DNA of 64,000 nt from positions 620,001-684,000 of the forward strand of contig NZ_JASGBP010000001.1 of NCBI RefSeq assembly GCF_030053345.1, in the 5' to 3' direction. Shown piece after piece: positions 1 to 64,000 of the stretch. Numbering within the stretch: position 1 is the stretch's first letter; every line of letters starts with the position of its first letter. The notes under the pieces are model-generated. The model was given only the letters and a program-made list of their open reading frames with translations, was not told the DNA's origin and ran no database searches. The DNA is from Flavobacterium sedimenticola. GTDB lineage: Bacteria; Bacteroidota; Bacteroidia; Flavobacteriales; Flavobacteriaceae. A program made the position numbers and the translations under genes.

Positions 1-1319
1 CCGATTTTTGTTTTTTCTCCAATCTTTGCCACGAAATTATCACTCATATCATTAACATTCGTGTTTTGTAACAGCTCATAAAGAGTTAAAAATGTGATGT
101 GATTTTTATACTTGTCTTTGAATGGAGTAAGACCAAATCTTACCATCATATCTCTTACGAATTGTGTTACTTGGAAGTCAATGAACGCTTGGTCAAATCC
201 TAAACTAAAACCAGTAATTAAATTCATTGATGTAGTTACTTCTCCGGATAAGGAAACATTACCGCTTGGATTTACAAATCCATTGAAAGGAAGAGTACTA
301 TCCATATAAACTACGGAAACAAATATTCTTTCTCCTGCATTAAGTAACAGATCAATATAATTACCGTTTGCAATATCAACATAGCTGGTCGAAACGATTT
401 GATTCAAAGTGTCTCGGACAATTATCTGAATTCTTGAAGAAGTGGATCCGTTGGATAAACTGAAAGTTTCAGCAGAGAATGAAAACCGATATAGTCCGGC
501 TACTTGTATTCCGGTTGTAAAGTTATAGTAGGCTGGATTAAACGATGATACGCTTGGAAATATGTTAGCATATGTAACACTGCCCAAAAAGACACCACCG
601 CCAACTGGATACTGAACCTCATATGATGTAAGCTGACTATTTTGCGTTGTTACTTCTTCGGTAACCGGTGTTTCTGTTGACACTGGTTTTGGATATGATA
701 GCCACGCATTTTTAAACTTCTCGTGTTGGAATATAGTACCTGAATAGGTCCAGCCTATGTAATTAAAAATTTTATCCCACAAATACGGAATACTTGCCGA
801 GGGTACTTGAAAATCAATATTTATATTTCCTGAAGCGGTATTATTTCCATTGTAATCAGCAAGAATGTAACGGTATGGTAAAGTCGTGTCTGTCCATGTT
901 CCAACAACATTGGCAAGGTTTTTTTCATGGTTTAACTCAGGAACTCCAATCTGTGTTATAGTTGTATTTTCAATCTCTTTATAAAAATCGATTACACCAT
1001 CGTATATGTTAAAGATATAGTCCTTTTCGTTACTGTCAACCAAAACTGCCCATCCTTTATAGATAAGATGTTCGCCGGTGTCGGCATCAATGACATCGCA
1101 CTCCAGTTGTCTGTAAGGAGCGTTTGATTGATTTCCAACTAAAGAAACGCCCTCGATGTTTCTAACATTATTGGCCGTCTTTTGAATCTTAACGCTAGGC
1201 ATTACGTTAGAGTTTCTATTGGACAAATTAGCAATGTCATTCACTTGCTTAACCTGGGGAAAAACAGTGTTTTCGTAAAGCTCCATGCGTTGCCTATTTA
1301 TGTAGCAGATGTAACTCAT
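1..1319 (-). CDS. Phage tail or baseplate-like structural protein, cut by window edge
   Basis: This reading frame stays open from the ATG at 1319 to position 1, so at least 439 residues are present and the C-terminus is missing. The start overlaps the stop of the preceding gene by 4 nt, as in a translationally coupled phage operon. The visible protein is rich in Thr, Asn, Tyr and Val with few charged runs, which suggests a beta-rich virion component. No signal peptide or membrane segment is seen. I do not recognise the family. The structural role is inferred from position downstream of the terminase and tail-completion-like genes. Confidence 0.75.
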   Translation of the reverse strand, partial: MSYICYINRQRMELYENTVFPQVKQVNDIANLSNRNSNVMPSVKIQKTANNVRNIEGVSLVGNQSNAPYRQLECDVIDADTGEHLIYKGWAVLVDSNEKDYIFNIYDGVIDFYKEIENTTITQIGVPELNHEKNLANVVGTWTDTTLPYRYILADYNGNNTASGNINIDFQVPSASIPYLWDKIFNYIGWTYSGTIFQHEKFKNAWLSYPKPVSTETPVTEEVTTQNSQLTSYEVQYPVGGGVFLGSVTYANIFPSVSSFNPAYYNFTTGIQVAGLYRFSFSAETFSLSNGSTSSRIQIIVRDTLNQIVSTSYVDIANGNYIDLLLNAGERIFVSVVYMDSTLPFNGFVNPSGNVSLSGEVTTSMNLITGFSLGFDQAFIDFQVTQFVRDMMVRFGLTPFKDKYKNHITFLTLYELLQNTNVNDMSDNFVAKIGEKTKI

Positions 1320-2470
1320 AGTTTTAGACCGTATCTGTTTGGAAGCTCGAATTCAAGCTCAATGTTGTAAAAATTAGTTTTTGGCTTTTTAAGTTGGAAA
1401 CTGTTTCCTTTAAGCGTTACCTCAATCCAATCGGACGGCTCTGCTTTTGAAAAGCGCTCTCCGGTGAAAAGCAATATTTTTGGACTTTCAATAATACCAT
1501 CAAGAATGGTTCTCTCTTCCTCATTTAATTTTTCGTAATAGCACTTAATTGAATCCGAAGCAGTTTTACCGGATTGTAAAGTCGGCGATACTGTTTCTGA
1601 AATGTTTTTGAAATCATTACCAAGCTCTGACTCATATCTTGTCGCCCGATTGCGATAGTGCTGTTCTGAGAAAAGCCAATAGTTCCATTTTCCGTATTTG
1701 TTCAGGAACTTAATGTATATGCCACAATCAGAGTCTTCCTTTCTCAAATTGATAATCGGGTCCTGAAGAACGGTATCATGTTCAATTCTTAAAACATTCA
1801 GGCCATCCACTAACGGTAAAAAGTTCTCAATGGTTTCGTTTGTTCTTCCATCAGACAAGTACAAAGATGTTACTCTACCTTTGGCAGCAAATGTGTAGTC
1901 TTGCGCGTTGGTAGTATTTATCAGTTTGAAGTTGTCGTGATGGTAGTTTGTGTAAAATGAAAATTCAAAAGGATATCCATCCCAATACTTCAGATACGTA
2001 GTGTTATTGGTTCTATCTTTTACCGGAGACAGTATCATGTAATTGGCCGAAGCAATTAAAATTTCATTCTTCTTCCAAGACTCAAGCTGCTCAACACCCG
2101 ATAGGAATTTTAAGTCTCGGGACGCTGTTTCGAAAGAGGCATCATCAAAAATGATTTTGAATAAAACAGTATCGTTAAGATAGTGGCCATCGGTTGAATC
2201 ATAAGTGAAGCTGTCATCATTGGTTCCATCCAATGCCGGTACAATAGTGTCCGTAAAATTATTGGTATTGATTTCAGCCTTGATGTATTCCATAAGATTG
2301 AAATAGAAGTTTCCCGATGGCGATGGATAGATCACGGCATTAATGTTAAATCCGGTTACCTCGCATTTTATAGGCACTTGAGTGCTGTTTGATGAGAACT
2401 CAACAATATTGTTGTTGTAAGCCATCAGTAGCTTTATGGTTGAAATATCTTTTGAAAATGTTATAGCCAT
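1316..2470 (-). CDS. Probable phage structural protein (384 aa)
   Basis: A 384-residue protein without a recognised catalytic motif, rich in Asn, Thr, Phe and Tyr, which fits a beta-rich virion protein. I chose the ATG at 2470 rather than one at 2515. It starts MAITFS, and the longer frame would overlap a separate small coding frame (2461-2580) over most of its extra length. It overlaps that small gene by 10 nt and the next gene by 4 nt. A tail or baseplate role is inferred from context only. Confidence 0.75.
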   Translation of the reverse strand: MAITFSKDISTIKLLMAYNNNIVEFSSNSTQVPIKCEVTGFNINAVIYPSPSGNFYFNLMEYIKAEINTNNFTDTIVPALDGTNDDSFTYDSTDGHYLNDTVLFKIIFDDASFETASRDLKFLSGVEQLESWKKNEILIASANYMILSPVKDRTNNTTYLKYWDGYPFEFSFYTNYHHDNFKLINTTNAQDYTFAAKGRVTSLYLSDGRTNETIENFLPLVDGLNVLRIEHDTVLQDPIINLRKEDSDCGIYIKFLNKYGKWNYWLFSEQHYRNRATRYESELGNDFKNISETVSPTLQSGKTASDSIKCYYEKLNEEERTILDGIIESPKILLFTGERFSKAEPSDWIEVTLKGNSFQLKKPKTNFYNIELEFELPNRYGLKL

Positions 2471-2580
2471 TGGTAAAGTTTTATAAGGAAACAAATCAGG
2501 AAAAACAGCAACCAAGTGAAGACGAACTTCAGCGTGATTCTGTGAACGGTGTTATATCTTTTCGGGATTCTTCTTTTCAT
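2461..2580 (-). CDS. Small single-pass membrane protein (39 aa)
   Basis: A 39-codon frame begins with ATG one base after the stop of the preceding gene and ends inside the first codons of the next gene. Both junctions are of the kind that couples translation. The N-terminal third is strongly basic (Lys/Arg rich). Residues about 17-36 form one hydrophobic helix with many Phe and Leu, so a single-pass inner-membrane protein with a cytoplasmic N-terminus is predicted. It sits within the structural genes. A lysis-related or tail-associated role is possible but unproven. Confidence 0.55.
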   Translation of the reverse strand: MKRRIPKRYNTVHRITLKFVFTWLLFFLICFLIKLYQWL

Positions 2581-2581
2581 T

Positions 2582-3052
2582 TTATGCTGCTTTTAAAATT
2601 TCTATTACATCTGATTGTATTCTTCTTAAATAGATTACGCCAAGTTCCTCAATCATTTCATAAACGTCATTCGCCAAGAAGTCCTCAACCACGCTCGATA
2701 TCACTTCTCCAGCATTGAACTCATTCGGCACTTTGATTCCTTCCTTAGCAATCTTACGAGCCACTAAAAAGGCAAACTGCTTTTTATTCTCGCGGAACAC
2801 CGCCGGAAGTGTTGACTTAGTTTCAATCCATTCCTCAATGGCTTTTCTCGGAGGATACTTGCCCGGCTCTCTACCATGCTCCATGAACTGTGAATGAAAG
2901 GCTCCGTACATGATGAGCTTGTCTCCCTGAACGTCGGCTTCCAATTCTCTTTCGTACTTTCCGGAAGCTCTAAGTCCAAGCTGTTCATATTTTGCAATCA
3001 GCTTCAGCCTGAGTCTTTCTAAGTACTTGTGATATATTTCATCTTTGGTCAT
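2582..3052 (-). CDS. HK97 gp10-like neck/tail-completion protein
   Basis: A 156-residue mixed-charge protein. The central stretch around residues 50-70 (HSQFMEHGREPGKYPP) resembles the HK97 gp10 / virion morphogenesis family, whose members join head and tail or complete the tail. That call comes from pattern memory and is moderately confident. The gene overlaps its upstream neighbour by 4 nt and is followed after one base by a 39-codon membrane protein gene, so it lies in the continuous late operon below the terminase. Confidence 0.6.
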   Translation of the reverse strand: MTKDEIYHKYLERLRLKLIAKYEQLGLRASGKYERELEADVQGDKLIMYGAFHSQFMEHGREPGKYPPRKAIEEWIETKSTLPAVFRENKKQFAFLVARKIAKEGIKVPNEFNAGEVISSVVEDFLANDVYEMIEELGVIYLRRIQSDVIEILKAA

Positions 3053-3510
3053 GTGCTTTTGGTAATCGTAAACTGTACTTTAATTCCGTCAAGAGTGTTG
3101 TCGTATATGTTCTCAATTTCAATCATCTTCCACCGGGTTACTTTGAATCCATCACAGTCTGATATCAAATCACAAAAGCTTAAGGCCAATTCTTTCAAAT
3201 GCTTAATATGAGTTTCGAACTTGTAATCATAACTTGGGTCTGAAACTTTTGAAGAAGCCAAAATCAAAAGCTCTCCATCATATCTCATTGATTCAATCGC
3301 GGAATAACCATTAAGCTGCGGATCATCGTCAACCCAAAGCAATTTGAAGTACTTGTTTCTATCCACAAAAGGAAGGTTGTCGTCCTTGGCATGGTCGGCT
3401 AAGTTTTGCCAATGGTCTTTTCCGTATGCGTAATGAAACAAAGGCTCGGCCGGTTCCGGTTGGTTCATTCCATTAACGAGGCTTTTTATTTTTTCTTGCA
3501 ATAATATCAT
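3049..3510 (-). CDS. Phage late protein, possible neck or tail component (153 aa)
   Basis: A 153-residue soluble protein of unknown family. It contains a conserved-looking LLWVDDDPQ segment near residue 58 and a C-terminal beta-rich half. Its first 38 nt overlap the end of the upstream gene and its last 4 nt overlap the next start. Location between the terminase and a gp10-like gene suggests a head-tail connector or tail terminator role. Sequence alone does not show this. Confidence 0.6.
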   Translation of the reverse strand: MILLQEKIKSLVNGMNQPEPAEPLFHYAYGKDHWQNLADHAKDDNLPFVDRNKYFKLLWVDDDPQLNGYSAIESMRYDGELLILASSKVSDPSYDYKFETHIKHLKELALSFCDLISDCDGFKVTRWKMIEIENIYDNTLDGIKVQFTITKST

Positions 3511-4087
3511 TGTGATTTTTCTTTACATCATTTAATACTTTACTATGTGCCATATCCCTAAAAATAATCGAGTAGGGCAGTTTCAATAATTCATCGTGCT
3601 TCAACAAATCAGGCTCCATCGCCTTGAGCGAATTGTAATAGTCATACTCTTGCAGTTCTTCGGCTCCAGCTTCTATTTCTTCAGGTGTCAATTCAGAATG
3701 AAGTCTTTCTTCTTCTGCATTCCTCAACATTTCGAGCTGATCTGTTATGAATTTGAGCGCTGCAAAAACATTGAATATTTCCATCAGCATAAATTCTTTC
3801 TCGGTTATTCCGTAAACAATCCGGAAAGTCTCAAACAGATTCTCATCTTTGAATGACTTTCGTATCATAAGAATGTCCTGCCATGAAAAATTCCAAAAGT
3901 TTTCCTGCTTTGGCTTTAAATCTTTGCTTCTCAAGAATCGATACTTTCGGAGGATTGGATTTGGCTTAACATAGTTTTTAACTACATGCTCCACAAATTC
4001 CTTCTGTTCTTCAGAAAACCTTTCAAACTCAAACATTCTCGGTTTCGATAACAAAAGCTTTTCTACGCTGTTCTTGAACTTCCCCAT
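3473..4087 (-). CDS. Uncharacterised phage late protein (204 aa)
   Basis: A 204-residue, mostly helical and highly charged protein. It has an acidic Glu-rich stretch around residues 125-150 and a basic C-terminal tail. No membrane segment or known motif is seen. It overlaps the terminase large-subunit gene by 25 nt and the next gene by 38 nt. In many phages the portal gene would follow terL, but this protein is far too short for a portal. Its role is unknown. Confidence 0.6.
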   Translation of the reverse strand: MGKFKNSVEKLLLSKPRMFEFERFSEEQKEFVEHVVKNYVKPNPILRKYRFLRSKDLKPKQENFWNFSWQDILMIRKSFKDENLFETFRIVYGITEKEFMLMEIFNVFAALKFITDQLEMLRNAEEERLHSELTPEEIEAGAEELQEYDYYNSLKAMEPDLLKHDELLKLPYSIIFRDMAHSKVLNDVKKNHNDIIARKNKKPR

Positions 4088-5352
4088 GATTGATTGCCTC
4101 CTTTCTGGTCATAGTAAACAAAGTAACCGCCGGCTTCTGTCGGGTGGTCAAATCCACTTGTCTTGTCAGGCTCTCCGTTTTTGTACACTTGGTTTTCCAA
4201 AGCCTCCGTGTAATTTGGGCATTGGTCAGTATTAACGTAATACAATGTATTACCGTTGCTATCCAAAAAAGCCATGTTAACGGCGTTAACCCTGTCTTTT
4301 ACAAATGGATTCTTGGAAAGCTTTCTTACTACGAAATTTGCACCTTTCAATAAATCAATATCAGAACGGCCACTTGACTTTCGATTTTCTCCGGAGGCAT
4401 CCGGATAAACGATTACCTTGTGATTTGGAAACTTCTCTTTGATAAGCGCGATGATCTCCGCGGTATCGTAAGCATTTACAATTTCATCAACTGCAGATTT
4501 TATTCTGACTTTCTTTTTGATAATTGTTGCTTCGGTGGTTTTCCAATCAATCTCCTTCTCGTCAACCACATGAATGATAGCATTCATTTTGGTAACGTTA
4601 AAGTCCATTCCAATATGAAGAACGTCGTTTGGTTGAATTGTTCTGCTTGTATGATTTTGGGTGCGTTTGAATCGGTGGTAAACCGTTCCGCTTGTCAAAT
4701 TTACGAATTCTCCGTTAAGATACGCCTCGAGTTGTTGAGGGGTATAAGAATCAGAAAGCATTTCGATATAATCTTCGGGCAAATATGGGTTGTCCTTCGT
4801 TTTTGCCTTTATGATAACACGGTTTGCCTTTTTCTCTTTTACAAAGAAATTGTAAGCAAATTTGAAACCTTCCGGAGTTCCAACTACATCTACTTGATTC
4901 TTTTCTCCATCGGGCAGTCTCTTACGGTTACGCGCAATTATTTTTTTGAATGCGTTGGTCATGTTTTCCGTAGGGAGTAAATCAGTCTCATCCACCAAAG
5001 AATATCCAACTTCATAACCAACAATCCGGTCCGGATTCATAAGCGAGCGCATGATGATTCTTCCGTAAGGTGTATCGTAGTAATATTTTGCTTTATTAAG
5101 ATTGTACTTGATGCCAAATAGGTTGAAAAGTTCCTCAAACCTTTCGAAAGCTACATCTTCGATAAGTCCATAGGTAGGCATGTAATAGGCTACCGGAACG
5201 CCAGGGTATCTCATCTTCTTGCTGATGACTTTCAGAATACCGCCTTGAGTCTTTCCGGAACCATATCCACCAATCAGAGCGGTGTGTTTAGCTTCGCTCT
5301 CAATGAATTTTGCTTGGTGTACTAATACATTAACCGTTATCTCTGTTGCCAT
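4063..5352 (-). CDS. terL: Phage terminase large subunit
   Basis: This is the DNA-packaging motor. The ATPase domain has a Walker A motif (GGYGSGKTQ, residues about 27-35) and a Walker B-type motif (SLVDETD, about 117-123). The nuclease domain has acidic residues in GMDFNV (about 247), in PDASGE (about 318) and near the C-terminal SGFDH (about 400), as expected for an RNase H-fold endonuclease. At 429 aa it is normal length. It overlaps the small-subunit gene by 23 nt. The pair anchors the packaging module of the prophage. Confidence 0.93.
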   Translation of the reverse strand: MATEITVNVLVHQAKFIESEAKHTALIGGYGSGKTQGGILKVISKKMRYPGVPVAYYMPTYGLIEDVAFERFEELFNLFGIKYNLNKAKYYYDTPYGRIIMRSLMNPDRIVGYEVGYSLVDETDLLPTENMTNAFKKIIARNRKRLPDGEKNQVDVVGTPEGFKFAYNFFVKEKKANRVIIKAKTKDNPYLPEDYIEMLSDSYTPQQLEAYLNGEFVNLTSGTVYHRFKRTQNHTSRTIQPNDVLHIGMDFNVTKMNAIIHVVDEKEIDWKTTEATIIKKKVRIKSAVDEIVNAYDTAEIIALIKEKFPNHKVIVYPDASGENRKSSGRSDIDLLKGANFVVRKLSKNPFVKDRVNAVNMAFLDSNGNTLYYVNTDQCPNYTEALENQVYKNGEPDKTSGFDHPTEAGGYFVYYDQKGGNQSWGSSRTA

Positions 5353-5749
5353 ATACTACGTTGAATTTTACTGCAGCAACTTCAGGCAGTTCGAGTTTTA
5401 TTGTTTTGTCCGGCTCAAGGCCTTCGAGTAAGTCAATACGTTTTTCAACTTCTGCTATTGCTCTTATTCCTGCTGGTGTTCCTTTATACTCGTCTTTTAA
5501 AGATTTGATGAGTTGTTTATAACGAGCAATCTTCAGAGTTCTTTTCATGCTAACTTTAACACCTTCAATTTCCTTCCAATTCTCATAGGCATCTTTAACA
5601 TATCGCTGAGCTTGTCTGACGGTTAGACCCCAACGCTCGACAATATTTTTAACAATGAGGTGGTCTTGCACCCCTTCAATTATCCATCCCTGAACTATGA
5701 AGATTCGTTTCTCTTTTTCGATTTTGGTTGCTCGGTCTTGCTTACTCAT
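5330..5749 (-). CDS. terS: Phage terminase small subunit
   Basis: A 139-residue protein placed directly before terL. It has a helix-turn-helix-like N-terminal region (about residues 25-55, IVERWGLTVRQAQRYV), a charged helical middle suited to oligomerisation, and a short C-terminal tail. Small subunits recognise the packaging site and stimulate the large-subunit ATPase. The call rests on the HTH-like region plus gene order. The start overlaps the upstream 79-aa gene by 4 nt. Confidence 0.8.
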   Translation of the reverse strand: MSKQDRATKIEKEKRIFIVQGWIIEGVQDHLIVKNIVERWGLTVRQAQRYVKDAYENWKEIEGVKVSMKRTLKIARYKQLIKSLKDEYKGTPAGIRAIAEVEKRIDLLEGLEPDKTIKLELPEVAAVKFNVVYGNRDNG

Positions 5750-5985
5750 AAATCAGGATATAAGGCTTCAACGATTTCGATTAGGTCTTTCTGCTCTTGC
5801 ATTACTGCTCTTACTCTTGAGGCCTCTTCTTCACGCATCTTCTTAACCGATTCAGGTATGCTATCGGAGATATTGTCTTGAAGAGTGCCCAACAATTCAA
5901 CTTTATTGGCGAGTCGCTTCTGAAGAAGCTTCTTGAATGTTGCAACTGTTTCTGCCATGATTTCTAACTTCTGTTTATCGTCCAT
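5746..5985 (-). CDS. Small helical phage protein (79 aa)
   Basis: A 79-residue protein predicted to be almost wholly helical and possibly coiled coil, with alternating Lys/Glu and Leu/Val. It overlaps terS by 4 nt, which implies coupled expression with the packaging genes. I do not recognise a family. It could be a terminase accessory or DNA-binding factor, but nothing in the sequence proves that. Confidence 0.6.
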   Translation of the reverse strand: MDDKQKLEIMAETVATFKKLLQKRLANKVELLGTLQDNISDSIPESVKKMREEEASRVRAVMQEQKDLIEIVEALYPDL

Positions 5986-6012
5986 AACCTTGCTGTATTA
6001 GTTACAACAAAG

Positions 6013-6702
6013 TTATGACTCTTGATTTAACAATCCTTCTTTTTTCTCAATCTGAATCATTTCCTTAGATTTCCAAGACTGGGTAAACTCCTTATCCTTG
6101 AAAAGCTTTGAGAAGCCGGTAATATGCTTCAGCTTGAGTAGTTCTTCAGGCTCCATGCCAAGCTCATTACAAATGTCATGATCTGCCCAACCATTTTTGA
6201 GCATTTCATAAACCATGTGACTCATTCCGTTGATTGAGTGCTCACCTCTTGCACGATTGTGTCTAACGGTTGAAGCCATACGGTCGTTGATGTCTTTTTG
6301 AATTACAACGATCGGCAGCATACCGTGATTACGTTCGAGGATGTCGGCTTTTGATTTGCAAGTGAAGTAACGGTGAAAGCCATCGACAATGATATACTTG
6401 TCAATCTTTTCATCATAGATAGTAACCACCGGCTGAGTGTAGCCATCATGCTTGATTGAGGTGTACAACAATCCCATTTCTTTACCGGCCACGCTGTTCG
6501 GGTTGTAGTCGTTAGCCTGAACCTTTTCAATTGGTACCCAACGAACTCTGTCAATAGGCTGAGACTGTAATGGGCATAACTCGTGAAGAGCCTGTCTATA
6601 CTCTTCAATAATTTGAATATTTAAATCTTTATCATCCGTAAATTGATGTAAAGCGATATTCAAGACAGTATTGTCTATTTTAAATTTTAACTCTTTATCC
6701 AT
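6013..6702 (-). CDS. ParB/Srx-fold nuclease-domain protein, IbrB-like
   Basis: A 229-residue protein. A ParB N-terminal-like domain covers residues about 50-150, with a VPIEKVQANDYNPN entry strand, a VDGFHRY motif and a VRHNRARGEHS motif. The ParB motifs are well formed. A helical C-terminal region follows. Its gene overlaps the downstream end of the PP-loop gene by 8 nt. That pairing matches the IbrB-IbrA arrangement known from phage-derived loci in E. coli, where the two act together in transcriptional activation. The biochemical activity is not established. Confidence 0.8.
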   Translation of the reverse strand: MDKELKFKIDNTVLNIALHQFTDDKDLNIQIIEEYRQALHELCPLQSQPIDRVRWVPIEKVQANDYNPNSVAGKEMGLLYTSIKHDGYTQPVVTIYDEKIDKYIIVDGFHRYFTCKSKADILERNHGMLPIVVIQKDINDRMASTVRHNRARGEHSINGMSHMVYEMLKNGWADHDICNELGMEPEELLKLKHITGFSKLFKDKEFTQSWKSKEMIQIEKKEGLLNQES

Positions 6703-7840
6703 GGATATACTTGTTTTTCTTTTGTGGTAATACTCCTTTATTGTTCCAATGGCGCCATGCGTTTAACTCCGGATTGCGCTCCCAATTATTCAACTTGGTA
6801 AAGTGATAGTCATTCACAACAACCGTTGTAACCATCATCTTGTAAAGACTGTCCTTGTGATGAACAAGGTTTGCATACTTCTTCTCCAATGACTTGAACT
6901 TCTTGCCGTACTCCTTACGCTTGGTCTCATCAGTAACAAGGTTCTCAAGCAAGTAGTATGCATACTCTCTCCAGTTCTCAAATGCTTCCGGCAGATCATT
7001 CACGGCTGATATCGCTTCAGATTTCAAATGCTTGATTGTATTGATCCCGGTTAGCCTTCTCGATAGCTTCTCCCAAGTGGCCGGTTCTACTTCCTGAAGA
7101 TAAAGCAATGACTTGAGAGCTGTCTCATGATGCAAGTTCGAAACACGCATATTCTGAATCTTGATGCCGTGGCGATACTGATAGTTGTAAATCTCATTGT
7201 ATGGCCAAGCATTGTCATGTATTGCTTTCCATACATCAACATAAATCCAATCGTAAATAGGGTAGAAGGTATAGTGCTGCATCTTTCTGTTGAGAATCTT
7301 TCCCCAAGTGATGTGCTTATAGGTTTGAGCGGTAGTCAATGCCACGTATCTCGTTGGTGATTCCTCACAACGTACTCCGGCAAGATAACAAGCCTTTTGA
7401 TTTGGGAAGTAATGCTCAAGAACCTTGTTGAACATATCCGTGAAGCGGTCAGTTCCGAAAACATTCTCCTTGATTGAAATCGGGTCTTTGTCTCTCATCC
7501 ATTCCTTTCCCGGTTCCCAACAGTGTAACCAATCCTCTGTGTGACTTGTTGCATTGAATATTTTGAAATGTATCTGAAGCCACATTGGATTGACTTCGGG
7601 CATATACATAATCTCTTTCACGTAATCGGCCGTATGCTCAAACTCTGCTTCTTGGTCCAACCAAAGAACGTTGAGCGGTAATCGGTTTCTCTTTTTGGCT
7701 TCGGCCAATGCGAGGTTAAAAACGATTGTACTGTCTTTACCTCCGGAGATACCAACTACAACATTCTCGAACTCATCAAAGAGGTAAGACACTCTTTGTT
7801 GCGCTGCTTCATATACGTTTGTCTTTTGATAGATTTTCAT
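6695..7840 (-). CDS. PP-loop (PAPS reductase-like, DUF3440) protein, IbrA-like
   Basis: A 381-residue protein. The PP-loop ATP-binding motif SGGKDS lies at residues about 33-38, followed by the adenylating PAPS-reductase fold and a long C-terminal region of DUF3440 type. The family joins ATP pyrophosphatase chemistry with sulfur or adenylyl transfer. Phage members are linked to ParB-like partners (IbrA/IbrB) or to DNA phosphorothioation (DndC). No DndA, D or E gene is visible, so IbrA-like is preferred. It overlaps the methyltransferase gene by 4 nt and the ParB gene by 8 nt. Confidence 0.85.
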   Translation of the reverse strand: MKIYQKTNVYEAAQQRVSYLFDEFENVVVGISGGKDSTIVFNLALAEAKKRNRLPLNVLWLDQEAEFEHTADYVKEIMYMPEVNPMWLQIHFKIFNATSHTEDWLHCWEPGKEWMRDKDPISIKENVFGTDRFTDMFNKVLEHYFPNQKACYLAGVRCEESPTRYVALTTAQTYKHITWGKILNRKMQHYTFYPIYDWIYVDVWKAIHDNAWPYNEIYNYQYRHGIKIQNMRVSNLHHETALKSLLYLQEVEPATWEKLSRRLTGINTIKHLKSEAISAVNDLPEAFENWREYAYYLLENLVTDETKRKEYGKKFKSLEKKYANLVHHKDSLYKMMVTTVVVNDYHFTKLNNWERNPELNAWRHWNNKGVLPQKKNKYIHG

Positions 7841-8619
7841 AACTGAACGATGTAATAGTTATTGAACGCCTTTACTGATTCTTCCCCGAATATAACTTGA
7901 AGCTCTGCCATAGTTCTGTTCTTGTATGGAACAAACATGCTGAGTCTTTCGTGCGTAAAAGGGAAATAGTACTCTTTGTAGAACATAAGGAACATCTTTC
8001 CCTTTCCGTTCCACAAATCAAAGAATGCTTTAGGAGATTGAATGTATGATGCGCTGAACAGTGCAATAACATTATCATACTTTCGGCCACTCTTTGAAAG
8101 TATCTCGGCCTTGCAGATCATAACCTGATGTTTTCGATTTGGAAACTTCTCGATAAGCTTTTGCACCATTAGGGGAGAAGCATCTATTCCGGTATAATCT
8201 TCGATATCTTTAAGCTCAAGAAGCAATCCGGTACCACATCCAACATCGAGAACAGAACCTTCAAGTTGGCCAATCATTTCAGATAGCTTTGCATTCTCCA
8301 TTTTTGAATCCTCATCTTGAAATAGATTGTCGTAAGCGTTCGGGTTCACGTATTCGGATATACTGATGATATAGGCTCTGTGAATGATTGTGTGCTTGAA
8401 TCTTCCTGATGTTTCCACAACCCAATAGTAATAGTCTCCATCAACATAAGCCGGTATTGACTTATCGTTGATTCGCATCTTTATGCCATTGGTTTTGATA
8501 TGAGCAACAAACAAATCGAAACGAATTGAATGCGCAGCATTTTTATCAATGACATAATGACTTTCTGAAACCTCACTTTTGGTCCAAGTGTTCTCGGATA
8601 TGAATTGCTTAAAGTCCAT
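7837..8619 (-). CDS. Class I SAM-dependent methyltransferase
   Basis: A 260-residue protein. Its second half has the Rossmann-type SAM-binding fold: motif I LDVGCGTG at residues about 119-126 and an acidic post-I region (YTGIDASP). No DPPY or PC catalytic motif of DNA N6/N4 or C5 methyltransferases is seen, so a DNA-base target is not indicated. The N-terminal 100 residues are of unknown function. It sits inside a four-gene block with two ParB-like proteins and a PP-loop enzyme. The substrate is unknown. Confidence 0.85.
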   Translation of the reverse strand: MDFKQFISENTWTKSEVSESHYVIDKNAAHSIRFDLFVAHIKTNGIKMRINDKSIPAYVDGDYYYWVVETSGRFKHTIIHRAYIISISEYVNPNAYDNLFQDEDSKMENAKLSEMIGQLEGSVLDVGCGTGLLLELKDIEDYTGIDASPLMVQKLIEKFPNRKHQVMICKAEILSKSGRKYDNVIALFSASYIQSPKAFFDLWNGKGKMFLMFYKEYYFPFTHERLSMFVPYKNRTMAELQVIFGEESVKAFNNYYIVQL

Positions 8620-8621
8620 GG

Positions 8622-9146
8622 CTAAGAGTTTTTGATATGGAACTCACATCCGCAATCCGGACAGATGACTTCGATTGTATCCGCTACACCGCTGCCAACA
8701 CCTAAACCTTTTCCGGCTCTGTCAATGTCTTCCGGTGTAATCGCATCCGTATTAAAAGACGGTGTTAGATTTGGATTATAATCGGCCGCAGGAATGTCCA
8801 AACCAAATTCTGCTAACGGTTCGTTAAACCAATCCTTTGAAAGTATTTCCCAATCCCACTCCCCAAAAGAGGCGTTATCTTTTATGACGAATTCACGCTG
8901 TTTTTCTTCAGACCAGTCTACTTTGATGACCGGAACCGTTATCCATCCGGCTTCTTGCATCGCTTTAAGTCGCATATTACCGCCCAAGACTTTATTTTCC
9001 TGATTGATAATAAGCGGCCGTGCTTTTGCCATTTCCGGAAAGTCTTGCAATGATTTTACCAAACTTAAAAATTTGGCTTCTTTGATGTATCGAGGGTTTT
9101 CTTCGTTTGCGATAACTTCCTCAATTTTGAGATATTGTACTTTCAT
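8622..9146 (-). CDS. ParB-like nuclease-domain protein with C-terminal Cys motif
   Basis: A 174-residue protein with a ParB-type N-terminal domain (residues about 1-100). It has the entry strand around IANEENPR, a VLGGNMRL motif near residue 53 and a KDNASFGEWDW segment near 90 typical of phage ParB-like proteins beside terminases or methyltransferases. A short CPDCGC motif near the C-terminus may bind metal but has too few ligands for a full zinc ribbon. It is the first gene of the leftward block and lies behind a palindromic operator at 9225-9241. Confidence 0.8.
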   Translation of the reverse strand: MKVQYLKIEEVIANEENPRYIKEAKFLSLVKSLQDFPEMAKARPLIINQENKVLGGNMRLKAMQEAGWITVPVIKVDWSEEKQREFVIKDNASFGEWDWEILSKDWFNEPLAEFGLDIPAADYNPNLTPSFNTDAITPEDIDRAGKGLGVGSGVADTIEVICPDCGCEFHIKNS

Positions 9147-9219
9147 AGGTGCATTTCAAAAAGGTTTTTATAAACAATTACGGCAAGAAACTTTATCGTG
9201 TGAACGACGTTGATTGACA

Positions 9220-9241
9220 CAAATGTAATACAAAATATTAC
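9220..9241 (-). promoter_or_regulatory. 17-bp palindromic operator with overlapping -7 motif, copy 1
   Basis: Positions 9225-9241 read GTAATACAAAATATTAC, a perfect inverted repeat of GTAATA/TATTAC around 5 bp. A Bacteroidota -7 motif TACATTTG on the minus strand (9220-9227) overlaps its edge, so a bound protein would block or position polymerase for the ParB / PP-loop / methyltransferase / terminase genes. The same 17-mer occurs at 9778-9794 and 14118-14134. Confidence 0.55.
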
Positions 9242-9248
9242 AGAATAA

Positions 9249-9276
9249 AAAAAGCTACTCGATTGAATAGCTTTTT
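9249..9276 (-). terminator. Rho-independent terminator after the exported-protein gene
   Basis: A 9-bp stem (AAAAAGCTA / TAGCTTTTT) with a 10-nt loop. The A/T arms give a U-run on either strand. It lies just past the stop of the minus-strand gene at 9300 and directly upstream of the palindromic promoter region for 8622-9146, so it separates two transcription units. Confidence 0.65.
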
Positions 9277-9299
9277 AACATGAAGAAAATTATTTTACT

Positions 9300-9734
9300 T
9301 TACCTGACGGGTTTGTTTCTGACTATAACGGGAGTAACGACCTTTACCGATTGTGTTCCGGTTGGGACGATTTCCAGCCTATAGTATTTGTAAGATGATG
9401 GTGTAACAATCCACGATGTGCTCTGTGTTGCTGTATTAGTTACCGTGTAAGAGCTTCCGATATCATTATAGCTTGTTCCGTTTACGGACCCCTGGAGCTT
9501 GACTGTTGCCGCTGCTGTTCCTGATATCTTTGTGAATGTTGGTTGTACTACTACGATATCATTATAGCCATCGATGATAGCATATTGATACATTGTAGTT
9601 GCATTGGTGATTGTGTCCGTGACAGCATGGTTAACAGTTGACTTGAAGTTTCCTGCGCCGTTGACAATCCGGAAAGTTTGTGCGTTCGTGACGGATAGTA
9701 CCATCAGTAAACAGATTGCAAAGATTTTTTTCAT
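9300..9734 (-). CDS. Exported phage protein of unknown function (144 aa)
   Basis: A 144-residue protein with a clear signal peptide (MKKIFAICLLMVLSVTNAQ, cleavage near residue 19). The mature part is Thr/Val/Ser-rich and probably beta-rich, without cysteines or a known motif. It is a single-gene unit with its own promoter and operator region upstream (9770-9794) and a terminator downstream. Export suggests either a cell-envelope role during infection, such as lysis or superinfection exclusion, or a virion decoration protein. The function is not shown. Confidence 0.75.
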   Translation of the reverse strand: MKKIFAICLLMVLSVTNAQTFRIVNGAGNFKSTVNHAVTDTITNATTMYQYAIIDGYNDIVVVQPTFTKISGTAAATVKLQGSVNGTSYNDIGSSYTVTNTATQSTSWIVTPSSYKYYRLEIVPTGTQSVKVVTPVIVRNKPVR

Positions 9735-9769
9735 TGTGAATAGTTTTATAATTACGTTATCGTTGAATT

Positions 9770-9796
9770 CAAAGATAGTAATATTTTGTATTACAA
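9770..9796 (-). promoter_or_regulatory. Promoter with 17-bp palindromic operator, copy 2
   Basis: On the minus strand a -7 motif TATCTTTG (9770-9777) lies below TTG (9794-9796). The 16-nt spacer is shorter than the usual 19-20. The palindrome GTAATA-N5-TATTAC (9778-9794) fills this spacer, an ideal place for repression. The promoter drives the exported-protein gene starting at 9734. Confidence 0.6.
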
Positions 9797-9904
9797 ATAT
9801 GTTAGGGAAACATGATTACCCTTTCGGCGATGTTTTACTTTTTTTGTTAATAACTAAAATTGATTGGAAGTTTAATAAGAATTAACTTTGAAACAAACAA
9901 AAAA

Positions 9905-9923
9905 GCCGAGGGGTAAACTCGGC
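9905..9923. other. Short hairpin in the 9.7-10.2 kb gene-free stretch
   Basis: GCCGAG / CTCGGC form a 6-bp stem with a 7-nt loop, preceded by an A-run. Read on the minus strand, that A-run is a U-run, so this may be a weak terminator for leftward transcripts. The gene-free stretch 9735-10226 otherwise holds the promoter/operator at 9770-9796 and the candidate small RNA described separately. No coding frame is seen in it. Confidence 0.4.
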
Positions 9924-9972
9924 AATTTATTGATAAATGTTTTTTTCTTTGTTAAAGAAAATTAAGTTAGAT

Positions 9973-10088
9973 TTTACCTTTCTGAGGATAAGAATCAATA
10001 AGTAACTTAGTTTTTTTGGAGAGGTGTAACGGGATGTTAAACGCTCCGCCGGTTTTTAGACCCATCTGTTGGCGCAGGTGGGTTTTTT
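9973..10088 (+). ncRNA. Candidate small RNA with strong terminator
   Basis: In a 490-bp stretch without genes, the plus strand has TTG at 9949-9951, then 23 nt, then TACCTTTC (9975-9982), close to the TAnnTTTG consensus. About 100 nt downstream is a strong intrinsic terminator (stem ACCCATCTG / CAGGTGGGT at 10060-10083, then six T). The middle is GC-rich compared with its flanks. No start codon with a reasonable frame is seen. It runs opposite to the phage lytic genes. Candidate only, exact start uncertain. Confidence 0.35.
10060..10088 (+). terminator. Rho-independent terminator
   Basis: A 9-bp stem (ACCCATCTG with CAGGTGGGT, one G-U pair) and a 6-nt loop are followed by TTTTTT on the plus strand. 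No plus-strand protein gene precedes it, which is why a small RNA is suggested upstream. Confidence 0.7.
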
Positions 10089-10224
10089 GTTATTGCAAAT
10101 ATAGTGCACTTATCAAATAAAAAAAACATTTTTGTTATTTTTTTGAATTACTAAAATCCTTCCTAATTTTCGCGTTTTGTCCCGATGGGGAATTTAAGTT
10201 GTAAAAAATATTCTGTTAGCAACC

Positions 10225-10234
10225 GGTTATAAGA
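10225..10234 (-). other. attC R''-like remnant at the last cassette end
   Basis: Read on the minus strand, GTCTTATAAC includes the stop codon of the 90-aa gene. It is the exact reverse complement of GTTATAAGAC at the start of the same cassette (10509-10518), as expected for the R'' and R' boxes of one circular cassette. No L''/L' arms follow, so the site looks truncated or recombined into phage backbone. A nearby GCTAAC lies at 10215-10220. Confidence 0.45.
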
Positions 10235-10499
10235 CAGTCGTGGAAATTGCGTCATCGACTGGATGCTTGTTTAAACCCGCTTTTTCCATTTCCCGGAATA
10301 GCTTAACGAAAGCATCTTTAACACGTGGATAATTTTTTGCAAATCCACCACTCATAGCCATTCTGTAATTAATTGATTTGAAGACTTCCAATTCATCTTT
10401 AGGATATTCGATAAGGTTTAGATAATAATCACCATTACCCCCAAAATCCATATAAAAATGAACATCCCTGATATCGCAATCATCTGTTTTTAGCGCCAT
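10227..10499 (-). CDS. Cassette gene C: uncharacterised 90-aa protein
   Basis: A 90-residue soluble protein, acidic at the N-terminus (MALKTDDCDIRDVHFYMDF), with no recognised motif. Its start lies 18 nt after the G/TT boundary of an attC-like site, and its stop codon lies inside an R''-like box, both typical of integron gene cassettes. It reads in the same direction as the surrounding phage genes and has no obvious promoter of its own. Function unknown. Confidence 0.65.
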   Translation of the reverse strand: MALKTDDCDIRDVHFYMDFGGNGDYYLNLIEYPKDELEVFKSINYRMAMSGGFAKNYPRVKDAFVKLFREMEKAGLNKHPVDDAISTTVL

Positions 10500-10508
10500 A
10501 ATTCGACC

Positions 10509-10644
10509 GTCTTATAACCGCCGCTAAAAGAAATTGCTGGCGTGCGGTTGGTTGAACATTTATTTTTCACGAAGTATTTTTATCGTAGCGGAGAGAACTC
10601 GTTCCGCTTGCACCGCAACTTCGTTTAGCGGTCACTCGTTAGCC
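10509..10644 (-). other. attC-like recombination site 3 (cassette boundary)
   Basis: An imperfect palindrome of 136 bp. Outer boxes are GGCTAAC (10638-10644 on the minus strand) and GTTATAAG (starting at 10518). Inner arms at 10610-10631 and 10521-10545 pair over about 20 nt with two small bulges. The central loop has about 64 nt. It shares TAACGAGTGAC and GCGGTTATAAG with site 1. These are the R''-L''-L'-R' parts of an integron attC site. The crossover G/TT would lie at 10518/10517. Confidence 0.7.
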
Positions 10645-10650
10645 GCTAAC

Positions 10651-10956
10651 CTAAGACACGTGCTTAACAACCCCATTTTCATCAGGATTTCCCCATTTTC
10701 TTTTTTTGTTGATTTCAAATTTTTCCTGAATGGCATTGCAAATGTCTTGGTATGTCATACCATCGGCAGCAGCCGCGCCAAAAAGAAGAAAAAAGCAGTC
10801 TGCAAACTCTAATCTTTTATCAATACCATCAATGGCAACATCAACAGCAAGTTCCTCGATTTCTTCTTTTAGGTGTTCGATTTTAGAAAATGCTGTTGCT
10901 TGACCGAAAGTTTCTTTTTGCCAAGCAATAATCTCGTTAAATTGTTGTTCTTTCAT
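10651..10956 (-). CDS. Cassette gene B2: DUF550/MazG-like nucleotide pyrophosphohydrolase
   Basis: A 101-residue protein. An acidic EEIEELAVD helix (residues about 31-39) and an EFADCFFLLFGAA helix (about 50-62) match the metal-binding EExxE and ExxD pattern of all-alpha NTP pyrophosphohydrolases. The C-terminal KKRKWGNPDENG resembles the DUF550 phage group. Such enzymes hydrolyse dNTPs and may adjust nucleotide pools or counter nucleotide-based defence. It follows gene B1 by 8 nt with no attC between them, so both belong to one cassette. Confidence 0.7.
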   Translation of the reverse strand: MKEQQFNEIIAWQKETFGQATAFSKIEHLKEEIEELAVDVAIDGIDKRLEFADCFFLLFGAAAADGMTYQDICNAIQEKFEINKKRKWGNPDENGVVKHVS

Positions 10957-10964
10957 TTTATCTT

Positions 10965-11252
10965 TTATTTTAAAGATTCAAGTCTGTCTATTTCTGCAGC
11001 AATCAAGGCTCCGGCGATTATTAACCTTTCTTTATAACTCTTTTTGCACAGTCTTTCAAACCATTCAACATCCCAATTTACAGGGATAAAACAAGACCTT
11101 ATTTCGGGCATCAATAGGGTTTCTGCGGCTTGAATAAGCTGCCGGTTATCATACCATTCAGGATGATTTGCATGGTGTTCACCCGTAAAACCATGTTTTT
11201 CAATTTGCTTTTGTCTCTCATCCGATATTAATTCAATTCCTGATTTTTTCAT
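10965..11252 (-). CDS. Cassette gene B1: conserved phage-type protein (95 aa)
   Basis: A 95-residue protein with an N-terminal ISDERQKQIEKHGFTGEHH block followed by a helical C-terminal half with LIIAGALIAAEIDRL. I have seen similar N-terminal blocks in small proteins of many phages, often beside nucleotide-metabolism genes, but no function is established. It is the first gene of a two-gene cassette. The leader of 45 nt after the G/TT boundary is AT-rich. Confidence 0.7.
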   Translation of the reverse strand: MKKSGIELISDERQKQIEKHGFTGEHHANHPEWYDNRQLIQAAETLLMPEIRSCFIPVNWDVEWFERLCKKSYKERLIIAGALIAAEIDRLESLK

Positions 11253-11290
11253 AATTATTATTTATAAAAGTTAATATTTAATTGTTACGA

Positions 11291-11451
11291 CCGATAACCT
11301 CAGGCTATGGTCAATTGCTACTTTGTTTTTTATTTTTCAGCTTCGCTGTGGCTTCTTTTTTTCAGTCGCTTTCATGCTTTCCGCAATTTCAAGTAAACTT
11401 GAATTGCTCTCGCATACGCAACTGCACATAGCCTGCCTCCCGTTATAAGCC
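11291..11451 (-). other. attC-like recombination site 2 (cassette boundary)
   Basis: Outer boxes are GGCTTATAAC (11442-11451, minus strand) and GTTATCGG (11291-11298). Inner arms CAGGCTATG and CATAGCCTG pair perfectly, with further pairing towards the loop (GCAGTTGC with GCAATTGA). Spacers on the two sides differ in length, as in real attC sites. In the circular form of cassette A, GGCTTATAAC would face GTTATAAGCC, its exact reverse complement. The loop is long (about 100 nt) and holds a second hairpin (11383-11406) and a 30-codon frame. Confidence 0.7.
11337..11429 (-). CDS. Possible 30-aa microprotein inside attC-like site 2
   Basis: An ATG in the L'' arm opens a 30-codon frame starting MCSCVCE, with three cysteines in the first six residues and a Lys-rich tail, ending at TGA. 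It lies wholly inside the long loop of the attC-like site. A chance frame of this length is quite possible. It is listed because of the unusual composition and position. Confidence 0.2.
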   Translation of the reverse strand: MCSCVCESNSSLLEIAESMKATEKKKPQRS

Positions 11452-11772
11452 ATTAGCAGACCGAGACCTTGAAAGACTTCCGTTAATGATTCCATACAGG
11501 TACGCTAAGACGACTTCTTTACTTCCGCTGCCGGAAGCTTGTTGCCTCGCTTGATATGGTTCTCGGTCAGGATTGCAATCGTGAAATATTGAAAATACCT
11601 GTTTTAGCTTTGGTTTTCTGAATAATCTTTGTTCCTCAATCCATTCACTTTGCCTTATCATTAGGCTTTTATCATGCTCTAATGCTTCTTGAAAAATTTT
11701 ATTGACATCGTGGTCAATCACTTTTTTCATTTCAACTCGGTCTGTTTTGTCTATGTAAATGTAAAGTCCCAT
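11443..11772 (-). CDS. Cassette gene A: uncharacterised 109-aa protein
   Basis: A 109-residue protein with no recognised motif. The N-terminus (MGLYIYIDKTDRVEMKK) is followed by a charged helical middle and a Ser/Arg/Gly-rich C-terminus. Its start is 16 nt after the cassette boundary of site 1, and its stop codon lies inside the R'' box of site 2. The compact fit between boundaries (11298-11788, 491 bp) is that of a classic single-gene integron cassette. Function unknown. Confidence 0.65.
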   Translation of the reverse strand: MGLYIYIDKTDRVEMKKVIDHDVNKIFQEALEHDKSLMIRQSEWIEEQRLFRKPKLKQVFSIFHDCNPDREPYQARQQASGSGSKEVVLAYLYGIINGSLSRSRSANGL

Positions 11773-11779
11773 ATTCTAA

Positions 11780-11870
11780 GGCTTATAACCGCGGTTTGGC
11801 GAAACCGCAGATGTTAATATTTATTTTCACTTTTTTTTTGGCGGCTTCGCCAAGCCGTCACTCGTTACTC
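11780..11870 (-). other. attC-like recombination site 1 (cassette boundary)
   Basis: The most regular of the three sites, 91 bp long. Outer boxes are GAGTAAC (11864-11870) and GTTATAAGCC (11780-11789). The 18-nt inner arms (11841-11858 and 11791-11808) pair with only two or three non-Watson-Crick positions and contain a GGCGAA core. The loop is A-rich. The stop codon of the upstream gene is part of R''. Crossover would fall between G11789 and T11788 on the minus strand. Confidence 0.75.
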
Positions 11871-12089
11871 AAATCTCAATTCGTTTAATATCATAACCCA
11901 CCATGCTAAAAGCATGAATAGGTTGAAAAAAACGATTAAGCAGATAACTTTGATTTTTCGCTTCGATTTATTTCTTAGGTAGTCCTCAACCATGTTTAGC
12001 TCACGCCATTCGTTAAAGGCGCCGTAATTAATCACGCAGGTTACAAGTAGCATAACCAAAGTGATGCCTATAAATGATAATGTGTCCAT
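11865..12089 (-). CDS. Small two-helix membrane protein (74 aa)
   Basis: A 74-residue protein with two hydrophobic helices (residues about 4-24 and 49-69) flanking a basic loop containing NKSKRKIK. It is therefore predicted to be an inner-membrane hairpin with the loop in the cytoplasm. It begins one base after the PcfJ stop, so it is expressed from that operon. Its 3' end lies in attC-like site 1, but no matching boundary is seen upstream, so it may be backbone rather than a cassette. Function unknown. Confidence 0.6.
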   Translation of the reverse strand: MDTLSFIGITLVMLLVTCVINYGAFNEWRELNMVEDYLRNKSKRKIKVICLIVFFNLFMLLAWWVMILNELRFE

Positions 12090-12090
12090 A

Positions 12091-13392
12091 TTATGCTGAT
12101 TGTTTTAGAGGTTTGCTTTTTCTGTATTGGGATGCCTTTCGAATTGCTGGAATGCTTTTCTTCATCAATTCAAGTATTCTATCATGATGCTTGCTGTTGT
12201 CATTATGAATTCCTCTTGCCTGAACTATGCTCCATGTGATCATCTCAATTTCTATTGTTTCTGTCCTTACTCCATTTATCCGGGCAGATAAAAGGAGTGA
12301 ATTCGTTTTCAAATGATAGTTGTTCGTGAATACACAATGCTTTAGCTCTTTACCCTCTTGCTTGAACTCATCAACGTTTTGCAGCGGCTTAATACTTAGG
12401 TCTCCATCAATAAACTCAAGAGATAAAAACCTGCTCATTCTTTTGATATAGTTCTCATTCTGCTTTTGTAAGTCCTGAATCTTTTCCTGCTCTCTTTGAA
12501 TTCTTCTCTTTTCAACATAGCGATCATGCTCTGCTTTTAGGTTCTCCGGGCAAATGTATTTTGGACTATGAATGTCCTTCCCAAAACCACGAAGTAAATC
12601 CAAGTAGTCATACCATATACCAGGGTCATTAATTTGGTAACCTTGGCGCATTGCTATTTTGATTTGCGGCCAATATGAATAATATTTATTATCCTTGTGA
12701 ACAGCATGTTGCAAAAGTTCTTTTTGCTTTGTTTTGAGAAGTGTTTCTATCTTAGAACAGCTTTGTATCTTACGCATCAAAACTCTGTAATCACATTCAT
12801 GGTCAAAGCAATCTAGTGTATACTTTTGGAATATTGGAATAAACTCAGCTCGAGGGAAATTGTAGTCTGAAGCAAATATGTCGTAATCATTGCTTCTCCA
12901 ACCGCTGTTATTGATGTATCTGACCTCATAAGTTCCATGAAAGCCATCACCGTACCGGCAAGCAAGCTGACCAACGATAACTCTTTTTCCCTTTTCATAA
13001 TCTGTCCATTCCTCAAATAATCTATGAGTTGAGTATACCGGCTTCTTTTTCTTTGACATGTTCTTCCAACATGAAAAATATCTGATAACCTGAAACCGAT
13101 CTACCACTTGAGCATGTCCGTAAGTAATAATTCTCACCGCTTGACCACCGTTTTCAGTCTTAATCTTTTTCAGATTCTTTTTGCACGATGGACACTCTAC
13201 TCCTACAAGTTCTTCCTGCCATAGCTGATTAGGTTTCCATTGGTGATTACACTCCAAACAGATTAAGTTCTTGTAATGGGTAGTGTAGTAAAACTCATGC
13301 TTGGATATCATGTAAGGCTCATGCTCATTTATGCTGAGAAGTTTTTGATGCAAATTCCAAACCTCTTGCTGTAATTTAGTTTTTGGCTTCAT
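12091..13392 (-). CDS. PcfJ-like protein
   Basis: A 433-residue protein. The N-terminal part holds a zinc-ribbon-like set of cysteines (CLEC near residue 47 and CPSC near 67). The C-terminal 120 residues match the PcfJ domain, with EGKELKHCVFTNNY near 350 and a VQARGIHND motif near 400. PcfJ was named on the conjugative plasmid pCF10, and phage and mobile-element members are common. The exact role is unknown. It lies two bases downstream of the PcfK-like gene, the usual pairing. Confidence 0.85.
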   Translation of the reverse strand: MKPKTKLQQEVWNLHQKLLSINEHEPYMISKHEFYYTTHYKNLICLECNHQWKPNQLWQEELVGVECPSCKKNLKKIKTENGGQAVRIITYGHAQVVDRFQVIRYFSCWKNMSKKKKPVYSTHRLFEEWTDYEKGKRVIVGQLACRYGDGFHGTYEVRYINNSGWRSNDYDIFASDYNFPRAEFIPIFQKYTLDCFDHECDYRVLMRKIQSCSKIETLLKTKQKELLQHAVHKDNKYYSYWPQIKIAMRQGYQINDPGIWYDYLDLLRGFGKDIHSPKYICPENLKAEHDRYVEKRRIQREQEKIQDLQKQNENYIKRMSRFLSLEFIDGDLSIKPLQNVDEFKQEGKELKHCVFTNNYHLKTNSLLLSARINGVRTETIEIEMITWSIVQARGIHNDNSKHHDRILELMKKSIPAIRKASQYRKSKPLKQSA

Positions 13393-13394
13393 AA

Positions 13395-13907
13395 CTAAAA
13401 CAGTGATGGTTGAACTTCTTCCGGTTTTTGTTCTTTCGCTTCCGCTTTCTTTTTTGATTTCATCTTCTCCAGTGCTTCGGATATGGCCAACTTCTTAGCT
13501 TCTTCTTTTGCCTCTGCAATTTCTTCAGGAGTAAGCGAAATGGTTTTTTTAAGTTCTTCTTTTACTTCAGGGATGTATTTATCCTTTTCGGCTTTAAAAG
13601 CCATTTCTTTAGCTTTTACCTTTTCATCATCGGTTAGTTCAACTGCTCGGTTAATAATAACCTTTCCGGAAATAGGAGAGATATTTTTTATATCATCCTC
13701 ATCGTAATAGTGGACCGCCCAACCGAATACTTCTTCGTCGGTATAACCGGAAAAGCCTCCCTCTTTGGCGCATTTCATGACATAGTTGCAGCACTCGTCA
13801 ATGTTCTTGTTTTCTTTTTTGTAATTGGCCGCGAAGAGTTCGTCTTGTGCAGCTCTGTTGTCAAGATAGTTCTTGATTGTTTCTTTGAAAGCATCTGATG
13901 TTTTCAT
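13395..13907 (-). CDS. PcfK-like protein
   Basis: A 170-residue protein. The N-terminal half has CNYVMKCAKEGG and GYTDEEVFGWAVHYYDED, characteristic of the PcfK-like family. The C-terminal half is a Lys/Glu-rich charged helix probably forming a coiled coil. It is followed by pcfJ in the same direction, as in plasmids and other mobile elements of Bacteroidota. The family is linked to mobile elements but has no defined biochemistry. Confidence 0.85.
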   Translation of the reverse strand: MKTSDAFKETIKNYLDNRAAQDELFAANYKKENKNIDECCNYVMKCAKEGGFSGYTDEEVFGWAVHYYDEDDIKNISPISGKVIINRAVELTDDEKVKAKEMAFKAEKDKYIPEVKEELKKTISLTPEEIAEAKEEAKKLAISEALEKMKSKKKAEAKEQKPEEVQPSLF

Positions 13908-13924
13908 ACTTGCTCGGGTTTTAA

Positions 13925-14113
13925 TTATTGATTTTGATTAAACGCTTGTTGTTTCTTTTGGAGCATTTGGACCGATATCCGTTTCTCCTTAACCAGCTGA
14001 CCGATTTTATTTTCGATGAGGTCTCGCTGTGCTCTTGATAGTTTGCTTTTCTTGTTGATTATGAGGATGTACTCGTCAATCAATTGCCATTGGGTCATTT
14101 TTAATTTTATCAT
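13925..14113 (-). CDS. Small uncharacterised phage protein (62 aa)
   Basis: A 62-residue helical protein rich in Lys and Gln (MIKLKMTQWQLIDEYILIINKK at its start) with an Asn/Gln tail. It begins just downstream of the third copy of the 17-bp palindrome (14118-14134), so it may be the first gene of a separately controlled pcfK-pcfJ unit. An ATG four codons downstream (MTQWQL) is another possible start. No family recognised. Confidence 0.5.
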   Translation of the reverse strand: MIKLKMTQWQLIDEYILIINKKSKLSRAQRDLIENKIGQLVKEKRISVQMLQKKQQAFNQNQ

Positions 14114-14117
14114 ATTG

Positions 14118-14134
14118 GTAATATTTTGTATTAC
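14118..14134. promoter_or_regulatory. 17-bp palindromic operator, copy 3
   Basis: GTAATATTTTGTATTAC, identical to the copies at 9225 and 9778. It overlaps the stop codon of the endonuclease-like gene and lies 4 bp before the 62-aa gene. Unlike the other two copies, no clear TAnnTTTG motif lies beside it, so it may mark a weaker promoter or an internal control point of the leftward operon. Confidence 0.5.
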
Positions 14135-14613
14135 AATTTACTAAAAAAAAGCTCTATATCCTGAGCCAAATCGGAATAATTAACCGCGGTGTATCGCAAT
14201 ATTTTCCATCCGTTTATTGTCGCAAGGTTATACTTCTTACAGTCTTTAACATAGCCTTTGATAGTGGTATGTCCTGACTTTTCAGAGAACAGTCCCTCGT
14301 ACTCTATGGCCAGCTTTACGCTTGGTATTGCCCAATCAAATCGATAACCTTTAACTTCATCAAAACGATGCTCTTTTACATACTCCGGAATGATGCCGTG
14401 TTGATAGAATGACTTGAGCATAAACTCGATGGCGTTCTTCTCAACTGATATCTTTTCTACCTTCAACGGAATTGCAGCATTAGTTATCTTTTTATTTTTT
14501 GATATTGATTCTAAAGGATTTTTAAAAACCGGATTGGTTTTAATTTGCTCTATTATAGCCATTCCTTTCTTCTCAAGAGCCTTTAAATCATTATCGCTCC
14601 AACGCTTTGCCAT
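14131..14613 (-). CDS. Vsr/DUF559-like endonuclease-fold protein
   Basis: A 160-residue protein. The C-terminal half has the order RFDWAIP, LAIEYEG, then NGWKILRYTA. This resembles the D...ExE/K...RFT pattern of very-short-patch-repair or DUF559-type PD-(D/E)XK endonucleases, which in phages often act as structure-specific nucleases or resolvases. I chose the ATG at 14613, one base after the previous stop. An ATG at 14640 would overlap the upstream gene by 26 nt. Confidence 0.65.
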   Translation of the reverse strand: MAKRWSDNDLKALEKKGMAIIEQIKTNPVFKNPLESISKNKKITNAAIPLKVEKISVEKNAIEFMLKSFYQHGIIPEYVKEHRFDEVKGYRFDWAIPSVKLAIEYEGLFSEKSGHTTIKGYVKDCKKYNLATINGWKILRYTAVNYSDLAQDIELFFSKL

Positions 14614-14614
14614 A

Positions 14615-15004
14615 TTACGTGTTTTGGTAATTAATATCATTATTACGGTTTTCCGTAATGTTTTTTAAAAAATCAAAGTTTACCCAATCCTTCTCGGTCC
14701 ATTCCTTTACTGACTTACCCCATAGGTAATGTCTCGGGGATTTTCTCAAAATATCGAGAACTTGGTATAAGCAGTACTTCTTTTTAACTTTTCCGATTGT
14801 CATCATTTCCTCTTGCTTTTGTTTTTCTTTTTCAAGCCGTTGTTTCTCTCTCCAAATCCGGTTTTTCTCATTGGCCTTTTGTTTATTCTTTTGGTACCAC
14901 TCCCTTTTTTGCTTTGAGACTTTTTCTCGGTTGTTGTTATACCAATTCCTTTGATGCTCCAATTGGCGTTCTAATTGATTTTTTTCGCTCGGTGTAAGGT
15001 TCAT
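14615..15004 (-). CDS. Basic coiled-coil phage protein (129 aa)
   Basis: A 129-residue protein. Residues about 5-75 are an unusually charged Lys/Glu/Arg/Gln-rich helix with repeated W/Y-N-N-R and K-Q motifs, likely coiled coil and possibly nucleic-acid binding. The C-terminal part has a WGKSVKEWTEKDW segment. It overlaps the upstream gene by 4 nt. HNH-like enzymes in phages often begin with similar NNRE/KQKxWYQKN stretches, but no HNH catalytic residues are present. Confidence 0.55.
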   Translation of the reverse strand: MNLTPSEKNQLERQLEHQRNWYNNNREKVSKQKREWYQKNKQKANEKNRIWREKQRLEKEKQKQEEMMTIGKVKKKYCLYQVLDILRKSPRHYLWGKSVKEWTEKDWVNFDFLKNITENRNNDINYQNT

Positions 15005-15849
15005 GATATTGCTTCTTTAAATTTTTCAAAATCCGTTTTGAAATGCTTTAGGTAATTGCTTACCATAATCGACTTGCATCGGTTGACAACTACTCCAAGA
15101 TGTTTGCCTTTTGCTATATTTTCTTTGGCGGAATCCAAAGTGTCTTTGAAACTTCTTCTTCCCTCATTTTTGGCAACGTCTTGTTTTAACTCGGTTATGT
15201 AGATGTGCTCTTGTTGTTTGTAGAGGTTTTTCTTTTGCTGGTCGTCTTGAGGAAGTTTGTCTTTCAAATCATCGTACAATAGCCAAGCATCATTAGAGTG
15301 TTCACGTTGAGTAATGTCATCAAAAACTGCTTTTAGAAAGTTATCTCTGATTTGAGCCTTTTCCTCATCGGTTGGACCTTGAACCTCATTGTAGGTCAGA
15401 AGCTTTTGCTTTGCTTCAGAATACTCCGGATTGCTTTTCTTGTATTCAATGTATTGGCAAAGAACATCTGAAGTGGTATTGATGCTAAGCTCCGGCAATA
15501 AATTGAAGTCACTTCCGTCTGATCTTTTCAGTTCTCTTGACATGGCAAGTCTGAAGGCTTCATAAACTTCTCCCGGTCTTAAGTTTTTAAACTTTTGAGT
15601 AGTGGTTAAGTATAACAGCCAATCTTTGGCCATCGATTCATTCTTTTCGCGAACCTGAAGAATCCTGATGATATCGTTTGTCAGTTTTGTTTTGGTCTCA
15701 ACAGAACTATCCAGTATAGACACCTGGGATATTTCCATTTTCAACATCTTCGGTAAGCTCTCGTACAAGCTCTCCGGTATCAACTTCGGCAGGTTTGTAA
15801 CCTGGACCTGTATTTTGTTTTCTGTCGTGGTTAGTTGTTGGGTTTGCAT
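15001..15849 (-). CDS. Uncharacterised phage replication-region protein (282 aa)
   Basis: A 282-residue, mainly helical soluble protein with a Gln/Thr-rich N-terminus and a charged C-terminus. The segment GEVYEAFRLAMSREL near residue 95 suggests a conserved helical domain. It lies in the replication block after a DUF4373-type protein and its start overlaps that gene by 143 nt in another frame. Nothing identifies an activity. Confidence 0.6.
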   Translation of the reverse strand: MQTQQLTTTENKIQVQVTNLPKLIPESLYESLPKMLKMEISQVSILDSSVETKTKLTNDIIRILQVREKNESMAKDWLLYLTTTQKFKNLRPGEVYEAFRLAMSRELKRSDGSDFNLLPELSINTTSDVLCQYIEYKKSNPEYSEAKQKLLTYNEVQGPTDEEKAQIRDNFLKAVFDDITQREHSNDAWLLYDDLKDKLPQDDQQKKNLYKQQEHIYITELKQDVAKNEGRRSFKDTLDSAKENIAKGKHLGVVVNRCKSIMVSNYLKHFKTDFEKFKEAIS

Positions 15850-16585
15850 GGATGTTATTTTTTAGCCAGTTATTGAAATGGGTTAAAAAGTCTTTTTTGT
15901 TTGGGTGTTTTTTTTCGATGTTTCCGAGATAAAGCACAAACTCGTCTAATTTTTTTGGAATTACTTCAGGTGAAATTTCAAACTGCATCGCTGTTGTTTG
16001 AATCCATGTTGGGGATTCTGTTTTTTGAACATGGGCGTATTCAATATTTTTTGAATTATCGAAATTGCTTTTTAAAATTTCCTCTTCTTTACTTTTCTCT
16101 TCTTTACTTTTCTTTTCTTTAGGGATAACTTCCGGAGCTTTGGCATCTTCTTTATGAATAACTTCCGGCAATCCGGCGGAGGATTGACATAAATCAACCC
16201 CTATTTCTTTCAATACGTCGGAGTATTGGTAAATTTTATTTTTCCTTTTTCGATAAGCATCAGTCACACTTTCGGTAAACTTTTGCGACCAAATCACCTT
16301 ATGGTTTTCGAATAAGTACTTATCAATAGCTCCCATCTTTGAGAGATCATTTAGAATGTTTCTTGTCATTTCTTCAGATATTCTGAAGGTGGAAACCAAG
16401 AAGAAGAAAGTCATTTCATCGCTGATATCGATATAATGGTTGTTGGCTTTTCCAAGTTGTTCAAGAAGCTTGAACCACGTAGCGTAACCATCATTACCAT
16501 ACTTTTGCTCGATGATGTGCATCTTACGGCCGTGGGTGCAGTCGTGAGGGAAATAGTCTACGTCTTTACGCTGTTCTCTTGCCAT
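15707..16585 (-). CDS. DUF4373 (Lin1244/Lin1753-like) replication-associated protein
   Basis: A 292-residue protein. The N-terminal 100 residues (DVDYFPHDC, KYGNDGYATWFKLLE, then a winged-helix-like region) match the DUF4373 / Lin1244-Lin1753 N-terminal domain found in phage replisome organiser-like proteins. A low-complexity Lys/Glu linker follows near residue 155 and a C-terminal helical domain near 215-260. It probably acts at replication initiation. It overlaps the next gene by 143 nt and the upstream gene by 20 nt. Confidence 0.8.
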   Translation of the reverse strand: MAREQRKDVDYFPHDCTHGRKMHIIEQKYGNDGYATWFKLLEQLGKANNHYIDISDEMTFFFLVSTFRISEEMTRNILNDLSKMGAIDKYLFENHKVIWSQKFTESVTDAYRKRKNKIYQYSDVLKEIGVDLCQSSAGLPEVIHKEDAKAPEVIPKEKKSKEEKSKEEEILKSNFDNSKNIEYAHVQKTESPTWIQTTAMQFEISPEVIPKKLDEFVLYLGNIEKKHPNKKDFLTHFNNWLKNNIHANPTTNHDRKQNTGPGYKPAEVDTGELVRELTEDVENGNIPGVYTG

Positions 16586-16916
16586 GAGCTGAAAATAAGT
16601 TTGGGGTTAAACAAGGTTCACAAATTCCATCATCTTTAGTAAAAAGACCTTCGGCTATTTCGTGAAGTTCATTGAATTTATTTCTATAAGCCGAATCGAA
16701 AAGCATAAGATCTTTGTGCTTTTTTTGATAGTATATCACATGGTCATGATGTACTCCGAAAACATTTCCAATCTTTTGAAAAGTATAGTATTTACGGCTT
16801 CTTAATATTACCGAAACAGCTATTCGAGCATCAACATTTTTTCTGATTCTTTTTTTCTCAAAGCAGTTGCCTTGAAATATTTCATTTGCCTTTTGGCATA
16901 GTGCTAAGTGGTTCAT
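16566..16916 (-). CDS. DnaA domain IV-like DNA-binding protein
   Basis: A 116-residue protein. Residues about 28-75 (DARIAVSVILR, FQKIGNVFGVHHDHVIYYQKKH) resemble the DnaA C-terminal domain, whose helix-turn-helix carries a D-H-S/D-x-V-I-Y signature. No ATPase domain is present, so this is a free-standing DNA-binding module, seen in some phages of Bacteroidota. It could bind an origin or mimic DnaA. It abuts the helicase gene with a shared base. Confidence 0.75.
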   Translation of the reverse strand: MNHLALCQKANEIFQGNCFEKKRIRKNVDARIAVSVILRSRKYYTFQKIGNVFGVHHDHVIYYQKKHKDLMLFDSAYRNKFNELHEIAEGLFTKDDGICEPCLTPNLFSAHGKRTA

Positions 16917-18580
16917 TACTTGAATAGGTTTACAACGTTATCAATAAAGCTCATATCCATTTCATCGGTAGCTCCGGTAATGGTGTTACCGATATGGCGT
17001 TTCTCCTGAATCATTTGGTACATTTCCTCATCAATGGTATTTTGCCCAAGGAAGTAGGTACACATGACATTATTCTTTTGGCCAATACGATGCGCTCTAT
17101 CTTCACATTGAGCACAGTCCGCATAAGTCCAAGGGTACTCGATAAAAGCAACACGTGAAGAAGCGGTTAAGGTGATACCCACACCAGCTGCTTTAATGTT
17201 GCAGACAATTAGCTGCACTTTAGGATCAGTTTGAAAACTGTCAATTGACTTTTGCTTTTCTTCAGAAGTCATTCGGCCATTAACCGAAACAGCATTCGGG
17301 AACAATCTTCTAACCTCATCGCCAATCTCATGTAGATTATGGAACAAAATCAGTTTCTCACCGGCTTCCAAAACTTCCTGAACGAACTCTTTAACCTCAT
17401 TCATTTTCCCTTTGGCCGAAATCTGTTTCAATGCTCCCATACGAACCATGATCTCCCCACGAAGCTTACGAGCGATTTCCTCATCATTACATCCTTTTTC
17501 CTCAAGCCATTGAACAAAATCATTCTTGGCTTTGTTGTACTCTGCTCTGTTGGTGATATCACAAAGAATGGTCTGACGTTGTTTTTCGGGAAGGTCTTTG
17601 GCCACATCTTTTTTCTCACGTCTGAAGAAACAAAACTCATTTAGTTTATAATTCAGCTCTCTGAGGTTGGAAGCGCCTGAACCTCCCTCACAGTATCGCT
17701 CTCTAAAAACCTTTTCATCTTTTAGTTTTCCGATGATGGCCAGCTGAGGTAATGCATCGATAGGTTTGTTGACAATCATAGTACCGGTTAAACCTATTCG
17801 GTAAAGCTTACCTAATGCGATTTGCAAGGCAATTTTAGTTTGTTGGGTGTTACGGTCTTTACATCTATGAATCTCGTCTATAATGACCGAATTGAATAGT
17901 TTAACTCGCGGATTCATAATGATGTCGGATGATTTGTATGGTTTCTTTTCCGGCATCTTATCTACGAAGTACTTCTTCATTGATTCATAGTTGACAATGA
18001 AAACATCAATACCGGCTACCTCATGGTATCTGTGCCAGGTATCTTTGATTTTATCATCAAGAATAATGGCTTTCTTTCCGGTCCACATTTCCCACTCACG
18101 TTTCCAATTGATTTTGGTTGATGCCGGACAAATTACCAGGCATGGGAAAGTTATCTCGTTGTTGTATTTCTGTGCTGAATAAATGGTTGCAATGGATTGC
18201 ATTGTTTTACCAAGACCTTGCTCGTCGCCATTGATAAAACGTTTTAATTGAAGTCCACGTGCAACGCCTTGTAGTTGGTATGGTCTTGGTTTGAATCCGT
18301 TTTCTCGATTCACAATGTCGATTTCAAAAGGTAAATCCGGCATTGGTGGAAGCTCTCCGATTTGTTCAGGAACACGTGTCTGAGCGACAATCCACTCAGC
18401 ACGTGTTTTCTTCTGAACTTCCTCAAGAGCTGGTCTTTGAGTAAACGGAAAAATCCAAGCCTTACGAGCCATCACGAACTTAACACCGGGTATCATCTTG
18501 ATAAGATTAGTGTTGTTTACCCGAAAGCGTGTGTATGGTATTTTTACGTGAAACTCTGTTGGATGCTCTATGATTTGCAT
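16916..18580 (-). CDS. SNF2-family (SWI/SNF) DNA helicase/translocase
   Basis: A 554-residue superfamily 2 ATPase. Visible motifs are GDEQGLGKTMQS (motif I, residues about 119-130), DEIHRCK (motif II, about 235), LTGT (motif III, about 264), and a C-terminal helicase half with GVGITLTASS and AHRIGQ (motif VI, about 510). The arrangement without an SNF2-type insertion matches phage helicases of this family used in replication or recombination. Starts 28 nt downstream of the preceding gene. Confidence 0.9.
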   Translation of the reverse strand: MQIIEHPTEFHVKIPYTRFRVNNTNLIKMIPGVKFVMARKAWIFPFTQRPALEEVQKKTRAEWIVAQTRVPEQIGELPPMPDLPFEIDIVNRENGFKPRPYQLQGVARGLQLKRFINGDEQGLGKTMQSIATIYSAQKYNNEITFPCLVICPASTKINWKREWEMWTGKKAIILDDKIKDTWHRYHEVAGIDVFIVNYESMKKYFVDKMPEKKPYKSSDIIMNPRVKLFNSVIIDEIHRCKDRNTQQTKIALQIALGKLYRIGLTGTMIVNKPIDALPQLAIIGKLKDEKVFRERYCEGGSGASNLRELNYKLNEFCFFRREKKDVAKDLPEKQRQTILCDITNRAEYNKAKNDFVQWLEEKGCNDEEIARKLRGEIMVRMGALKQISAKGKMNEVKEFVQEVLEAGEKLILFHNLHEIGDEVRRLFPNAVSVNGRMTSEEKQKSIDSFQTDPKVQLIVCNIKAAGVGITLTASSRVAFIEYPWTYADCAQCEDRAHRIGQKNNVMCTYFLGQNTIDEEMYQMIQEKRHIGNTITGATDEMDMSFIDNVVNLFK

Positions 18581-18608
18581 GTGCTCTATTCTATTTGATT
18601 ATTGAACT

Positions 18609-19220
18609 CTACTCTACGAAAGCTTCGTTGTTCTTTTTGCCTTTCGGTCCTTTTGATTTTGGAGCTTTTAGTTCTTCCGTATGTTCTTCTTCCTCTTTTT
18701 CTTCAGAGTCGAACATCTCTAACTGAGACTTCTCAGCGTGTTTACCTTCCATGTAGGCAAGGACTTCACGTTTAAGGTTTTCAATGTCATTGATAAAAGC
18801 AGAAATAAATATGTACTTTGAACCTTCCATATCAACTGCCGGAGCTGTTAACGATAACGGTTCGCCTGAATGAAGCAATCTGTTTCCGGAAAGTGTTACG
18901 TAGTGCAGTCCTTTCTTTTCAACGATGTCAACTGAGCCAACATAGTACTTGAAGAATTCTTCAGTAACCGAGTGCTCTCTATCTTCGAGATAGCTTTCGG
19001 GACGAGTGAGCGCTGACTCTACTAAATCGGTATCGGTTACTTGTTCGCATAGGAAAGCGAAGTGTGGGATAAGTTTTCTGAAGCACGCTCTCAAATCGTC
19101 GTGAATTGGTGCATCAGATGAAACCTTGTTTAGGTTGTTTTGGTCGAAGTCCTTTTGCTCAAATTCGTAGTTAAGGAACAACGAGCTTCGGATGGCTGCT
19201 TTTCTGATAATGATGTTCAT
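18609..19220 (-). CDS. Uncharacterised phage protein with acidic-then-basic tail (203 aa)
   Basis: A 203-residue protein. Residues 1-160 form a globular domain with DDLRACFRKLIPHFAFLCEQ near 41-60. A very acidic Glu-rich segment (about 165-180) and a Lys-rich tail follow. The acidic tail next to recombination genes recalls single-strand-binding or annealing accessory proteins, but no OB-fold signature is evident to me. Its position between helicase and recombination genes suggests DNA metabolism. Confidence 0.6.
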   Translation of the reverse strand: MNIIIRKAAIRSSLFLNYEFEQKDFDQNNLNKVSSDAPIHDDLRACFRKLIPHFAFLCEQVTDTDLVESALTRPESYLEDREHSVTEEFFKYYVGSVDIVEKKGLHYVTLSGNRLLHSGEPLSLTAPAVDMEGSKYIFISAFINDIENLKREVLAYMEGKHAEKSQLEMFDSEEKEEEEHTEELKAPKSKGPKGKKNNEAFVE

Positions 19221-19225
19221 ACTTG

Positions 19226-19522
19226 TTAGTTATTTAGGATTAAAAAATATTCTTTGAATCGGTTATCGGTTAGTTCTGATTGCACTGGAACACCATACTC
19301 ATCTTTCAAGTCTTTCACTCTACGTCTTAGGTCTCCAATGCCATACTGCAATAATGCTGAGGTTGTGGTTAGTCTTTCCCCTCGAAGCATAGCTTCGTAA
19401 ACTATTCGGCATTGATTTGAAAATCGGTCTTTGTTGGCCTCGTAAATCTTTTGGCTCTCAAGGTTGTTCTCGTGGTGTAACGGAGCAACTGTGAAGTCTA
19501 TGGAGTATTGTGTTGTGTTCAT
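19226..19522 (-). CDS. Winged-helix/HTH-like small protein (98 aa)
   Basis: A 98-residue protein. Residues about 38-75 (YEAMLRGERLTTTSALLQYG, then IGDLRRRVKDLKDEYGVPV) have the layout of a helix-turn-helix found in many small proteins of Bacteroidota phages and plasmids. It probably binds DNA. It is separated by a few bases from both neighbours, so it lies within the same leftward early operon. Confidence 0.65.
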   Translation of the reverse strand: MNTTQYSIDFTVAPLHHENNLESQKIYEANKDRFSNQCRIVYEAMLRGERLTTTSALLQYGIGDLRRRVKDLKDEYGVPVQSELTDNRFKEYFLILNN

Positions 19523-19525
19523 AGC

Positions 19526-19915
19526 TTATCCGTTCATTTGTGACATTTCGGCTTTGGCTTTGCTGATCAGTGTTCTGCACCAATCGAGCTGATGTGTACA
19601 TGCTCTGTTAATTCTTTCGCACCAGTTCACGATGTAGTTTTCATCTTCACAAAGTGCATCAGCAAATTTGTTGGCTGTGGTTGCCGGAAGCGCTGAGAGT
19701 TTTTTCATCTGCGCAATGATCTGAGAGTTAAGTTTTCTATCTCTGTGGATTTTGGCATCAGCGAGAAGTTTACCGGTTCTTGCCATTTGCGCTGCACAGT
19801 AGTTACCACGGTCAACAGCTTCCTGAACATCTTCAGACATTTCTGTTTCGATGGTTGATTGTATTAGTTTCAGCTCTTTGCTGATTTCTTCAATGGTTGA
19901 AATGTGATTTGTCAT
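19526..19915 (-). CDS. Uncharacterised phage protein (129 aa)
   Basis: A 129-residue, mostly helical protein with several scattered cysteines in its second half (C114 and others in CEDENYIVNWCER), no obvious zinc motif, and no membrane segment. It starts 15 nt downstream of a tRNA gene. I recognise no family. Position in the early region suggests DNA metabolism or regulation. Confidence 0.6.
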   Translation of the reverse strand: MTNHISTIEEISKELKLIQSTIETEMSEDVQEAVDRGNYCAAQMARTGKLLADAKIHRDRKLNSQIIAQMKKLSALPATTANKFADALCEDENYIVNWCERINRACTHQLDWCRTLISKAKAEMSQMNG

Positions 19916-19929
19916 AATTTCAATTTTAG

Positions 19930-19999
19930 TGGAGAGGCCTGGAGTCGAACCAGAATCTCTCGGTTTTCACACGAGCGCATACCACTATGCTATCACTCC
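19930..19999 (-). tRNA. tRNA-Phe(GAA), phage-borne and slightly degenerate
   Basis: The minus strand folds as a 70-nt tRNA. The D stem is GCAT/ATGC, the anticodon loop is GTGAAAA with anticodon GAA, the T stem is TCTGG/CCAGG with loop TTCGACT, and the variable loop has 4 nt. CCA is not encoded. Acceptor pairs 5-68 (T-T) and 7-66 (A-C) and the last anticodon-stem pair (T-C) do not match. It may be functional with reduced stability, or decaying. It lies between early phage genes in the same direction. Confidence 0.75.
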
Positions 20000-20008
20000 T
20001 TTTATTTA

Positions 20009-20074
20009 ACACCCGGATGTGCGGTTCCAATTTTAGTATGCTTTGTTAGCTAAGTACTTTTGCAGTCCGGGTGT
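20009..20074. other. Long-armed hairpin upstream of the phage tRNA
   Basis: ACACCCGGA...GC at 20009-20022 pairs with GC...TCCGGGTGT at 20062-20074, leaving a loop of about 39 nt. It lies between the nuclease gene and tRNA-Phe. It may protect or process the transcript next to the tRNA. Its outer bases (AATTAAC and GTTAAAT on the minus strand) also faintly resemble attC boxes. Confidence 0.4.
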
Positions 20075-20082
20075 ATGGTTAA

Positions 20083-20868
20083 TTATTCTACAACTTCAAT
20101 TGCATCTAAGCAGAAGATTTTAGTGTCGGTTATCTTCTCCCGATTCAATTCAAGAAACTCAATGAAACGCTCTACGTGAGAGGTCAGCTCAACAACATCC
20201 TTCTCAGGAATAAATCGGTAGTGTTCAGACCATGTGTTTTTGAAGTCTGTAATCACATACTCGAACTCGTCTATGTCAACTCCGTTCTGCTTCAAACAGA
20301 ATGGATATACCTTATGCTGCCAATTGTTTTGATACTTGAAGGCGCTGTACTTTGATGTGGTTTTGATATCAACAATTTTGAATGGAAGAAGTTGGTCGAT
20401 GTAACCATACAGCCTTACCGGTCCGTATTTGGTTTCGATAATTCCATCAGTGAATTGTTGAGTTAATGCATCTTTAAGGTACTTGGCAACCTCAACACAG
20501 ATATCAAAAGGGAAATTGAAAACATGCTGTTTGTAATGAACTGCAATAACTCCGCTCTCCTTGAATGATTTGATTTCCATTGTTGTTGAAATGCGGTTCT
20601 CAATGATGCAATCGATAACCTCATTGAATGCAGTTCCTCTGTCGGCAGCCTCGCTTTCGAACGGTACTCGGTTGATTCTGTCAATCAATCCTTGATACTG
20701 TTCTTGCTCAAACTCTTCTTCAGTCTTGCTCGGGTTCTCTGAGAATCCCCAATACTCTTGGTAGGTTCGAGAGCTATTGATATAACCCTCGAATCCGTCC
20801 AATAGAGTAGCGTAAAACTGGTATTTAGGCTGTGGCTTCTGCATTTGCTGTTGTCTTTGGTAATTCAT
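20083..20868 (-). CDS. PD-(D/E)XK nuclease (RecB/Cas4-like) of the recombination module
   Basis: A 261-residue protein. EAADRGTAFNEV (residues about 74-85) is the RGT/H motif. GYIDQLLP followed by KIVDIKTTSKY (about 157-178) gives the D...ExK-type catalytic core of the PD-(D/E)XK superfamily, as in RecB and Cas4 nucleases. It is likely the exonuclease partner of the Sak4-like ATPase whose gene it overlaps by 44 nt. An alternative ATG eight codons in would shorten that overlap. Confidence 0.8.
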   Translation of the reverse strand: MNYQRQQQMQKPQPKYQFYATLLDGFEGYINSSRTYQEYWGFSENPSKTEEEFEQEQYQGLIDRINRVPFESEAADRGTAFNEVIDCIIENRISTTMEIKSFKESGVIAVHYKQHVFNFPFDICVEVAKYLKDALTQQFTDGIIETKYGPVRLYGYIDQLLPFKIVDIKTTSKYSAFKYQNNWQHKVYPFCLKQNGVDIDEFEYVITDFKNTWSEHYRFIPEKDVVELTSHVERFIEFLELNREKITDTKIFCLDAIEVVE

Positions 20869-21799
20869 ACTTCATAGAAGTTTTATTCAAAACCAATCCC
20901 AACTCTTTAGCTTTGGTAGCAATCTTTTGAGCTGCTACAGCTTTTGAGTTTCCAATATGTTCAAAAGCATCGATGCGACCGATTAAGTCATTGGCCGAAT
21001 CCACATCGTGAATCAAGCAAATTTCATGGTCTAACTCAGCAATCAAAGCATTGTACTTCTCTCCGGCAGCCTTTCTGTCCTCAAGACGTTTGGCGTATGC
21101 TTTAATGATATGCTCATTGAAGAAGTTGTTTGGAGCAGTTGGCTCTCCTTTCTCATTCACGATGATAGGAAGCTTCATCAACGATGGTAGGTTACAAGTG
21201 TTTTTCCCATCGTTTCGGCTTGTTGGGTCAAAGGTTAAGGTTCTTTCTTTACCGTTGGCTTCCAAGTAGCCTACAAGGTCAAGCTCAGTAACAAGGCTGT
21301 CGTATGAGCTACCACCAAATTGAGGAACATAACGAGTGTCGTCTCCTTCTGTTTTGGTATCTCTGTGAGCCACAAATACGATGTGTTTGTCCATCATTGT
21401 GATTCTCTTTACCAATGCTGAGAATTCGGCTTTTCTCTCTCCGTAACCTTGCAAGGTTAACGTTCCGTTTGCTTTACCCATTTTCGGGTTACGAGCAATG
21501 ATGTAGTTGCTCATGTAGTCGAGACACTTTCCACCGGTATCGATAACAAAAGTTTCGTAACCTGATAAGTCCTCTGTTTCCAAAACGGTCAAGAAGTCAT
21601 CGTAAGAAGAAATCTGTACCGTGTCGACACCGTCAAGGTGTGCGAAGTTTACTCTGTGTACTCCGTTATCGAAGTCAAACAGTAATGGTTTTGGAGCTGA
21701 CAACGCTAAGGTTGTTTTTCCCATACCTGGCTGTCCGTAGATTAGCCCTTTGATTTTGCTCTGAATGTTCAATTCATTCGACTTTTTAATTAGTCCCAT
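20825..21799 (-). CDS. Sak4-like RecA-fold ATPase (phage single-strand annealing/recombination)
   Basis: A 324-residue protein. The Walker A motif GQPGMGKTT lies at residues about 22-30, a DFDNGVHR segment near 43, a Walker B-like FVIDT near 84, and a VAHRDTKTEG motif near 142. This is the pattern of phage RecA-like AAA ATPases of the Sak4 group. These act with single-strand binding protein and a nuclease in annealing-type recombination. A PD-(D/E)XK nuclease gene follows directly, supporting the call. Confidence 0.8.
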   Translation of the reverse strand: MGLIKKSNELNIQSKIKGLIYGQPGMGKTTLALSAPKPLLFDFDNGVHRVNFAHLDGVDTVQISSYDDFLTVLETEDLSGYETFVIDTGGKCLDYMSNYIIARNPKMGKANGTLTLQGYGERKAEFSALVKRITMMDKHIVFVAHRDTKTEGDDTRYVPQFGGSSYDSLVTELDLVGYLEANGKERTLTFDPTSRNDGKNTCNLPSLMKLPIIVNEKGEPTAPNNFFNEHIIKAYAKRLEDRKAAGEKYNALIAELDHEICLIHDVDSANDLIGRIDAFEHIGNSKAVAAQKIATKAKELGLVLNKTSMKYELPKTTANAEATA

Positions 21800-21819
21800 A
21801 GTGTTAAAAAATTTGATTA

Positions 21820-21996
21820 TTAATTATTGGCATCATGCCAGTGTTCATACTTATTACATTCTTGTTCTTCTTCTTTATCAGTAGGAGAACAAGATTTTTC
21901 CATCAGGTACAACCAGAACCAAAAGAATATTCCGGTTAGTATTCCGACGAGGATAGCAATACATACTATTGCTAAAATGAGTTTGAATGTTTCCAT
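21820..21996 (-). CDS. Small single-pass membrane protein (58 aa)
   Basis: An ATG at 21996 opens a 58-codon frame. Residues about 5-31 are one long hydrophobic helix ending in a Trp/Phe-rich stretch (FFWFWLYL). The rest is a hydrophilic acidic tail with two cysteines and several His residues. It overlaps the stop of the next small membrane gene by one base (TAATG), indicating coupled translation. Such tandem small membrane genes in phage early regions may act in exclusion. That role is inferred. Confidence 0.6.
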   Translation of the reverse strand: METFKLILAIVCIAILVGILTGIFFWFWLYLMEKSCSPTDKEEEQECNKYEHWHDANN

Positions 21997-22127
21997 TATT
22001 GTATGTATAAAAGGGTTGCGTAATACATTACCATGATAAAGCAGTAAATGGCTAAAATCCCGAGAGACAGAAGAACTTTGTCAGAAGATTTGATTTCCTC
22101 GATTATGCTTTTTAAAGTATTTCTCAT
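21996..22127 (-). CDS. Small single-pass membrane protein (43 aa)
   Basis: A 43-codon frame starting with ATG at 22127. It overlaps the upstream gene by 4 nt (ATGA) and the downstream start by one base. The N-terminus is charged (MRNTLKSIIEEIKSSDK). Residues about 18-40 form a hydrophobic helix. Its junctions with both neighbours make a real gene likely. Function unknown. Confidence 0.6.
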   Translation of the reverse strand: MRNTLKSIIEEIKSSDKVLLSLGILAIYCFIMVMYYATLLYIQ

Positions 22128-22264
22128 GATAAATACAAGTCTGTTTTAATAATTCCGTTAGATATTTTTATTTGAAGCTCAGCATATACCAATGATGTGA
22201 ACTCAATTCCGTTTTTGTTCTGAGAAACAGCTGTCTTGGCTGTTTTAAGGTTTAACTGTGACAT
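22124..22264 (-). CDS. Small phage early protein (46 aa)
   Basis: A 46-residue protein starting MSQLNLKTAK. I prefer the ATG at 22264, which overlaps the previous gene by 13 nt. A longer frame from 22321 would lie largely inside that gene. It ends in an ATGA overlap with the next small membrane protein gene. Composition is mixed, with no membrane helix and no known motif. Confidence 0.55.
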   Translation of the reverse strand: MSQLNLKTAKTAVSQNKNGIEFTSLVYAELQIKISNGIIKTDLYLS

Positions 22265-22584
22265 AGTGTAGGGGATGTTAGGTTGAACAAATCTTGTTTG
22301 GTAAGCACCGGAACATTCCAAAAGGTTGCTCCGTTAAACTCGATATTGATTTTGAAAACTCGGTCTTTGTAGTCGGGAAAGAATACTGTTGTGAACTTCT
22401 GAGCAAACTTCTCAATTGAATTGTCAATCGACATTGGACTCGCGATTCCACCGATATCATATCGGGTTGGTTTACCTTTTGACTTTACCAATTCTTCAAC
22501 TTCTTGAAAGCTCATTTGCATACGCTTTCCTTCAACAACTACGTTGAGATTTTTTTTGCTGAAATCATTTGTTATCTTTGTCAT
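22252..22584 (-). CDS. Uncharacterised early phage protein (110 aa)
   Basis: A 110-residue protein with an N-terminal Lys-rich region, a central GKPTRYDIGGIASP segment near residue 37, and a Phe-rich C-terminal half. No motif recognised. It is preceded by a 78-nt gap with a hairpin (22631-22658), so it may be the first gene of a leftward operon reaching through the small membrane proteins into the recombination module. Confidence 0.55.
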   Translation of the reverse strand: MTKITNDFSKKNLNVVVEGKRMQMSFQEVEELVKSKGKPTRYDIGGIASPMSIDNSIEKFAQKFTTVFFPDYKDRVFKINIEFNGATFWNVPVLTKQDLFNLTSPTLCHS

Positions 22585-22630
22585 GTTCTATTTGATTATG
22601 CCTTGCTCGGGCGTTATTAAATTTGATTAT

Positions 22631-22658
22631 AAAACCACTTCTTGCTCGGGGTGGTTTT
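22631..22658. terminator. Hairpin, possible weak terminator
   Basis: AAAACCAC and GTGGTTTT form an 8-bp stem with a 12-nt loop. On the minus strand it follows the 72-aa gene and ends in four U. The longer T-run is on the plus strand. It probably attenuates or stops leftward early transcription. Confidence 0.45.
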
Positions 22659-22662
22659 TTTA

Positions 22663-22881
22663 TTAGAATAAAGTTTCAAGTTCTCCAAGTGCGCTATCAA
22701 CATAGCTTTTCACTTTGTTGATTAATTCTAAATCAGACTCAAGGGTTTCTCTCTCATTTTCATTAGCTCTTTCTCTGATTGCTATTTCCAAATCTGCTTT
22801 TTGAGAGTTGATAACTGTTTCTGCGAATTGCAGATTTGTGATTATCTCTGATACTTTCTCGATTGACAACACGTTTTTCAT
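22663..22881 (-). CDS. Small helical early phage protein (72 aa)
   Basis: A 72-residue protein predicted to be helical throughout, acidic, with heptad-like Leu/Ile spacing (EKVSEIITNLQFAETVINS), so probably a coiled coil. It overlaps the upstream gene by 4 nt and is followed by the hairpin at 22631-22658. It is one of the first genes transcribed from the cro-side promoter. Function unknown. Confidence 0.55.
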   Translation of the reverse strand: MKNVLSIEKVSEIITNLQFAETVINSQKADLEIAIRERANENERETLESDLELINKVKSYVDSALGELETLF

Positions 22882-23084
22882 TTTGCTCTATTTTTTGTTC
22901 TACTTTGATTACGTTTGGCTATTACTCGAACGAGTTGCCCCTCGTTCTTTTTCCCCTTTCGGGTGGAGTTACCGGACACCACACCCGGCAACTCCCGCTT
23001 CAGCATTGTAGCTTCTTCTAACATCATCACGGCTATACTCTCTAACCGGTTGATTCGGGTTAATATTTTTGAATCTTGACTCAT
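22878..23084 (-). CDS. Small basic early phage protein (68 aa)
   Basis: A 68-residue protein with a helical N-terminal half and a strongly basic C-terminal tail (many Lys/Arg, ending NRAK), suggesting nucleic-acid binding. Its first base is the last base of the cro-like gene stop, so it is translated from the same message. No family recognised. Confidence 0.55.
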   Translation of the reverse strand: MSQDSKILTRINRLESIAVMMLEEATMLKRELPGVVSGNSTRKGKKNEGQLVRVIAKRNQSRTKNRAK

Positions 23085-23290
23085 TACGCTTCAACTGTTC
23101 CGAAGATTTGCTCATCACTAAATCCAAACTGATAGTAAACCTTAACCGCTGCCATCTTAGTCAGGTTATCGGAGTTGGCTTGTGCCAACTTTTGTACGTT
23201 TCTTTCACTAACTCCAAGCGCCAAAGCTGTACTTAATCGGAAATTCTTGTCGTTAAGCAGTTTTTCGATTATGATTTGTGTTACTCTCAT
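23084..23290 (-). CDS. Cro-like early regulator (68 aa)
   Basis: A 68-residue protein. Residues about 8-45 (LLNDKNFRLSTALALGVSERNVQKLAQ) have the spacing of a helix-turn-helix. It is divergent from the repressor gene, as cro is from cI. I chose ATG 23290 because the promoter (-7 at 23324-23331) lies just upstream. The frame is open further upstream, but that would run through the operators into the repressor gene. It probably binds the same operators and favours lytic growth. Confidence 0.75.
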   Translation of the reverse strand: MRVTQIIIEKLLNDKNFRLSTALALGVSERNVQKLAQANSDNLTKMAAVKVYYQFGFSDEQIFGTVEA

Positions 23291-23323
23291 GATTTTTTGT
23301 GTAATTTTGTTCGTATGTTTATG

Positions 23324-23353
23324 CAAATATACACACAAAGTGCATATCTCCAA
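23324..23353 (-). promoter_or_regulatory. Leftward early phage promoter
   Basis: On the minus strand TTG (23351-23353) is followed by exactly 19 nt and TATATTTG (23324-23331), a perfect match to the Bacteroidota TTG-N19-TAnnTTTG promoter. It drives the cro-like gene and the early operon. A repressor-type operator (23335-23346) lies inside the spacer. Confidence 0.8.
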
Positions 23354-23381
23354 ATTATTTACGCACTTTTTTACACTTTGT
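23335..23381. promoter_or_regulatory. Three operator half-sites between repressor and cro-like genes
   Basis: Three copies of a motif close to ACAAAGTGYRTA occur: ACAAAGTGCATA on the plus strand (23335-23346), AAAAAGTGCGTA on the minus strand (23360-23371) and ACAAAGTGTA on the minus strand (23372-23381). The arrangement in the divergent promoter region is that of CI/Cro operators. The first sits in the spacer of the leftward promoter. Confidence 0.65.
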
Positions 23382-23399
23382 ACGTAAAAAGTTTTCAAC

Positions 23400-24101
23400 A
23401 TGGCAGAATCATTGACATCAGAAGAAATAAAAAGCATCAGAATCAGGCTTGGAATGACCCAAACTGAATTCGGAGAGATGCTCGGCGCCAAGTTGCGAAC
23501 AGTACAATCTTGGGAGAATGGCGACCGAAACATGAAAGAAGGTACAGTGATGCTCCTGAAGCAAAAGACGGATGCGCACAATGCCGCACATAGTGTAAAT
23601 GATACGCCCGACACTTATAATATAGAAGTCAAACATCTTGACGGCTTACGTTCGAGCATCATGCATGTGCCTATGGTAAATCAATATGCCTATGCCGGAT
23701 ATTTGTCGGGGTTTGCCGATAATGAATACGTTGAAAATCTGCCCAAGATACCTTTCATTGTTGATAAGGAATACCGAGGAGAATATCTATGTTTTGAAGT
23801 GAAAGGCGATAGCATGGAATGCGATACCGAAGAAAGTATTCCCGAAGGCTCAATACTATTGTGCAGGAATGTGCGCAAAGAATATTGGAAAAACAAGCTC
23901 CATATACACAAGTGGGATTTTGTGATAGTACATAATACCGATGGGATTTTGGTAAAGCGCATTATCAATCATAACGTTGAGGCCGGAATTATTACAATTC
24001 ACTCCTTGAATGAGTTTTATCCCGATAGAGAATTACACCTGAAAGACATTCAACAAATATTTAACATAGTAGAAGTTCAAACAAAAAGAAAGAGAAGATG
24101 A
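23400..24101 (+). CDS. Phage repressor, XRE HTH plus S24 (LexA/CI-like) peptidase
   Basis: A 233-residue protein. An XRE-type HTH (residues about 7-50, GMTQTEFGEMLGAKLRTVQSWE) is followed by a linker and an S24 peptidase domain. A YAGYL segment near residue 98 offers the Ala-Gly self-cleavage bond. The catalytic Ser lies in GDSMEC (about 139) and the Lys in ILVKRI (about 183). It maintains lysogeny and should cleave itself upon RecA activation. It is divergent from the cro-like gene and overlaps the next gene by 4 nt. Confidence 0.92.
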   Translation: MAESLTSEEIKSIRIRLGMTQTEFGEMLGAKLRTVQSWENGDRNMKEGTVMLLKQKTDAHNAAHSVNDTPDTYNIEVKHLDGLRSSIMHVPMVNQYAYAGYLSGFADNEYVENLPKIPFIVDKEYRGEYLCFEVKGDSMECDTEESIPEGSILLCRNVRKEYWKNKLHIHKWDFVIVHNTDGILVKRIINHNVEAGIITIHSLNEFYPDRELHLKDIQQIFNIVEVQTKRKRR

Positions 24102-24610
24102 AAAAAATAATCGCTTTGTTAATGATCTGCAGCAGTTCGTTAGCACAAGATAAGTTTTCCTATGATTCAAATACAATTACAGATTTTATTGTTATTGATA
24201 CACCTGGCGCTTCAAGTGATATTTATAAAAAGGCAGTCAATTGGATAAAAGAGAACTACGTAAATCCCGATGATGTAATACTTATGCAAATGGAAAATGA
24301 GAAGATACGTTTTCAAGGCTTTAAAAAACAGTTTCATTGTATGAGTTCTGTATGTTCTGATGCTACATACATCATTGAAATATCTTTTAAAGACGGTAAG
24401 TATAAGTTTGACCCAATTTCATTAAAACTTTCAGCTGGTGCAGGTTCTTTTGATGTTCCGCTAACTGACTTAAAACCGTATCATGACAAAAAGGGAGAAT
24501 TGAAAAAAGGCTCTAAGGAAGCTCTTGACAGTATAGTAAATTTGTTCAATTCTTTGCAGTTAAGTTTCGACGGTTATCTTACCGGTAAAACAAAAAAAGA
24601 AGATTGGTAA
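24098..24610 (+). CDS. Exported DUF4468-like protein on the repressor transcript
   Basis: A 170-residue protein with a signal peptide (MKKIIALLMICSSSLAQ). The mature domain (AVNWIKENYVNPDDVI near residue 45, then NEKIRFQG, then FKDGKYKFD) resembles the DUF4468 family of secreted TBP-like-fold proteins of Bacteroidota. It overlaps the repressor by 4 nt, so it should be made in the lysogen. That is typical of a lysogenic-conversion gene, perhaps altering the envelope. Function unknown. Confidence 0.75.
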   Translation: MKKIIALLMICSSSLAQDKFSYDSNTITDFIVIDTPGASSDIYKKAVNWIKENYVNPDDVILMQMENEKIRFQGFKKQFHCMSSVCSDATYIIEISFKDGKYKFDPISLKLSAGAGSFDVPLTDLKPYHDKKGELKKGSKEALDSIVNLFNSLQLSFDGYLTGKTKKEDW

Positions 24611-24864
24611 TGAAAGAGGTTAACGAAAAGGTTTTTCTTTTTATCCAAGCACTCAAGGCAATGGGCAGAATAGAGTTTGAAAGCGACTTCTGTAACGCCA
24701 TTGATATGAAGCGGCAAAATCTTAATAACATCAAGCACAATAACAAGTATTTTGCAACGAAACATATTTACAAAATCTGTAAAGTCTATGATGCAAATGC
24801 TAATTACTTTTTTGGTTCTGAAGAAAACATGTTCAGAAAGCTCAAAAATAAAGCGAAAGCATAA
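24610..24864 (+). CDS. Small HTH protein on the repressor transcript (84 aa)
   Basis: An 84-residue protein. Residues about 22-65 (FESDFCNAIDMKRQNLNNIKHN, then IYKICKVYDANANYFFG) match a phage CI/XRE-like HTH of Bacteroidota in which the recognition helix follows a C-x-A-I-x-M-x-R-Q-N-L pattern. I use the ATG at 24610, whose A is the last base of the previous stop, over an upstream TTG. A 22-nt hairpin (24898-24919) follows. It may be a second immunity regulator. Confidence 0.7.
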   Translation: MKEVNEKVFLFIQALKAMGRIEFESDFCNAIDMKRQNLNNIKHNNKYFATKHIYKICKVYDANANYFFGSEENMFRKLKNKAKA

Positions 24865-24928
24865 ATTTCACAGTCAATAATAACGTCAATAATAAAAGGC
24901 TCTATGAATTAAAAGAGCCAATAAACAA

Positions 24929-24949
24929 AGATAATTGTAGCTTAATTAT
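24929..24949. repeat. Inverted repeat near the prophage end
   Basis: GATAATT and AATTATC, 7-bp arms around a 7-nt centre, lie 37 bp inside the candidate att core. Arm-type or excisionase sites are often found here, but no protein is assigned. Confidence 0.3.
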
Positions 24950-24985
24950 CAAGTGGTTAAGGTTTACGCTTACCGAATCATATCT

Positions 24986-25027
24986 CTGTTAATCAGAGGG
25001 TCCTTGGTTCGAGCCCAAGAGGGGGAG
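24986..25027 (+). other. Candidate prophage attachment site (attR): 3' part of tRNA-Asn
   Basis: Forty-two bases match, from memory, the 3' half of tRNA-Asn(GTT) of Bacteroidota. The anticodon loop is CTGTTAA, followed by TCAGA, the T arm CTTGG-TTCGAGC-CCAAG, and the acceptor strand AGGGGGA with discriminator G. The D-arm and 5' acceptor strand expected upstream are absent, so the gene is not intact here. A strong terminator follows. This is the usual footprint of a tRNA-integrated prophage, with the complete tRNA at the other end beyond position 1. Confidence 0.7.
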
Positions 25028-25034
25028 CAGCTAA

Positions 25035-25066
25035 AAAGAGTAACATGAAAATGTTACTCTTTTTTT
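25035..25066 (+). terminator. Rho-independent terminator of the host tRNA
   Basis: A 12-bp perfect stem (AAAGAGTAACAT / ATGTTACTCTTT) with a GAAA tetraloop and a T-run starts 8 nt after the tRNA-Asn 3' end. It shows that the tRNA once ended here and marks the start of host sequence. Confidence 0.85.
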
Positions 25067-25140
25067 GTTCAATATTTTTGAGCGGGTTTCGAAATTTCGG
25101 AATATCCCGAAGCCATGTAATAGCTATCGGGAAGCCCAAG

Positions 25141-25167
25141 AGCCTGATATGAAAGTATTGGGTTTTT
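25141..25167 (+). terminator. Terminator-like hairpin before the HTH fusion gene
   Basis: A 10-bp stem with a GAAA loop, pairing AGCCTGATAT with GTATTGGGTT (several G-U pairs), then TTTTTG. It closely resembles the hairpin after the same gene at 26106-26134. No gene precedes it between the tRNA and this point. Confidence 0.5.
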
Positions 25168-25241
25168 GTTTCAATGCCTTTATCCCTATATTGTCGTCTA
25201 AAAGACGCAAAGATGACGTTTTTCCTGCAGTGGCTACCGTA

Positions 25242-25272
25242 TAAATTTGTAGCCTGAAAACTAATAAATTTG
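25242..25272 (+). promoter_or_regulatory. Duplicated -7 motif upstream of the HTH fusion gene
   Basis: TAAATTTG occurs twice (25242-25249 and 25265-25272), each fitting the TAnnTTTG consensus. The second lies 4 nt before the ATG at 25277, so it would give an almost leaderless message. The first gives a leader of about 20 nt. A good -33 TTG at N19 is not seen for either. Confidence 0.45.
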
Positions 25273-25276
25273 TATC

Positions 25277-26068
25277 ATGAAAATAGGAGAACACGTTAAA
25301 GAAATTCGAATTTCAAATGGGTTGACACAAGTTGAGCTTTCGGAGAAAAGCGGTGTAGCGCTCAGAACTATTCAACGAATCGAAAAAAATGAAGTTGTCC
25401 CAAGTATTTATTCTTTAAATGCTATAGGAGAAGCCCTAGGGGTAAAATTAAACGAAATATCATCCGGAGATGACAAGAAGAAGTTTGAATTCAAAGTAGT
25501 CGTTTCGAACGTCAATAACCTGCTAGAGGACAGTAAAGCATTGTTCAAAAGAAATTGGAGAATACTACTGTTATTGGCAAGTATCGTTGTCTTTACCGTG
25601 TTGTTATCTGAAATCAAATGGCTGATTTATAATTTTTGGGATGATTCCAAAGTCACAATAGCTACCCTAAATTGCGGAAGTCAAAATGAATGCGATATCG
25701 TACTGACTAAAAAAGAGGCCTCGGGTAAGATTCTTTGGGAACGAACCATTGGCGGCAACAGTTATGATAAAGCCGGTCAAGTGGTAAAAACCAAAGAAGG
25801 GGATTATTTGGTAGTGGGCTCTACCAGCTCTTTCGGGAAAGGCAATTACGATGTTTTAATTGCAAAAGTGAACTCTTCGGGTGAAATTCTTTGGCAAAAA
25901 ACCTATGGCGAGTTTTTAAACGATTATGGATTAAAAATTTCTGTATCAGATGATGATTTCTATACCATTGCCGCCACTAAGCAAATTTGTGAGACCGTAA
26001 ATGTGTCCAACAATTGTGTCGATCAAGAATGGCTGTTTAAGATTGATGGTGCCGGGAACATTCAATAG
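25277..26068 (+). CDS. XRE HTH - transmembrane - extracytoplasmic repeat protein
   Basis: A 263-residue protein. An XRE HTH (residues about 5-60, NGLTQVELSEKSGVALRTIQRIEK) is followed by one membrane helix (about 96-116) and an outside domain. That domain holds two repeats of the type ILWERTIGGNSYD...VGSTSSFG and ILWQKTYGEFLND, as in beta-propeller-like secreted proteins of Flavobacteria. It may be a one-component sensor that binds DNA from the membrane. The gene lies alone between two similar terminators just outside the prophage. Confidence 0.75.
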   Translation: MKIGEHVKEIRISNGLTQVELSEKSGVALRTIQRIEKNEVVPSIYSLNAIGEALGVKLNEISSGDDKKKFEFKVVVSNVNNLLEDSKALFKRNWRILLLLASIVVFTVLLSEIKWLIYNFWDDSKVTIATLNCGSQNECDIVLTKKEASGKILWERTIGGNSYDKAGQVVKTKEGDYLVVGSTSSFGKGNYDVLIAKVNSSGEILWQKTYGEFLNDYGLKISVSDDDFYTIAATKQICETVNVSNNCVDQEWLFKIDGAGNIQ

Positions 26069-26105
26069 AATTTTGTAATCCGACTCAATAAGAATGAACT
26101 GTAAA

Positions 26106-26134
26106 AGCCTGATGCGAAAGTATCGGGCTTTTTT
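26106..26134. terminator. Bidirectional terminator between convergent genes
   Basis: AGCCTGATGC / GTATCGGGCT pair around a GAAA tetraloop, with T-runs on the plus strand and A-rich flank on the other. It lies between the HTH fusion gene and umuD, which end towards each other, and resembles the hairpin at 25141-25167. Confidence 0.75.
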
Positions 26135-26137
26135 CTT

Positions 26138-26572
26138 TTAAACACTTTTTATCACATAAGTTACTATGCCCCAAATAATGAGTTTGTTGTCCTCGGTAAC
26201 GGTAATGGGTTTGAAGGAAGCGTTCTCGGGCATCAGATACAGGGCTTCTTTTTCCATTTTAATTCGCTTTACGGTAAATTCACCATCAATACAACACACG
26301 GCGATTTTGCCGTCTTTCGGTTCCAAACTGCGATCGATTACCATGATGTCACCGTCGTCTATGCCGGCGCCTATCATCGAATTTCCGTCGGCTTTGGCGT
26401 AAAAAGTAGCCTCAAAGTTTTTCACCAAGACCTTGTCTAAACTAATTTGGGTGCCTTCAAAATCGGCAGCCGGCGAAGGGAATCCGGCTTTGATACCGCC
26501 TTCAAAATAGGGCAGTGGTCTCGAGTTTTCGAAATCGGGTTTGAAAAAGGTTAACGGACTTTTCATTGGCAT
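26138..26572 (-). CDS. umuD: UmuD-like autoproteolytic subunit of DNA polymerase V
   Basis: A 144-residue S24-family protein. GFPSPAADF near residue 31 carries the Ala-Gly self-cleavage site. The catalytic Ser lies in DGNSM (about 62) and the Lys in FTVKRIK (about 99). After RecA-stimulated cleavage the C-terminal part joins UmuC in translesion synthesis. It is encoded downstream of umuC with a 10-nt overlap, the reverse of the enterobacterial umuDC order. A second ATG two codons in is also possible. Confidence 0.9.
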   Translation of the reverse strand: MPMKSPLTFFKPDFENSRPLPYFEGGIKAGFPSPAADFEGTQISLDKVLVKNFEATFYAKADGNSMIGAGIDDGDIMVIDRSLEPKDGKIAVCCIDGEFTVKRIKMEKEALYLMPENASFKPITVTEDNKLIIWGIVTYVIKSV

Positions 26573-27828
26573 TTTATCGTCAAGATTTCACGAAAATCAG
26601 TAGTGTATTTTTTGGACAAATGCTCCTGCTTCATGGTCCAAGTACGCGTCAAGTCTTGGTTGGCGAGCTTGATTTTGCGTTCGCCCGTTTTTTTATAGTA
26701 GTCGTCCATCACTTGCATGAGTTTCAAATGCTTCGGATTTTCTTCTTCAAACAAATGGAATTGCTTTTGATTTTCGGGGATAATTTCCGTGACAATTACG
26801 CCGGCTTTTTTATAGATTTCACCTTCCTCAAAAACAGCTTTCAACATTTTCACCGCCAAGTTACTAATGGTAATAGATGAATTGCTTGCGTAGGGCAGCG
26901 TTTCCATTTTATAGAAGTTGTACCGTTGTCGGTCGACTTTGTATTTGTCTTTTCGTAAATACAAAATGACACCGTAACAACACGATTTTTGTTTGCGGAG
27001 TTTCTCGGCACACACAGTGGCAAAAGTCGATACCCGTTCTTTCATTTCGTTAAGCGTGGTGATATTGCCGGCAAAGCTTCGGGTAATGGCGATATTTTTT
27101 TTGCTTTTAGGTTCTTCGAGCTCCAAAACCGATTTTCCTTCGAGTTCGTATTTCAAACGCAAACCCACCACGCCCATAGTAGTTTTAATAAAGGCTTCGT
27201 GTTGCGGCAATGTAAAATCGTAAGCCGTGTTGATGTTTTTGGCCTTCATCTTTTGGGTTAAACGAAAACCAATACCCCAAACGTCTTCAATTTTTGTCCA
27301 TTTGAGTGCTTTAATTCGTTTTTCTTCCGAATCGATGCGGTACACACCTTGGGTTCTGTCGGGGAATTTGCGCGCAATTTTATTGGCCACTTTAGACAAG
27401 GCTTTGGTTTCGGCAAAACCGATAGAAACCGGAATGCTCAGCCATTGCATCAGTCGGCTTTTGATTTGTAAACCGTAGGTGTGAAAATCGGCGATAGCAA
27501 CGCCGTCAAAATTCATAAACGCTTCGTCGATACTATACGGTTCGACATGCGGTGTGAATCCTTCCAGGATTTTCATGACGCGGTTACTGATGTCGCCGTA
27601 CAGCGGATAGTTAGAAGAGAAAACATGAATATTTTTTTGCTTTAATTCGGCGCGGACTTTAAACTCGGGAGCGCCCATCGGAATGCCTAAGGCTTTGGCC
27701 TCATCGCTGCGCGAAATGATACAGCCATCGTTGTTAGACAACACCACGATGGGTTTTCCCACGAGTTGCGGTTGGAAAATCCGCTCGCAGGAAGCGTAAA
27801 AGTTATTGCAATCGACTAAGGCATACAT
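26563..27828 (-). CDS. umuC: UmuC-like Y-family DNA polymerase
   Basis: A 421-residue error-prone polymerase. MYALVDCNNFYASCERIF (start) holds the first catalytic Asp. SIDEAFMNF near residue 100 holds the D-E pair. VWGIGFRLTQKM near 184 is the helix-hairpin-helix of the thumb. A C-terminal little finger and UmuC extension follow. I use the ATG at 27828, since family members begin right at YALVDCN. SOS control is expected, but I cannot assign a LexA box. Confidence 0.92.
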   Translation of the reverse strand: MYALVDCNNFYASCERIFQPQLVGKPIVVLSNNDGCIISRSDEAKALGIPMGAPEFKVRAELKQKNIHVFSSNYPLYGDISNRVMKILEGFTPHVEPYSIDEAFMNFDGVAIADFHTYGLQIKSRLMQWLSIPVSIGFAETKALSKVANKIARKFPDRTQGVYRIDSEEKRIKALKWTKIEDVWGIGFRLTQKMKAKNINTAYDFTLPQHEAFIKTTMGVVGLRLKYELEGKSVLELEEPKSKKNIAITRSFAGNITTLNEMKERVSTFATVCAEKLRKQKSCCYGVILYLRKDKYKVDRQRYNFYKMETLPYASNSSITISNLAVKMLKAVFEEGEIYKKAGVIVTEIIPENQKQFHLFEEENPKHLKLMQVMDDYYKKTGERKIKLANQDLTRTWTMKQEHLSKKYTTDFREILTIKCQ

Positions 27829-27901
27829 GGTATAAAAGTACACATTCGTCGATTATTTTTTATCGGAACAAAGGTTAAATTTGGCGATTGTTGATAACAA
27901 A

Positions 27902-27927
27902 AAAGCCATCGGATATCCGATGGCTTT
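27902..27927. terminator. Terminator of the nuo operon
   Basis: AAAGCCATCGGAT / ATCCGATGGCTTT form a perfect 13-bp palindrome followed, on the minus strand, by a T-run. It lies 20 bp after the nuoN stop and also separates umuC from nuo transcripts. Confidence 0.85.
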
Positions 27928-27946
27928 GGGCTGCGAGCAGTATATC

Positions 27947-29326
27947 TTAACCTAACAAATCGGTAACTAAAGCAGGATACAAACCGATAATGATATTGAA
28001 TGCAATAGACAATACCGCTACGATGGTATACACCAACGGTACTGCTTGTTTCCCTTCGCCGGCTTCTTTGGTATACATGGCTAAAATCAGTTTGAAATAA
28101 TAGCCCACACTGATGATGGAATTAATCACACCGACAATCACCAAAAACAAATAACCGGACTGAATGGTTTGGCTGAACAACATAAACTTAGCAAAGAATC
28201 CGGAGAAAATAGGAATTCCCGCCATCGATAATAATGAAGCCGTAAGTATAGCCGCCAGTAAAGGATGGGTTTTACCCAAGCCGTTAAATCGGGCTGTGGT
28301 TTCGTTTCCACCATCACCGGTTACCGAAACAATCACCGCAAAAGCCGCAATTCCGGCCAACGCATAGGCTGCCGCATAATACAACAACATGCTTCCGGCA
28401 TTGCTAATGCTCAATAGTGCCATCAACATAAAACCGGCATGGGAAATTCCCGAAAATGCTAACATACGTTTTACATTGTCTTGGCGTAACGCCATAAGGT
28501 TTCCGATAGACATAGAGAGGATAGAAACGACTACAATAACCATTTGGAATTTAGAATCGATATCGGCATTCATTACACTAAGTAGCTTGAACAACGTAGC
28601 CATAGCGGTTACTTTCGCCAACGTACTCATAGTGGCAGTGGTTAGTGCCGGAGAACCTTCGTATACGTCGGGTGCCCAAAAATGGAAAGGCGCGGCCGCA
28701 ATTTTGAATAGCATTCCGATGACAACTAGTATGATGCCGATAGGGAACCAAATCGGTAATTCGGCCGAACGCGACATTTCTTTGATGAAAGTAACATCAA
28801 AACTCATCATAGCACCGTAAATCAAACAAATTCCGAACAAAATAATACCCGAGGCAAATGATCCCATCAGGAAATATTTCATCCCGGCTTCGTTACTCTT
28901 AATATCCAATCGTTTGCTGGCTGCCAATACATATAAAGAAATAGACAACACTTCGATACCTAAGAAAAACATTGATAAGTTGGTAAACGACACCATGGCT
29001 ACGGCACCGGCCAACAAGAAAATTTTAATGGCCACAAAGTCGGAGAACTTGGTGGGATGCTCTTGGTAAAAAGTATCACTCATCAGTACCAAAAACAGGG
29101 TCAATAAAACAAACAAAGTAGAGAAAGCCGAGGCAAAACCATCAACGGCAATCATACTCGTATATCGGGTATCCAACGCCGGATCAATAGACCAAAGCTG
29201 GAGTGTTAACCCCAAAACGGCCAATAGACCGACTACTGTTACAGGTACTAAAAGTTTTCTGAGATTAAAAATTTCAGCTATAAGACAAAATACACCGAGT
29301 GCTGTTATTGCGATTAATGTTTGCAT
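27947..29326 (-). CDS. nuoN: NADH-quinone oxidoreductase subunit N
   Basis: A 459-residue polytopic membrane protein, one of the three antiporter-like proton channels of complex I. About 14 hydrophobic helices are visible, with the conserved charged residues of the family in KIAAAPFHFWAPDVYEG and LRQDNVKRMLAFSGISHAG. Last gene of the nuoA-N operon, 4 nt below nuoM, followed by a strong terminator. Confidence 0.95.
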   Translation of the reverse strand: MQTLIAITALGVFCLIAEIFNLRKLLVPVTVVGLLAVLGLTLQLWSIDPALDTRYTSMIAVDGFASAFSTLFVLLTLFLVLMSDTFYQEHPTKFSDFVAIKIFLLAGAVAMVSFTNLSMFFLGIEVLSISLYVLAASKRLDIKSNEAGMKYFLMGSFASGIILFGICLIYGAMMSFDVTFIKEMSRSAELPIWFPIGIILVVIGMLFKIAAAPFHFWAPDVYEGSPALTTATMSTLAKVTAMATLFKLLSVMNADIDSKFQMVIVVVSILSMSIGNLMALRQDNVKRMLAFSGISHAGFMLMALLSISNAGSMLLYYAAAYALAGIAAFAVIVSVTGDGGNETTARFNGLGKTHPLLAAILTASLLSMAGIPIFSGFFAKFMLFSQTIQSGYLFLVIVGVINSIISVGYYFKLILAMYTKEAGEGKQAVPLVYTIVAVLSIAFNIIIGLYPALVTDLLG

Positions 29327-29330
29327 TTTT

Positions 29331-30767
29331 TTATTTATTTATAACGGCTAAAATTTCTTTAAGAGTCGGTTCTACCAAATCGGTAATCGGTTTCGGGTAC
29401 AACCCGAAGAACAATAAGAAGGCGATGATGGCTACCAAAGTGATGGCTTCAGAAGAAGTCACATCGGCGAAAGCCTTGGCGTTGGTTTCTCCTAACATCA
29501 CATTCTGGAACATTTTCAACATATAGTAAGCGCCCAAGATAATGGTCGTACCGCCTAATACGGCAAACCAAAGATTGGCCTGACTTAAACTGTACAATAC
29601 GGTAAACTCTCCCACAAAGTTGTACGTACCCGGTAAGGCTACCGAAGCCAAAACCAAAATCATAAACATTGAGGTGAATTTTGGCGTTTGTGTTCTAATG
29701 CCGCCCATATCGGTAATGGTGCGCGTTTCGTACCTTCTGTAAATGATTTCGGCGACAAAAAATAAGCCGACGATAACAAACCCGTGCGCAATCATCTGGG
29801 CCACCGCTCCGCTCAATCCGTCCAATGTTAGTGTATAACATCCGGCGGCAATCAAACCAACGTGTGCCAAAGAGGAATACGCCAATAATTTTTTGAGATC
29901 TTTTTGACGTAAGGCTACGATCGAACCATAAATGACACCGGCGATGCTCAGTCCGATAAGGATAGGCATGTATTCTTTAGCGGCATGCGGTGCAATGGGT
30001 AATTGCCAACGAATAACGCTGTACAATCCCATTTTCAACATAATACCCGAAAGCAACATGGTACCTACCGTTGGGGCTTTTTGGTATACTTTAGCCTGCC
30101 AAGTATGGAACGGTATAATCGGAATTTTAATAGCATAGGCTAAGAAGAAGGCCAAGAAAATCCAGCTTTCTTCACCAGCCGATAAATCAAGGTTGTACAA
30201 ATCTTCCAACAAGAAACTTCCGGCTTTCGAATACAAATAAGCGAAAGCAATCAGCATAAACAAGGAACCGCCCAGCGTGTAGATAAAGAATTTCAATACC
30301 GCCTTTTTGCGTTCCTCGGCGTCGCCATTGCCCCAAACAAGCGCGATGAAGTAAATTGGAATCAAAGCCAATTCCCAGAAGATGTAGTATAATAATCCAT
30401 CGGCAGCCAAGAATGTGCCGGCCATGGCAAAGGCCATAAACAATACTAAGGCGTAGAAATTTTTACTGTTGTTGAAGTGATTTCCGAAAGACGAAAACAC
30501 AATTAATGGTGTTAAAGCTGTAGTCAACAAAACCATCGCCATGGCTAAGCCGTCGGCTTTGAAAGCCAAGGCTACCTTTGGGTTGTCAATCCACGTTCCG
30601 ACAAAACTAATGTCGGTGCCTTGCAGCAGTTGATTGAGTAAAGAAAGCGACACGCCTAAAGTGCCTAAGCTAAAGACTAACGCGACTTTAGACGCTAATT
30701 TATCTCCTGCCAAAAAGGTGGCTACAGCACCTACAAGAAGTAATAATAATATAGTAGTTACATCCAT
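29331..30767 (-). CDS. nuoM: NADH-quinone oxidoreductase subunit M
   Basis: A 478-residue antiporter-like subunit of complex I. Conserved motifs include FWELALIPIYF, KIPIIPFHTWQAKVYQKAP and LRQKDLKKLLAYSSLAHVG. I chose the ATG at 30767, because a longer frame (30821) would overlap nuoL and add a non-homologous lead. Proton pumping is its expected role. It lies between nuoL and nuoN as in canonical operons. Confidence 0.95.
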   Translation of the reverse strand: MDVTTILLLLLVGAVATFLAGDKLASKVALVFSLGTLGVSLSLLNQLLQGTDISFVGTWIDNPKVALAFKADGLAMAMVLLTTALTPLIVFSSFGNHFNNSKNFYALVLFMAFAMAGTFLAADGLLYYIFWELALIPIYFIALVWGNGDAEERKKAVLKFFIYTLGGSLFMLIAFAYLYSKAGSFLLEDLYNLDLSAGEESWIFLAFFLAYAIKIPIIPFHTWQAKVYQKAPTVGTMLLSGIMLKMGLYSVIRWQLPIAPHAAKEYMPILIGLSIAGVIYGSIVALRQKDLKKLLAYSSLAHVGLIAAGCYTLTLDGLSGAVAQMIAHGFVIVGLFFVAEIIYRRYETRTITDMGGIRTQTPKFTSMFMILVLASVALPGTYNFVGEFTVLYSLSQANLWFAVLGGTTIILGAYYMLKMFQNVMLGETNAKAFADVTSSEAITLVAIIAFLLFFGLYPKPITDLVEPTLKEILAVINK

Positions 30768-30777
30768 TATGTAAAAA

Positions 30778-32652
30778 TTATTGAGCGATAAATAAATAAG
30801 TGATGATGGCACAAACTCCAATCACAAAAACAAAAAGATACAAACCGATGTTTCCGTTTTGGATTTTTTTTCCTTGTGTTCCTAATCCGTTGGCTAAGCT
30901 TCCGAAACTGAAAACCACTTTACCTAAAGCCGGCTCTAAAGTAGTTCGGAAGAAATTAGACAACCCGTTGATAGGTTTTACAATCAGGAACGTATAAAAT
31001 TCGTCCACATAATATTTGTCGTATATGGTTTTATTGAATCCGGTAATTTCGGCATCACTTTTCGGTACAAAGGCTTGCTTGATGTATTTGGCATTCGCCC
31101 AAAGAATTCCGACAAGCGCTCCGACCAAGGCAACGCCCATCAACATAAATTCGTGCGTGCCCAAAGCGTGTGCTTCGTGTTTGCCTAAAATAGGTTCTAA
31201 GAAATGGGTCAGCCACATACTGCCCGGTAGGTTAATCGCACCGCCAATAACGGCCAAAACGGCTAAGATAATCAATGGGATAGTAATCAAACTCGGACTT
31301 TCGTGTAAGTGGTGTTTTTGTTCCTCGGTACCACGGAATTCTCGGAAGAACGTAAGGTACATCAATCGGAACATATAAAACGCGGTCATAATAGAGGCTA
31401 TCGAAGCAATCACATACAATACTTTGTTGTGTTCAAAAGCTACCATCAAAATTTCATCTTTCGACCAAAATCCGGCAAACGGAAAAATACCGGCAATAGC
31501 CAAGGTAGAAATCATCATGGTCCAGAAGGTTATCGGCATCGCTTTGCGCAAGCCGCCCATGTTACGCATGTCCTGTTCGCCATGCAAGCCGTGGATGACC
31601 GAACCGGAACCCAAGAACAAACACGCTTTGAAAAAGGCGTGCGTAATCACGTGGAAAACGGCTACGTTGTAGGCACCGAAACCTAACGCCAAGAACATCA
31701 ATCCCAATTGGGAAACGGTAGAGTAGGCCAATACTTTTTTGATATCATTTTGCAACAAACCAATCGAAGCAGCTACCAAAGCGGTTAACGCTCCAACTAT
31801 CGCAATAATATTTTGAACGTCCGGTGTTAAGTCGAATACGAAATTCATGCGCGTCACCATAAAGATACCGGCGGTAACCATCGTTGCCGCGTGAATCAAG
31901 GCCGAAACCGGAGTGGGTCCCGCCATCGCATCGGGTAACCAAGTGTATAACGGTAATTGCGCTGATTTTCCGGTAGCACCGATAAACAAGCACAAAGCGG
32001 CTACTCCTAATAAAGCAGTGTCGGCATTACCGGCGGCCAAAGCGGTTTTAATTTCGGCGTAATTTAAAGTCGAGAACAAAGCACCAATGATAAACATTCC
32101 GATGAGGAATCCTAAGTCGCCCACACGGTTCATGATGAATGCTTTTTTGGCCGCATCGTTGTAGTCCTGATTTTTGTACCAAAAACCGATAAGTAAATAC
32201 GAACACAATCCAACACCTTCCCAACCGATGAACATGACCAATAAGTTGCTTCCGACTACCAGGGTAATCATGAAGAAGACGAACAGGTTTAGGTAAGCAA
32301 AGAATTTGTGCATATTCTCATCATCGTGCATATAGCTGATGGAGTACAGGTGAATTAACGAACCGATTCCGGTAACGAACAACAACCACAATAACGATAA
32401 TTGGTCTAACAAAATGCCGAAATCCAATTTGAAATTACTCACTTGAATCCAATCGAACACCGAAAATTCAAATGGCTTTCCGCTTTGATTCAACTGTGAG
32501 AAGAAGCAAATACTCAATAAAAACGAGAGTACTACGGTTAGTGTTCCGATAGCACCGGAAACCGTGCGGCTTACTTTTTTTCCGAAGAAAATATTGAAAA
32601 GAAACCCAACAAATGGAGACAAGAGTAATACTAAAGCTAAATTTTTTTCCAT
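30778..32652 (-). CDS. nuoL: NADH-quinone oxidoreductase subunit L
   Basis: A 624-residue membrane subunit, the largest antiporter-like channel of complex I. Motifs GWEGVGLCSYLLIGFWY, PLYTWLPDAMAGPTPVSAL and LLQNDIKKVLAYSTVSQLG are complete. The C-terminal long amphipathic helix region is present. Six bases separate it from nuoK. Confidence 0.96.
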   Translation of the reverse strand: MEKNLALVLLLSPFVGFLFNIFFGKKVSRTVSGAIGTLTVVLSFLLSICFFSQLNQSGKPFEFSVFDWIQVSNFKLDFGILLDQLSLLWLLFVTGIGSLIHLYSISYMHDDENMHKFFAYLNLFVFFMITLVVGSNLLVMFIGWEGVGLCSYLLIGFWYKNQDYNDAAKKAFIMNRVGDLGFLIGMFIIGALFSTLNYAEIKTALAAGNADTALLGVAALCLFIGATGKSAQLPLYTWLPDAMAGPTPVSALIHAATMVTAGIFMVTRMNFVFDLTPDVQNIIAIVGALTALVAASIGLLQNDIKKVLAYSTVSQLGLMFLALGFGAYNVAVFHVITHAFFKACLFLGSGSVIHGLHGEQDMRNMGGLRKAMPITFWTMMISTLAIAGIFPFAGFWSKDEILMVAFEHNKVLYVIASIASIMTAFYMFRLMYLTFFREFRGTEEQKHHLHESPSLITIPLIILAVLAVIGGAINLPGSMWLTHFLEPILGKHEAHALGTHEFMLMGVALVGALVGILWANAKYIKQAFVPKSDAEITGFNKTIYDKYYVDEFYTFLIVKPINGLSNFFRTTLEPALGKVVFSFGSLANGLGTQGKKIQNGNIGLYLFVFVIGVCAIITYLFIAQ

Positions 32653-32658
32653 TGCTGA

Positions 32659-32979
32659 TTATCCTTTTAAATTCTTTAAATTATCAATATCAATCGAACC
32701 TAAGTTTCGGAATACCGAAACCAGAATCGCCAAACCTACCGCTACTTCTGCGGCGGCTACTGCCATAGAGAAAAACACAAAAACCTGTCCTTCCGAATCC
32801 TGATGGTAGGTAGAAAACGCTACGAACAACAAGTTAACGGCATTGAGCATAATTTCTATCGACATGAACACAATAATGGCATTGCGACGGTACAACACAC
32901 CGAAAACTCCGATACAGAACAGTAGTACCGAAAGGAAAATGTAGTTTTCTATTCCTATTTGATTTAAAATATTATTCAT
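32659..32979 (-). CDS. nuoK: NADH-quinone oxidoreductase subunit K
   Basis: A 106-residue membrane subunit with three helices. The conserved Glu lies in the [12 protein letters not shown] helix, and a second in [11 protein letters not shown] chose the ATG at 32979 (MNNILNQIG), one base after the nuoJ stop region. The upstream-extended frame would overlap nuoJ. Confidence 0.94.
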
Positions 32980-32980
32980 G

Positions 32981-33493
32981 TTATTTTCCCGGTTTTTCTT
33001 TTTTAGACAATAATACCACACCAATCATCGCCACCAATAACAAGATGGAAGCAAACTCGAATGGCACCATATATTCGTTTAACAATATCTTTCCTAAGAC
33101 TTTAATCGACTGAAAATCTTCGCCGGTAGTCGGATATTCGCCTGCAATAGGTTTGGAGTTAATGAAAATAGTAGTCAACACAATACTGGTTACCACAAAA
33201 ACCACGATGGCACCCAATCGGGTAATGCGTGGTTTGTGGACTTCATTCTCTTTATTCAGGTTCATCAACATAATGGTGAAGAGGAACAAAATCATAATGG
33301 CTCCCGAATACACAATGATATGGACGATGGCCAAAAACTGAGCATTGAACAACAAATAATGTCCGGCAATAGAGAAAAAGCAAAGCACTAAGTATATCGC
33401 ACTGTGAATCGGGTTTTTACTGTAAATGGTTAAAAACGCCGTAGCCAAAGTAATGGCAGCTAAGCAATAGAATGTAATTAATATGGGTGACAT
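32981..33493 (-). CDS. nuoJ: NADH-quinone oxidoreductase subunit J
   Basis: A 170-residue membrane subunit with five hydrophobic helices. [22 protein letters not shown] and [12 protein letters not shown] are typical of NuoJ. It overlaps the nuoI stop by one base and sits between nuoI and nuoK. Confidence 0.94.
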
Positions 33494-34044
33494 TAGTTAG
33501 CGTTTTTAAGTTGAGTATTCTTGATGGCCATTTCTAACGGCATTACCAATTTGTCTTTGCCGAAGATAAAATCTTCACGGTCGTATTGTGCCGGCACCAA
33601 TTCTTTCGAAAGGGTTAGGTATATCGCATCTTTCGGACAAGCTTCTTCACACAAACCGCAGAAAATACAACGCAACATGTTAATCTCATAAATCTCAGCG
33701 TATTTTTCTTCGCGATACAAATGCTCTTCTCCTTTTTTGCGCTCAGCCGCTTTCATCGTGATGGCTTCGGCCGGACAAGACAACGCACACAAACCGCAAG
33801 CCGTACAGTTTTCACGACCTTGTTCGTCGCGTTTCAACATATGGCGGCCACGGTATACCGGACTGAACGTACGTACTTGCTCGGGATAATGAATGGTGGC
33901 TTTTTTACGGAAAAAGTGTTTGATGGTAATGAATAGCCCTTTGATGATGGCTACCAAATAAAGACGCTCCAGGAAGGTCATTTCCTTATTGGAAACTTGC
34001 TTCTTTTTTCCTGAAAGCGATATATTTTGAATTGCTGTTGACAT
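33493..34044 (-). CDS. nuoI: NADH-quinone oxidoreductase subunit I (2 x 4Fe-4S)
   Basis: A 183-residue peripheral-arm subunit. Two ferredoxin-type motifs, CTACGLCALSCP (about residue 80) and CIFCGLCEEACP (about 127), bind clusters N6a and N6b, which carry electrons towards quinone. An N-terminal amphipathic region anchors it to the membrane arm. Confidence 0.96.
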   Translation of the reverse strand: MSTAIQNISLSGKKKQVSNKEMTFLERLYLVAIIKGLFITIKHFFRKKATIHYPEQVRTFSPVYRGRHMLKRDEQGRENCTACGLCALSCPAEAITMKAAERKKGEEHLYREEKYAEIYEINMLRCIFCGLCEEACPKDAIYLTLSKELVPAQYDREDFIFGKDKLVMPLEMAIKNTQLKNAN

Positions 34045-34053
34045 ATTTTCTTT

Positions 34054-35085
34054 TTATTTAAAAGCTAAAATGCAAATTCCGGTGATGATAATATTAACGA
34101 TAGACAACGGAATCAATATTTTCCATCCTAAGTGCATCAATTGGTCGTAACGGAATCTCGGGATGGTCCATCGTACCCACATAAAGAAGAAGATGAAGAA
34201 ACATAATTTGATAAATAAAGCGCCGATTCCGATGATATTAGCGGCATTCACACCCCAATTTTCAACGGCCCAACTCATGCCCGGATAGTTGTATCCGCCA
34301 AAGTACAACACGGCAATCACGGTAGATGAGATAAACATGTTAGCGTATTCGGCAAACAAATAGAATCCCATTTTCATAGAGGAATATTCGGTGTGGTATC
34401 CTCCGATTAATTCCGATTCACACTCGGCTAAGTCAAATGGCGTACGGTTGGTTTCGGCAAAAGCACAAATCAGGAAAATCAAGAAACCCAGCGGTTGGTA
34501 AAACACGTTCCAATCCATACCCGATTGTTGCATCGAAATCTCTTTTAAGCTCAACGTTCCGGTCATCATCAACAACGCAATCATCGACAATCCCATAGCG
34601 ATTTCATACGATACCATTTGCGAAGCCGCACGAACAGCTCCCATCAAGGAGAATTTGTTGTTAGACGCCCAGCCTCCAATCATAATACCGTACACCCCAA
34701 CGGAAACAACTCCGAAAATGTATAACAACGACACATCAATATCGGTCGCTTGGAGTTGTACGGTTCTTCCGAAGACTTCCAATTGATCGCCCCACGGAAT
34801 GACGGCACTCGTCATCAAGGCCGTACTCATCGCAATGGCAGGGCCGACAAAGAATAAAAATTTATTCGGGGTATTCGGTTCGAATTCTTCTTTGGCAAAC
34901 AATTTCATACCATCGGCCAACGGTTGTAATAATCCGCCCCAACCGGCGCGGTTCGGCCCTACTCGGTCTTGCAAAAAAGCGGCTACTTTACGCTCTGCCC
35001 AAGTAGAATACATCGCCATAATCATAGTGATGGCAAATACGGTTACGATAACCACACTTTTTTCTATGATAAAAGCACTATCCAT
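34054..35085 (-). CDS. nuoH: NADH-quinone oxidoreductase subunit H
   Basis: A 343-residue membrane subunit forming part of the quinone chamber. The conserved RVGPNRAGWGGLLQPLADG lies near residue 41, and ETNRTPFDLAECESELIGGY near 213 marks the acidic loop. It overlaps nuoG by 8 nt. Confidence 0.96.
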   Translation of the reverse strand: MDSAFIIEKSVVIVTVFAITMIMAMYSTWAERKVAAFLQDRVGPNRAGWGGLLQPLADGMKLFAKEEFEPNTPNKFLFFVGPAIAMSTALMTSAVIPWGDQLEVFGRTVQLQATDIDVSLLYIFGVVSVGVYGIMIGGWASNNKFSLMGAVRAASQMVSYEIAMGLSMIALLMMTGTLSLKEISMQQSGMDWNVFYQPLGFLIFLICAFAETNRTPFDLAECESELIGGYHTEYSSMKMGFYLFAEYANMFISSTVIAVLYFGGYNYPGMSWAVENWGVNAANIIGIGALFIKLCFFIFFFMWVRWTIPRFRYDQLMHLGWKILIPLSIVNIIITGICILAFK

Positions 35086-36133
35086 TTTTCTTAGTGTTTA
35101 TAGGGTTACCGTCTATTTTTTCGTTGTAATCGATGTCGGCCATACTGATTTTTTTACGATCCACATCACGTCCCATCAAAATGCCTTTTTCGGTTTCGAT
35201 AACTACATTTTCGGTTTTGCCGAAATGTTTGTTTTGGTTGATTACCGAATCTTTTTCGAATTTTCTCGGGCCTTCAATCACCCAATCTGACACTTCTTTT
35301 TTGTCGAAACGACACGTATTACAGATGAAATCTTCTACTTCGTGAAACTCGTCCTTGCGTGCCGTCACTCTTTGGATTTCGTTACCGAACATCCATAACG
35401 TAGTTTTTCCGCAACAACCCGGGGTGGTACATTCTCTGTGTGCATTGAAGGGTTTGTTAAACCACACTCTCGATTTGAATCGGAAGGTTTTATCCGTCAA
35501 AGCACCAACCGGACATACATCAATCATGTTTCCGGAGAATTCGTTGTCGATGGCTGCGGATACACAAGTCGAAATTTGCGAATGGTCACCACGATTTAAT
35601 ACACCATGCACTCTTTTATCCGTCAATTGATCGGCGACTTCCACACAACGTTGACAAACAATGCAACGATTCATGTGCAATTGGATATACGGACCAATAT
35701 CTTCCGGCTCGAACGTTCTTTTTTCTTCTATAAAACGGTGTTGCAGTTTTCCGTGTTCGAAACTCAAATTTTGCAAATCACATTCGCCGGCCTGGTCACA
35801 AACCGGGCAATCGAGCGGGTGATTAATCAACAAGAATTCGGTTACGGCTTTGCGCGCTTCTTTCACGCGATCCGAGGATTTGCTGGCCACTTCCATGCCA
35901 TCCTGACAACCCGTTACACACGACGCTACCAATTTCGGCATCGGACGCGGATCGGCTTCACTGCCTTTGGTCACGTCTACTAAGCAACAACGGCATTTAC
36001 CGCCGGTTCCTTTTAATTTAGAATAATAGCACATGGCCGGCGGAACAGATTCTCCGCCAATCATACGAGCAGCTTGCAGGATGGTGGTTCCCGGGGCTAC
36101 TTCAATTTCTTGACCGTCTATGGTTACTTTCAT
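35078..36133 (-). CDS. nuoG: NADH-quinone oxidoreductase subunit G, short form
   Basis: A 351-residue iron-sulfur subunit. It has the N-terminal 2Fe-2S ferredoxin domain (CYYSKLKGTGGKCRCC), the His-Cys3 4Fe-4S site (HPLDCPVCDQAGECDLQ) and a second 4Fe-4S domain (CIVCQRC...CPVGAL). A short C-terminal Cys-rich region follows (TPGCCGK, CNTCRF). The roughly 500-residue molybdopterin-like domain of E. coli NuoG is missing. I believe this short form is usual in Flavobacteria, so it is unlikely to be a truncation. Confidence 0.93.
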   Translation of the reverse strand: MKVTIDGQEIEVAPGTTILQAARMIGGESVPPAMCYYSKLKGTGGKCRCCLVDVTKGSEADPRPMPKLVASCVTGCQDGMEVASKSSDRVKEARKAVTEFLLINHPLDCPVCDQAGECDLQNLSFEHGKLQHRFIEEKRTFEPEDIGPYIQLHMNRCIVCQRCVEVADQLTDKRVHGVLNRGDHSQISTCVSAAIDNEFSGNMIDVCPVGALTDKTFRFKSRVWFNKPFNAHRECTTPGCCGKTTLWMFGNEIQRVTARKDEFHEVEDFICNTCRFDKKEVSDWVIEGPRKFEKDSVINQNKHFGKTENVVIETEKGILMGRDVDRKKISMADIDYNEKIDGNPINTKKNG

Positions 36134-36201
36134 ACCAATATATCACTCCTACGGAGTTTTTGTTTTTATTAATTTGTTTTTTGTTCCTAAAGTTTACTCT
36201 T

Positions 36202-36265
36202 TAGCCCCGATTGCAGCTGGCTGCCATGCAGCGCGGAAAGCGGGAAAATGGAGGGCAAAATGCCC
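36202..36265 (+). repeat. Flavobacterial intergenic repeat, short form, in nuoF-nuoG gap
   Basis: A TAGCCCCGAT start and a GCGGAAAGCGGGAA end flank a short GC-rich middle, followed by a GGGCA/TGCCC hairpin (36253-36265). The same ends occur in the longer element at 56563-56665. It fills the only long gap (155 bp) in the nuo operon. Confidence 0.55.
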
Positions 36266-36288
36266 GAGCCATTCGCTTCTAATTTATT

Positions 36289-37656
36289 TTAAGCTTCTTG
36301 CTTTGCGATTAAATGCTTAACCTTTTCAAAAGGTTCGTGAACAAAATGGTCACGGTTTTTTACTTTTTCAGGGAAACGAATATGGTATTCAAACTCGTCT
36401 CTGAAGTGACGAATGGCTGCTGCTACCGGCCATGAAGCCGCATCGCCTAATGGACAAATCGTGTTTCCTTCAATTTTGGATTGGATGCTCCACAACAATT
36501 CGATGTCTTCTTCGCGTCCTTGTCCGTTTTCGATACGCCACAATACTTTTTCCAACCAGCCGGTTCCTTCGCGACAAGGCGTACATTGTCCGCACGATTC
36601 ATGGTGATAGAAACGAGAGAAATTCCACGTGTTGCGCACGATACAAGCGCGGTCGTCGTATACGATGAATCCGCCTGAACCTAACATCGAACCGGTCGCG
36701 AAACCACCGTCAGCTAAACTTTCATAGGTCATTAATCGGTCTTCGCCTGCTGCTGTTTTGTAGATTAAATGCGCCGGAAGAATCGGCACGGATGAACCTC
36801 CGGGCACTAAAGCTTTTAAAGGACGGTCGGTTTGCATTCCTCCACAATATTCATCAGAATTCATAAATTCGTATACGGATAACCCTAACTCGATTTCATA
36901 AACGCCTTGGTTTTTGATGTTCCCGGAAGCCGAAATCAATTTGGTCCCCGTAGAGCGTCCGATTCCGATAGCGGCATAATCTGCGCCCGAATTGTTTACA
37001 ATCCAGGGCACGGCCGAAATGGTTTCCACATTATTGACTACCGTTGGATTTTGCCACAACCCTTGCACAGCCGGGAATGGCGGTTTCAAACGAGGATTGC
37101 CTCGGTTGCCTTCCAAACTTTCAATCAAAGCGGTTTCTTCTCCGCAGATGTAGGCACCACCACCGATTTGAACATATAATTCCAAATCGTAGCCCGAACC
37201 TAATATATTTTTGCCCAACCAACCGGCCGCTTTGGCCTCGGCGATGGCTCTTTCCAAAATTTTGTACACCCACATGTATTCGCCGCGGATGTAGATATAC
37301 GACAGGTTAGCCCCTAAGGCATAACTCGACGTAATCATACCCTCGATTAATAAGTGTGGAATGTATTCCATCAGATAGCGGTCTTTAAAAGTACCCGGTT
37401 CCGATTCGTCGGCATTGCACACCAAGTGACGTGGTTTGCCCGACTTTTTATCGATAAAACTCCACTTCATTCCGGCCGGGAACCCCGCACCGCCACGACC
37501 GCGTAATCCCGAAGTTTTTACTTCTTCGACTACTTCATCGGGGGTCATTTTTTTAAGGGCTTTTTCCACCGAAGCATAGCCGCCTTCTCTGCGGTACACT
37601 TCATAGGTTTTAATGCCCGGAACGTTGATTTTGTCTAATAATATTTTTCTTCCCAT
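36289..37656 (-). CDS. nuoF: NADH-quinone oxidoreductase subunit F (FMN, NADH site)
   Basis: A 455-residue catalytic subunit. RGRGGAGFPAGMKW (about 50-63) and CNADESEPGTFKDR (about 80) form the NADH/FMN pocket. GAYICGEETALIESLEG (about 167) is the second nucleotide motif. ESCGQCTPCREG (about 354), with a distal Cys in TICPLGD, binds cluster N3. It oxidises NADH and passes electrons to NuoE/NuoG clusters. Four nucleotides separate it from nuoE. Confidence 0.97.
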   Translation of the reverse strand: MGRKILLDKINVPGIKTYEVYRREGGYASVEKALKKMTPDEVVEEVKTSGLRGRGGAGFPAGMKWSFIDKKSGKPRHLVCNADESEPGTFKDRYLMEYIPHLLIEGMITSSYALGANLSYIYIRGEYMWVYKILERAIAEAKAAGWLGKNILGSGYDLELYVQIGGGAYICGEETALIESLEGNRGNPRLKPPFPAVQGLWQNPTVVNNVETISAVPWIVNNSGADYAAIGIGRSTGTKLISASGNIKNQGVYEIELGLSVYEFMNSDEYCGGMQTDRPLKALVPGGSSVPILPAHLIYKTAAGEDRLMTYESLADGGFATGSMLGSGGFIVYDDRACIVRNTWNFSRFYHHESCGQCTPCREGTGWLEKVLWRIENGQGREEDIELLWSIQSKIEGNTICPLGDAASWPVAAAIRHFRDEFEYHIRFPEKVKNRDHFVHEPFEKVKHLIAKQEA

Positions 37657-37660
37657 GATA

Positions 37661-38191
37661 TTATTTATCGTGTAAAGTGATTTTTCCGTCTTTGCAATCC
37701 TGAATCAACTGATCCACTTTTTCTTTGGTCAAATGTTCTTGGTAGAAATCGCCCAGCTGCATCATTGGGGCATAACCGCAAGCGCCTAAACATTCTACAC
37801 CACGTACTTCAAATAGCCCGTCAGCGGTCGGTTCGCCTATGCCTACCCCTAATTTTTCGCAAGTATAATCCATCAAATCTTCCACGCCGTTTTGACAACA
37901 AGCAGCGGTTTGACAAAATTCGAACATGTATTTCCCGATGGGTCTTTGGTTAAACATGGTGTAAAAAGTCACCACTTCATAGACTTCGATAGGTAAAATA
38001 CCTAAAATTTCTGCCACTTTGTTTTGCAGTTCAATACTCAACCAATTGTCGTGTGCATCTTGTACCTCGTGCAACACCGGCAATAATGCCGATTTCTTTT
38101 TATCGGCCGGATAGTGACTGATGAGTTCATTGATGCGAGCCATCAACGACTCCGTAATATTTATTTCTTGTTTGATATGTGATCTTTCCAT
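37661..38191 (-). CDS. nuoE: NADH-quinone oxidoreductase subunit E (2Fe-2S)
   Basis: A 176-residue thioredoxin-like ferredoxin subunit. The four ligands are in CQTAACC (about residue 93) and CLGACGYAP (about 134), binding cluster N1a. It works with NuoF in NADH oxidation. Confidence 0.96.
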   Translation of the reverse strand: MERSHIKQEINITESLMARINELISHYPADKKKSALLPVLHEVQDAHDNWLSIELQNKVAEILGILPIEVYEVVTFYTMFNQRPIGKYMFEFCQTAACCQNGVEDLMDYTCEKLGVGIGEPTADGLFEVRGVECLGACGYAPMMQLGDFYQEHLTKEKVDQLIQDCKDGKITLHDK

Positions 38192-38196
38192 AATTC

Positions 38197-39432
38197 TTAA
38201 GCGTCTAATTCGCCGGCGATTACATTTAAACTTGATAAGATAACGATGGCATCCGAAAGCATGCCGCCTTTAATCATTTCGGTATACGCTTGGTAATAGA
38301 TGTAACAAGGTCTTCTGAATTTTAAGCGGTATGGTGTTCGGCTTCCGTCGGAGATTAAATAGAATCCTAATTCTCCGTTTCCGCCTTCTACGGCGTGATA
38401 AATCTCGTCTACCGGAACCGGCACTTCGCCCATCACAATTTTGAAGTGATAGATCAGTGCTTCCATATTGGTATATACTTCTTCTTTCGGAGGCAAATAG
38501 TAATCGGGAACATCGGCATGAATTGGTCCTTCCGGTAATTTGGCCAGAGCTTGACGGATGATGCTTAAACTTTCCCATACTTCGGCATTGCGCACGCAAA
38601 AACGGTCGTACGTATCGCCTGATTTTCCTACCGGTATATCAAACTCAAAATCGTCATACGAAGAATACGGAGCGGCTTTACGCACATCATAATCGATACC
38701 TGCGGCTCTTAAGTTCGGTCCGGTTAATCCGTATTGCATGGCTTTTTCGGCAGAAATTGGCCCCACATTTACGGTACGGTCAATGAAGATGCGGTTTCTT
38801 TCGAATAAGTTTTCGAATTCTTTCCAAGCTACCGGGAACTCTTCCAAGAAAGTATTTAATTTTTTGAAGGCTTCGTCGGACCATTCTCTTTCAAATCCGC
38901 CAATACGCCCCATATTGGTTGTTAGACGAGCCCCACAAACTTCTTCGTAGATTTCGTATATTTTTTCTCTGAATTGGAATACGTACAAAAAACCGGTATA
39001 GGCTCCGGTATCTACACCCAAAATCGAATTACAAATTAAGTGGTCTGCAATACGCGCTAATTCCATGACAATGACTCTCAAATACTGGGCGCGTTTCGGT
39101 ACTTCAATGTTCAAAAGCTTTTCTACGGTCATCCACCATGCCATGTTGTTGATGGGTGATGAACAATAGTTCATACGATCGGTCAACACGTTGATTTGGT
39201 AAAACGGACGATTTTCGGCAATTTTTTCGAAGGCACGGTGAATATAACCCACAGTAGGCTCGGCATCCAAGATGCGCTCCCCATCCATCAAAAGAATATT
39301 TTGGAAAATACCGTGTGTGGCCGGGTGGGTTGGTCCCAAGTTTAATATAGAGAGTTCGCTTCCGTCTTCGTTGCGAGTCTTTTCGATGATTTTAGCATAA
39401 CGATGCTCCGGGGATAACAATAAATCTGACAT
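38197..39432 (-). CDS. nuoD: NADH-quinone oxidoreductase subunit D
   Basis: A 411-residue 49-kDa subunit at the quinone site. NLGPTHPATHG (about 30) and GYIHRAFEK (about 58) contain the conserved His and Arg residues, and GAYTGFLY lies further on. NuoC and NuoD are separate genes, unlike the fused NuoCD of E. coli. I chose MSDLLLSPEHRY at 39432 as the start, since a longer frame would overlap nuoC. Confidence 0.96.
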   Translation of the reverse strand: MSDLLLSPEHRYAKIIEKTRNEDGSELSILNLGPTHPATHGIFQNILLMDGERILDAEPTVGYIHRAFEKIAENRPFYQINVLTDRMNYCSSPINNMAWWMTVEKLLNIEVPKRAQYLRVIVMELARIADHLICNSILGVDTGAYTGFLYVFQFREKIYEIYEEVCGARLTTNMGRIGGFEREWSDEAFKKLNTFLEEFPVAWKEFENLFERNRIFIDRTVNVGPISAEKAMQYGLTGPNLRAAGIDYDVRKAAPYSSYDDFEFDIPVGKSGDTYDRFCVRNAEVWESLSIIRQALAKLPEGPIHADVPDYYLPPKEEVYTNMEALIYHFKIVMGEVPVPVDEIYHAVEGGNGELGFYLISDGSRTPYRLKFRRPCYIYYQAYTEMIKGGMLSDAIVILSSLNVIAGELDA

Positions 39433-39449
39433 TGAAAATGCTGTTTGGT

Positions 39450-39968
39450 TTAACAATTGGCCGGTGTTCTTCCGAAGAAACGGTCGTCTTTATCGGTTCT
39501 TCCGCCATCTTCCATCGGGAATTCTTTTCGCATCGGGTGGGAGACCATTTCTTCCATATTCAAAATGCGTTTAAGTTGCGGGTGTCCTTTGAAATTGATG
39601 CCAAAGAAATCCCACGCCTCTCTTTCCATCCAATTGGCACATAAAAACAAATCGGTTACCGTTTCCACTTCTGCCGGATCCGGTAAAAATGTTTTTACAC
39701 GGATGCGGACATTTTCAATCCAATTGTGCAGCTGATACACTACGGCAAATTGGTGTTCGGCATCATTATCAGGGAAATGGATTCCGGTTAAATCGGTTAA
39801 GAAATGGAAGTTTAAATCTTCTTGTTCTTTGAGAAACCGAATTACTTCGTGAATCGTATTCGGGGTTGCCTCGAAAGTGAAAATATCGCGTTTCATTTCA
39901 AAATTCAGCACATGGTTGCCGAATGCTTGAGACAGTTTTTCTTGTATATGCGCTGTTTCTAAAGCCAT
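39450..39968 (-). CDS. nuoC: NADH-quinone oxidoreductase subunit C
   Basis: A 172-residue 30-kDa subunit. The signature ERE-x-x-D-F-F-G is present as EREAWDFFGINFKGHP near residue 112, followed by the RRI/L-type end (HPMRKEFPMED). It docks NuoD and NuoB. It starts one base below the nuoB stop. Confidence 0.95.
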   Translation of the reverse strand: MALETAHIQEKLSQAFGNHVLNFEMKRDIFTFEATPNTIHEVIRFLKEQEDLNFHFLTDLTGIHFPDNDAEHQFAVVYQLHNWIENVRIRVKTFLPDPAEVETVTDLFLCANWMEREAWDFFGINFKGHPQLKRILNMEEMVSHPMRKEFPMEDGGRTDKDDRFFGRTPANC

Positions 39969-39969
39969 A

Positions 39970-40515
39970 TTATAGATTATAAGAAGCTAATAATTCTTTG
40001 TATTCCGGTGAATTTCTGCGACGAACGGATTCGTTTTTCACCAATTCCTGCAATTGCATTACGCCCTGAACAATTTGTTCCGGTCTGGGTGGACAACCCG
40101 GTACGTATACGTCAACCGGAATGACTTTGTCGATACCTTGCAGTACAGAGTAAGTGTCGAAAACACCGCCGGAAGAGGCGCAAGCGCCCACAGCGATAAC
40201 CCAACGCGGTTCCGACATTTGTTCGTATACTTGGCGTAAAATAGGAGCCATTTTTTTAGAAATGGTACCCATAACCATCAGCATATCGGCTTGGCGCGGA
40301 GAGAAACTAACTCTTTCCGACCCAAAACGTGCTAAATCATAATGAGATGCCATAGTGGCCATGAATTCAATACCGCAACAAGAAGTGGCAAACGGTAAGG
40401 GCCAAAGCGAATTGGCTCTGGCTAAACCAACAACATCATTCAGTTTGGTAGCGAAGAATCCCTCGCCTACAACTCCTTCCGGTGGAGCAACCATATTTGG
40501 ATTTGAATCACTCAT
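39970..40515 (-). CDS. nuoB: NADH-quinone oxidoreductase subunit B (cluster N2)
   Basis: A 181-residue subunit. The cysteine ligands of the terminal 4Fe-4S cluster N2 lie in TSCCGIEFM (about 45), in GACASSGG (about 111) and in VPGCPPRPE (about 138). This cluster reduces quinone at the NuoB/NuoD interface. Confidence 0.96.
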   Translation of the reverse strand: MSDSNPNMVAPPEGVVGEGFFATKLNDVVGLARANSLWPLPFATSCCGIEFMATMASHYDLARFGSERVSFSPRQADMLMVMGTISKKMAPILRQVYEQMSEPRWVIAVGACASSGGVFDTYSVLQGIDKVIPVDVYVPGCPPRPEQIVQGVMQLQELVKNESVRRRNSPEYKELLASYNL

Positions 40516-40547
40516 GGATCATTCGTAGTTTAAATTCGTAACTAAAT

Positions 40548-40913
40548 TTATTCCCACTCTAACGCTTTCTTCTTGATAATGTAGAAGAAACCGATTAACA
40601 AGAGTGACATAAAAATCACCATTTTAATCATGCCTTCTGTTCCTAATGCCTTGAAATTAACCGCCCAAGGATATAAGAAAATAACTTCCACATCGAAAAG
40701 CACAAAAAGAATAGCAACCAGGAAGTATTTTACCGAAAACGGTATTCTGGCATTCCCCACGGATTCGATACCGCATTCGAAGTTTTTGTCTTTGCTTTTA
40801 GAATGTCTTTTCGGGCCTAAAAAGCTGGAACCTATAATGGTTAAAACCACAAACCCGACGGCTAATCCCGCCTGCATGAGGATGGGTAAATAATCTAATT
40901 GATTGGACTGCAT
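40548..40913 (-). CDS. nuoA: NADH-quinone oxidoreductase subunit A
   Basis: A 121-residue membrane subunit with three helices. The ND3-type loop FECGIESVG and the KYFLVAILFVLFDVEVIFLYPWA helix are diagnostic. I use the ATG at 40913 (MQSNQLDYLP). An upstream ATG at 40958 lies above the predicted transcription start and so cannot be used. First gene of the nuo operon. Confidence 0.95.
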   Translation of the reverse strand: MQSNQLDYLPILMQAGLAVGFVVLTIIGSSFLGPKRHSKSKDKNFECGIESVGNARIPFSVKYFLVAILFVLFDVEVIFLYPWAVNFKALGTEGMIKMVIFMSLLLIGFFYIIKKKALEWE

Positions 40914-40947
40914 AACGCTCAAAATTAGAAGTAAATTAAAATAGCCA

Positions 40948-40977
40948 CAAATATACATCGCAATATTGAATTCGCAA
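40948..40977 (-). promoter_or_regulatory. Promoter of the nuo operon
   Basis: Minus strand TTG (40975-40977), exactly 19 nt, then TATATTTG (40948-40955): a perfect Bacteroidota primary-sigma promoter. Transcription should begin near 40942, giving a leader of about 30 nt before nuoA. Confidence 0.85.
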
Positions 40978-41060
40978 AAAGCAAGGCTAATCCTTTGACA
41001 ATAATTCGGCTAAAAACGTTTATTTAAACTGATTTTAAATAAGAAAAAAAGACATAAAAA

Positions 41061-41085
41061 AACGTCCCGAAATTTTCGGGACGTT
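41061..41085. terminator. Terminator after the cold-shock gene
   Basis: An AACGTCCCGAA / TTCGGGACGTT stem with a 3-nt loop. On the minus strand it is followed by a T-run. It ends cspA transcripts before the nuo promoter. Confidence 0.85.
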
Positions 41086-41118
41086 GAGTCAATCTAGGTA
41101 ATCAAAAAATAATATATA

Positions 41119-41319
41119 TTAGTCTTCGATAGCCACTACTTGAGCCGCTACTTTACCTTTTCTACCGTCTTCTTCTTCGTAAGATACTTTATCTCCTTCG
41201 TTTAAACCGTCTGATTTAATTCCGGTAGCATGTACGAAAATGTCTTTTCCTGTCTCGTCATCAGTAATAAAACCGTAACCTTTTGATTCATTGAAGAATT
41301 TAACTTTACCTGTGCGCAT
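41119..41319 (-). CDS. Cold-shock domain protein
   Basis: A 66-residue CspA-family RNA chaperone, full length. RNP1-type KGYGFI (residues about 13-18) and RNP2-type DIFVHATGI (about 26) are both intact. Transcribed alone, with a perfect promoter 29 bp upstream and a strong terminator downstream. Known family members bind single-stranded RNA and prevent secondary structure. The leader is short, so long-5'-UTR thermosensing of the E. coli type is not seen. Confidence 0.95.
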   Translation of the reverse strand: MRTGKVKFFNESKGYGFITDDETGKDIFVHATGIKSDGLNEGDKVSYEEEDGRKGKVAAQVVAIED

Positions 41320-41347
41320 TTGTAATAAAAAAATAATTAATAATGCT

Positions 41348-41377
41348 CAAAGATATACTTATTTGCGACATAGCCAA
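41348..41377 (-). promoter_or_regulatory. Promoter of the cold-shock gene
   Basis: Minus strand TTG (41375-41377), 19 nt, TATCTTTG (41348-41355). Spacing and both motifs match the Bacteroidota consensus. The stretch between here and the aspS terminator is AT-rich and has no gene. Confidence 0.85.
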
Positions 41378-41479
41378 AAAAATAGGATAAAAAAAATAAA
41401 AAAATAACAAAAAATTAAAAATTTAATTGAATGATTTTCAATATAATATTTGAAATATTCTAAAAAATGAAAACAAAAA

Positions 41480-41511
41480 CGCCATCATTTGTTAATTTTT
41501 AAATAATGGCG
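41480..41511 (-). terminator. Terminator of aspS
   Basis: CGCCATTATTT / AAATGATGGCG (one G-U pair) around a 10-nt loop, followed on the minus strand by TTTTTG. It lies 25 bp past the aspS stop. Confidence 0.8.
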
Positions 41512-41536
41512 CTCTGTTAAAATGAGAATATGATAT

Positions 41537-43291
41537 TTATTTCGCAATATTCAATTGAATGTGTAACTCCGCTAATTGCGCTTCATCAATTGCAGATGGG
41601 GCATCAATCATCACATCACGTCCCGAATTGTTTTTAGGGAACGCAATGAAGTCGCGAATCGTTTCTTGTCCGCCCAAAATGGCCACCAATCGGTCTAAAC
41701 CGAAAGCCAATCCACCATGCGGTGGCGCACCAAATTGGAAAGCATTCATCAGGAAGCCGAATTGCGCTTCGGCTTGTTCCGGTGTAAACCCTAACAAACT
41801 GAACATTCTGCTTTGTAATTCTTTGTCGTGAATACGAATGGAACCACCGCCGATTTCGTTACCGTTTAATACCATGTCATAAGCATTGGCACGCACTTTT
41901 CCGGGATCCGTTTCTATGAGTTTCATGTCCTCCGGTTTTGGAGAGGTAAACGGATGGTGCATCGCATGGTAACGACCGCTTTCTTCGTCCCATTCCAATA
42001 ACGGGAAGTCTACTACCCATAGCGGTGCAAATTCATCAGGCTTACGTAAGCCCAATCGTGTGGCGACTTCCATACGAAGTGCCGACAATTGTGCTCTTGT
42101 TTTGTTGGCGTTACCCGATAAGATTAAAATTAAATCACCGGCCTTGGCGTTGGTGGCATCGGCCCATTTTTTTAAATCGTCTTGGTCGTAAAATTTATCT
42201 ACCGAAGATTTGAACGTTCCGTCGGCTTCGCATTTTACATACACCATGCCTGAAGCCCCTATTTGTGGTCGTTTTACCCAGTCAATCAAGGCATCAATTT
42301 CTTTACGGGTGTAGGAGGCACAACCCGGAGCGGCGATACCTACTACGAGTTCAGCTGAGTTGAACACGGCAAAATCTTTATGTTGAGCCACTGCATTCAA
42401 TTCGCCGAATTTCATGTCGAATCGAATATCCGGTTTGTCGTTACCATAGGTTTTCATGGCGTAATCGTACGTCATTCTCGGAAATTGGTCGACTTCGATG
42501 CCTTTTAATGCTTTTAACAAATGACGCGTTAAGCCTTCAAAAACGTTTAAAATATCTTCTTGCTCCACAAAGGCCATCTCACAATCGATTTGGGTGAATT
42601 CCGGTTGTCTGTCGGCGCGTAAATCTTCATCGCGGAAACATTTTACAATTTGGAAATACTTATCCATACCACCTACCATAAGCAATTGTTTGAACGTTTG
42701 CGGCGATTGTGGCAAAGCGTAAAATTGTCCTTGATTCATCCGACTGGGCACTACAAAATCACGGGCACCTTCGGGAGTGGATTTGATTAAATAAGGGGTT
42801 TCGATCTCACAAAAATCCAATTCCGATAAATAGTTGCGAACTTCCATGGCTACTTTGTGCCGAAAAAGTAAGGCATTTTTTACAGGATTTCTCCGGATGT
42901 CAAGGTAACGGTATTTCATTCGAATGTCTTCGCCGCCATCAGTTTCGTCCTCGATAGTAAACGGCGGTAACATGGCTTCGTTTAAAACAGTCAGTTCCGA
43001 TACCAAAATCTCAATATCCCCTGTAGCCATATTCGGGTTTTTGGATTCCCGCTCGATTACGGTTCCTTTAACCTGAATGACAAATTCTCTACCCAACGAT
43101 TTGGCTTTTTCAAAAACGGCTTTATCGGTGCGTTGTTCGTCAAAGATCAATTGGGTAATCCCGTAACGGTCGCGTAAATCTACCCATATCATAAATCCTT
43201 TATCGCGTGATTTTTGAACCCAACCGGCTAGCGTAACTTCGGTATTGATGTGTGTGGCATTGAGTGCGCCACAGCTGTGACTTCTGTACAT
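41537..43291 (-). CDS. aspS: Aspartyl-tRNA synthetase
   Basis: A 584-residue class IIb synthetase. The N-terminal OB-fold anticodon domain ([19 protein letters not shown]) is followed by motif 2 ([20 protein letters not shown], about residue 215), the bacterial GAD insertion domain, and motif 3 ([15 protein letters not shown], about 547). It charges tRNA-Asp. A -7 motif TATTTTTG lies at 43312-43319, 20 bp upstream. Single gene with its own terminator. Confidence 0.97.
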
Positions 43292-43499
43292 TTTGAACTA
43301 AAATTTGAGTGCAAAAATAGTGTTTTGTTTCAAGTTTTTACAGTTAACCAACGGCTAATTTGATTTAATTTTTAAGGAACTTCTTGAATCCCAATGTTAA
43401 ATTTTACTTCAATGTTACCAAATTGTTAACAAAAAGTTTTTTTAATGTAAATTAATTTATACTTTTGATATGATAATAGTAACCATTAAACCTACAGTT

Positions 43500-43844
43500 A
43501 TGAAAAAGATATTGATTTTAAGCGCGTTATTCAGCAGTGTTTTTGCTTTTGCCCAAAGCCAAAAACCGGTTTTGGAACAAGAAGGGAATTTGGTAAAAGC
43601 AACCTATTACTACGATAATGGAAAAATCCAGCAACAAGGATACTTTAAAGACGGAAAGTTAACCGGAGTTTGGATTGCCTACGACGAACAAGGAAATAAA
43701 AAGTCGAGCGGAGAATACAACAATGGTCAAAAAACCGGGAAATGGTTTTTTTGGAACCAAAAATCGTTAGCCGAAGTAGACTATGCCAATAGTCGCGTTG
43801 CTTCTGTGAAAAACTGGAAACAAGAGGCGATTGTAAACAAATAA
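43500..43844 (+). CDS. Secreted MORN-repeat (YwqK-like) protein
   Basis: A 114-residue protein with a signal peptide (MKKILILSALFSSVFAFAQ). Two or three MORN-type repeats follow, with Y-x-x-G-x-x-x-x-x-G-x-x-x-x-G spacing (YYDNGKIQQQGYFKDGKLTG, then YNNGQKTGKW). Such proteins are common exported proteins of Flavobacteria, without a defined role. I use ATG 43500. A -7 motif TACTTTTG lies at 43460-43467, so the earlier ATG at 43470 would be almost at the transcription start. Confidence 0.8.
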   Translation: MKKILILSALFSSVFAFAQSQKPVLEQEGNLVKATYYYDNGKIQQQGYFKDGKLTGVWIAYDEQGNKKSSGEYNNGQKTGKWFFWNQKSLAEVDYANSRVASVKNWKQEAIVNK

Positions 43845-43862
43845 AAGCAATTCGTACTGTAA

Positions 43863-43890
43863 AAAAAGGAACCCTTTAGAGTTCCTTTTT
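43863..43890. terminator. Bidirectional terminator
   Basis: AAAAAGGAAC / GTTCCTTTTT stem with an 8-nt loop between convergent genes. The same stem sequence is used again at 44473-44502. Confidence 0.85.
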
Positions 43891-43894
43891 TTAT

Positions 43895-44449
43895 TTATGA
43901 TTTGTACAACTTCTCATGCTTGTCAATCTCTTTAAAAGAGTTGATGATACGATTGATAGTTTCTTTGTGATTCTCTTTTCTGGATTTTTCGGTCCATACC
44001 ATAATTTGGTAATAGTTCGATTTTCCCTCTACGATGGCATAACGGTAAAAAACATCGTAGCCTTCTACATTTCCGGTAATTGAGAAGAGTTTTGCTTTTT
44101 TACCGTGAATCTTAGTTTCAGCTTCTTCAGAAATCGTCAACCCTTTTATTTTATCGGTAAAATTGCTGCGTACCACATTGCTGTATCCGTCTAAGCTGGG
44201 CTCAATATCAATAGCATTAATTGCTATAGCATTGTGAAAACTCTCTTTGGTCTCATCAATCACAATAGTATATAATTCGCCCATCAGATTCTGATATTGC
44301 AAGGAAGCGTCACCGTTGAGATTTTCGGTTTTTTCCATAGAGTCGGGTAAGTCAATAGTATATTTATTGGCGATGGTTACCGTTCGGAATTCTTGATTAG
44401 AATCGCATGAGAAACACGCGAGTATCAGCAGCAAAACAATTTTTTTCAT
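43895..44449 (-). CDS. Predicted exported lipoprotein (184 aa)
   Basis: A 184-residue protein. MKKIVLLLILACFSCDS is a signal sequence with cysteines placed as in lipoproteins, though the lipobox is atypical. The mature part is a single soluble domain with a KIHGKKAKLFSITG segment, no catalytic motif. I use the ATG at 44449 (MKKIVLL) over one six codons earlier. It is flanked on both sides by nearly identical terminators, so it is a single-gene unit. Function unknown. Confidence 0.7.
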   Translation of the reverse strand: MKKIVLLLILACFSCDSNQEFRTVTIANKYTIDLPDSMEKTENLNGDASLQYQNLMGELYTIVIDETKESFHNAIAINAIDIEPSLDGYSNVVRSNFTDKIKGLTISEEAETKIHGKKAKLFSITGNVEGYDVFYRYAIVEGKSNYYQIMVWTEKSRKENHKETINRIINSFKEIDKHEKLYKS

Positions 44450-44472
44450 GGGTTTAATTTTCTGCAATATAA

Positions 44473-44502
44473 AAAAAGGAACTCTAATGGAGTTCCTTTT
44501 TT
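44473..44502 (-). terminator. Terminator of the efflux operon
   Basis: An AAAAAGGAACT / AGTTCCTTTTT stem with a 7-nt loop, 20 bp past the RND pump stop. Nearly the same stem occurs at 43863-43890. Confidence 0.85.
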
Positions 44503-44522
44503 GTTTTGATTTGAAATATGTG

Positions 44523-47500
44523 TTAAGATTCTAAAGCTTTTCGAGCATTTCTTCGATCGCGTAACCAATACTTAGTACGCTTCACCAAGAAGAACATGAC
44601 CGGTACCATAACCAATGTCAGTACGGTAGCATACGTCAATCCGAAGATGATGGTCCAGGCCAATGGCCCCCAGAAAATTACGTTATCACCACCCATATAC
44701 AAGTGCGGATTCAAATCGGTTACCAATCCGAAGAAGTCGAAATTCAATCCGATGGCTAACGGAATCAAACCTAACACAGCCGTCAAGGCCGTCAACAATA
44801 CCGGACGCAAACGCGATTTTCCACTTTCGATAATCACTTCTTTGATTTCGTCTAAGTTCAAATCGTCGTGACTTTCCACACCTTTTTCGCGTACTTTTTG
44901 ATCTAATAACAATACAAAGAAGTCCATTAAAACGATACCGTTTTTCACCACAATTCCCGCCAGGGATATAATACCCATCATGGTCATCAGGATCACGAAA
45001 TCCATGTTGGCAATCACATAACCATAGAATACACCACTGAAACTCAGCAATACGGTAAACAAAATCACTATCGTTTTGGAAACCGAGTTAAACTGAAGTA
45101 CAATAATGATGGTGATTCCGGCCATGGCCAAGAACAACGCGTACATCAGGAAACTTTGGTTTTTCCCTTGTTCTTCCTGAACACCCGAAAAGGAGTAGGT
45201 GATGCCTTTCGGCAATTGATATCCTTTCAATTCGGTTTGAATTTGTTTGGTAATCTCGTCTCCGTTATAACCGGTGAGTACATTCGAATAAATGGTCATA
45301 ATTCGTTTGTAGTTCTTTCTCTTAATTTGGTTATAAGTGTACGTTTTTTCGGTTTTGGAAACTGCCGAAATAGGCACCTGAACAATTTGACCGTTATTTT
45401 GGTTGCGGAAGGTAATCGATTGATTGAACAAAATGTTCTCATTTTTACGTTGGTCTTCCTGCATACGAACCACGATGTTGTAATCATCATCGCCTTCTTT
45501 GAAGGTTGAAATTTCCTGACCATACACTGAGCGGCGTAAATTGAAGCCAAGCTGTCCGGTAGATACTCCGGTGCTTCCGGCATTTACACGATCAACAGTA
45601 ACTTCCAATTCCGGACTTTGTTTGTTCACATCGACACTCAATTTTTCGATACCCGGAATGTTTTTGCTGTCAATAAACGCAATCATTTTGTCGGCTTCCA
45701 CCAACATTTGGTCGTAATCACTACCGGTTAACTGCACACTGATCGGGTAACCGGCCGGAGGACCGTTAGCATCTTTTTCTACCGTTACGATGGCACCTGC
45801 AATTCCTTTTACTTTGGCTCTGATTTCCTCTAAAACATCCGACGTATTATAACCGCGTCTGAATTTGAACTCGGAGAAATTTACGGTTACTTTCCCTTTA
45901 AACGGCGTTTCCGAAGCCGATCCGGCATCTACGTTAGGGTTTCCGGCACCCACACCCACTTGTGACACGATACTTTCGGCCAAGAAATTGGTTTGGGTCT
46001 TTTCGTCTACGTATTTGCTTAGGATGTCAATTACTTGTTTTTCTACAAATAAAGTTGCCTTGTTGGTTTTTTCGATATCGGTTCCTTGCGGATATTCGAT
46101 ATATACAATAGCTTGGTTCGGAATGTTATCGGGGAAGAACAATACTTTTCTCGGGAAAACCCCCACTAAAATAAAGGACAAGAACAACATCCCGATGATA
46201 CCCAACAATGCTTTCCAGGCATTACTTCCGGTAAGCACTTTGGCCAAGAAACGTTTGTATTTTTCTTCCATGCGCGGGAAGAAATCGTGCTGGAAGTCTT
46301 GTGTCCATTGGTACAATTTCCATTTGTACAACCACATCAATCCCAAGGCAATAATGGCTAAGTGACCGATAGCTCTGCCCAATTTAGAATCGTACACATT
46401 GCCTATAATCACAAAAATAACACCGATAATTCCGAAGAGGATGGAGTAGGTTTTTAGTGATTTTTTGGTCACATTGCGGTCTTCAATATCCATCGAGCCA
46501 CCGGTCATGGCAGCGTTTACAATCATCGCCACGAATAAGGAAGCGCCTAACGTCACCGAAAGCGTTAACGGGAAATAGATCATAAATTTACCCATAGTGC
46601 CCGGCCATAAAGCGAACGGTAAGAACGCCATCAAAGTGGTTGCGGTGGAAGAGATTACCGGCCAGGCAATTTCGCCAATACCGATTTTGGAGGCTTGTAC
46701 CCGCGGCATACCCTTTTTCATGTTGGCAAATACGTTGTCTACAACCACAATACCGTCGTCCACGAGCATTCCCAATCCCATAACCAATCCGAATAAAACC
46801 ATGGTATTCAGGGTCATTCCGAAGGCCGATAAAATGGTGAAAGCCATCAACATGGATAACGGAATTGCGGCACCCACGAATAAGGAGTTGCGCAATCCCA
46901 TGGTAAACATCAATACAATCATTACCAGTACAATACCGAAAATGATGTGGTTGGAAAGTTCGTCTACCTGATGCTCCACACGCGAAGACTGATCGTTGGT
47001 CAAATCGATTCGCAAATCATCGGGCAGGTAATTTTCCTGGGCCGTTTTGATTTTTTCTTTTACTTGTTCGATAGCCGAAATCATGTTTTGTCCCGAACGT
47101 TTCTTAACGTTGAGCATCACCACTTCTTTACCTCTTTCACGGGCATAGGTCGTTTTTTCTTTCTCCTTAAAGGAGATTTTGGCAATATCTTTTAAGTACA
47201 CGCTACCGCCGTACGATTTTACAATCACGTTTTCGAGTTCTTTCGGGTCTTTGATTTCTCCTACAATGCGGATGTTGTTGCGCGAGCCTTGAGAAATTAA
47301 GTTTCCGCCCGAAAGCGTCATGTTTTCGTATTTTACGGCATTTTGAATGTCGTCAAAAGAAACTTGAGCTGCCGTCATTTTGAAGATGTCAACCGCAATT
47401 TCCACCTCTTTGTCATCCACACCCAAAATATCTACTTTTTTTACTTCGGGAATTTCCTCAATATCATCTTGGAGTTTCTCTCCGTATTTTTTAAGCTGTT

Positions 47501-47990
47501 GCGTGGTGTAGTTTCCTTTTAAGTTGATGTTCAAAATCGGCACTTCTTCCGAAATATTCAGCTCAAAAACGCTCGGTTCCACTTTGCTGCCGTTGTCTAA
47601 GTTGGGCCAATCGGTATCGGCTTTAACAATATCGACTTTATCTTTAATCTTGGTCTTGGCTTCTTCGATACCTACTTTATCGGTAAACTCCACAATAATC
47701 ATCCCGTAATCCTGGAATGAACTGGCCGTGATTTTATCGACACCGCTGATGTTCTTGATTTCTTTTTCGAGCGGTTTGATAATGAGCTTTTCAACATCTT
47801 CCGCTGAATTCCCCGGGAATACAGAAGAAATGTACACTTTGTTTTCAATAATTTCCGGGAAGTCCTCACGCGGCATGGTGACATAAGCAATCAAACCGGT
47901 AATGACAATAAGGAACGTAAATATGTAAACGGTTACGCGATTATCTATCGCCCAACTGGATATACTGAATTCTTTATTTTGATGTGACAT
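44523..47990 (-). CDS. RND-family efflux pump, inner-membrane permease
   Basis: A 1155-residue AcrB/MexB-type proton-driven permease. The N-terminal helix leads to a large periplasmic loop, then a helix bundle with the conserved charged segment GLVMGLGMLVDDGIVVVDNV (residues about 405-425). A second loop follows, then a mirrored C-terminal bundle (GIISLAGIVVKNGIVLMDF). Substrate is unknown; the sequence is of the multidrug (HAE) type rather than the heavy-metal type. Encoded after its adaptor and outer-membrane partner. Confidence 0.93.
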   Translation of the reverse strand: MSHQNKEFSISSWAIDNRVTVYIFTFLIVITGLIAYVTMPREDFPEIIENKVYISSVFPGNSAEDVEKLIIKPLEKEIKNISGVDKITASSFQDYGMIIVEFTDKVGIEEAKTKIKDKVDIVKADTDWPNLDNGSKVEPSVFELNISEEVPILNINLKGNYTTQQLKKYGEKLQDDIEEIPEVKKVDILGVDDKEVEIAVDIFKMTAAQVSFDDIQNAVKYENMTLSGGNLISQGSRNNIRIVGEIKDPKELENVIVKSYGGSVYLKDIAKISFKEKEKTTYARERGKEVVMLNVKKRSGQNMISAIEQVKEKIKTAQENYLPDDLRIDLTNDQSSRVEHQVDELSNHIIFGIVLVMIVLMFTMGLRNSLFVGAAIPLSMLMAFTILSAFGMTLNTMVLFGLVMGLGMLVDDGIVVVDNVFANMKKGMPRVQASKIGIGEIAWPVISSTATTLMAFLPFALWPGTMGKFMIYFPLTLSVTLGASLFVAMIVNAAMTGGSMDIEDRNVTKKSLKTYSILFGIIGVIFVIIGNVYDSKLGRAIGHLAIIALGLMWLYKWKLYQWTQDFQHDFFPRMEEKYKRFLAKVLTGSNAWKALLGIIGMLFLSFILVGVFPRKVLFFPDNIPNQAIVYIEYPQGTDIEKTNKATLFVEKQVIDILSKYVDEKTQTNFLAESIVSQVGVGAGNPNVDAGSASETPFKGKVTVNFSEFKFRRGYNTSDVLEEIRAKVKGIAGAIVTVEKDANGPPAGYPISVQLTGSDYDQMLVEADKMIAFIDSKNIPGIEKLSVDVNKQSPELEVTVDRVNAGSTGVSTGQLGFNLRRSVYGQEISTFKEGDDDYNIVVRMQEDQRKNENILFNQSITFRNQNNGQIVQVPISAVSKTEKTYTYNQIKRKNYKRIMTIYSNVLTGYNGDEITKQIQTELKGYQLPKGITYSFSGVQEEQGKNQSFLMYALFLAMAGITIIIVLQFNSVSKTIVILFTVLLSFSGVFYGYVIANMDFVILMTMMGIISLAGIVVKNGIVLMDFFVLLLDQKVREKGVESHDDLNLDEIKEVIIESGKSRLRPVLLTALTAVLGLIPLAIGLNFDFFGLVTDLNPHLYMGGDNVIFWGPLAWTIIFGLTYATVLTLVMVPVMFFLVKRTKYWLRDRRNARKALES

Positions 47991-48000
47991 ATATTTTGGT

Positions 48001-48031
48001 TATAAGTTATGAGTTGTAAGTTATAAGTTAA
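48001..48031. repeat. Short imperfect tandem repeat in the efflux operon
   Basis: TTATAAG/TTATGAG/TTGTAAG/TTATAAG units, about 7-8 bp each, in the 87-bp gap between the adaptor and permease genes. Probably slippage-prone filler of no known role. Confidence 0.5.
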
Positions 48032-48077
48032 AGATTGATCAAAACCCTGAACTTAAAAACTTAGAACGTACAACGTT

Positions 48078-49217
48078 TTAGAAATTAAGTTTCATGCCTT
48101 CGGAGATATTGTTTACACCGTCGGTAACAATAATGGTGTTGGCTTTTAATCCGGACACAATTTCAGTGACGTTGTCGGATGATTTTCCGGTCGTAACCAC
48201 ACATTTTTTGGCGGTTCCGGTTTTTCCGTTGCTGCCTTCCACAATGTAAATAAATTTGTTGCCTTCGCCGTCTTCCTGAATCACATTCGTAGGGACTACA
48301 ATAGCCTCTTTATTCACATAATCGATGATTTTAAGTTTGGCTACTTGATTCGGGCGCAACAAGTTGTCCGGATTTGGTACACTTACTTCAATACCGAAAC
48401 TACGATTGTTGGGATTGATAAAGTTACCCACCTGACGCACTTTTCCTTTATAGGTTTTGCCCAAAGAGGCTAAAAATACATCTACTTCGGTGCCTACTTT
48501 CAGTTTGCCGATATAGGTTTCCGGAACGGTAGTTGAAACATACATATTGCCTAAGTTTACTATTCGCATTAACCCTTGGGCACTAGGAGCTACTACTTGA
48601 CCTTTTTCCACAAATACTTCGTCAATAGTTCCGGAAAACGGCGCACGAATTACAGTTTTGGCCAATTGTGCTTTGATTTGAGCTACCGCTTTTTGAGCCG
48701 AAACCATTTGGGTTTGTGCTTGTAAATACTGTATTTCAGAACCGATTTTTTTGTCCCAAAGATTTTTTTGTCTGTCAAAAGTAGTTTTGGCCAACTCGTA
48801 TTGGTTTTGCGCACTGGCTAATTGTTGACTGATGCCGGCGTCATCTACACGGCCTAAAATTTGACCTTTCGTTACACTTTGCCCGGCTTTAACAGTTAAC
48901 GAAGTCAGCGTACCGCTAAACTCCGGTTGAATCAGGATGTTTTCTTTGGTATCAACACTACCTTGAATGTCTAAATAATGATTGAAAACCGTGTCTTTTA
49001 CTGTTTCAACTGAAACCAAAGCTTCTTCTTTTTTTACATCTAAAACCGCTAAAGCGTCTTCGATTTTTAAGATTTCAGCTTGCAAAGCGGCTTTCTTTTC
49101 TTGTAAACCTTTGATGTTTTTGGTTTCAATAAGTTTGTCTACCGTTTGGTTTCCTTCTTTGCCACCACAGGCAACGAGCACAACGGTTAAAAGGGATAGT
49201 ATGATTGTCTTTTTCAT
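48078..49217 (-). CDS. RND efflux periplasmic adaptor (HlyD/AcrA family)
   Basis: A 379-residue adaptor. MKKTIILSLLTVVLVACGG is a lipoprotein signal with Cys17. A coiled coil (residues about 30-60 and 130-180) flanks a lipoyl-like domain (GTLTSLTVKAGQSVTKGQILG; RAPFSGTIDEVFVEKGQVV). Beta-barrel and membrane-proximal domains follow. It bridges the inner-membrane pump and the TolC-like channel. Gap of 15 bp to tolC upstream. Confidence 0.93.
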   Translation of the reverse strand: MKKTIILSLLTVVLVACGGKEGNQTVDKLIETKNIKGLQEKKAALQAEILKIEDALAVLDVKKEEALVSVETVKDTVFNHYLDIQGSVDTKENILIQPEFSGTLTSLTVKAGQSVTKGQILGRVDDAGISQQLASAQNQYELAKTTFDRQKNLWDKKIGSEIQYLQAQTQMVSAQKAVAQIKAQLAKTVIRAPFSGTIDEVFVEKGQVVAPSAQGLMRIVNLGNMYVSTTVPETYIGKLKVGTEVDVFLASLGKTYKGKVRQVGNFINPNNRSFGIEVSVPNPDNLLRPNQVAKLKIIDYVNKEAIVVPTNVIQEDGEGNKFIYIVEGSNGKTGTAKKCVVTTGKSSDNVTEIVSGLKANTIIVTDGVNNISEGMKLNF

Positions 49218-49232
49218 GGATGATATATTAGA

Positions 49233-50573
49233 TTAGTTTTTATTTAAAATTTTCTCAAGCGTTGCTTTTTTATTGATAACGTCTACCATAGATTGCAGGT
49301 AGTCTTGTTGTTTGGCATACAACTGTTGCTGTGCTTCGGTGAAGTCGAAACTCGAAGACAAGCCTTCGCGAAACTTAATGGATTGTTTGTTTTCGATGCG
49401 TTCGGCCAAACTCAAATTGTTTTTGGCGGTAGCAAATTGCTCCAAACTGTATTCGTAATCGCTTTTTGCTTTTTGGAATTGCAATTGCAGCTTTTGTTCG
49501 GTTTCGGTTAATTGGGTTTTGGCTTGTTCGAAGGCGATTTTCGCTTGTTGCGTGCGAGCGCTTCTGCCGAAACTGCTGAAAACAGGAATGTTTAAATTCA
49601 ACCCTAAGTTAGAATAGTTCAACCATTTTTGATCCGACGCAAAAAATCGGAATTCGTTGTTGAAAGCATTGTAACCAAAATTAACGGCTGCCCCAATAGA
49701 GGGTAAGGCTTTGCTTTTTTCAAACAACATCAACAATCGTTTTGATTCCTGATTGTTCTGACCGATTTTGTAATCGATGTTATTCGTTACATTAAATTCT
49801 TCTTTCAACAAAGCCAAATCCAGGTTGTTGTCGGTGAGTGCCGATAAATTGTCGGTTAGGATTAACTCTTTTTCCAGCGGAATCCCCAACACCAATTTCA
49901 ACATGTTGTTGGCAATGGTTTTCATACGAACGGAATACTGTAAAGAACTTTCTATCGACGCCAAGGTTAACTGAAGTTGCTCTACATTTTCTTCCTCGAT
50001 TAATCCGTTTTTAAAAACTTCTCGGGTATCGTTGAGCGTTTTGGTCAAAATGGTTTTGTTTTTTTCCAAAATCAAAACGCTTTCTTGTGCCAATAATACA
50101 TTGCCGTAAGAGTTGATGACAATTTCTTTCAGCTCTTGTTGGGTTTTTACCTTGGCGTTTTCCGAGATTTTTAAATACGTACGTGCCGATTGTAATCCTA
50201 CCAAATACGAACCGTCAAAAATAAGCTGACTTAATGTGGCTCGGGCATTCATGTTGTGTTTGGTTCCGAAAGCCACTTCAGCAAATTCACCCGGATTTCC
50301 GCCAAAAAATTCGGCCGGAATCAACGATTTTTGCAATTCAAAATTGTTTTGGTAGTCCACCACGGCATTGAGTTGCGGCAAACCAATGGTGGTGGTTTCC
50401 CACTTTTTCTTTTTGGCGGCTTCTACGTCTCGATTGGCGTTGATGGCCGAATAGTTGTTTTGCAAGGCATGATCAATGGCTTGTTGCAAACTAAACGAAT
50501 ACGATTGCTGTGGTTCTTGAGCCCATAAGCTGCTTACGGCCAAGAGAAATGTTAGTACTAATTTGTTTTTCAT
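49233..50573 (-). CDS. TolC-family outer-membrane efflux channel
   Basis: A 446-residue protein with signal peptide MKNKLVLTFLLAVSSLWA and two long helical outer-membrane efflux repeats, separated by a short strand region, as in TolC. I use ATG 50573, 10 bp below the tetR stop. The earlier in-frame ATG at 50642 lies inside tetR. It provides the exit duct for the tripartite pump. Confidence 0.92.
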   Translation of the reverse strand: MKNKLVLTFLLAVSSLWAQEPQQSYSFSLQQAIDHALQNNYSAINANRDVEAAKKKKWETTTIGLPQLNAVVDYQNNFELQKSLIPAEFFGGNPGEFAEVAFGTKHNMNARATLSQLIFDGSYLVGLQSARTYLKISENAKVKTQQELKEIVINSYGNVLLAQESVLILEKNKTILTKTLNDTREVFKNGLIEEENVEQLQLTLASIESSLQYSVRMKTIANNMLKLVLGIPLEKELILTDNLSALTDNNLDLALLKEEFNVTNNIDYKIGQNNQESKRLLMLFEKSKALPSIGAAVNFGYNAFNNEFRFFASDQKWLNYSNLGLNLNIPVFSSFGRSARTQQAKIAFEQAKTQLTETEQKLQLQFQKAKSDYEYSLEQFATAKNNLSLAERIENKQSIKFREGLSSSFDFTEAQQQLYAKQQDYLQSMVDVINKKATLEKILNKN

Positions 50574-50583
50574 AGATTGATGA

Positions 50584-51180
50584 TTATATATTGAATTTCT
50601 GTAAATGTTTTTCGAGTTCAGTAATGCCTTCCGGCGTTGCAATCGCCCGGGTATGGTACTCCAAAGCTTTAGCTTCCAGTTCGTAGGCCTCTTTTTCCAA
50701 CATGGTGTTTTCGTTGATGGAAAAAATCAGCGTGTAATAAAATTTGACAGCAGCCTCAATGTCAGTCTCTTTTCGGTATAACCCTTCGGCAATTCCTTTG
50801 ATAATGTTTTGTCGAAACATATGGCTGCAATCTTCAATTTCATTGGCCATCATCTTTTCATAGATTTCAGGGTAATGTTTTTTTAATTGATAAGCCGGCG
50901 ATTGGTCAAACGATTGAAACATCTGTTTGAACATTTCTCTCATTTCGAAGTTCTCGGCAATAGCATTGTGATTTTGCGCTAAGACTTCATCCATCATGGC
51001 GTGAATTTTTTGATGCACTACTTCGGTACCTTCTTCAATTAGCTTTTCTTTGTTGCTGAAATATTTGTAAATCGTTTTTTTGGAGATACACATTTCACAA
51101 GCAATATCATCCATGGTAACGCTTTTAAAACCTAGTTTCAAAAACATGTCTGTTGCTTTTTTGATGATTTTATCTTTCAT
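50584..51180 (-). CDS. TetR-family transcriptional regulator of the efflux operon
   Basis: A 198-residue repressor. The N-terminal TetR HTH (residues about 5-50, KATDMFLKLGFKSVTMDDIA followed by MCISKKTIYKYFSNKEKL) is clear. The rest is a helical ligand-binding domain. It is the first gene of the tetR-tolC-hlyD-RND operon. An inverted repeat at 51244-51273 is its likely operator, implying self-regulation and induction by a pump substrate. I use ATG 51180 (MKDKIIKK). Confidence 0.9.
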   Translation of the reverse strand: MKDKIIKKATDMFLKLGFKSVTMDDIACEMCISKKTIYKYFSNKEKLIEEGTEVVHQKIHAMMDEVLAQNHNAIAENFEMREMFKQMFQSFDQSPAYQLKKHYPEIYEKMMANEIEDCSHMFRQNIIKGIAEGLYRKETDIEAAVKFYYTLIFSINENTMLEKEAYELEAKALEYHTRAIATPEGITELEKHLQKFNI

Positions 51181-51232
51181 TTGTTTAGGGGGTATCAGAA
51201 TTGCACTGCCATACAATTCTTAAATAATGCGG

Positions 51233-51273
51233 CAAAAGTATAATGGAAACTTTTAACACTAAAATAGTTTCCA
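51233..51273 (-). promoter_or_regulatory. TetR operator and -7 motif of the efflux operon
   Basis: TGGAAACT and AGTTTCCA (51244-51251 and 51266-51273) form a perfect 8-bp inverted repeat with 14-bp spacer. It lies directly upstream of the minus-strand -7 motif TACTTTTG (51233-51240), covering the -33 region. The TetR product would block polymerase here. The divergent gene at 51352 might also be affected. Confidence 0.65.
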
Positions 51274-51351
51274 AAGTATTAACGTAAATTTAACATTCGC
51301 CCCTTGCTTGATTAAAACCATTATTTGAATTACATTAGCCAAAAAAACTTC

Positions 51352-52326
51352 ATGCGTGCTGTTTCCCAATACCAAGACATAATTTCCAACCATTTTGAGG
51401 CTTTAGCTTTAAAGAATGAACCTAAAAATTTATACGAGCCCATTCGCTACATTCTTTCCTTAGGTGGTAAGCGTCTTCGTCCGGTTTTAACGTTGATGGC
51501 CGCTGAGGTTTTTGAGGCCGATTGCCGATTGGCATTGCCGGCAGCTACCGCTGTGGAAGTGTTTCATAACTTTTCATTGATTCATGATGACATCATGGAT
51601 GATGCGCCGCTGCGCAGGGGGAAAGAAACGGTGCATGAAAAATGGGATGTGAACACCGGGATACTTTCGGGCGATGCTATGTTAATTTTAGCCTATCGTT
51701 ATTTTGAGAGCTACGAGCCGGAAACGTTTCAAAAATTAGCCCGATTATTCAGTAAAACGGCACTTGAGGTATGCGAAGGCCAACAGTACGATGTGGATTT
51801 TGAAACCCGGGACGATGTTACCATTCCCGAATATTTAAAAATGATTGAGTTTAAGACTGCGGTTTTGGTCGGCGCGGCCATGAAAATGGGTGCCATTGTA
51901 GCCGAAACCTCAGAGGAAAATGCCTCGGCTATTTACGATTTCGGGCTCAATTTAGGGATAGCCTTTCAATTGCAAGACGACTTTTTGGATGCTTTCGGCA
52001 ATCCCGAAACGTTCGGAAAGCAAGTAGGAGGTGACATCATCGAAAACAAAAAAACCTATTTGTATCTGAAAGCCATGGAGTTTGCCCAACCGGAGGAGAA
52101 AGAACAGCTGCTGCATTTATTTTCAATTCAACCCCATGACAATACCGATAAAATCAATTCGGTCAAGCGAATCTTTACCCAAACGGGTGCCGCCGAGGCC
52201 ACGCAAAGTGCTATTCAGGAATACACCCTGAAGGCTTTTCAAACACTTGATACTATGAATATCAGTGAGGCTAAAAAAATCATTTTGAGAGCCTTTGGCG
52301 ATAAATTGATGAGCAGAAATGTCTAA
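51352..52326 (+). CDS. Polyprenyl diphosphate synthase
   Basis: A 324-residue trans-isoprenyl diphosphate synthase. The first aspartate-rich motif is DDIMDDAPLRRGKE (about residue 83), the second QLQDDFLD (about 209), and GGKRLRP (about 37) precedes the first. It lengthens isoprenoid diphosphates for quinone tails (menaquinone in this group) or undecaprenyl-type carriers. I use the first ATG at 51352. Nine codons of frame upstream start only with TTG. Confidence 0.92.
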   Translation: MRAVSQYQDIISNHFEALALKNEPKNLYEPIRYILSLGGKRLRPVLTLMAAEVFEADCRLALPAATAVEVFHNFSLIHDDIMDDAPLRRGKETVHEKWDVNTGILSGDAMLILAYRYFESYEPETFQKLARLFSKTALEVCEGQQYDVDFETRDDVTIPEYLKMIEFKTAVLVGAAMKMGAIVAETSEENASAIYDFGLNLGIAFQLQDDFLDAFGNPETFGKQVGGDIIENKKTYLYLKAMEFAQPEEKEQLLHLFSIQPHDNTDKINSVKRIFTQTGAAEATQSAIQEYTLKAFQTLDTMNISEAKKIILRAFGDKLMSRNV

Positions 52327-52389
52327 ATTTGTATAGGATACCTTATTCAAAAGAGTATTGCAGACGTTTACTTTAAATCCCATTTTCAT

Positions 52390-52740
52390 TTGTTTGTAGC
52401 GCCATTAAATACCGATCAATTGCTCTCGGAAGCCGAGAAAGAAAATCTGTATGCCAAACTGATTGAGCAACTCAACAAAGATTTCAATTTGGCCAACGAA
52501 CCGGTCGATTTTCCGCAAAGCACTTCTCCCCATGAACTCAAAGTACAATTGCATGAAAAAATCTACCGATTAATTCAGTACCAATACACGGAACTCCTCA
52601 ACTTACTATATATTATCGACGTTCCCGAAGAGAATATCAAGCAATTGCAAGGTGCTGACACCATGCAACTTTCCGAGCAAATCGCCTTTCTGATTTTACG
52701 AAGAGAATGGATGAAGGTTTGGTTTCGAAACCGCTATTAA
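52390..52740 (+). CDS. Uncharacterised flavobacterial protein (116 aa), non-ATG start
   Basis: A 116-residue acidic helical protein ending NRY. I recall similar small proteins in other Flavobacteria but no function. No ATG is available near the N-terminus. The likely start is TTG at 52390, so the true start is uncertain by some codons. The frame is the same as that of the synthase upstream, separated by its stop and 63 nt, and probably cotranscribed. The last 4 nt overlap the converging gene. Confidence 0.6.
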   Translation: MFVAPLNTDQLLSEAEKENLYAKLIEQLNKDFNLANEPVDFPQSTSPHELKVQLHEKIYRLIQYQYTELLNLLYIIDVPEENIKQLQGADTMQLSEQIAFLILRREWMKVWFRNRY

Positions 52741-53123
52741 AACTTTTTTAAAAACGAATTTACAACACCATTAACAATGCCGCTTCCCAAGTCGCGAACC
52801 CCACTGGGATTGAAAGAATCTATTCGGCTTCCGTCAAAATTATAAATCGGAAACGATTTAGTATTCGTTACATAATATTGATTGCTAACATTGACATAAT
52901 GGTCATTCATTTGTGTCATCGGGTTGTAAACCACAAGTAAATATTGGTTGCTGTAATTTTTAATGTCAGTAAGATACAGGTTAAATGAAATGTCTTTGAC
53001 ATTTAAAGTTGCAGCATTGGTTGAGAATGAATGGTTCGTTTTTCCCAAAACCAACGAAACCGGCTGTTGTGAAAATCCTGCCAAACTAAAAAGCAGAAAC
53101 AAAGAAGAAAATAATGTTTTCAT
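52737..53123 (-). CDS. Secreted protein of unknown function (128 aa)
   Basis: A 128-residue protein with signal peptide MKTLFSSLFLLFSLAGFSQ. The mature part is beta-rich with Asn and Tyr, without cysteines or known motif. It ends in a helix reaching a basic FLKKF tail. It follows the outer-membrane protein gene by 3 nt, so the two are probably one operon. Confidence 0.65.
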   Translation of the reverse strand: MKTLFSSLFLLFSLAGFSQQPVSLVLGKTNHSFSTNAATLNVKDISFNLYLTDIKNYSNQYLLVVYNPMTQMNDHYVNVSNQYYVTNTKSFPIYNFDGSRIDSFNPSGVRDLGSGIVNGVVNSFLKKF

Positions 53124-53126
53124 AAC

Positions 53127-53675
53127 TCAAAAATAAACTCTTACAAAAGGCATAAAGGCATCGCTGTAAATGTCTTTATCTCTGTCAAACAATACATTAA
53201 ATCGCGCACCAATCGTAACGTTCTCGGCACAATAACCGGCGCCTAAATACAATCCGGTATTCCAAAAACTTCTTTTAATATTGCCATACAAATCGGCGTA
53301 GGTGTTATTCACGTTAACTTCTTCCAATTCCACCGATAATTGTATTTCTTCAATTGGATTGTACAATCCGATCAAACTCGCACCGATCACGTTAGAAGTG
53401 TAAAAATTTTTCTGTTTCAAATGGCTGTATTGCAAACTCACACCGGCAGCAAAAGGGCTGTTAAACCGGTAAATGGCACTGGGTGCTATGGTAATGTCCG
53501 TAAAATCATTGCCGACCGCTAATCCAAATCCGCCTCCAAATTGCACATGATCCCAAAAACTGTCGGTTTTAGCTTTAGGTGAATTTTGTTCTTGCGAAAA
53601 TCCGGTATTCGAAACGGTCAAAAATAGTAGAAATGACCCTAATTTTACAAGAGTTTTAAATGGATTCATTTGCAT
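53127..53675 (-). CDS. Outer-membrane beta-barrel-like protein (182 aa)
   Basis: A 182-residue protein. A signal peptide (MNPFKTLVKLGSFLLFLTVSNTGFSQ) is followed by alternating hydrophobic and polar strands (VQFGGGFGLAVGNDFTDITIAPS) ending with an aromatic C-terminus (VRVYF), as in small outer-membrane barrels. The ATG two codons later is an equal alternative start. First gene of a two-gene unit with 52737-53123. Confidence 0.75.
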   Translation of the reverse strand: MQMNPFKTLVKLGSFLLFLTVSNTGFSQEQNSPKAKTDSFWDHVQFGGGFGLAVGNDFTDITIAPSAIYRFNSPFAAGVSLQYSHLKQKNFYTSNVIGASLIGLYNPIEEIQLSVELEEVNVNNTYADLYGNIKRSFWNTGLYLGAGYCAENVTIGARFNVLFDRDKDIYSDAFMPFVRVYF

Positions 53676-53719
53676 CGCAATGTGTATATTTATTTAGCGT
53701 TATAAATGTACTAAAAACA

Positions 53720-53750
53720 TTGAAAGATTATTACAAATGTCATACTTTTG
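53720..53750 (+). promoter_or_regulatory. Promoter of sucA
   Basis: TTG (53720-53722), 20 nt, TACTTTTG (53743-53750), close to the Bacteroidota promoter consensus. The leader to the ATG at 53791 is about 35 nt. Confidence 0.75.
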
Positions 53751-53790
53751 CATCTGATTTTCTAATACTAAGATTATATAGCGATAAATC

Positions 53791-56562
53791 ATGGATAGGT
53801 TTTCCTTTTTAAATGCAGCACACACCGAATTTTTTGCCGATTTATACGAACAATACCTTCAAAATCCCGACAGCGTAGAGCCAAGTTGGCGCGCCTTTTT
53901 TCAAGGGTTCGACTTCGGAATGACGACCTATAACGAGGAGCAAGCCGAAGGGCAGGTCGTTTATGCCTCAGACAGCAATCAGGATTGTAGCGTTGTTTCC
54001 GATAAATTGCAAAAAGAATTTAATGTTTTACGATTGATTGATGGCTACAGAACCCGTGGTCATTTGTTTACCCAAACCAATCCGGTACGTGAAAGAAGAA
54101 CCTATTCTCCTAATCTCGATATTGAAAATTTTGGTTTGTCAACGGCCGATTTAGATACTGTGTTTGATGCCGCTAAGATTCTAGGAAAGCAACCCACAAC
54201 GCTACGACAAATCCTCGAGCATCTTAAAAATATTTACTGTCAGCACATCGGTATCGAATACATGCATATGGAAAACCCGATTTTTGTGAATTGGGTACAA
54301 GAGCGAATCAACAGTAACGATAACCAGCCGAATTTTAATGCCGAACAAAAGAAACACATCTTGGGCAAGTTAAATGAAGCGGTTTCTTTCGAAAACTTTT
54401 TGCATACTAAATATGTCGGACAAAAACGCTTCTCACTCGAAGGAGGTGAAAGTTTAATTCCGGCTCTCGATGCCGTGATTGAAGCTGCAGCCGAAAAAGG
54501 CGTAGAGCATTTTGTAATGGGAATGGCACACCGCGGTCGTTTGAATACGTTGGCCAACATCTTCGGAAAACCAACCCAAGATATCTTCTCCGAATTCGAT
54601 GGAAAAGACTACGATAAAGAATATTTCGACGGCGATGTAAAATACCACTTAGGGTTAACCGCCGAGCGAAAAACCAGTTCGGGTAAAAAAATCAACATTA
54701 ACTTGGCACCGAATCCATCACACTTGGAGACCGTAGGTGCTGTGATTGAAGGAATTACCCGTGCCAAACAAGATAAATATTTCCCGGATGATTTCTCCAA
54801 AGTATTGCCTATTGCCGTTCACGGGGATGCGGCCGTAGCCGGACAAGGTATCGTGTATGAAATTATTCAAATGTCGCAACTCGACGGGTATAAAACCGGT
54901 GGTACCATTCACATCGTGATTAACAACCAAGTGGGCTTTACCACCAACTATCTCGATGCGCGTTCGTCTACCTATTGTACCGACATTGCCAAAGTGACCT
55001 TGTCTCCGGTATTGCACGTTAACGCCGATGATACCGAAGCCGTTGTACACGCGATGTTGTTTGCGTTGGACTTCCGTATGCAGTTTGGTCGCGATGTGTT
55101 TATCGATTTGTTAGGGTATAGAAAATACGGTCACAACGAAGGCGATGAGCCGCGCTTTACCCAACCGGTATTGTACAAAATCATTGCCCGTCATAAAAAC
55201 CCAAGAGATATTTATGCCGAACAATTGATTACCTCGGGTATAGTCGATGCGGCTTACATCACCAAAATAGAAAACGAATACAAAGCCAAGTTGGATGAAA
55301 ACCTACAGGCTTCTCGTAAAAAAGATAAAACCATCATCAAGCCGTTTATGCAAGATGAATGGAAAGGATTCGTACAGGTTTCTGATGACGAAATGCTGAA
55401 AAAAGTCGATACCCAATTCGATAAAAAGAAATTGGACGCCATTTTAGAAACCATTTCCACCTTACCGGCCGATAAAAAATTCATCAACAAGATTACCAAA
55501 ATCGTTACCGACCGCAAAACGATGTACGACAACGACGCCATCGATTGGGGAACAGCCGAAACCTTGGCGTATGGTACGCTCTTGACTGAGGGATACGATG
55601 TGCGTATTTCCGGTCAGGATGTGGAGCGTGGTACTTTCTCGCACCGTCATGCCGTCGTAAAAGTGGAAGACAGCGAAGAAGAGGTAATTTTGTTAAATAC
55701 GTTAAAAGACAAAAAAGGAAAGTTCAACGTCTTCAATTCGTTTCTTTCCGAATATGGGGTTCTTGGGTTTGACTACGGTTACGCCCTAGCCAATCCGAAT
55801 GCCTTGACCATTTGGGAAGCGCAGTTCGGGGATTTCTCCAATGGCGCCCAAATCATGATTGACCAATACATTTCGTGTGGGGAAGACAAATGGAACAACC
55901 AAAACGGAATCGTACTCTTGTTACCGCACGGCTACGAAGGACAAGGCGCCGAACACTCGTCGGCCCGTATGGAGCGTTACTTGCAATTGTGCGCCCGTCA
56001 CAATATGTATGTAGCCGATTGTACCACACCGGCCAACTTCTTCCACTTGTTGCGTCGCCAAATGAAAACGAAATTCCGCAAACCGTTGGTGGTATTTTCG
56101 CCAAAAAGTTTGTTGCGTCACCCGTTGTGTGTGTCCACTCGCGAAGAATTGTACAACGGTCAGTTCCAAGAAGTCATCGACGATACGTCGGTTGACAAGA
56201 AAAAAGTAAAAACACTGGTATTCTGTACCGGAAAATTCTATTACGATATTTTGGCCGAAAGAGAAAACTTGGGTCGAAATGATGTAGCTTTGGTACGCCT
56301 TGAGCAGTTGTTCCCGTTACCGGTGGAGCAATTGAAAGCTGTGATTGCGAGTTATCCGAATGCCGACGATTTCGTTTGGGCACAGGAAGAACCAAAAAAC
56401 ATGGGTGCTTACAGCTATATGCTCATGAATTTCGACTTGGTGCCGTGGCGTTTGGCTTCGTTAAAAGCCTATGCTGCACCGGCTGCCGGAAGTCACACGC
56501 GCGACAGAAGACGTCATGCCGATGCGATTCGTATGGTATTTGACAAGAATTTATTCCGTTAG
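53791..56562 (+). CDS. sucA: 2-oxoglutarate dehydrogenase E1 component
   Basis: A 923-residue thiamine-diphosphate enzyme of the TCA cycle. The N-terminal E1 motif FLNAAHTEFFADLYEQY, the catalytic His region GMAHRGRLN (about residue 245), and the diphosphate site with GDAAVAGQG followed by INNQVGFTT (about 345-380) are present. The transketolase-like C-terminal half contains GYEGQGAEHSSARMER. It decarboxylates 2-oxoglutarate and passes succinyl to E2, encoded by the next gene. Confidence 0.96.
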   Translation: MDRFSFLNAAHTEFFADLYEQYLQNPDSVEPSWRAFFQGFDFGMTTYNEEQAEGQVVYASDSNQDCSVVSDKLQKEFNVLRLIDGYRTRGHLFTQTNPVRERRTYSPNLDIENFGLSTADLDTVFDAAKILGKQPTTLRQILEHLKNIYCQHIGIEYMHMENPIFVNWVQERINSNDNQPNFNAEQKKHILGKLNEAVSFENFLHTKYVGQKRFSLEGGESLIPALDAVIEAAAEKGVEHFVMGMAHRGRLNTLANIFGKPTQDIFSEFDGKDYDKEYFDGDVKYHLGLTAERKTSSGKKININLAPNPSHLETVGAVIEGITRAKQDKYFPDDFSKVLPIAVHGDAAVAGQGIVYEIIQMSQLDGYKTGGTIHIVINNQVGFTTNYLDARSSTYCTDIAKVTLSPVLHVNADDTEAVVHAMLFALDFRMQFGRDVFIDLLGYRKYGHNEGDEPRFTQPVLYKIIARHKNPRDIYAEQLITSGIVDAAYITKIENEYKAKLDENLQASRKKDKTIIKPFMQDEWKGFVQVSDDEMLKKVDTQFDKKKLDAILETISTLPADKKFINKITKIVTDRKTMYDNDAIDWGTAETLAYGTLLTEGYDVRISGQDVERGTFSHRHAVVKVEDSEEEVILLNTLKDKKGKFNVFNSFLSEYGVLGFDYGYALANPNALTIWEAQFGDFSNGAQIMIDQYISCGEDKWNNQNGIVLLLPHGYEGQGAEHSSARMERYLQLCARHNMYVADCTTPANFFHLLRRQMKTKFRKPLVVFSPKSLLRHPLCVSTREELYNGQFQEVIDDTSVDKKKVKTLVFCTGKFYYDILAERENLGRNDVALVRLEQLFPLPVEQLKAVIASYPNADDFVWAQEEPKNMGAYSYMLMNFDLVPWRLASLKAYAAPAAGSHTRDRRRHADAIRMVFDKNLFR

Positions 56563-56702
56563 GAGCTGATTCCCGCTGTCCGCTATATCTTTTGTTTTGT
56601 CCTTCGACTCCCGAAGTTTCGGTACAGGATAACAAAACAAAAGGATGCCGCTTCCATCGGGGCTAGATTTGAGATTAAGAGGAGAATGTCCGGTGGACAT
56701 TC
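56563..56702 (-). repeat. Structured flavobacterial intergenic repeat between sucA and sucB
   Basis: On the minus strand, TAGCCCCGATGGAAGCGGCA opens an element of about 100 bp that ends with an AGCGGGAATCAGCTCC-type tail next to the sucA stop. Inside, TTTTGTTTTGT and ACAAAACAAAA form an 11-bp stem enclosing a CTTCG/CGAAG hairpin. A second perfect palindrome, GAATGTCC-GGT-GGACATTC, follows at 56684-56702. Similar ends occur at 36202 and in part at 62721. It may affect sucA mRNA stability or read-through to sucB. Confidence 0.65.
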
Positions 56703-56745
56703 GGTAAAACTATAAAACCAATAACATAAACTAAAATATAGTAGT

Positions 56746-57975
56746 ATGATTTTAGAAATGAAAGTCCCTTCACCGGGCGAATCGATTAAAGAAGTAGAAA
56801 TTGCCACTTGGTTAGTACAGGACGGTGATTATGTAGAAAAAGACCAAGCCATTGCTGAGGTAGACTCTGATAAAGCTACCTTAGAATTACCGGCAGAAGC
56901 CAGTGGTATCATTACCCTGAAAGCTTCCGAAGGTGATGCAGTAGCGGTAGGTGCCGTGGTTTGTTTAATCGACACCGGTGCCGCCAAACCAAGCGGTGCA
57001 GCTCCGGCTCCGGCTGCTGAAGTTAAAGCGGAAGCACCGAAAGCAGAGGAGAAAAAACCAGAAGCACCCAAAGCGGCTCCGGCTCCGGCCACAACGTATG
57101 CGGCTCAAACACCGTCTCCGGCGGCTCGTAAAATATTAGAAGAAAAAAACATACAACCCTCTGACATCGTAGGCACCGGAAAAGGCGGACGCATTACCAA
57201 AGAAGATGCCGTTAATGCGGTACCTTCCATGGGAACGCCAACCGGAGGTAGCCGCGGTACCGAAAGAACCAAGTTGTCGATGTTGCGTCGTAAAGTAGCC
57301 GAAAGATTAGTATCGGCCAAAAACGAAACGGCGATGTTAACTACGTTCAACGAGGTGGATATGACGAATATCTACGCGTTGCGCGATCAGTACAAGGAAG
57401 AATTCAAAGCCAAACACGGTTTAGGCTTAGGCTTTATGTCGTTCTTTACCAAAGCGGTAACCCGCGCGTTACAATTATACCCGGATGTGAACTCGATGAT
57501 TGACGGGCAAGAGAAGATTTCTTATGACTTCTGCGATATTTCGGTAGCGGTTTCCGGCCCTAAAGGTTTGATGGTTCCGGTTATGCGCAATGCCGAATTA
57601 TTATCGTTCCGCGGGGTAGAAGCCGAAATTAAAAGATTGGCGTTGCGTGCACGTGACGGACAAATCACCGTGGACGAAATGACCGGCGGAACGTTTACCA
57701 TTTCTAACGGTGGTGTTTTTGGAAGTATGTTGAGTACGCCGATTATTAATCCGCCGCAATCGGGGATTTTGGGGATGCACAACGTGGTAGAAAGACCTAT
57801 CGTAAGAAACGGACAAATCGTCATTGCACCGGTAATGTATGTAGCGTTATCGTATGACCACCGTATTATTGACGGGCGTGAGTCGGTTGGATTCCTAGTA
57901 GCGGTCAAAGAAGCGTTAGAAAATCCGGTTGAAATTTTAATGGACAACAACCCTAAGAAAGCTTTAGAGCTGTAG
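56746..57975 (+). CDS. sucB: 2-oxoglutarate dehydrogenase E2 component (dihydrolipoamide succinyltransferase)
   Basis: A 409-residue enzyme. The N-terminal lipoyl domain carries the lipoyl-lysine in EVDSDKATLELPA (about residue 43). An Ala/Pro/Glu/Lys-rich linker follows, then a peripheral-subunit-binding domain (PAARKILEEKNI). The catalytic acyltransferase domain ends with LSYDHRIIDGRE (about 366), where the His and Asp act. It transfers succinyl from E1 to CoA. Confidence 0.96.
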   Translation: MILEMKVPSPGESIKEVEIATWLVQDGDYVEKDQAIAEVDSDKATLELPAEASGIITLKASEGDAVAVGAVVCLIDTGAAKPSGAAPAPAAEVKAEAPKAEEKKPEAPKAAPAPATTYAAQTPSPAARKILEEKNIQPSDIVGTGKGGRITKEDAVNAVPSMGTPTGGSRGTERTKLSMLRRKVAERLVSAKNETAMLTTFNEVDMTNIYALRDQYKEEFKAKHGLGLGFMSFFTKAVTRALQLYPDVNSMIDGQEKISYDFCDISVAVSGPKGLMVPVMRNAELLSFRGVEAEIKRLALRARDGQITVDEMTGGTFTISNGGVFGSMLSTPIINPPQSGILGMHNVVERPIVRNGQIVIAPVMYVALSYDHRIIDGRESVGFLVAVKEALENPVEILMDNNPKKALEL

Positions 57976-58011
57976 GGTTTCTACCGCCTCGGATGAGGCG
58001 CCTATATATGT

Positions 58012-58049
58012 AAATCCCGTCTTGTTATAAAGAGACGGGATTTTTTTTT
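58012..58049 (+). terminator. Terminator after sucB
   Basis: AAATCCCGTCT / AGACGGGATTT 11-bp stem with a 10-nt loop and nine T. A smaller GCCTC/GAGGC hairpin (57986-57999) lies just before it. Confidence 0.85.
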
Positions 58050-58188
58050 GGTAAAAAGGGTTCTTATTGCACTTTAAAAGAAGTACATCCGGAGAATAAA
58101 AACTATTCTTGAAGATAATTCATGAAAAGTATAGCTTATTATTTATTTTAGCGGACTAAATTTTTTTTGCATTTTTTTCCTTTTTCCC

Positions 58189-59895
58189 ATGCATAAAATT
58201 ATCTTTCATTTTGTAATGCTATTGTTTTTCTCTTCGGCCTTGGCTCAGGAGTTAAATGAACGTCAAATTAAAAAAACCCGATACATACAGGAACAACTCA
58301 TTGCGAATCCCGATAAAGCCTATGCGGAAGCTTTGGCAATCAGTAAGGATAAAGACGAATTGTTTCGCTTTTTCGGCCGGTATTATGTGGCCAATTATTT
58401 TTACAATAAATCCGAGTTTACCAAAGCCAAGCAACAGCTCATGGCGCTTATCGCTACGATTGAGAAAAGCGATTTGGACAAATCGAGCAAAGTATACCAG
58501 GCTTTAACAGGCATGTGTGTCAACAAGCTTTTCTACATTCATAAGAATTTAGGAGAATATGACTTGGCCTTGTTTTACTTGGATAAATATAAAAAGCGGT
58601 TACCCAATAGTCATTTTAACGAGCAATATGGTTTAATCAAAGTGGCCATGGGTGATTATGTCAATGGTATTGCTTTGTTGAAGCAAGAATTAAAGACTTC
58701 GCCACACTTAAAATTGGGAGTAGGTGAAAAAAGGGTGATGAATAAAAAATTATTTGCCGATAAATACAATTTTATAGGAGAAGCGTACCAACAGTATTAT
58801 ATTCAATCCAAAAAAGCGGTTTACCTCGATTCTGCAAATCACCATTTCAATATAGCTGCTAATATGTTGCTGCAAGAGAACTTTTACCCCGAGTACACCA
58901 AAGCATTGTTGTATATGCGGGAAGCCAAAAGTGCAGCGCTAGCCGGGCATTATGTCCAATCGCTGTCGTTGTATCGAAAAGGAAAGAAGTATCCGGTGAT
59001 TCAGGAACATATCAGAACCGTTCAGCTATTTGATTTAGGGATGGCCGATTGTTTTTATCATGTAAAACAAGTGGATTCTGCCTTTTTCTATTGTGAAAAA
59101 TACATCAAGAGTTATCCCGTGACTAAAGTGTCAAAAGAAAATCTTTTGATGGCCTATAACATTATGACACAATGTTATAACGAGAAAAATGATGCTAAGA
59201 ATGCGTATCGTTATGCCCAAAAGAGTTTGGCATTAATTCAATCCATAGAAGGCATCAAAAATAAATCGTTGAATTTTTTGCACAACTATGATTTGAATAA
59301 AATAAAAGAGGAATCGAATGCCGTTATTGCCGCAAAGAATTATTTCAAAATCTCACTTTTCAGTATTTTGATTGTTTTAGCCATCGTGGTTTTCAGTTTT
59401 TATTTTTACTATAAGGATCAGAAAGAAAAGCATTATCGCTTTTTAAAAATTATCCAAAACCTGAAAGACTCCAAAATATCAGGGATTGATAAAGCACCCG
59501 ACAACACTACAGAAGCACAGCCTAAGCCCCTTATGGATGATGAACTTATTGATAAATTGGCGTCGGGGTTAAAAAAATTAGAGCAGAAAGAAGCTTTTTT
59601 AGATCCGAATTTCAAATTGGGTTTTGTGGCCAAAAAATTAAATACCAACACGGCTTATTTATCGCAATACTTCAATCAGGTGATGCAAAAAACCTTCTCA
59701 GAATATACCCAGGAATTGCGCATCCATTATGTACTCCAAAAGTTAGTTGAGGCACCGTATTTTCGCAAATATACCTTGCAGGCGATAGCCGAAGAAGTAG
59801 GCTATAAAGATGCCAATACGTTGGTCCGCGTTTTTAAAAAGCAAACCGGACTCTCTCCGAATTACTATATTGAAAAATTGGAAAATACCGAATAA
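58189..59895 (+). CDS. Membrane TPR regulator with AraC-type DNA-binding domain
   Basis: A 568-residue protein. A signal peptide (MHKIIFHFVMLLFFSSALAQ) is followed by helical TPR-like repeats (about 30-375), a membrane helix (about 383-404), a short linker, and an AraC HTH pair at the C-terminus (YLSQYFNQVMQKTFSEYTQE; LQAIAEEVGYKDANTLVRVF). The TPR part lies in the periplasm and may sense a ligand that controls the cytoplasmic AraC domain. Common in Flavobacteria; targets unknown. Confidence 0.88.
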   Translation: MHKIIFHFVMLLFFSSALAQELNERQIKKTRYIQEQLIANPDKAYAEALAISKDKDELFRFFGRYYVANYFYNKSEFTKAKQQLMALIATIEKSDLDKSSKVYQALTGMCVNKLFYIHKNLGEYDLALFYLDKYKKRLPNSHFNEQYGLIKVAMGDYVNGIALLKQELKTSPHLKLGVGEKRVMNKKLFADKYNFIGEAYQQYYIQSKKAVYLDSANHHFNIAANMLLQENFYPEYTKALLYMREAKSAALAGHYVQSLSLYRKGKKYPVIQEHIRTVQLFDLGMADCFYHVKQVDSAFFYCEKYIKSYPVTKVSKENLLMAYNIMTQCYNEKNDAKNAYRYAQKSLALIQSIEGIKNKSLNFLHNYDLNKIKEESNAVIAAKNYFKISLFSILIVLAIVVFSFYFYYKDQKEKHYRFLKIIQNLKDSKISGIDKAPDNTTEAQPKPLMDDELIDKLASGLKKLEQKEAFLDPNFKLGFVAKKLNTNTAYLSQYFNQVMQKTFSEYTQELRIHYVLQKLVEAPYFRKYTLQAIAEEVGYKDANTLVRVFKKQTGLSPNYYIEKLENTE

Positions 59896-59964
59896 GTCTT
59901 TTAAAATCAATAGTATACCTCTTATTTGATCAGCTGATTATTTATAAATAGTCCGATAAACAAA

Positions 59965-59995
59965 TTGGTCTGACCGTTCTTATCGCATAGTTTTG
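59965..59995 (+). promoter_or_regulatory. Promoter of the RCC1-repeat gene
   Basis: TTG (59965-59967), 20 nt, TAGTTTTG (59988-59995). Transcription should begin near 60002 and the ATG lies at 60044, which supports that start over an upstream TTG at 59993. Confidence 0.75.
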
Positions 59996-60043
59996 GCGGG
60001 AATTCAATCAAACTTCAAAAAAGTTTCATCCAAAACAGCAAAT

Positions 60044-61411
60044 ATGAAAAGAACCATTACTATTTTATTATTATGTATATCATTACAACTATCTGCACAA
60101 TGCTGGCAAAGTATTAGTGCCGGAGAGTATCACTCTTTAGCCATAAAAAATGACGGAACCCTTTGGGCTTGGGGTAGAAATGTATTATACCAATTAGGCG
60201 ATGGCACTGATGTAACTAAAAACATTCCAACACAAATAGGAACAGCCAATAATTGGGTTAAAGTACATGCCGGTTATTCCTCTTCATACGGCATAAAAGC
60301 GGATGGAACACTTTGGGTTTGGGGGAGTAACGCTGGCGAAAAATTAGGTACCGGAAATACAAATTATGTTATAGCTACTCCTACTCAATTAGGCTCCGCT
60401 ACCAATTGGTTAAGTGTTAGTGACGGATGGAACCATACCATCGCTTTAAAAACAGATGGTACACTATGGGCTTGGGGTAAAAATGAATACGGACAATTGG
60501 GCGATAACACCACGGTGAATAAACCTACGCCAACACAAATTGGCACAGCTACAAATTGGCAAACTATAGCAACGGGAATAAATCATTCTCTTGCCCTAAA
60601 AACAGACGGAACTTTATGGTTTTGGGGTTCGAGATTTAATATATATGGAACCTCTAATCAAAACAACAGTCCTACTCAAATAGGTACTGATACCAATTGG
60701 TTAAAATTAGCCGGAGGACAACACCATTGTGCGGCCATAAAGACCAACGGTACACTTTGGACTTGGGGCGAAAATTCAACCGGGCAACTTGGCGATGGAA
60801 CAACTACTTACAGAACAACTCCTATTCAGGTCGGAACGGCAACGGATTGGTTAGAGGTATCCGCCGGTACTCGTTATACCATTGCTACCAAAAATAATCT
60901 TTCCTTTTGGAGTTGGGGTTATAATTATTCCGGGCAGTTAGGTCTCGGCACATCCGGGAATACGTCTGATGTATATATCCCAACGCAAGTGGGTACTTCT
61001 CTGGATTCAAACAAAATTTCTGCAGGAGGGTATCACGCCTTAGTCATCAATAATGATGGCTTTATTCGAGGTACGGGAAGCAATGTCACAGGTCAAATAG
61101 GCGACGGCACTTATGTACAAAAAAGCACATTTACTTACATTTCATGTTATGCTTCCGTACTTTCTAACGAAGATTTTGTCGCTAATGAGTTAAAAGTGTA
61201 TCCCAACCCTGTTAGCGATATCGTTAACGTTTCATTTGAAAAAGCAATTACGACCGTTTCAATTTTCAATCTATTAGGGCAGGAAGTAATCTCAAAATCT
61301 TTAAATGCCAACGAAGCTTCAATAGATGTTTCTCGTTTGGCTTCAGGAACCTACTTGATAAAAGTGACTTCTGATAACGAAGTAAAAACATTGAAAGTGA
61401 TAAAGGAATAA
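60044..61411 (+). CDS. Secreted RCC1-repeat protein with type IX sorting domain
   Basis: A 455-residue protein. A signal peptide (MKRTITILLLCISLQLSAQ) is followed by about seven RCC1-type repeats, each with SLALKTDGTLWAWG-like and GQLGDGTT-like parts (residues about 24-350), forming a beta-propeller. The last 75 residues are a type A type IX sorting domain (VYPNPVSDIVNVSF ... LASGTYLIKV). It should be exported across the outer membrane by T9SS. Ligand unknown. Adjacent to a similar-size secreted protein. Confidence 0.9.
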   Translation: MKRTITILLLCISLQLSAQCWQSISAGEYHSLAIKNDGTLWAWGRNVLYQLGDGTDVTKNIPTQIGTANNWVKVHAGYSSSYGIKADGTLWVWGSNAGEKLGTGNTNYVIATPTQLGSATNWLSVSDGWNHTIALKTDGTLWAWGKNEYGQLGDNTTVNKPTPTQIGTATNWQTIATGINHSLALKTDGTLWFWGSRFNIYGTSNQNNSPTQIGTDTNWLKLAGGQHHCAAIKTNGTLWTWGENSTGQLGDGTTTYRTTPIQVGTATDWLEVSAGTRYTIATKNNLSFWSWGYNYSGQLGLGTSGNTSDVYIPTQVGTSLDSNKISAGGYHALVINNDGFIRGTGSNVTGQIGDGTYVQKSTFTYISCYASVLSNEDFVANELKVYPNPVSDIVNVSFEKAITTVSIFNLLGQEVISKSLNANEASIDVSRLASGTYLIKVTSDNEVKTLKVIKE

Positions 61412-61446
61412 TCTACACTATTAACCATTTTTTATAAAAACCAAAG

Positions 61447-62553
61447 ATGAAAAAAATTATTTTGCTGGCTTGTATCGCGTTTACCGTAAGCAGCCAGGCA
61501 CAGTTGTTAAACAAATTGAACAAAGCAAAAAACCAAGCCTCTCAAGCTTCAGAAGTGGTTGATAAAGCCAGTGAAGCCACTAAAGGCGGGAAAAAGAAAA
61601 AAGGAGGAGGCGGTTTCCCGACCGGTTTAAAACTAGATTGGACGATGTTCAAACAAACACCGGCCATAACCTTCAACTCGCTGCTTTACGGAACAGGTTC
61701 CAGCCCGGGATTAATTAATAGTTATACGGCCACTTTTATCCCGAATAAAACGGTTGACGGAAGAACAGTTCATGCTTTTTCGGATCAGTCGGAGTATTTA
61801 AGAATCAAAGTATTCAAAGACAACCAATACATGAACTATTTTGAATATTCGGGAGACCAAGTTTTTGATGACGGTAAGAAGACCAAGTTCAATGAGCCAA
61901 GCAGCCGTTACCAACGTGATGGCGAATGGGTAGGACATTCGGAATCCTTTATCACAGACTGGGGTCCCGGAAATTACCGATTGGATTTTTATGCCGGCGA
62001 TAAAATGTTTTATTCGTTTGATTTTGAATTGGTGAAATTAACCAATAATGATCCGTATGCGGCGATGAATGAAATGTATGTGGTTCGTGGTCCATGGAAT
62101 AATTTTGCCTATATGAATCATGCCAATACCGGAAACCTTCTTTTCGGGTTTTACATCACGCACGAAGAATTTATGCCGAATCCATCGAACAGCCGAAAAA
62201 CAAATAAGAGCGTAAAATGGTCGGTAAACATGTTCAAAGACAACAAATTGTATGCGCAACACTACGGTAACGGACCGAACACCGCTCAAGTAGAGCAAGC
62301 CAAATGGAACGAAGTGCAGTGTGCGTTCAAATTAGTGAACAAACCGGGTGAAATTAAATTTGCCGATTTAACCGATGGTGCGTACAGAGTGGAATTGACT
62401 GTTGAAGGGGAAGCCAACCCAAGAATTTACAAGTTCACGGTTAAGGATAAAAAAATTGTACAAATTCCGGAGCAAGACCGAAGCAAAAATACCGACCCAA
62501 CCCGACTTATTGAAGGATGGAATGACTTTTTTTGGATGAAATTGGAAAAGTAG
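61447..62553 (+). CDS. Secreted protein of unknown function (368 aa)
   Basis: A 368-residue protein with signal peptide MKKIILLACIAFTVSSQAQ. A Lys/Ala/Ser-rich helix and a short low-complexity stretch of Gly and Lys (GGKKKKGGGG, residues about 46-56) follow. After that comes a large globular, probably beta-rich domain with WNNFAYMNHANTGNLLFGF. No T9SS tail. It lies 35 nt after the RCC1 gene and may share its transcript. A terminator follows. Confidence 0.75.
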   Translation: MKKIILLACIAFTVSSQAQLLNKLNKAKNQASQASEVVDKASEATKGGKKKKGGGGFPTGLKLDWTMFKQTPAITFNSLLYGTGSSPGLINSYTATFIPNKTVDGRTVHAFSDQSEYLRIKVFKDNQYMNYFEYSGDQVFDDGKKTKFNEPSSRYQRDGEWVGHSESFITDWGPGNYRLDFYAGDKMFYSFDFELVKLTNNDPYAAMNEMYVVRGPWNNFAYMNHANTGNLLFGFYITHEEFMPNPSNSRKTNKSVKWSVNMFKDNKLYAQHYGNGPNTAQVEQAKWNEVQCAFKLVNKPGEIKFADLTDGAYRVELTVEGEANPRIYKFTVKDKKIVQIPEQDRSKNTDPTRLIEGWNDFFWMKLEK

Positions 62554-62598
62554 TCAACAAAACTATAACAATAAATTAGTATAATTGTGGATGGCGGG

Positions 62599-62620
62599 CC
62601 CGACAGTAATGTCGGGTTTT
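62599..62620 (+). terminator. Terminator after the secreted-protein gene
   Basis: CCCGACA / TGTCGGG 7-bp stem with a 4-nt loop, then TTTTGCTTTTT. It lies about 45 bp past the stop. Confidence 0.8.
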
Positions 62621-62674
62621 GCTTTTTATCCGGGTTCCAAAAACGTTATAGTTTTTGAATGTTGTGTATAAAAG

Positions 62675-62703
62675 TCCCGTTTGGTCTTCTCAACGGGATT
62701 TTT
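62675..62703 (+). terminator. Second terminator-like hairpin
   Basis: TCCCGTT / AACGGGA 7-bp stem with a 10-nt loop and five T, 55 bp after the first terminator and before the MFS gene. No gene lies between the two. Confidence 0.7.
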
Positions 62704-62720
62704 CGTTTATTTGCAGAGCG

Positions 62721-62786
62721 CGTGAGTGATGGAAGCAAGTACCGCGTACTGCGGACAGCACGACCCGCCATGGGCGGGGCACGCCC
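62721..62786 (+). repeat. Flavobacterial GC-rich intergenic repeat
   Basis: A 66-bp GC-rich block with GTGAGTGATGGAAGC, GTACCGCGTAC (palindromic) and GACCCGCC-ATGG-GCGGGGCACGCCC (hairpin), standing out from AT-rich flanks. It has the GATGGAAGC core in common with the 56563 element. It lies directly before the MFS gene and probably contains part of its leader. Confidence 0.5.
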
Positions 62787-62801
62787 AAACAAACCTATTT
62801 T

Positions 62802-64000
62802 ATGAAAAAAAACCAAAAACAAGCGGCGATAGGCTTTATTTTTATAACCATGCTTATCGACATTACCGGCTGGGGTATTATCATTCCGGTAATTCCAAAG
62901 TTGATAGCCGAATTGATTCACGGCGACATTAGTGAAGCCGCCAAATACGGAGGTTGGTTGACCTTTGCTTATGCGATTACGCAATTTATTTGTGCGCCGC
63001 TCATTGGCAATTTGAGCGACAAATACGGCCGTCGTCCGATTATTTTGATTTCGCTTTTTGCGTTTGCCATGGATTATTTGTTGTTGGCTTTTTCGCCCAA
63101 TATTTTTTGGTTGTTTGTAGGCCGAATCATTGCCGGATTGACCGGAGCCAGCATCACAACAGCGTCGGCTTATATTGCCGATGTGAGTACGCCTGAAACC
63201 CGCGCCAAGAATTTCGGGATGATAGGCGCGGCATTTGGTTTGGGCTTTATTATTGGTCCGGTGATTGGCGGTTTGTTAGGTCAGTACGGTTCCCGTGTGC
63301 CGTTTTACGCGGCCGCTGTTTTGTGCTTGCTGAACTTTTTATACGGGTATTTTATCTTACCCGAATCGTTGGCTAAAGAAAACCGACGTGCTTTTGAATG
63401 GAAGCGGGCCAATCCGGTGGGCGCTTTGTTACGGTTAAAAAAATACCCGACCTTAATCGGGTTGATTGCGGCTATTTTTTTGTTGTATGTAGGGTCGCAT
63501 GCCGTGCACAGCAATTGGAGTTTTTTTACCATGTATCGCTTTGGTTGGGATGAAAAAATGGTGGGGATTTCGTTAGGTGTGGTCGGACTTTTAGTAGGGT
63601 TGGTTCAAGGCGGTTTGGTGCGTTTTACGAGTCCGCGTTTGGGAAATCAAAAAAGCATATACCTGGGATTGTCGTTGTACACCATTGGCATGGTATTGTT
63701 TGCTTTTGCCAGTGAAAGTTGGATGCTGTTTGCTTTTTTGGTGCCGTATTGTTTGGGCGGTATCGCCGGACCGGCTTTACAATCGGAAGTTTCGGGGCAA
63801 GTTCCGCCTAATGAGCAAGGCGAAATTCAGGGAACGTTAGCCAGTTTGATGAGTGCCTCTGCGATTATCGGTCCGCCCATGATGACCAATACCTTTTACT
63901 TTTTCACCCATAAAGAAGCCCCGTTTCAGTTCCCCGGGGCACCGTTTGTTTTAGGCGGATTTTTGATGTTACTCAGTACGGTTTTAGCGTATTATTCGAT
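62802..64000 (+). CDS. MFS transporter, TetA-like drug:H+ antiporter, cut by window edge
   Basis: An open frame of 399 codons from the ATG at 62802 to the end of the window, so the C-terminus is missing. It has the MFS motif A ([11 protein letters not shown], residues about 66-76), an early Asp in the first helix ([15 protein letters not shown]) and [21 protein letters not shown] in helix 4-5. These features match the TCR/Tet group of 12-helix multidrug exporters. About ten helices are visible. Substrate unknown. Confidence 0.88.

Follow-up and report, generated by a model that had tools for sequence, protein, structure and literature searches.

A candidate mobile-cassette array in a Flavobacterium sedimenticola prophage and related integron-like arrays in bacteria and phages of the Bacteroidota

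Introduction

Clusters of attC sites in phage genomes are already known. According to the available sections of Qi et al. 2023 (PMC9892861), IntegronFinder and HattCI yielded a set of 21 phages of 10,705 genomes, and IntI1 recombined five of the six phage attC sites tested. In the available text of two further papers, the I2 domain, through which integron integrases are held to have gained single-strand cassette capture, is viewed as necessary for it; IntI1 is said to lose its function when I2 is deleted, and no intermediates to be at hand (PMC7790495). This additional domain is treated as a defining feature of IntI (PMC9668308). Our search of the open full-text literature, with preprints and most subscription papers outside its scope, found neither integrons without the I2 domain in Flavobacterium nor a phage branch of such an insertion-less system.

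Herein, we analysed a 64,000-nucleotide stretch of the Flavobacterium sedimenticola genome (the window; C1:620001-684000 of a 3.14-Mb genome). An earlier sequence-only reading of this stretch had proposed integron-type gene cassettes inside a prophage.

Results

Three attC-like sites among small prophage genes

The prophage occupies the first part of the window, up to roughly 24 kb, and continues leftward beyond it. The window also contains a Flavo-1 RNA. Leftward small genes with three sites stand downstream of pcfK and pcfJ (PF14058 and PF14284), of which pcfJ (12091..13392, minus strand) is the backbone gene adjoining the array. By direct reading and with scripts, we found imperfect, attC-like palindromes at the three places where the sequence-only reading had put them, namely S1 (11783..11870), S2 (11292..11448) and S3 (10512..10644), all on the minus strand. 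Each site runs from NNNTAAC to GTTANNN. About 6 nt separate NNNTAAC from a long L arm, a variable segment comes next, and the L' arm ends 2 nt before GTTANNN. The sharing of two sequences by S1 and S3 was confirmed (TAACGAGTGAC and GCGGTTATAAG). The outer boxes had been described as RYYYAAC/GTTRRRY; AAC/GTT boxes are indeed present, but the fit to that pattern is only loose. The boxes around orf109, GGCTTATAAC and GTTATAAGCC, and those around orf90, GTCTTATAAC and GTTATAAGAC, are exact reverse complements, as had been claimed for two cassettes. The end boxes of the third unit (orf95 plus orf101) are not complementary (GTTATCGGTC versus GCGGCTAAC; 2/6 positions match).

Folded as a single strand, S1 was more stable than its shuffles (z -2.9) and formed the hairpin. 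S2 (z -1.8), with its L arms paired in the predicted fold, and S3 (z -1.7) were weakly more stable than shuffles. The long-range hairpin was absent from the unconstrained minimum-energy fold of S3 and of site C in the viral contig L097. A strict arm-and-spacer detector, written after the window sites had been seen, matched S1, S2 and S3 and nothing else in the 64-kb window, and gave no match in 284 kb of reversed and 199 kb of other sequence; it is insensitive, matching 7/24 sites in L232 and 0/9 in L258. An attC finder without spacer rules was noisy. In an exact search of 60 genomes, the window's own genome was the sole carrier of the motif TAACGAGTGACNGCT, and the spacer GAGTGA of S1 and S3 was absent from all 286 viral (among the matches listed) and 109 bacterial sites.

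A site family that differs from classical attC

The sites were searched with three covariance models. R1, derived from 34 attC sites of the classical kind that neighbour IntI genes in Bacteroidota, gave nothing above background on the window sites (S3, 10.4 bits, E 1.7; S1, 8.4 bits, E 5.8; S2 unlisted). R2, built from the window and L097 sites, had matches at E ≤ 1 in 54 of 150 genomes of the genus. R3 was built from 109 matches (E ≤ 1) in 20 regions around R2 hits, and from those 109 alone; a few of the regions may lie outside chromosomes (one, L219, is a contig of 33 kb). In a search space of 190 kb, R3 scored S1 at 54.1 bits (E 2.8e-11; 21.3 bits in the opposite reading), S2 at 26.9 bits (E 3.8e-4) and S3 at 51.9 bits (E 1.1e-10). 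No window sequence was part of the R3 training, and the model descends from R2 hits, R2 itself having been seeded by the window and L097 sites. The sequence-only reading had suggested an attC covariance model as a check; R3 finds all three sites, and the classical Bacteroidota model has no match above background. R3-type sites at E ≤ 0.001 occurred in 127 of the 150 genomes of the genus searched.

In the R3 sites, 87.4% of cells were paired compared with 69.9% in shuffles, and double-change cells numbered 445 against a shuffled mean of 159. The L arms of the alignment are 92.6% paired with strong covariation, and the AAC/GTT core is nearly invariant; complementary R and L boxes with such a core are an attC feature that the R3-type sites share. 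Pairing at the three outer R positions is seen in only about half of the R3-type sites, which is expected if the two halves of a site stem from different cassettes. One arm position is unpaired (mostly C.A, otherwise another non-pair) in 99 of the 107 distinct sites of the alignment and carries a paired base in 8/107, and a G.T pair is invariant (107/107). The C.A mismatch at the fixed position L+5 was present in 98/109 bacterial versus 154/286 viral sites (among the matches listed). A clear one-base bulge in the arms was found in 5/109 R3-type, 24/278 viral (among the matches listed) and 0/3 window sites, as against 27/34 classical sites; the extrahelical base typical of attC is thus rare in R3-type sites. 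A cruder test with more bulge freedom gave 44/109, 100/278 (among the matches listed) and 34/34 for R3-type, viral and classical sites, respectively. The R1 result and the clear-bulge counts correct the sequence-only reading on one point: the sites are not of the classical attC type.

Bacterial arrays and their recombinase

On contig C12 of the host genome, we found an array of 26 R3 sites (C12:261949-283117; one weak, E 0.4) and a second cluster of four sites. A 345-aa tyrosine recombinase, 67% identical to its counterpart in Flavobacterium aciduliphilum, is encoded about 640 nt from the array. The search for IntI in the rest of the genome, which the sequence-only reading had recommended, thus led to a related recombinase with an array, but one below the curated IntI cut-off. 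At E ≤ 1e-40, IntI was found in 0/299 genomes of the genus; a separate search of the phylum, which served as the positive control, had 105 of 395 genomes over the cut-off. The I2 insertion was absent in 24/24 aligned array-type recombinases and present in 24/24 aligned IntI, so that the enzymes beside these arrays are not IntI-family integrases with the additional (I2) domain.

Array-heading recombinases in other genomes are co-directional with the cassette genes, and the sites stand in the opposite reading. The recombinase adjoined an array in 14 of 20 fetched loci, which were partly chosen after nearby sites had been seen; of the remaining six, five are cut off by a contig end at 0.2-2.3 kb, and in L259 the sites are on the opposite flank. 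Among 80 loci chosen by protein search alone, many of them distant relatives or contigs ending soon after the gene, there were 17 in which the recombinase is followed by sites standing in the opposite reading. Flavobacterium, Algoriphagus, Algibacter, Seonamhaeicola and Winogradskyella are represented among these 17; L295, L297 and a single site of L283 were contrary. Housekeeping-type genes flank the array and recombinase of G171. An attI-like boundary, complementary to the box of the first cassette, was detected near the recombinase in 5/5 bacterial loci tested (95-153 nt after the recombinase stop) and in 6/7 phage loci tested. By sequence, related arrays thus have a putative attI beside the integrase; none was found in the window.

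The best solved relatives of the enzyme were XerA (5hxy), followed by XerC-like 4a8e and IntI4 2a3v, and the predicted structure of the phage enzyme had a mean pLDDT of 87.7. In a tree with only two Xer rows and long branches, array-type recombinases and IntI formed separate groups, both apart from same-genome XerC/XerD (support 100/98).

A phage branch of the arrays

Through relatives of orf101 and orf109, two of the four cassette genes of the window, we reached site-bearing viral contigs, L097 and L014, respectively. The strict bacterial-type pattern found one stretch in the viral data, and a relaxed pattern scan of IMG/VR found at least 120; these viral counts are minimum values, obtained on loci that do not sample phages at random. 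Among the matches listed, R3 detected 278 sites at E ≤ 0.001 in 79 of 80 viral loci, with up to 18 sites in one stretch. Among the matches listed, 8/86 viral loci encoded an insertion-less recombinase of about 267 aa (one is a fragment); in every case it closes the array, following it on the strand of the genes. In 6/7 phage loci tested, about 43-52 nt separate the last cassette boundary from the recombinase start, and the AT-rich stretch after this boundary was taken as a putative attI. In L416, a second tyrosine recombinase, similar to the prophage integrase, stands beside the array recombinase. The cargo of two arrays, L416 and L382, includes DNA methyltransferases and a YopX-family protein (4/10 proteins over the Pfam cut-off).

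Complementary cassette ends and gene polarity

A cassette whose ends once met inside a hairpin, as a circle, should have complementary end boxes, a constraint that does not apply to the two boxes of a single site. Complementarity at 5/6 positions or more was found for 107/125 cassettes of 11 bacterial arrays, as opposed to 14/137 comparisons within sites and 179/1868 other pairs. The same test on the three first-found phage arrays gave 6/9 cassettes versus 1/11 within sites and 1/26 other pairs. Since the viral loci contain near copies (L385 is the contig of L097), copies were joined into 71 groups, in which, among the matches listed, 149/190 cassettes had complementary ends compared with 11/260 within sites and 48/1145 other pairs. 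Bacterial and viral cassettes thus both carry a strong signature of former circles.

In bacterial arrays, 109 cassette genes run against the site reading and 2 with it (14 cassettes without ORF). In viral arrays, among the matches listed, 163 run with the site reading and 1 against it (26 without ORF). The reversed polarity speaks against the viral arrays being chromosomal sequence misassigned to viruses.

Cassette differences among Freya isolates

Polaribacter phage Freya encodes a relative of the phage array recombinase, and its ten isolates have seven genome lengths. As in the window, pcfJ comes before a variable stretch, here followed by the integrase. Junctions were read in Freya_1, 2, 5, 6 and 10, and a further stretch in Freya_8. 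In Freya_1, attI immediately follows ...TTTACAAC, and the integrase comes about 46 nt later. At this attI boundary, Freya_10 has an insertion of 4.9 kb, and Freya_8 equals Freya_10 over the stretch read; Freya_2 and Freya_5 carry shorter versions that end at the same attI, and Freya_6 has a different cassette there. Empty and filled versions of attI are thus both present among the isolates, and every junction read meets attI at the same AAC| base, before the integrase, despite different left flanks. The junctions have short similar stretches in common (about 20 nt for Freya_1 versus Freya_10), so slippage or homologous recombination may lie behind single differences. R3 found one or two weak to fair sites in the Freya arrays (33-39 bits) and no site at E ≤ 1 in P12002L, Leef_1 and Ingeline_1. 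The words "integron" and "cassette" do not occur in the main text, as available, of the Freya isolation paper (PMC8776804).

Organisation of the window cassettes

The sequence-only reading had placed the breaks between cassettes at 11788/11789, 11297/11298 and 10517/10518, with the gene ahead of the site in each unit. The Freya junctions point elsewhere on both counts: they favour the other box (AAC|) of each site, and a cassette would therefore consist of site then gene in the direction of transcription. In the window, the breaks most likely fall at 11864/11863, 11442/11441, 10638/10637 and 10226/10225.

Cassette A (11442..11863, minus strand) would then comprise S1 and orf109, with inner ends GTTATAAGCC and GGCTTATAAC of exact 10-nt complementarity and its break position taken from the Freya junctions. 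The product of orf109 (11443..11772, minus strand) is a phage protein of unknown function with relatives in five IMG/VR contigs; the one in L014 sits inside a site array, and the other four have no sites alongside. Cassette C (10226..10637, minus strand) would likewise comprise S3 and orf90, with inner ends GTTATAAGAC and GTCTTATAAC, again of exact 10-nt complementarity. orf90 (10227..10499, minus strand), of unknown function, has a counterpart of 64% identity in a single viral contig, L101, where R2 finds no site.

Cassette B (10638..11441, minus strand), with S2, orf95, orf101 and the non-complementary ends, is probably two fused cassettes, because orf101 forms its own cassette in L097 and the box GCGGCTAAC survives in the window. 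L097 is an array of single-gene cassettes with complementary ends, in which the orf101 relative (77% identical) lies between GTTAGCCGC and GCGGCTAAC. orf101 (10651..10956, minus strand) is dATP/dGTP pyrophosphohydrolase-like (PF04447, PHROG 13210). orf95 (10965..11252, minus strand) encodes a phage protein of unknown function (PHROG 9763, E 1.5e-8), a relative of which is encoded by 411 viral stretches; in the loci of orf95 relatives (49 of 80 searched with R2) there was no site at E ≤ 1.

Start codons had been expected 16-18 nt after the boundary and stops within the 3' box. The former holds for orf109 (16 nt) and orf90 (18 nt) but not for orf95 (45 nt), and the latter for orf109, orf90 and orf74 but not for orf101, whose stop lies outside the box. 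orf74 (11865..12089, minus strand), a small protein gene between pcfJ and the array with its stop in the S1 box, is either a phage backbone gene or a former cassette.

The terminal box GTCTTATAAC (10226..10235, minus strand) corresponds to the last cassette boundary by comparison with viral arrays, where the putative attI and integrase come next. The equivalent spot of the window (9735..10225) has no minus-strand ORF of 40 aa or more, and neither attI nor a recombinase of the array-type family was found there. With three R3-type sites, the window had no array-type recombinase, nor had L095 or L096, except for a weak match to the prophage integrase; this recombinase-like integrase (C1:603617-604867) has weak similarity to array-type tyrosine recombinases. 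Judged from its sequence, the window prophage is an integrase-less member of the phage branch.

Discussion

The region is very probably a small mobile-cassette array in a prophage and part of the phage branch of an integron type that Flavobacterium shares with other Bacteroidota. This reading draws on the site family, the array organisation, the neighbouring recombinase with its putative attI, the boundary complementarity and the cassette differences among isolates, all established at the sequence level. The boundary complementarity, the viral arrays, some with their own integrase, and the Freya differences support both the earlier proposal of integron-type cassettes in a prophage and the suggestion that phages capture and move cassettes. 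In such a system, a tyrosine recombinase would excise cassettes as circles through the hairpin sites and insert them at the AT-rich attI by recombining the AAC/GTT box. Phage cassette genes would face attI and the integrase and could be transcribed from the phage operon. The window phage would have lost, or never kept, attI and integrase, and any movement of its cassettes would need an enzyme acting in trans, either the host C12 recombinase or that of another phage. We infer recombination by the array-type enzyme, a single-strand substrate, the choice of strand and the action in trans.

The window might instead contain cassettes of a classical integron, in the form of a CALIN (at least two attC sites lacking an integron integrase in the vicinity) that stems from an ordinary IntI with an I2 domain. 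The architecture is related, with core boxes and unequal spacers; IntI-type integrons are common in the phylum (105/395 genomes), and phage CALINs are in print (PMC9892861, as available). The lack of any IntI at the threshold used in the 299 genomes of the genus, the failure of the classical model on the window sites, the insertion-less recombinase that adjoins R3-type arrays and the clear bulges, frequent in classical sites but rare in R3-type and listed viral sites and absent from the window, make this origin very unlikely. That the palindromes are non-recombining transcription terminators or REP-like hairpins is extremely unlikely: they do stand between co-directional small genes and can form hairpins, but complementarity across whole cassettes, arrays beside recombinases and cassette differences between isolates are unexpected for terminators.

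The arrays might instead vary by homologous or slippage recombination between repeated boxes, the neighbouring recombinase serving lysogeny only. The short similar stretches around the Freya junctions fit this, and the available text of the Freya isolation paper deduces a temperate life style from the integrase (PMC8776804). We consider it very improbable, since all junctions read join attI at one base although their left flanks differ, L416 has a second, prophage-integrase-like tyrosine recombinase besides that of the array, and the array and recombinase of G171 lie between housekeeping-type genes.

Returning to a mobile-cassette array of the phage branch, it is quite likely that Bacteroidota phages own a distinct integron system, with a short integrase without I2, its own attI and a cassette pool whose genes have the inverse orientation to the sites; its closest kin would be the bacterial integrons without I2. 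If so, hairpin-cassette capture does not require the I2 domain, and phages trade accessory genes, DNA methyltransferases for instance, one cassette at a time through a dedicated pathway. The claim that I2 is necessary becomes directly testable with an integron-like system that naturally does without this domain, and the Freya isolates are a ready experimental system.

The arrays resemble IntI integrons (class 1, Vibrio and chromosomal Bacteroidota integrons) in their small cassettes, hairpin sites with a GTT/AAC core, attI-like site by a tyrosine recombinase and circular-cassette signature. Unlike IntI integrons, they have a recombinase without the I2 insertion (24/24 aligned), encoded in the same direction as the cassette genes in the bacterial arrays listed; unlike classical attC, their sites rarely have a bulged arm base and instead carry C.A or another non-pair together with the invariant G.T pair. 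The best solved relative of the array recombinase, XerA 5hxy, links it to the Xer family, whereas the tree, within the limits of its two Xer rows and long branches, splits the array-associated group from same-genome XerC/XerD. The phage CALINs of Qi et al. 2023 (PMC9892861), as far as the available sections describe them, are likewise integrase-less attC clusters in phage genomes and share DNA methyltransferase cargo (here in L416 and L382); P12002L, the Polaribacter phage of that set, is the one noted above to have no R3 site at E ≤ 1. In contrast to those CALINs, a phage-encoded insertion-less recombinase and inverted gene polarity recur in the viral contigs described here.

Site arrays and recombinases in bacterial genomes

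The genome that holds the window has two groups of attC-like sites on contig C12 (G000:C12; loci L232 and L233). The larger, at 261949-283117, is an array of 26 sites, one of them weak. This array adjoins the gene for the insertion-less recombinase, a tyrosine recombinase lacking the IntI-specific I2 insertion, and lies approximately 100 kb from a second host cluster of 4 sites at 160231-162793. In three genomes (loci L260, L261, and L262), a longer version of the recombinase, comprising 590-609 aa and having a long additional N-terminal region, is encoded near arrays. Genomes G162 and G068 encode multiple copies of a related recombinase that is 320-328 aa long and shares 34-35% identity with the host enzyme; six copies are clustered inside 18 kb of the former (G162:C1:997066-1014823), and the copies of the latter occupy several positions on its contig C1.

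Viral arrays and site spacers

The first site of viral array L097 (1857-1995) is a nearly perfect palindrome, the arms of which reach past the usual box and lack spacers. Six sites were found on the very long viral contig L410 (IMGVR_UViG_3300008110_000040; 171,732 bp), and 4 of its 5 inter-site gaps contain no ORF of at least 50 aa. Viral locus L416 encodes a second tyrosine recombinase (11828-12982) on the strand opposite to the array recombinase, overlapping the end of the latter, and this second enzyme is approximately 26% identical to the integrase of the window prophage.

The most frequent spacers among the viral sites listed were GTTTTG and GGTTCT, and GTTCCG was the most frequent in bacterial sites. 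The window spacer GAGTGA was absent from the bacterial set and from the viral sites listed.

RNA genes in the window

A tRNA-Phe gene (19929-19999) lies within the prophage, flanked by two phage genes. A Flavo-1 RNA (56565-56668, minus strand; 73.6 bits) is situated between the ORFs at 53791-56562 and 56746-57975.

Classical integrons in Bacteroidota

Classical IntI integrons are frequent in the phylum beyond the genus of the window, being found in 105 of 395 genomes. In the classical arrays inspected (from loci L055-L094), the attC spacers, read in gene orientation, measure approximately 2-3 and 6 nt.
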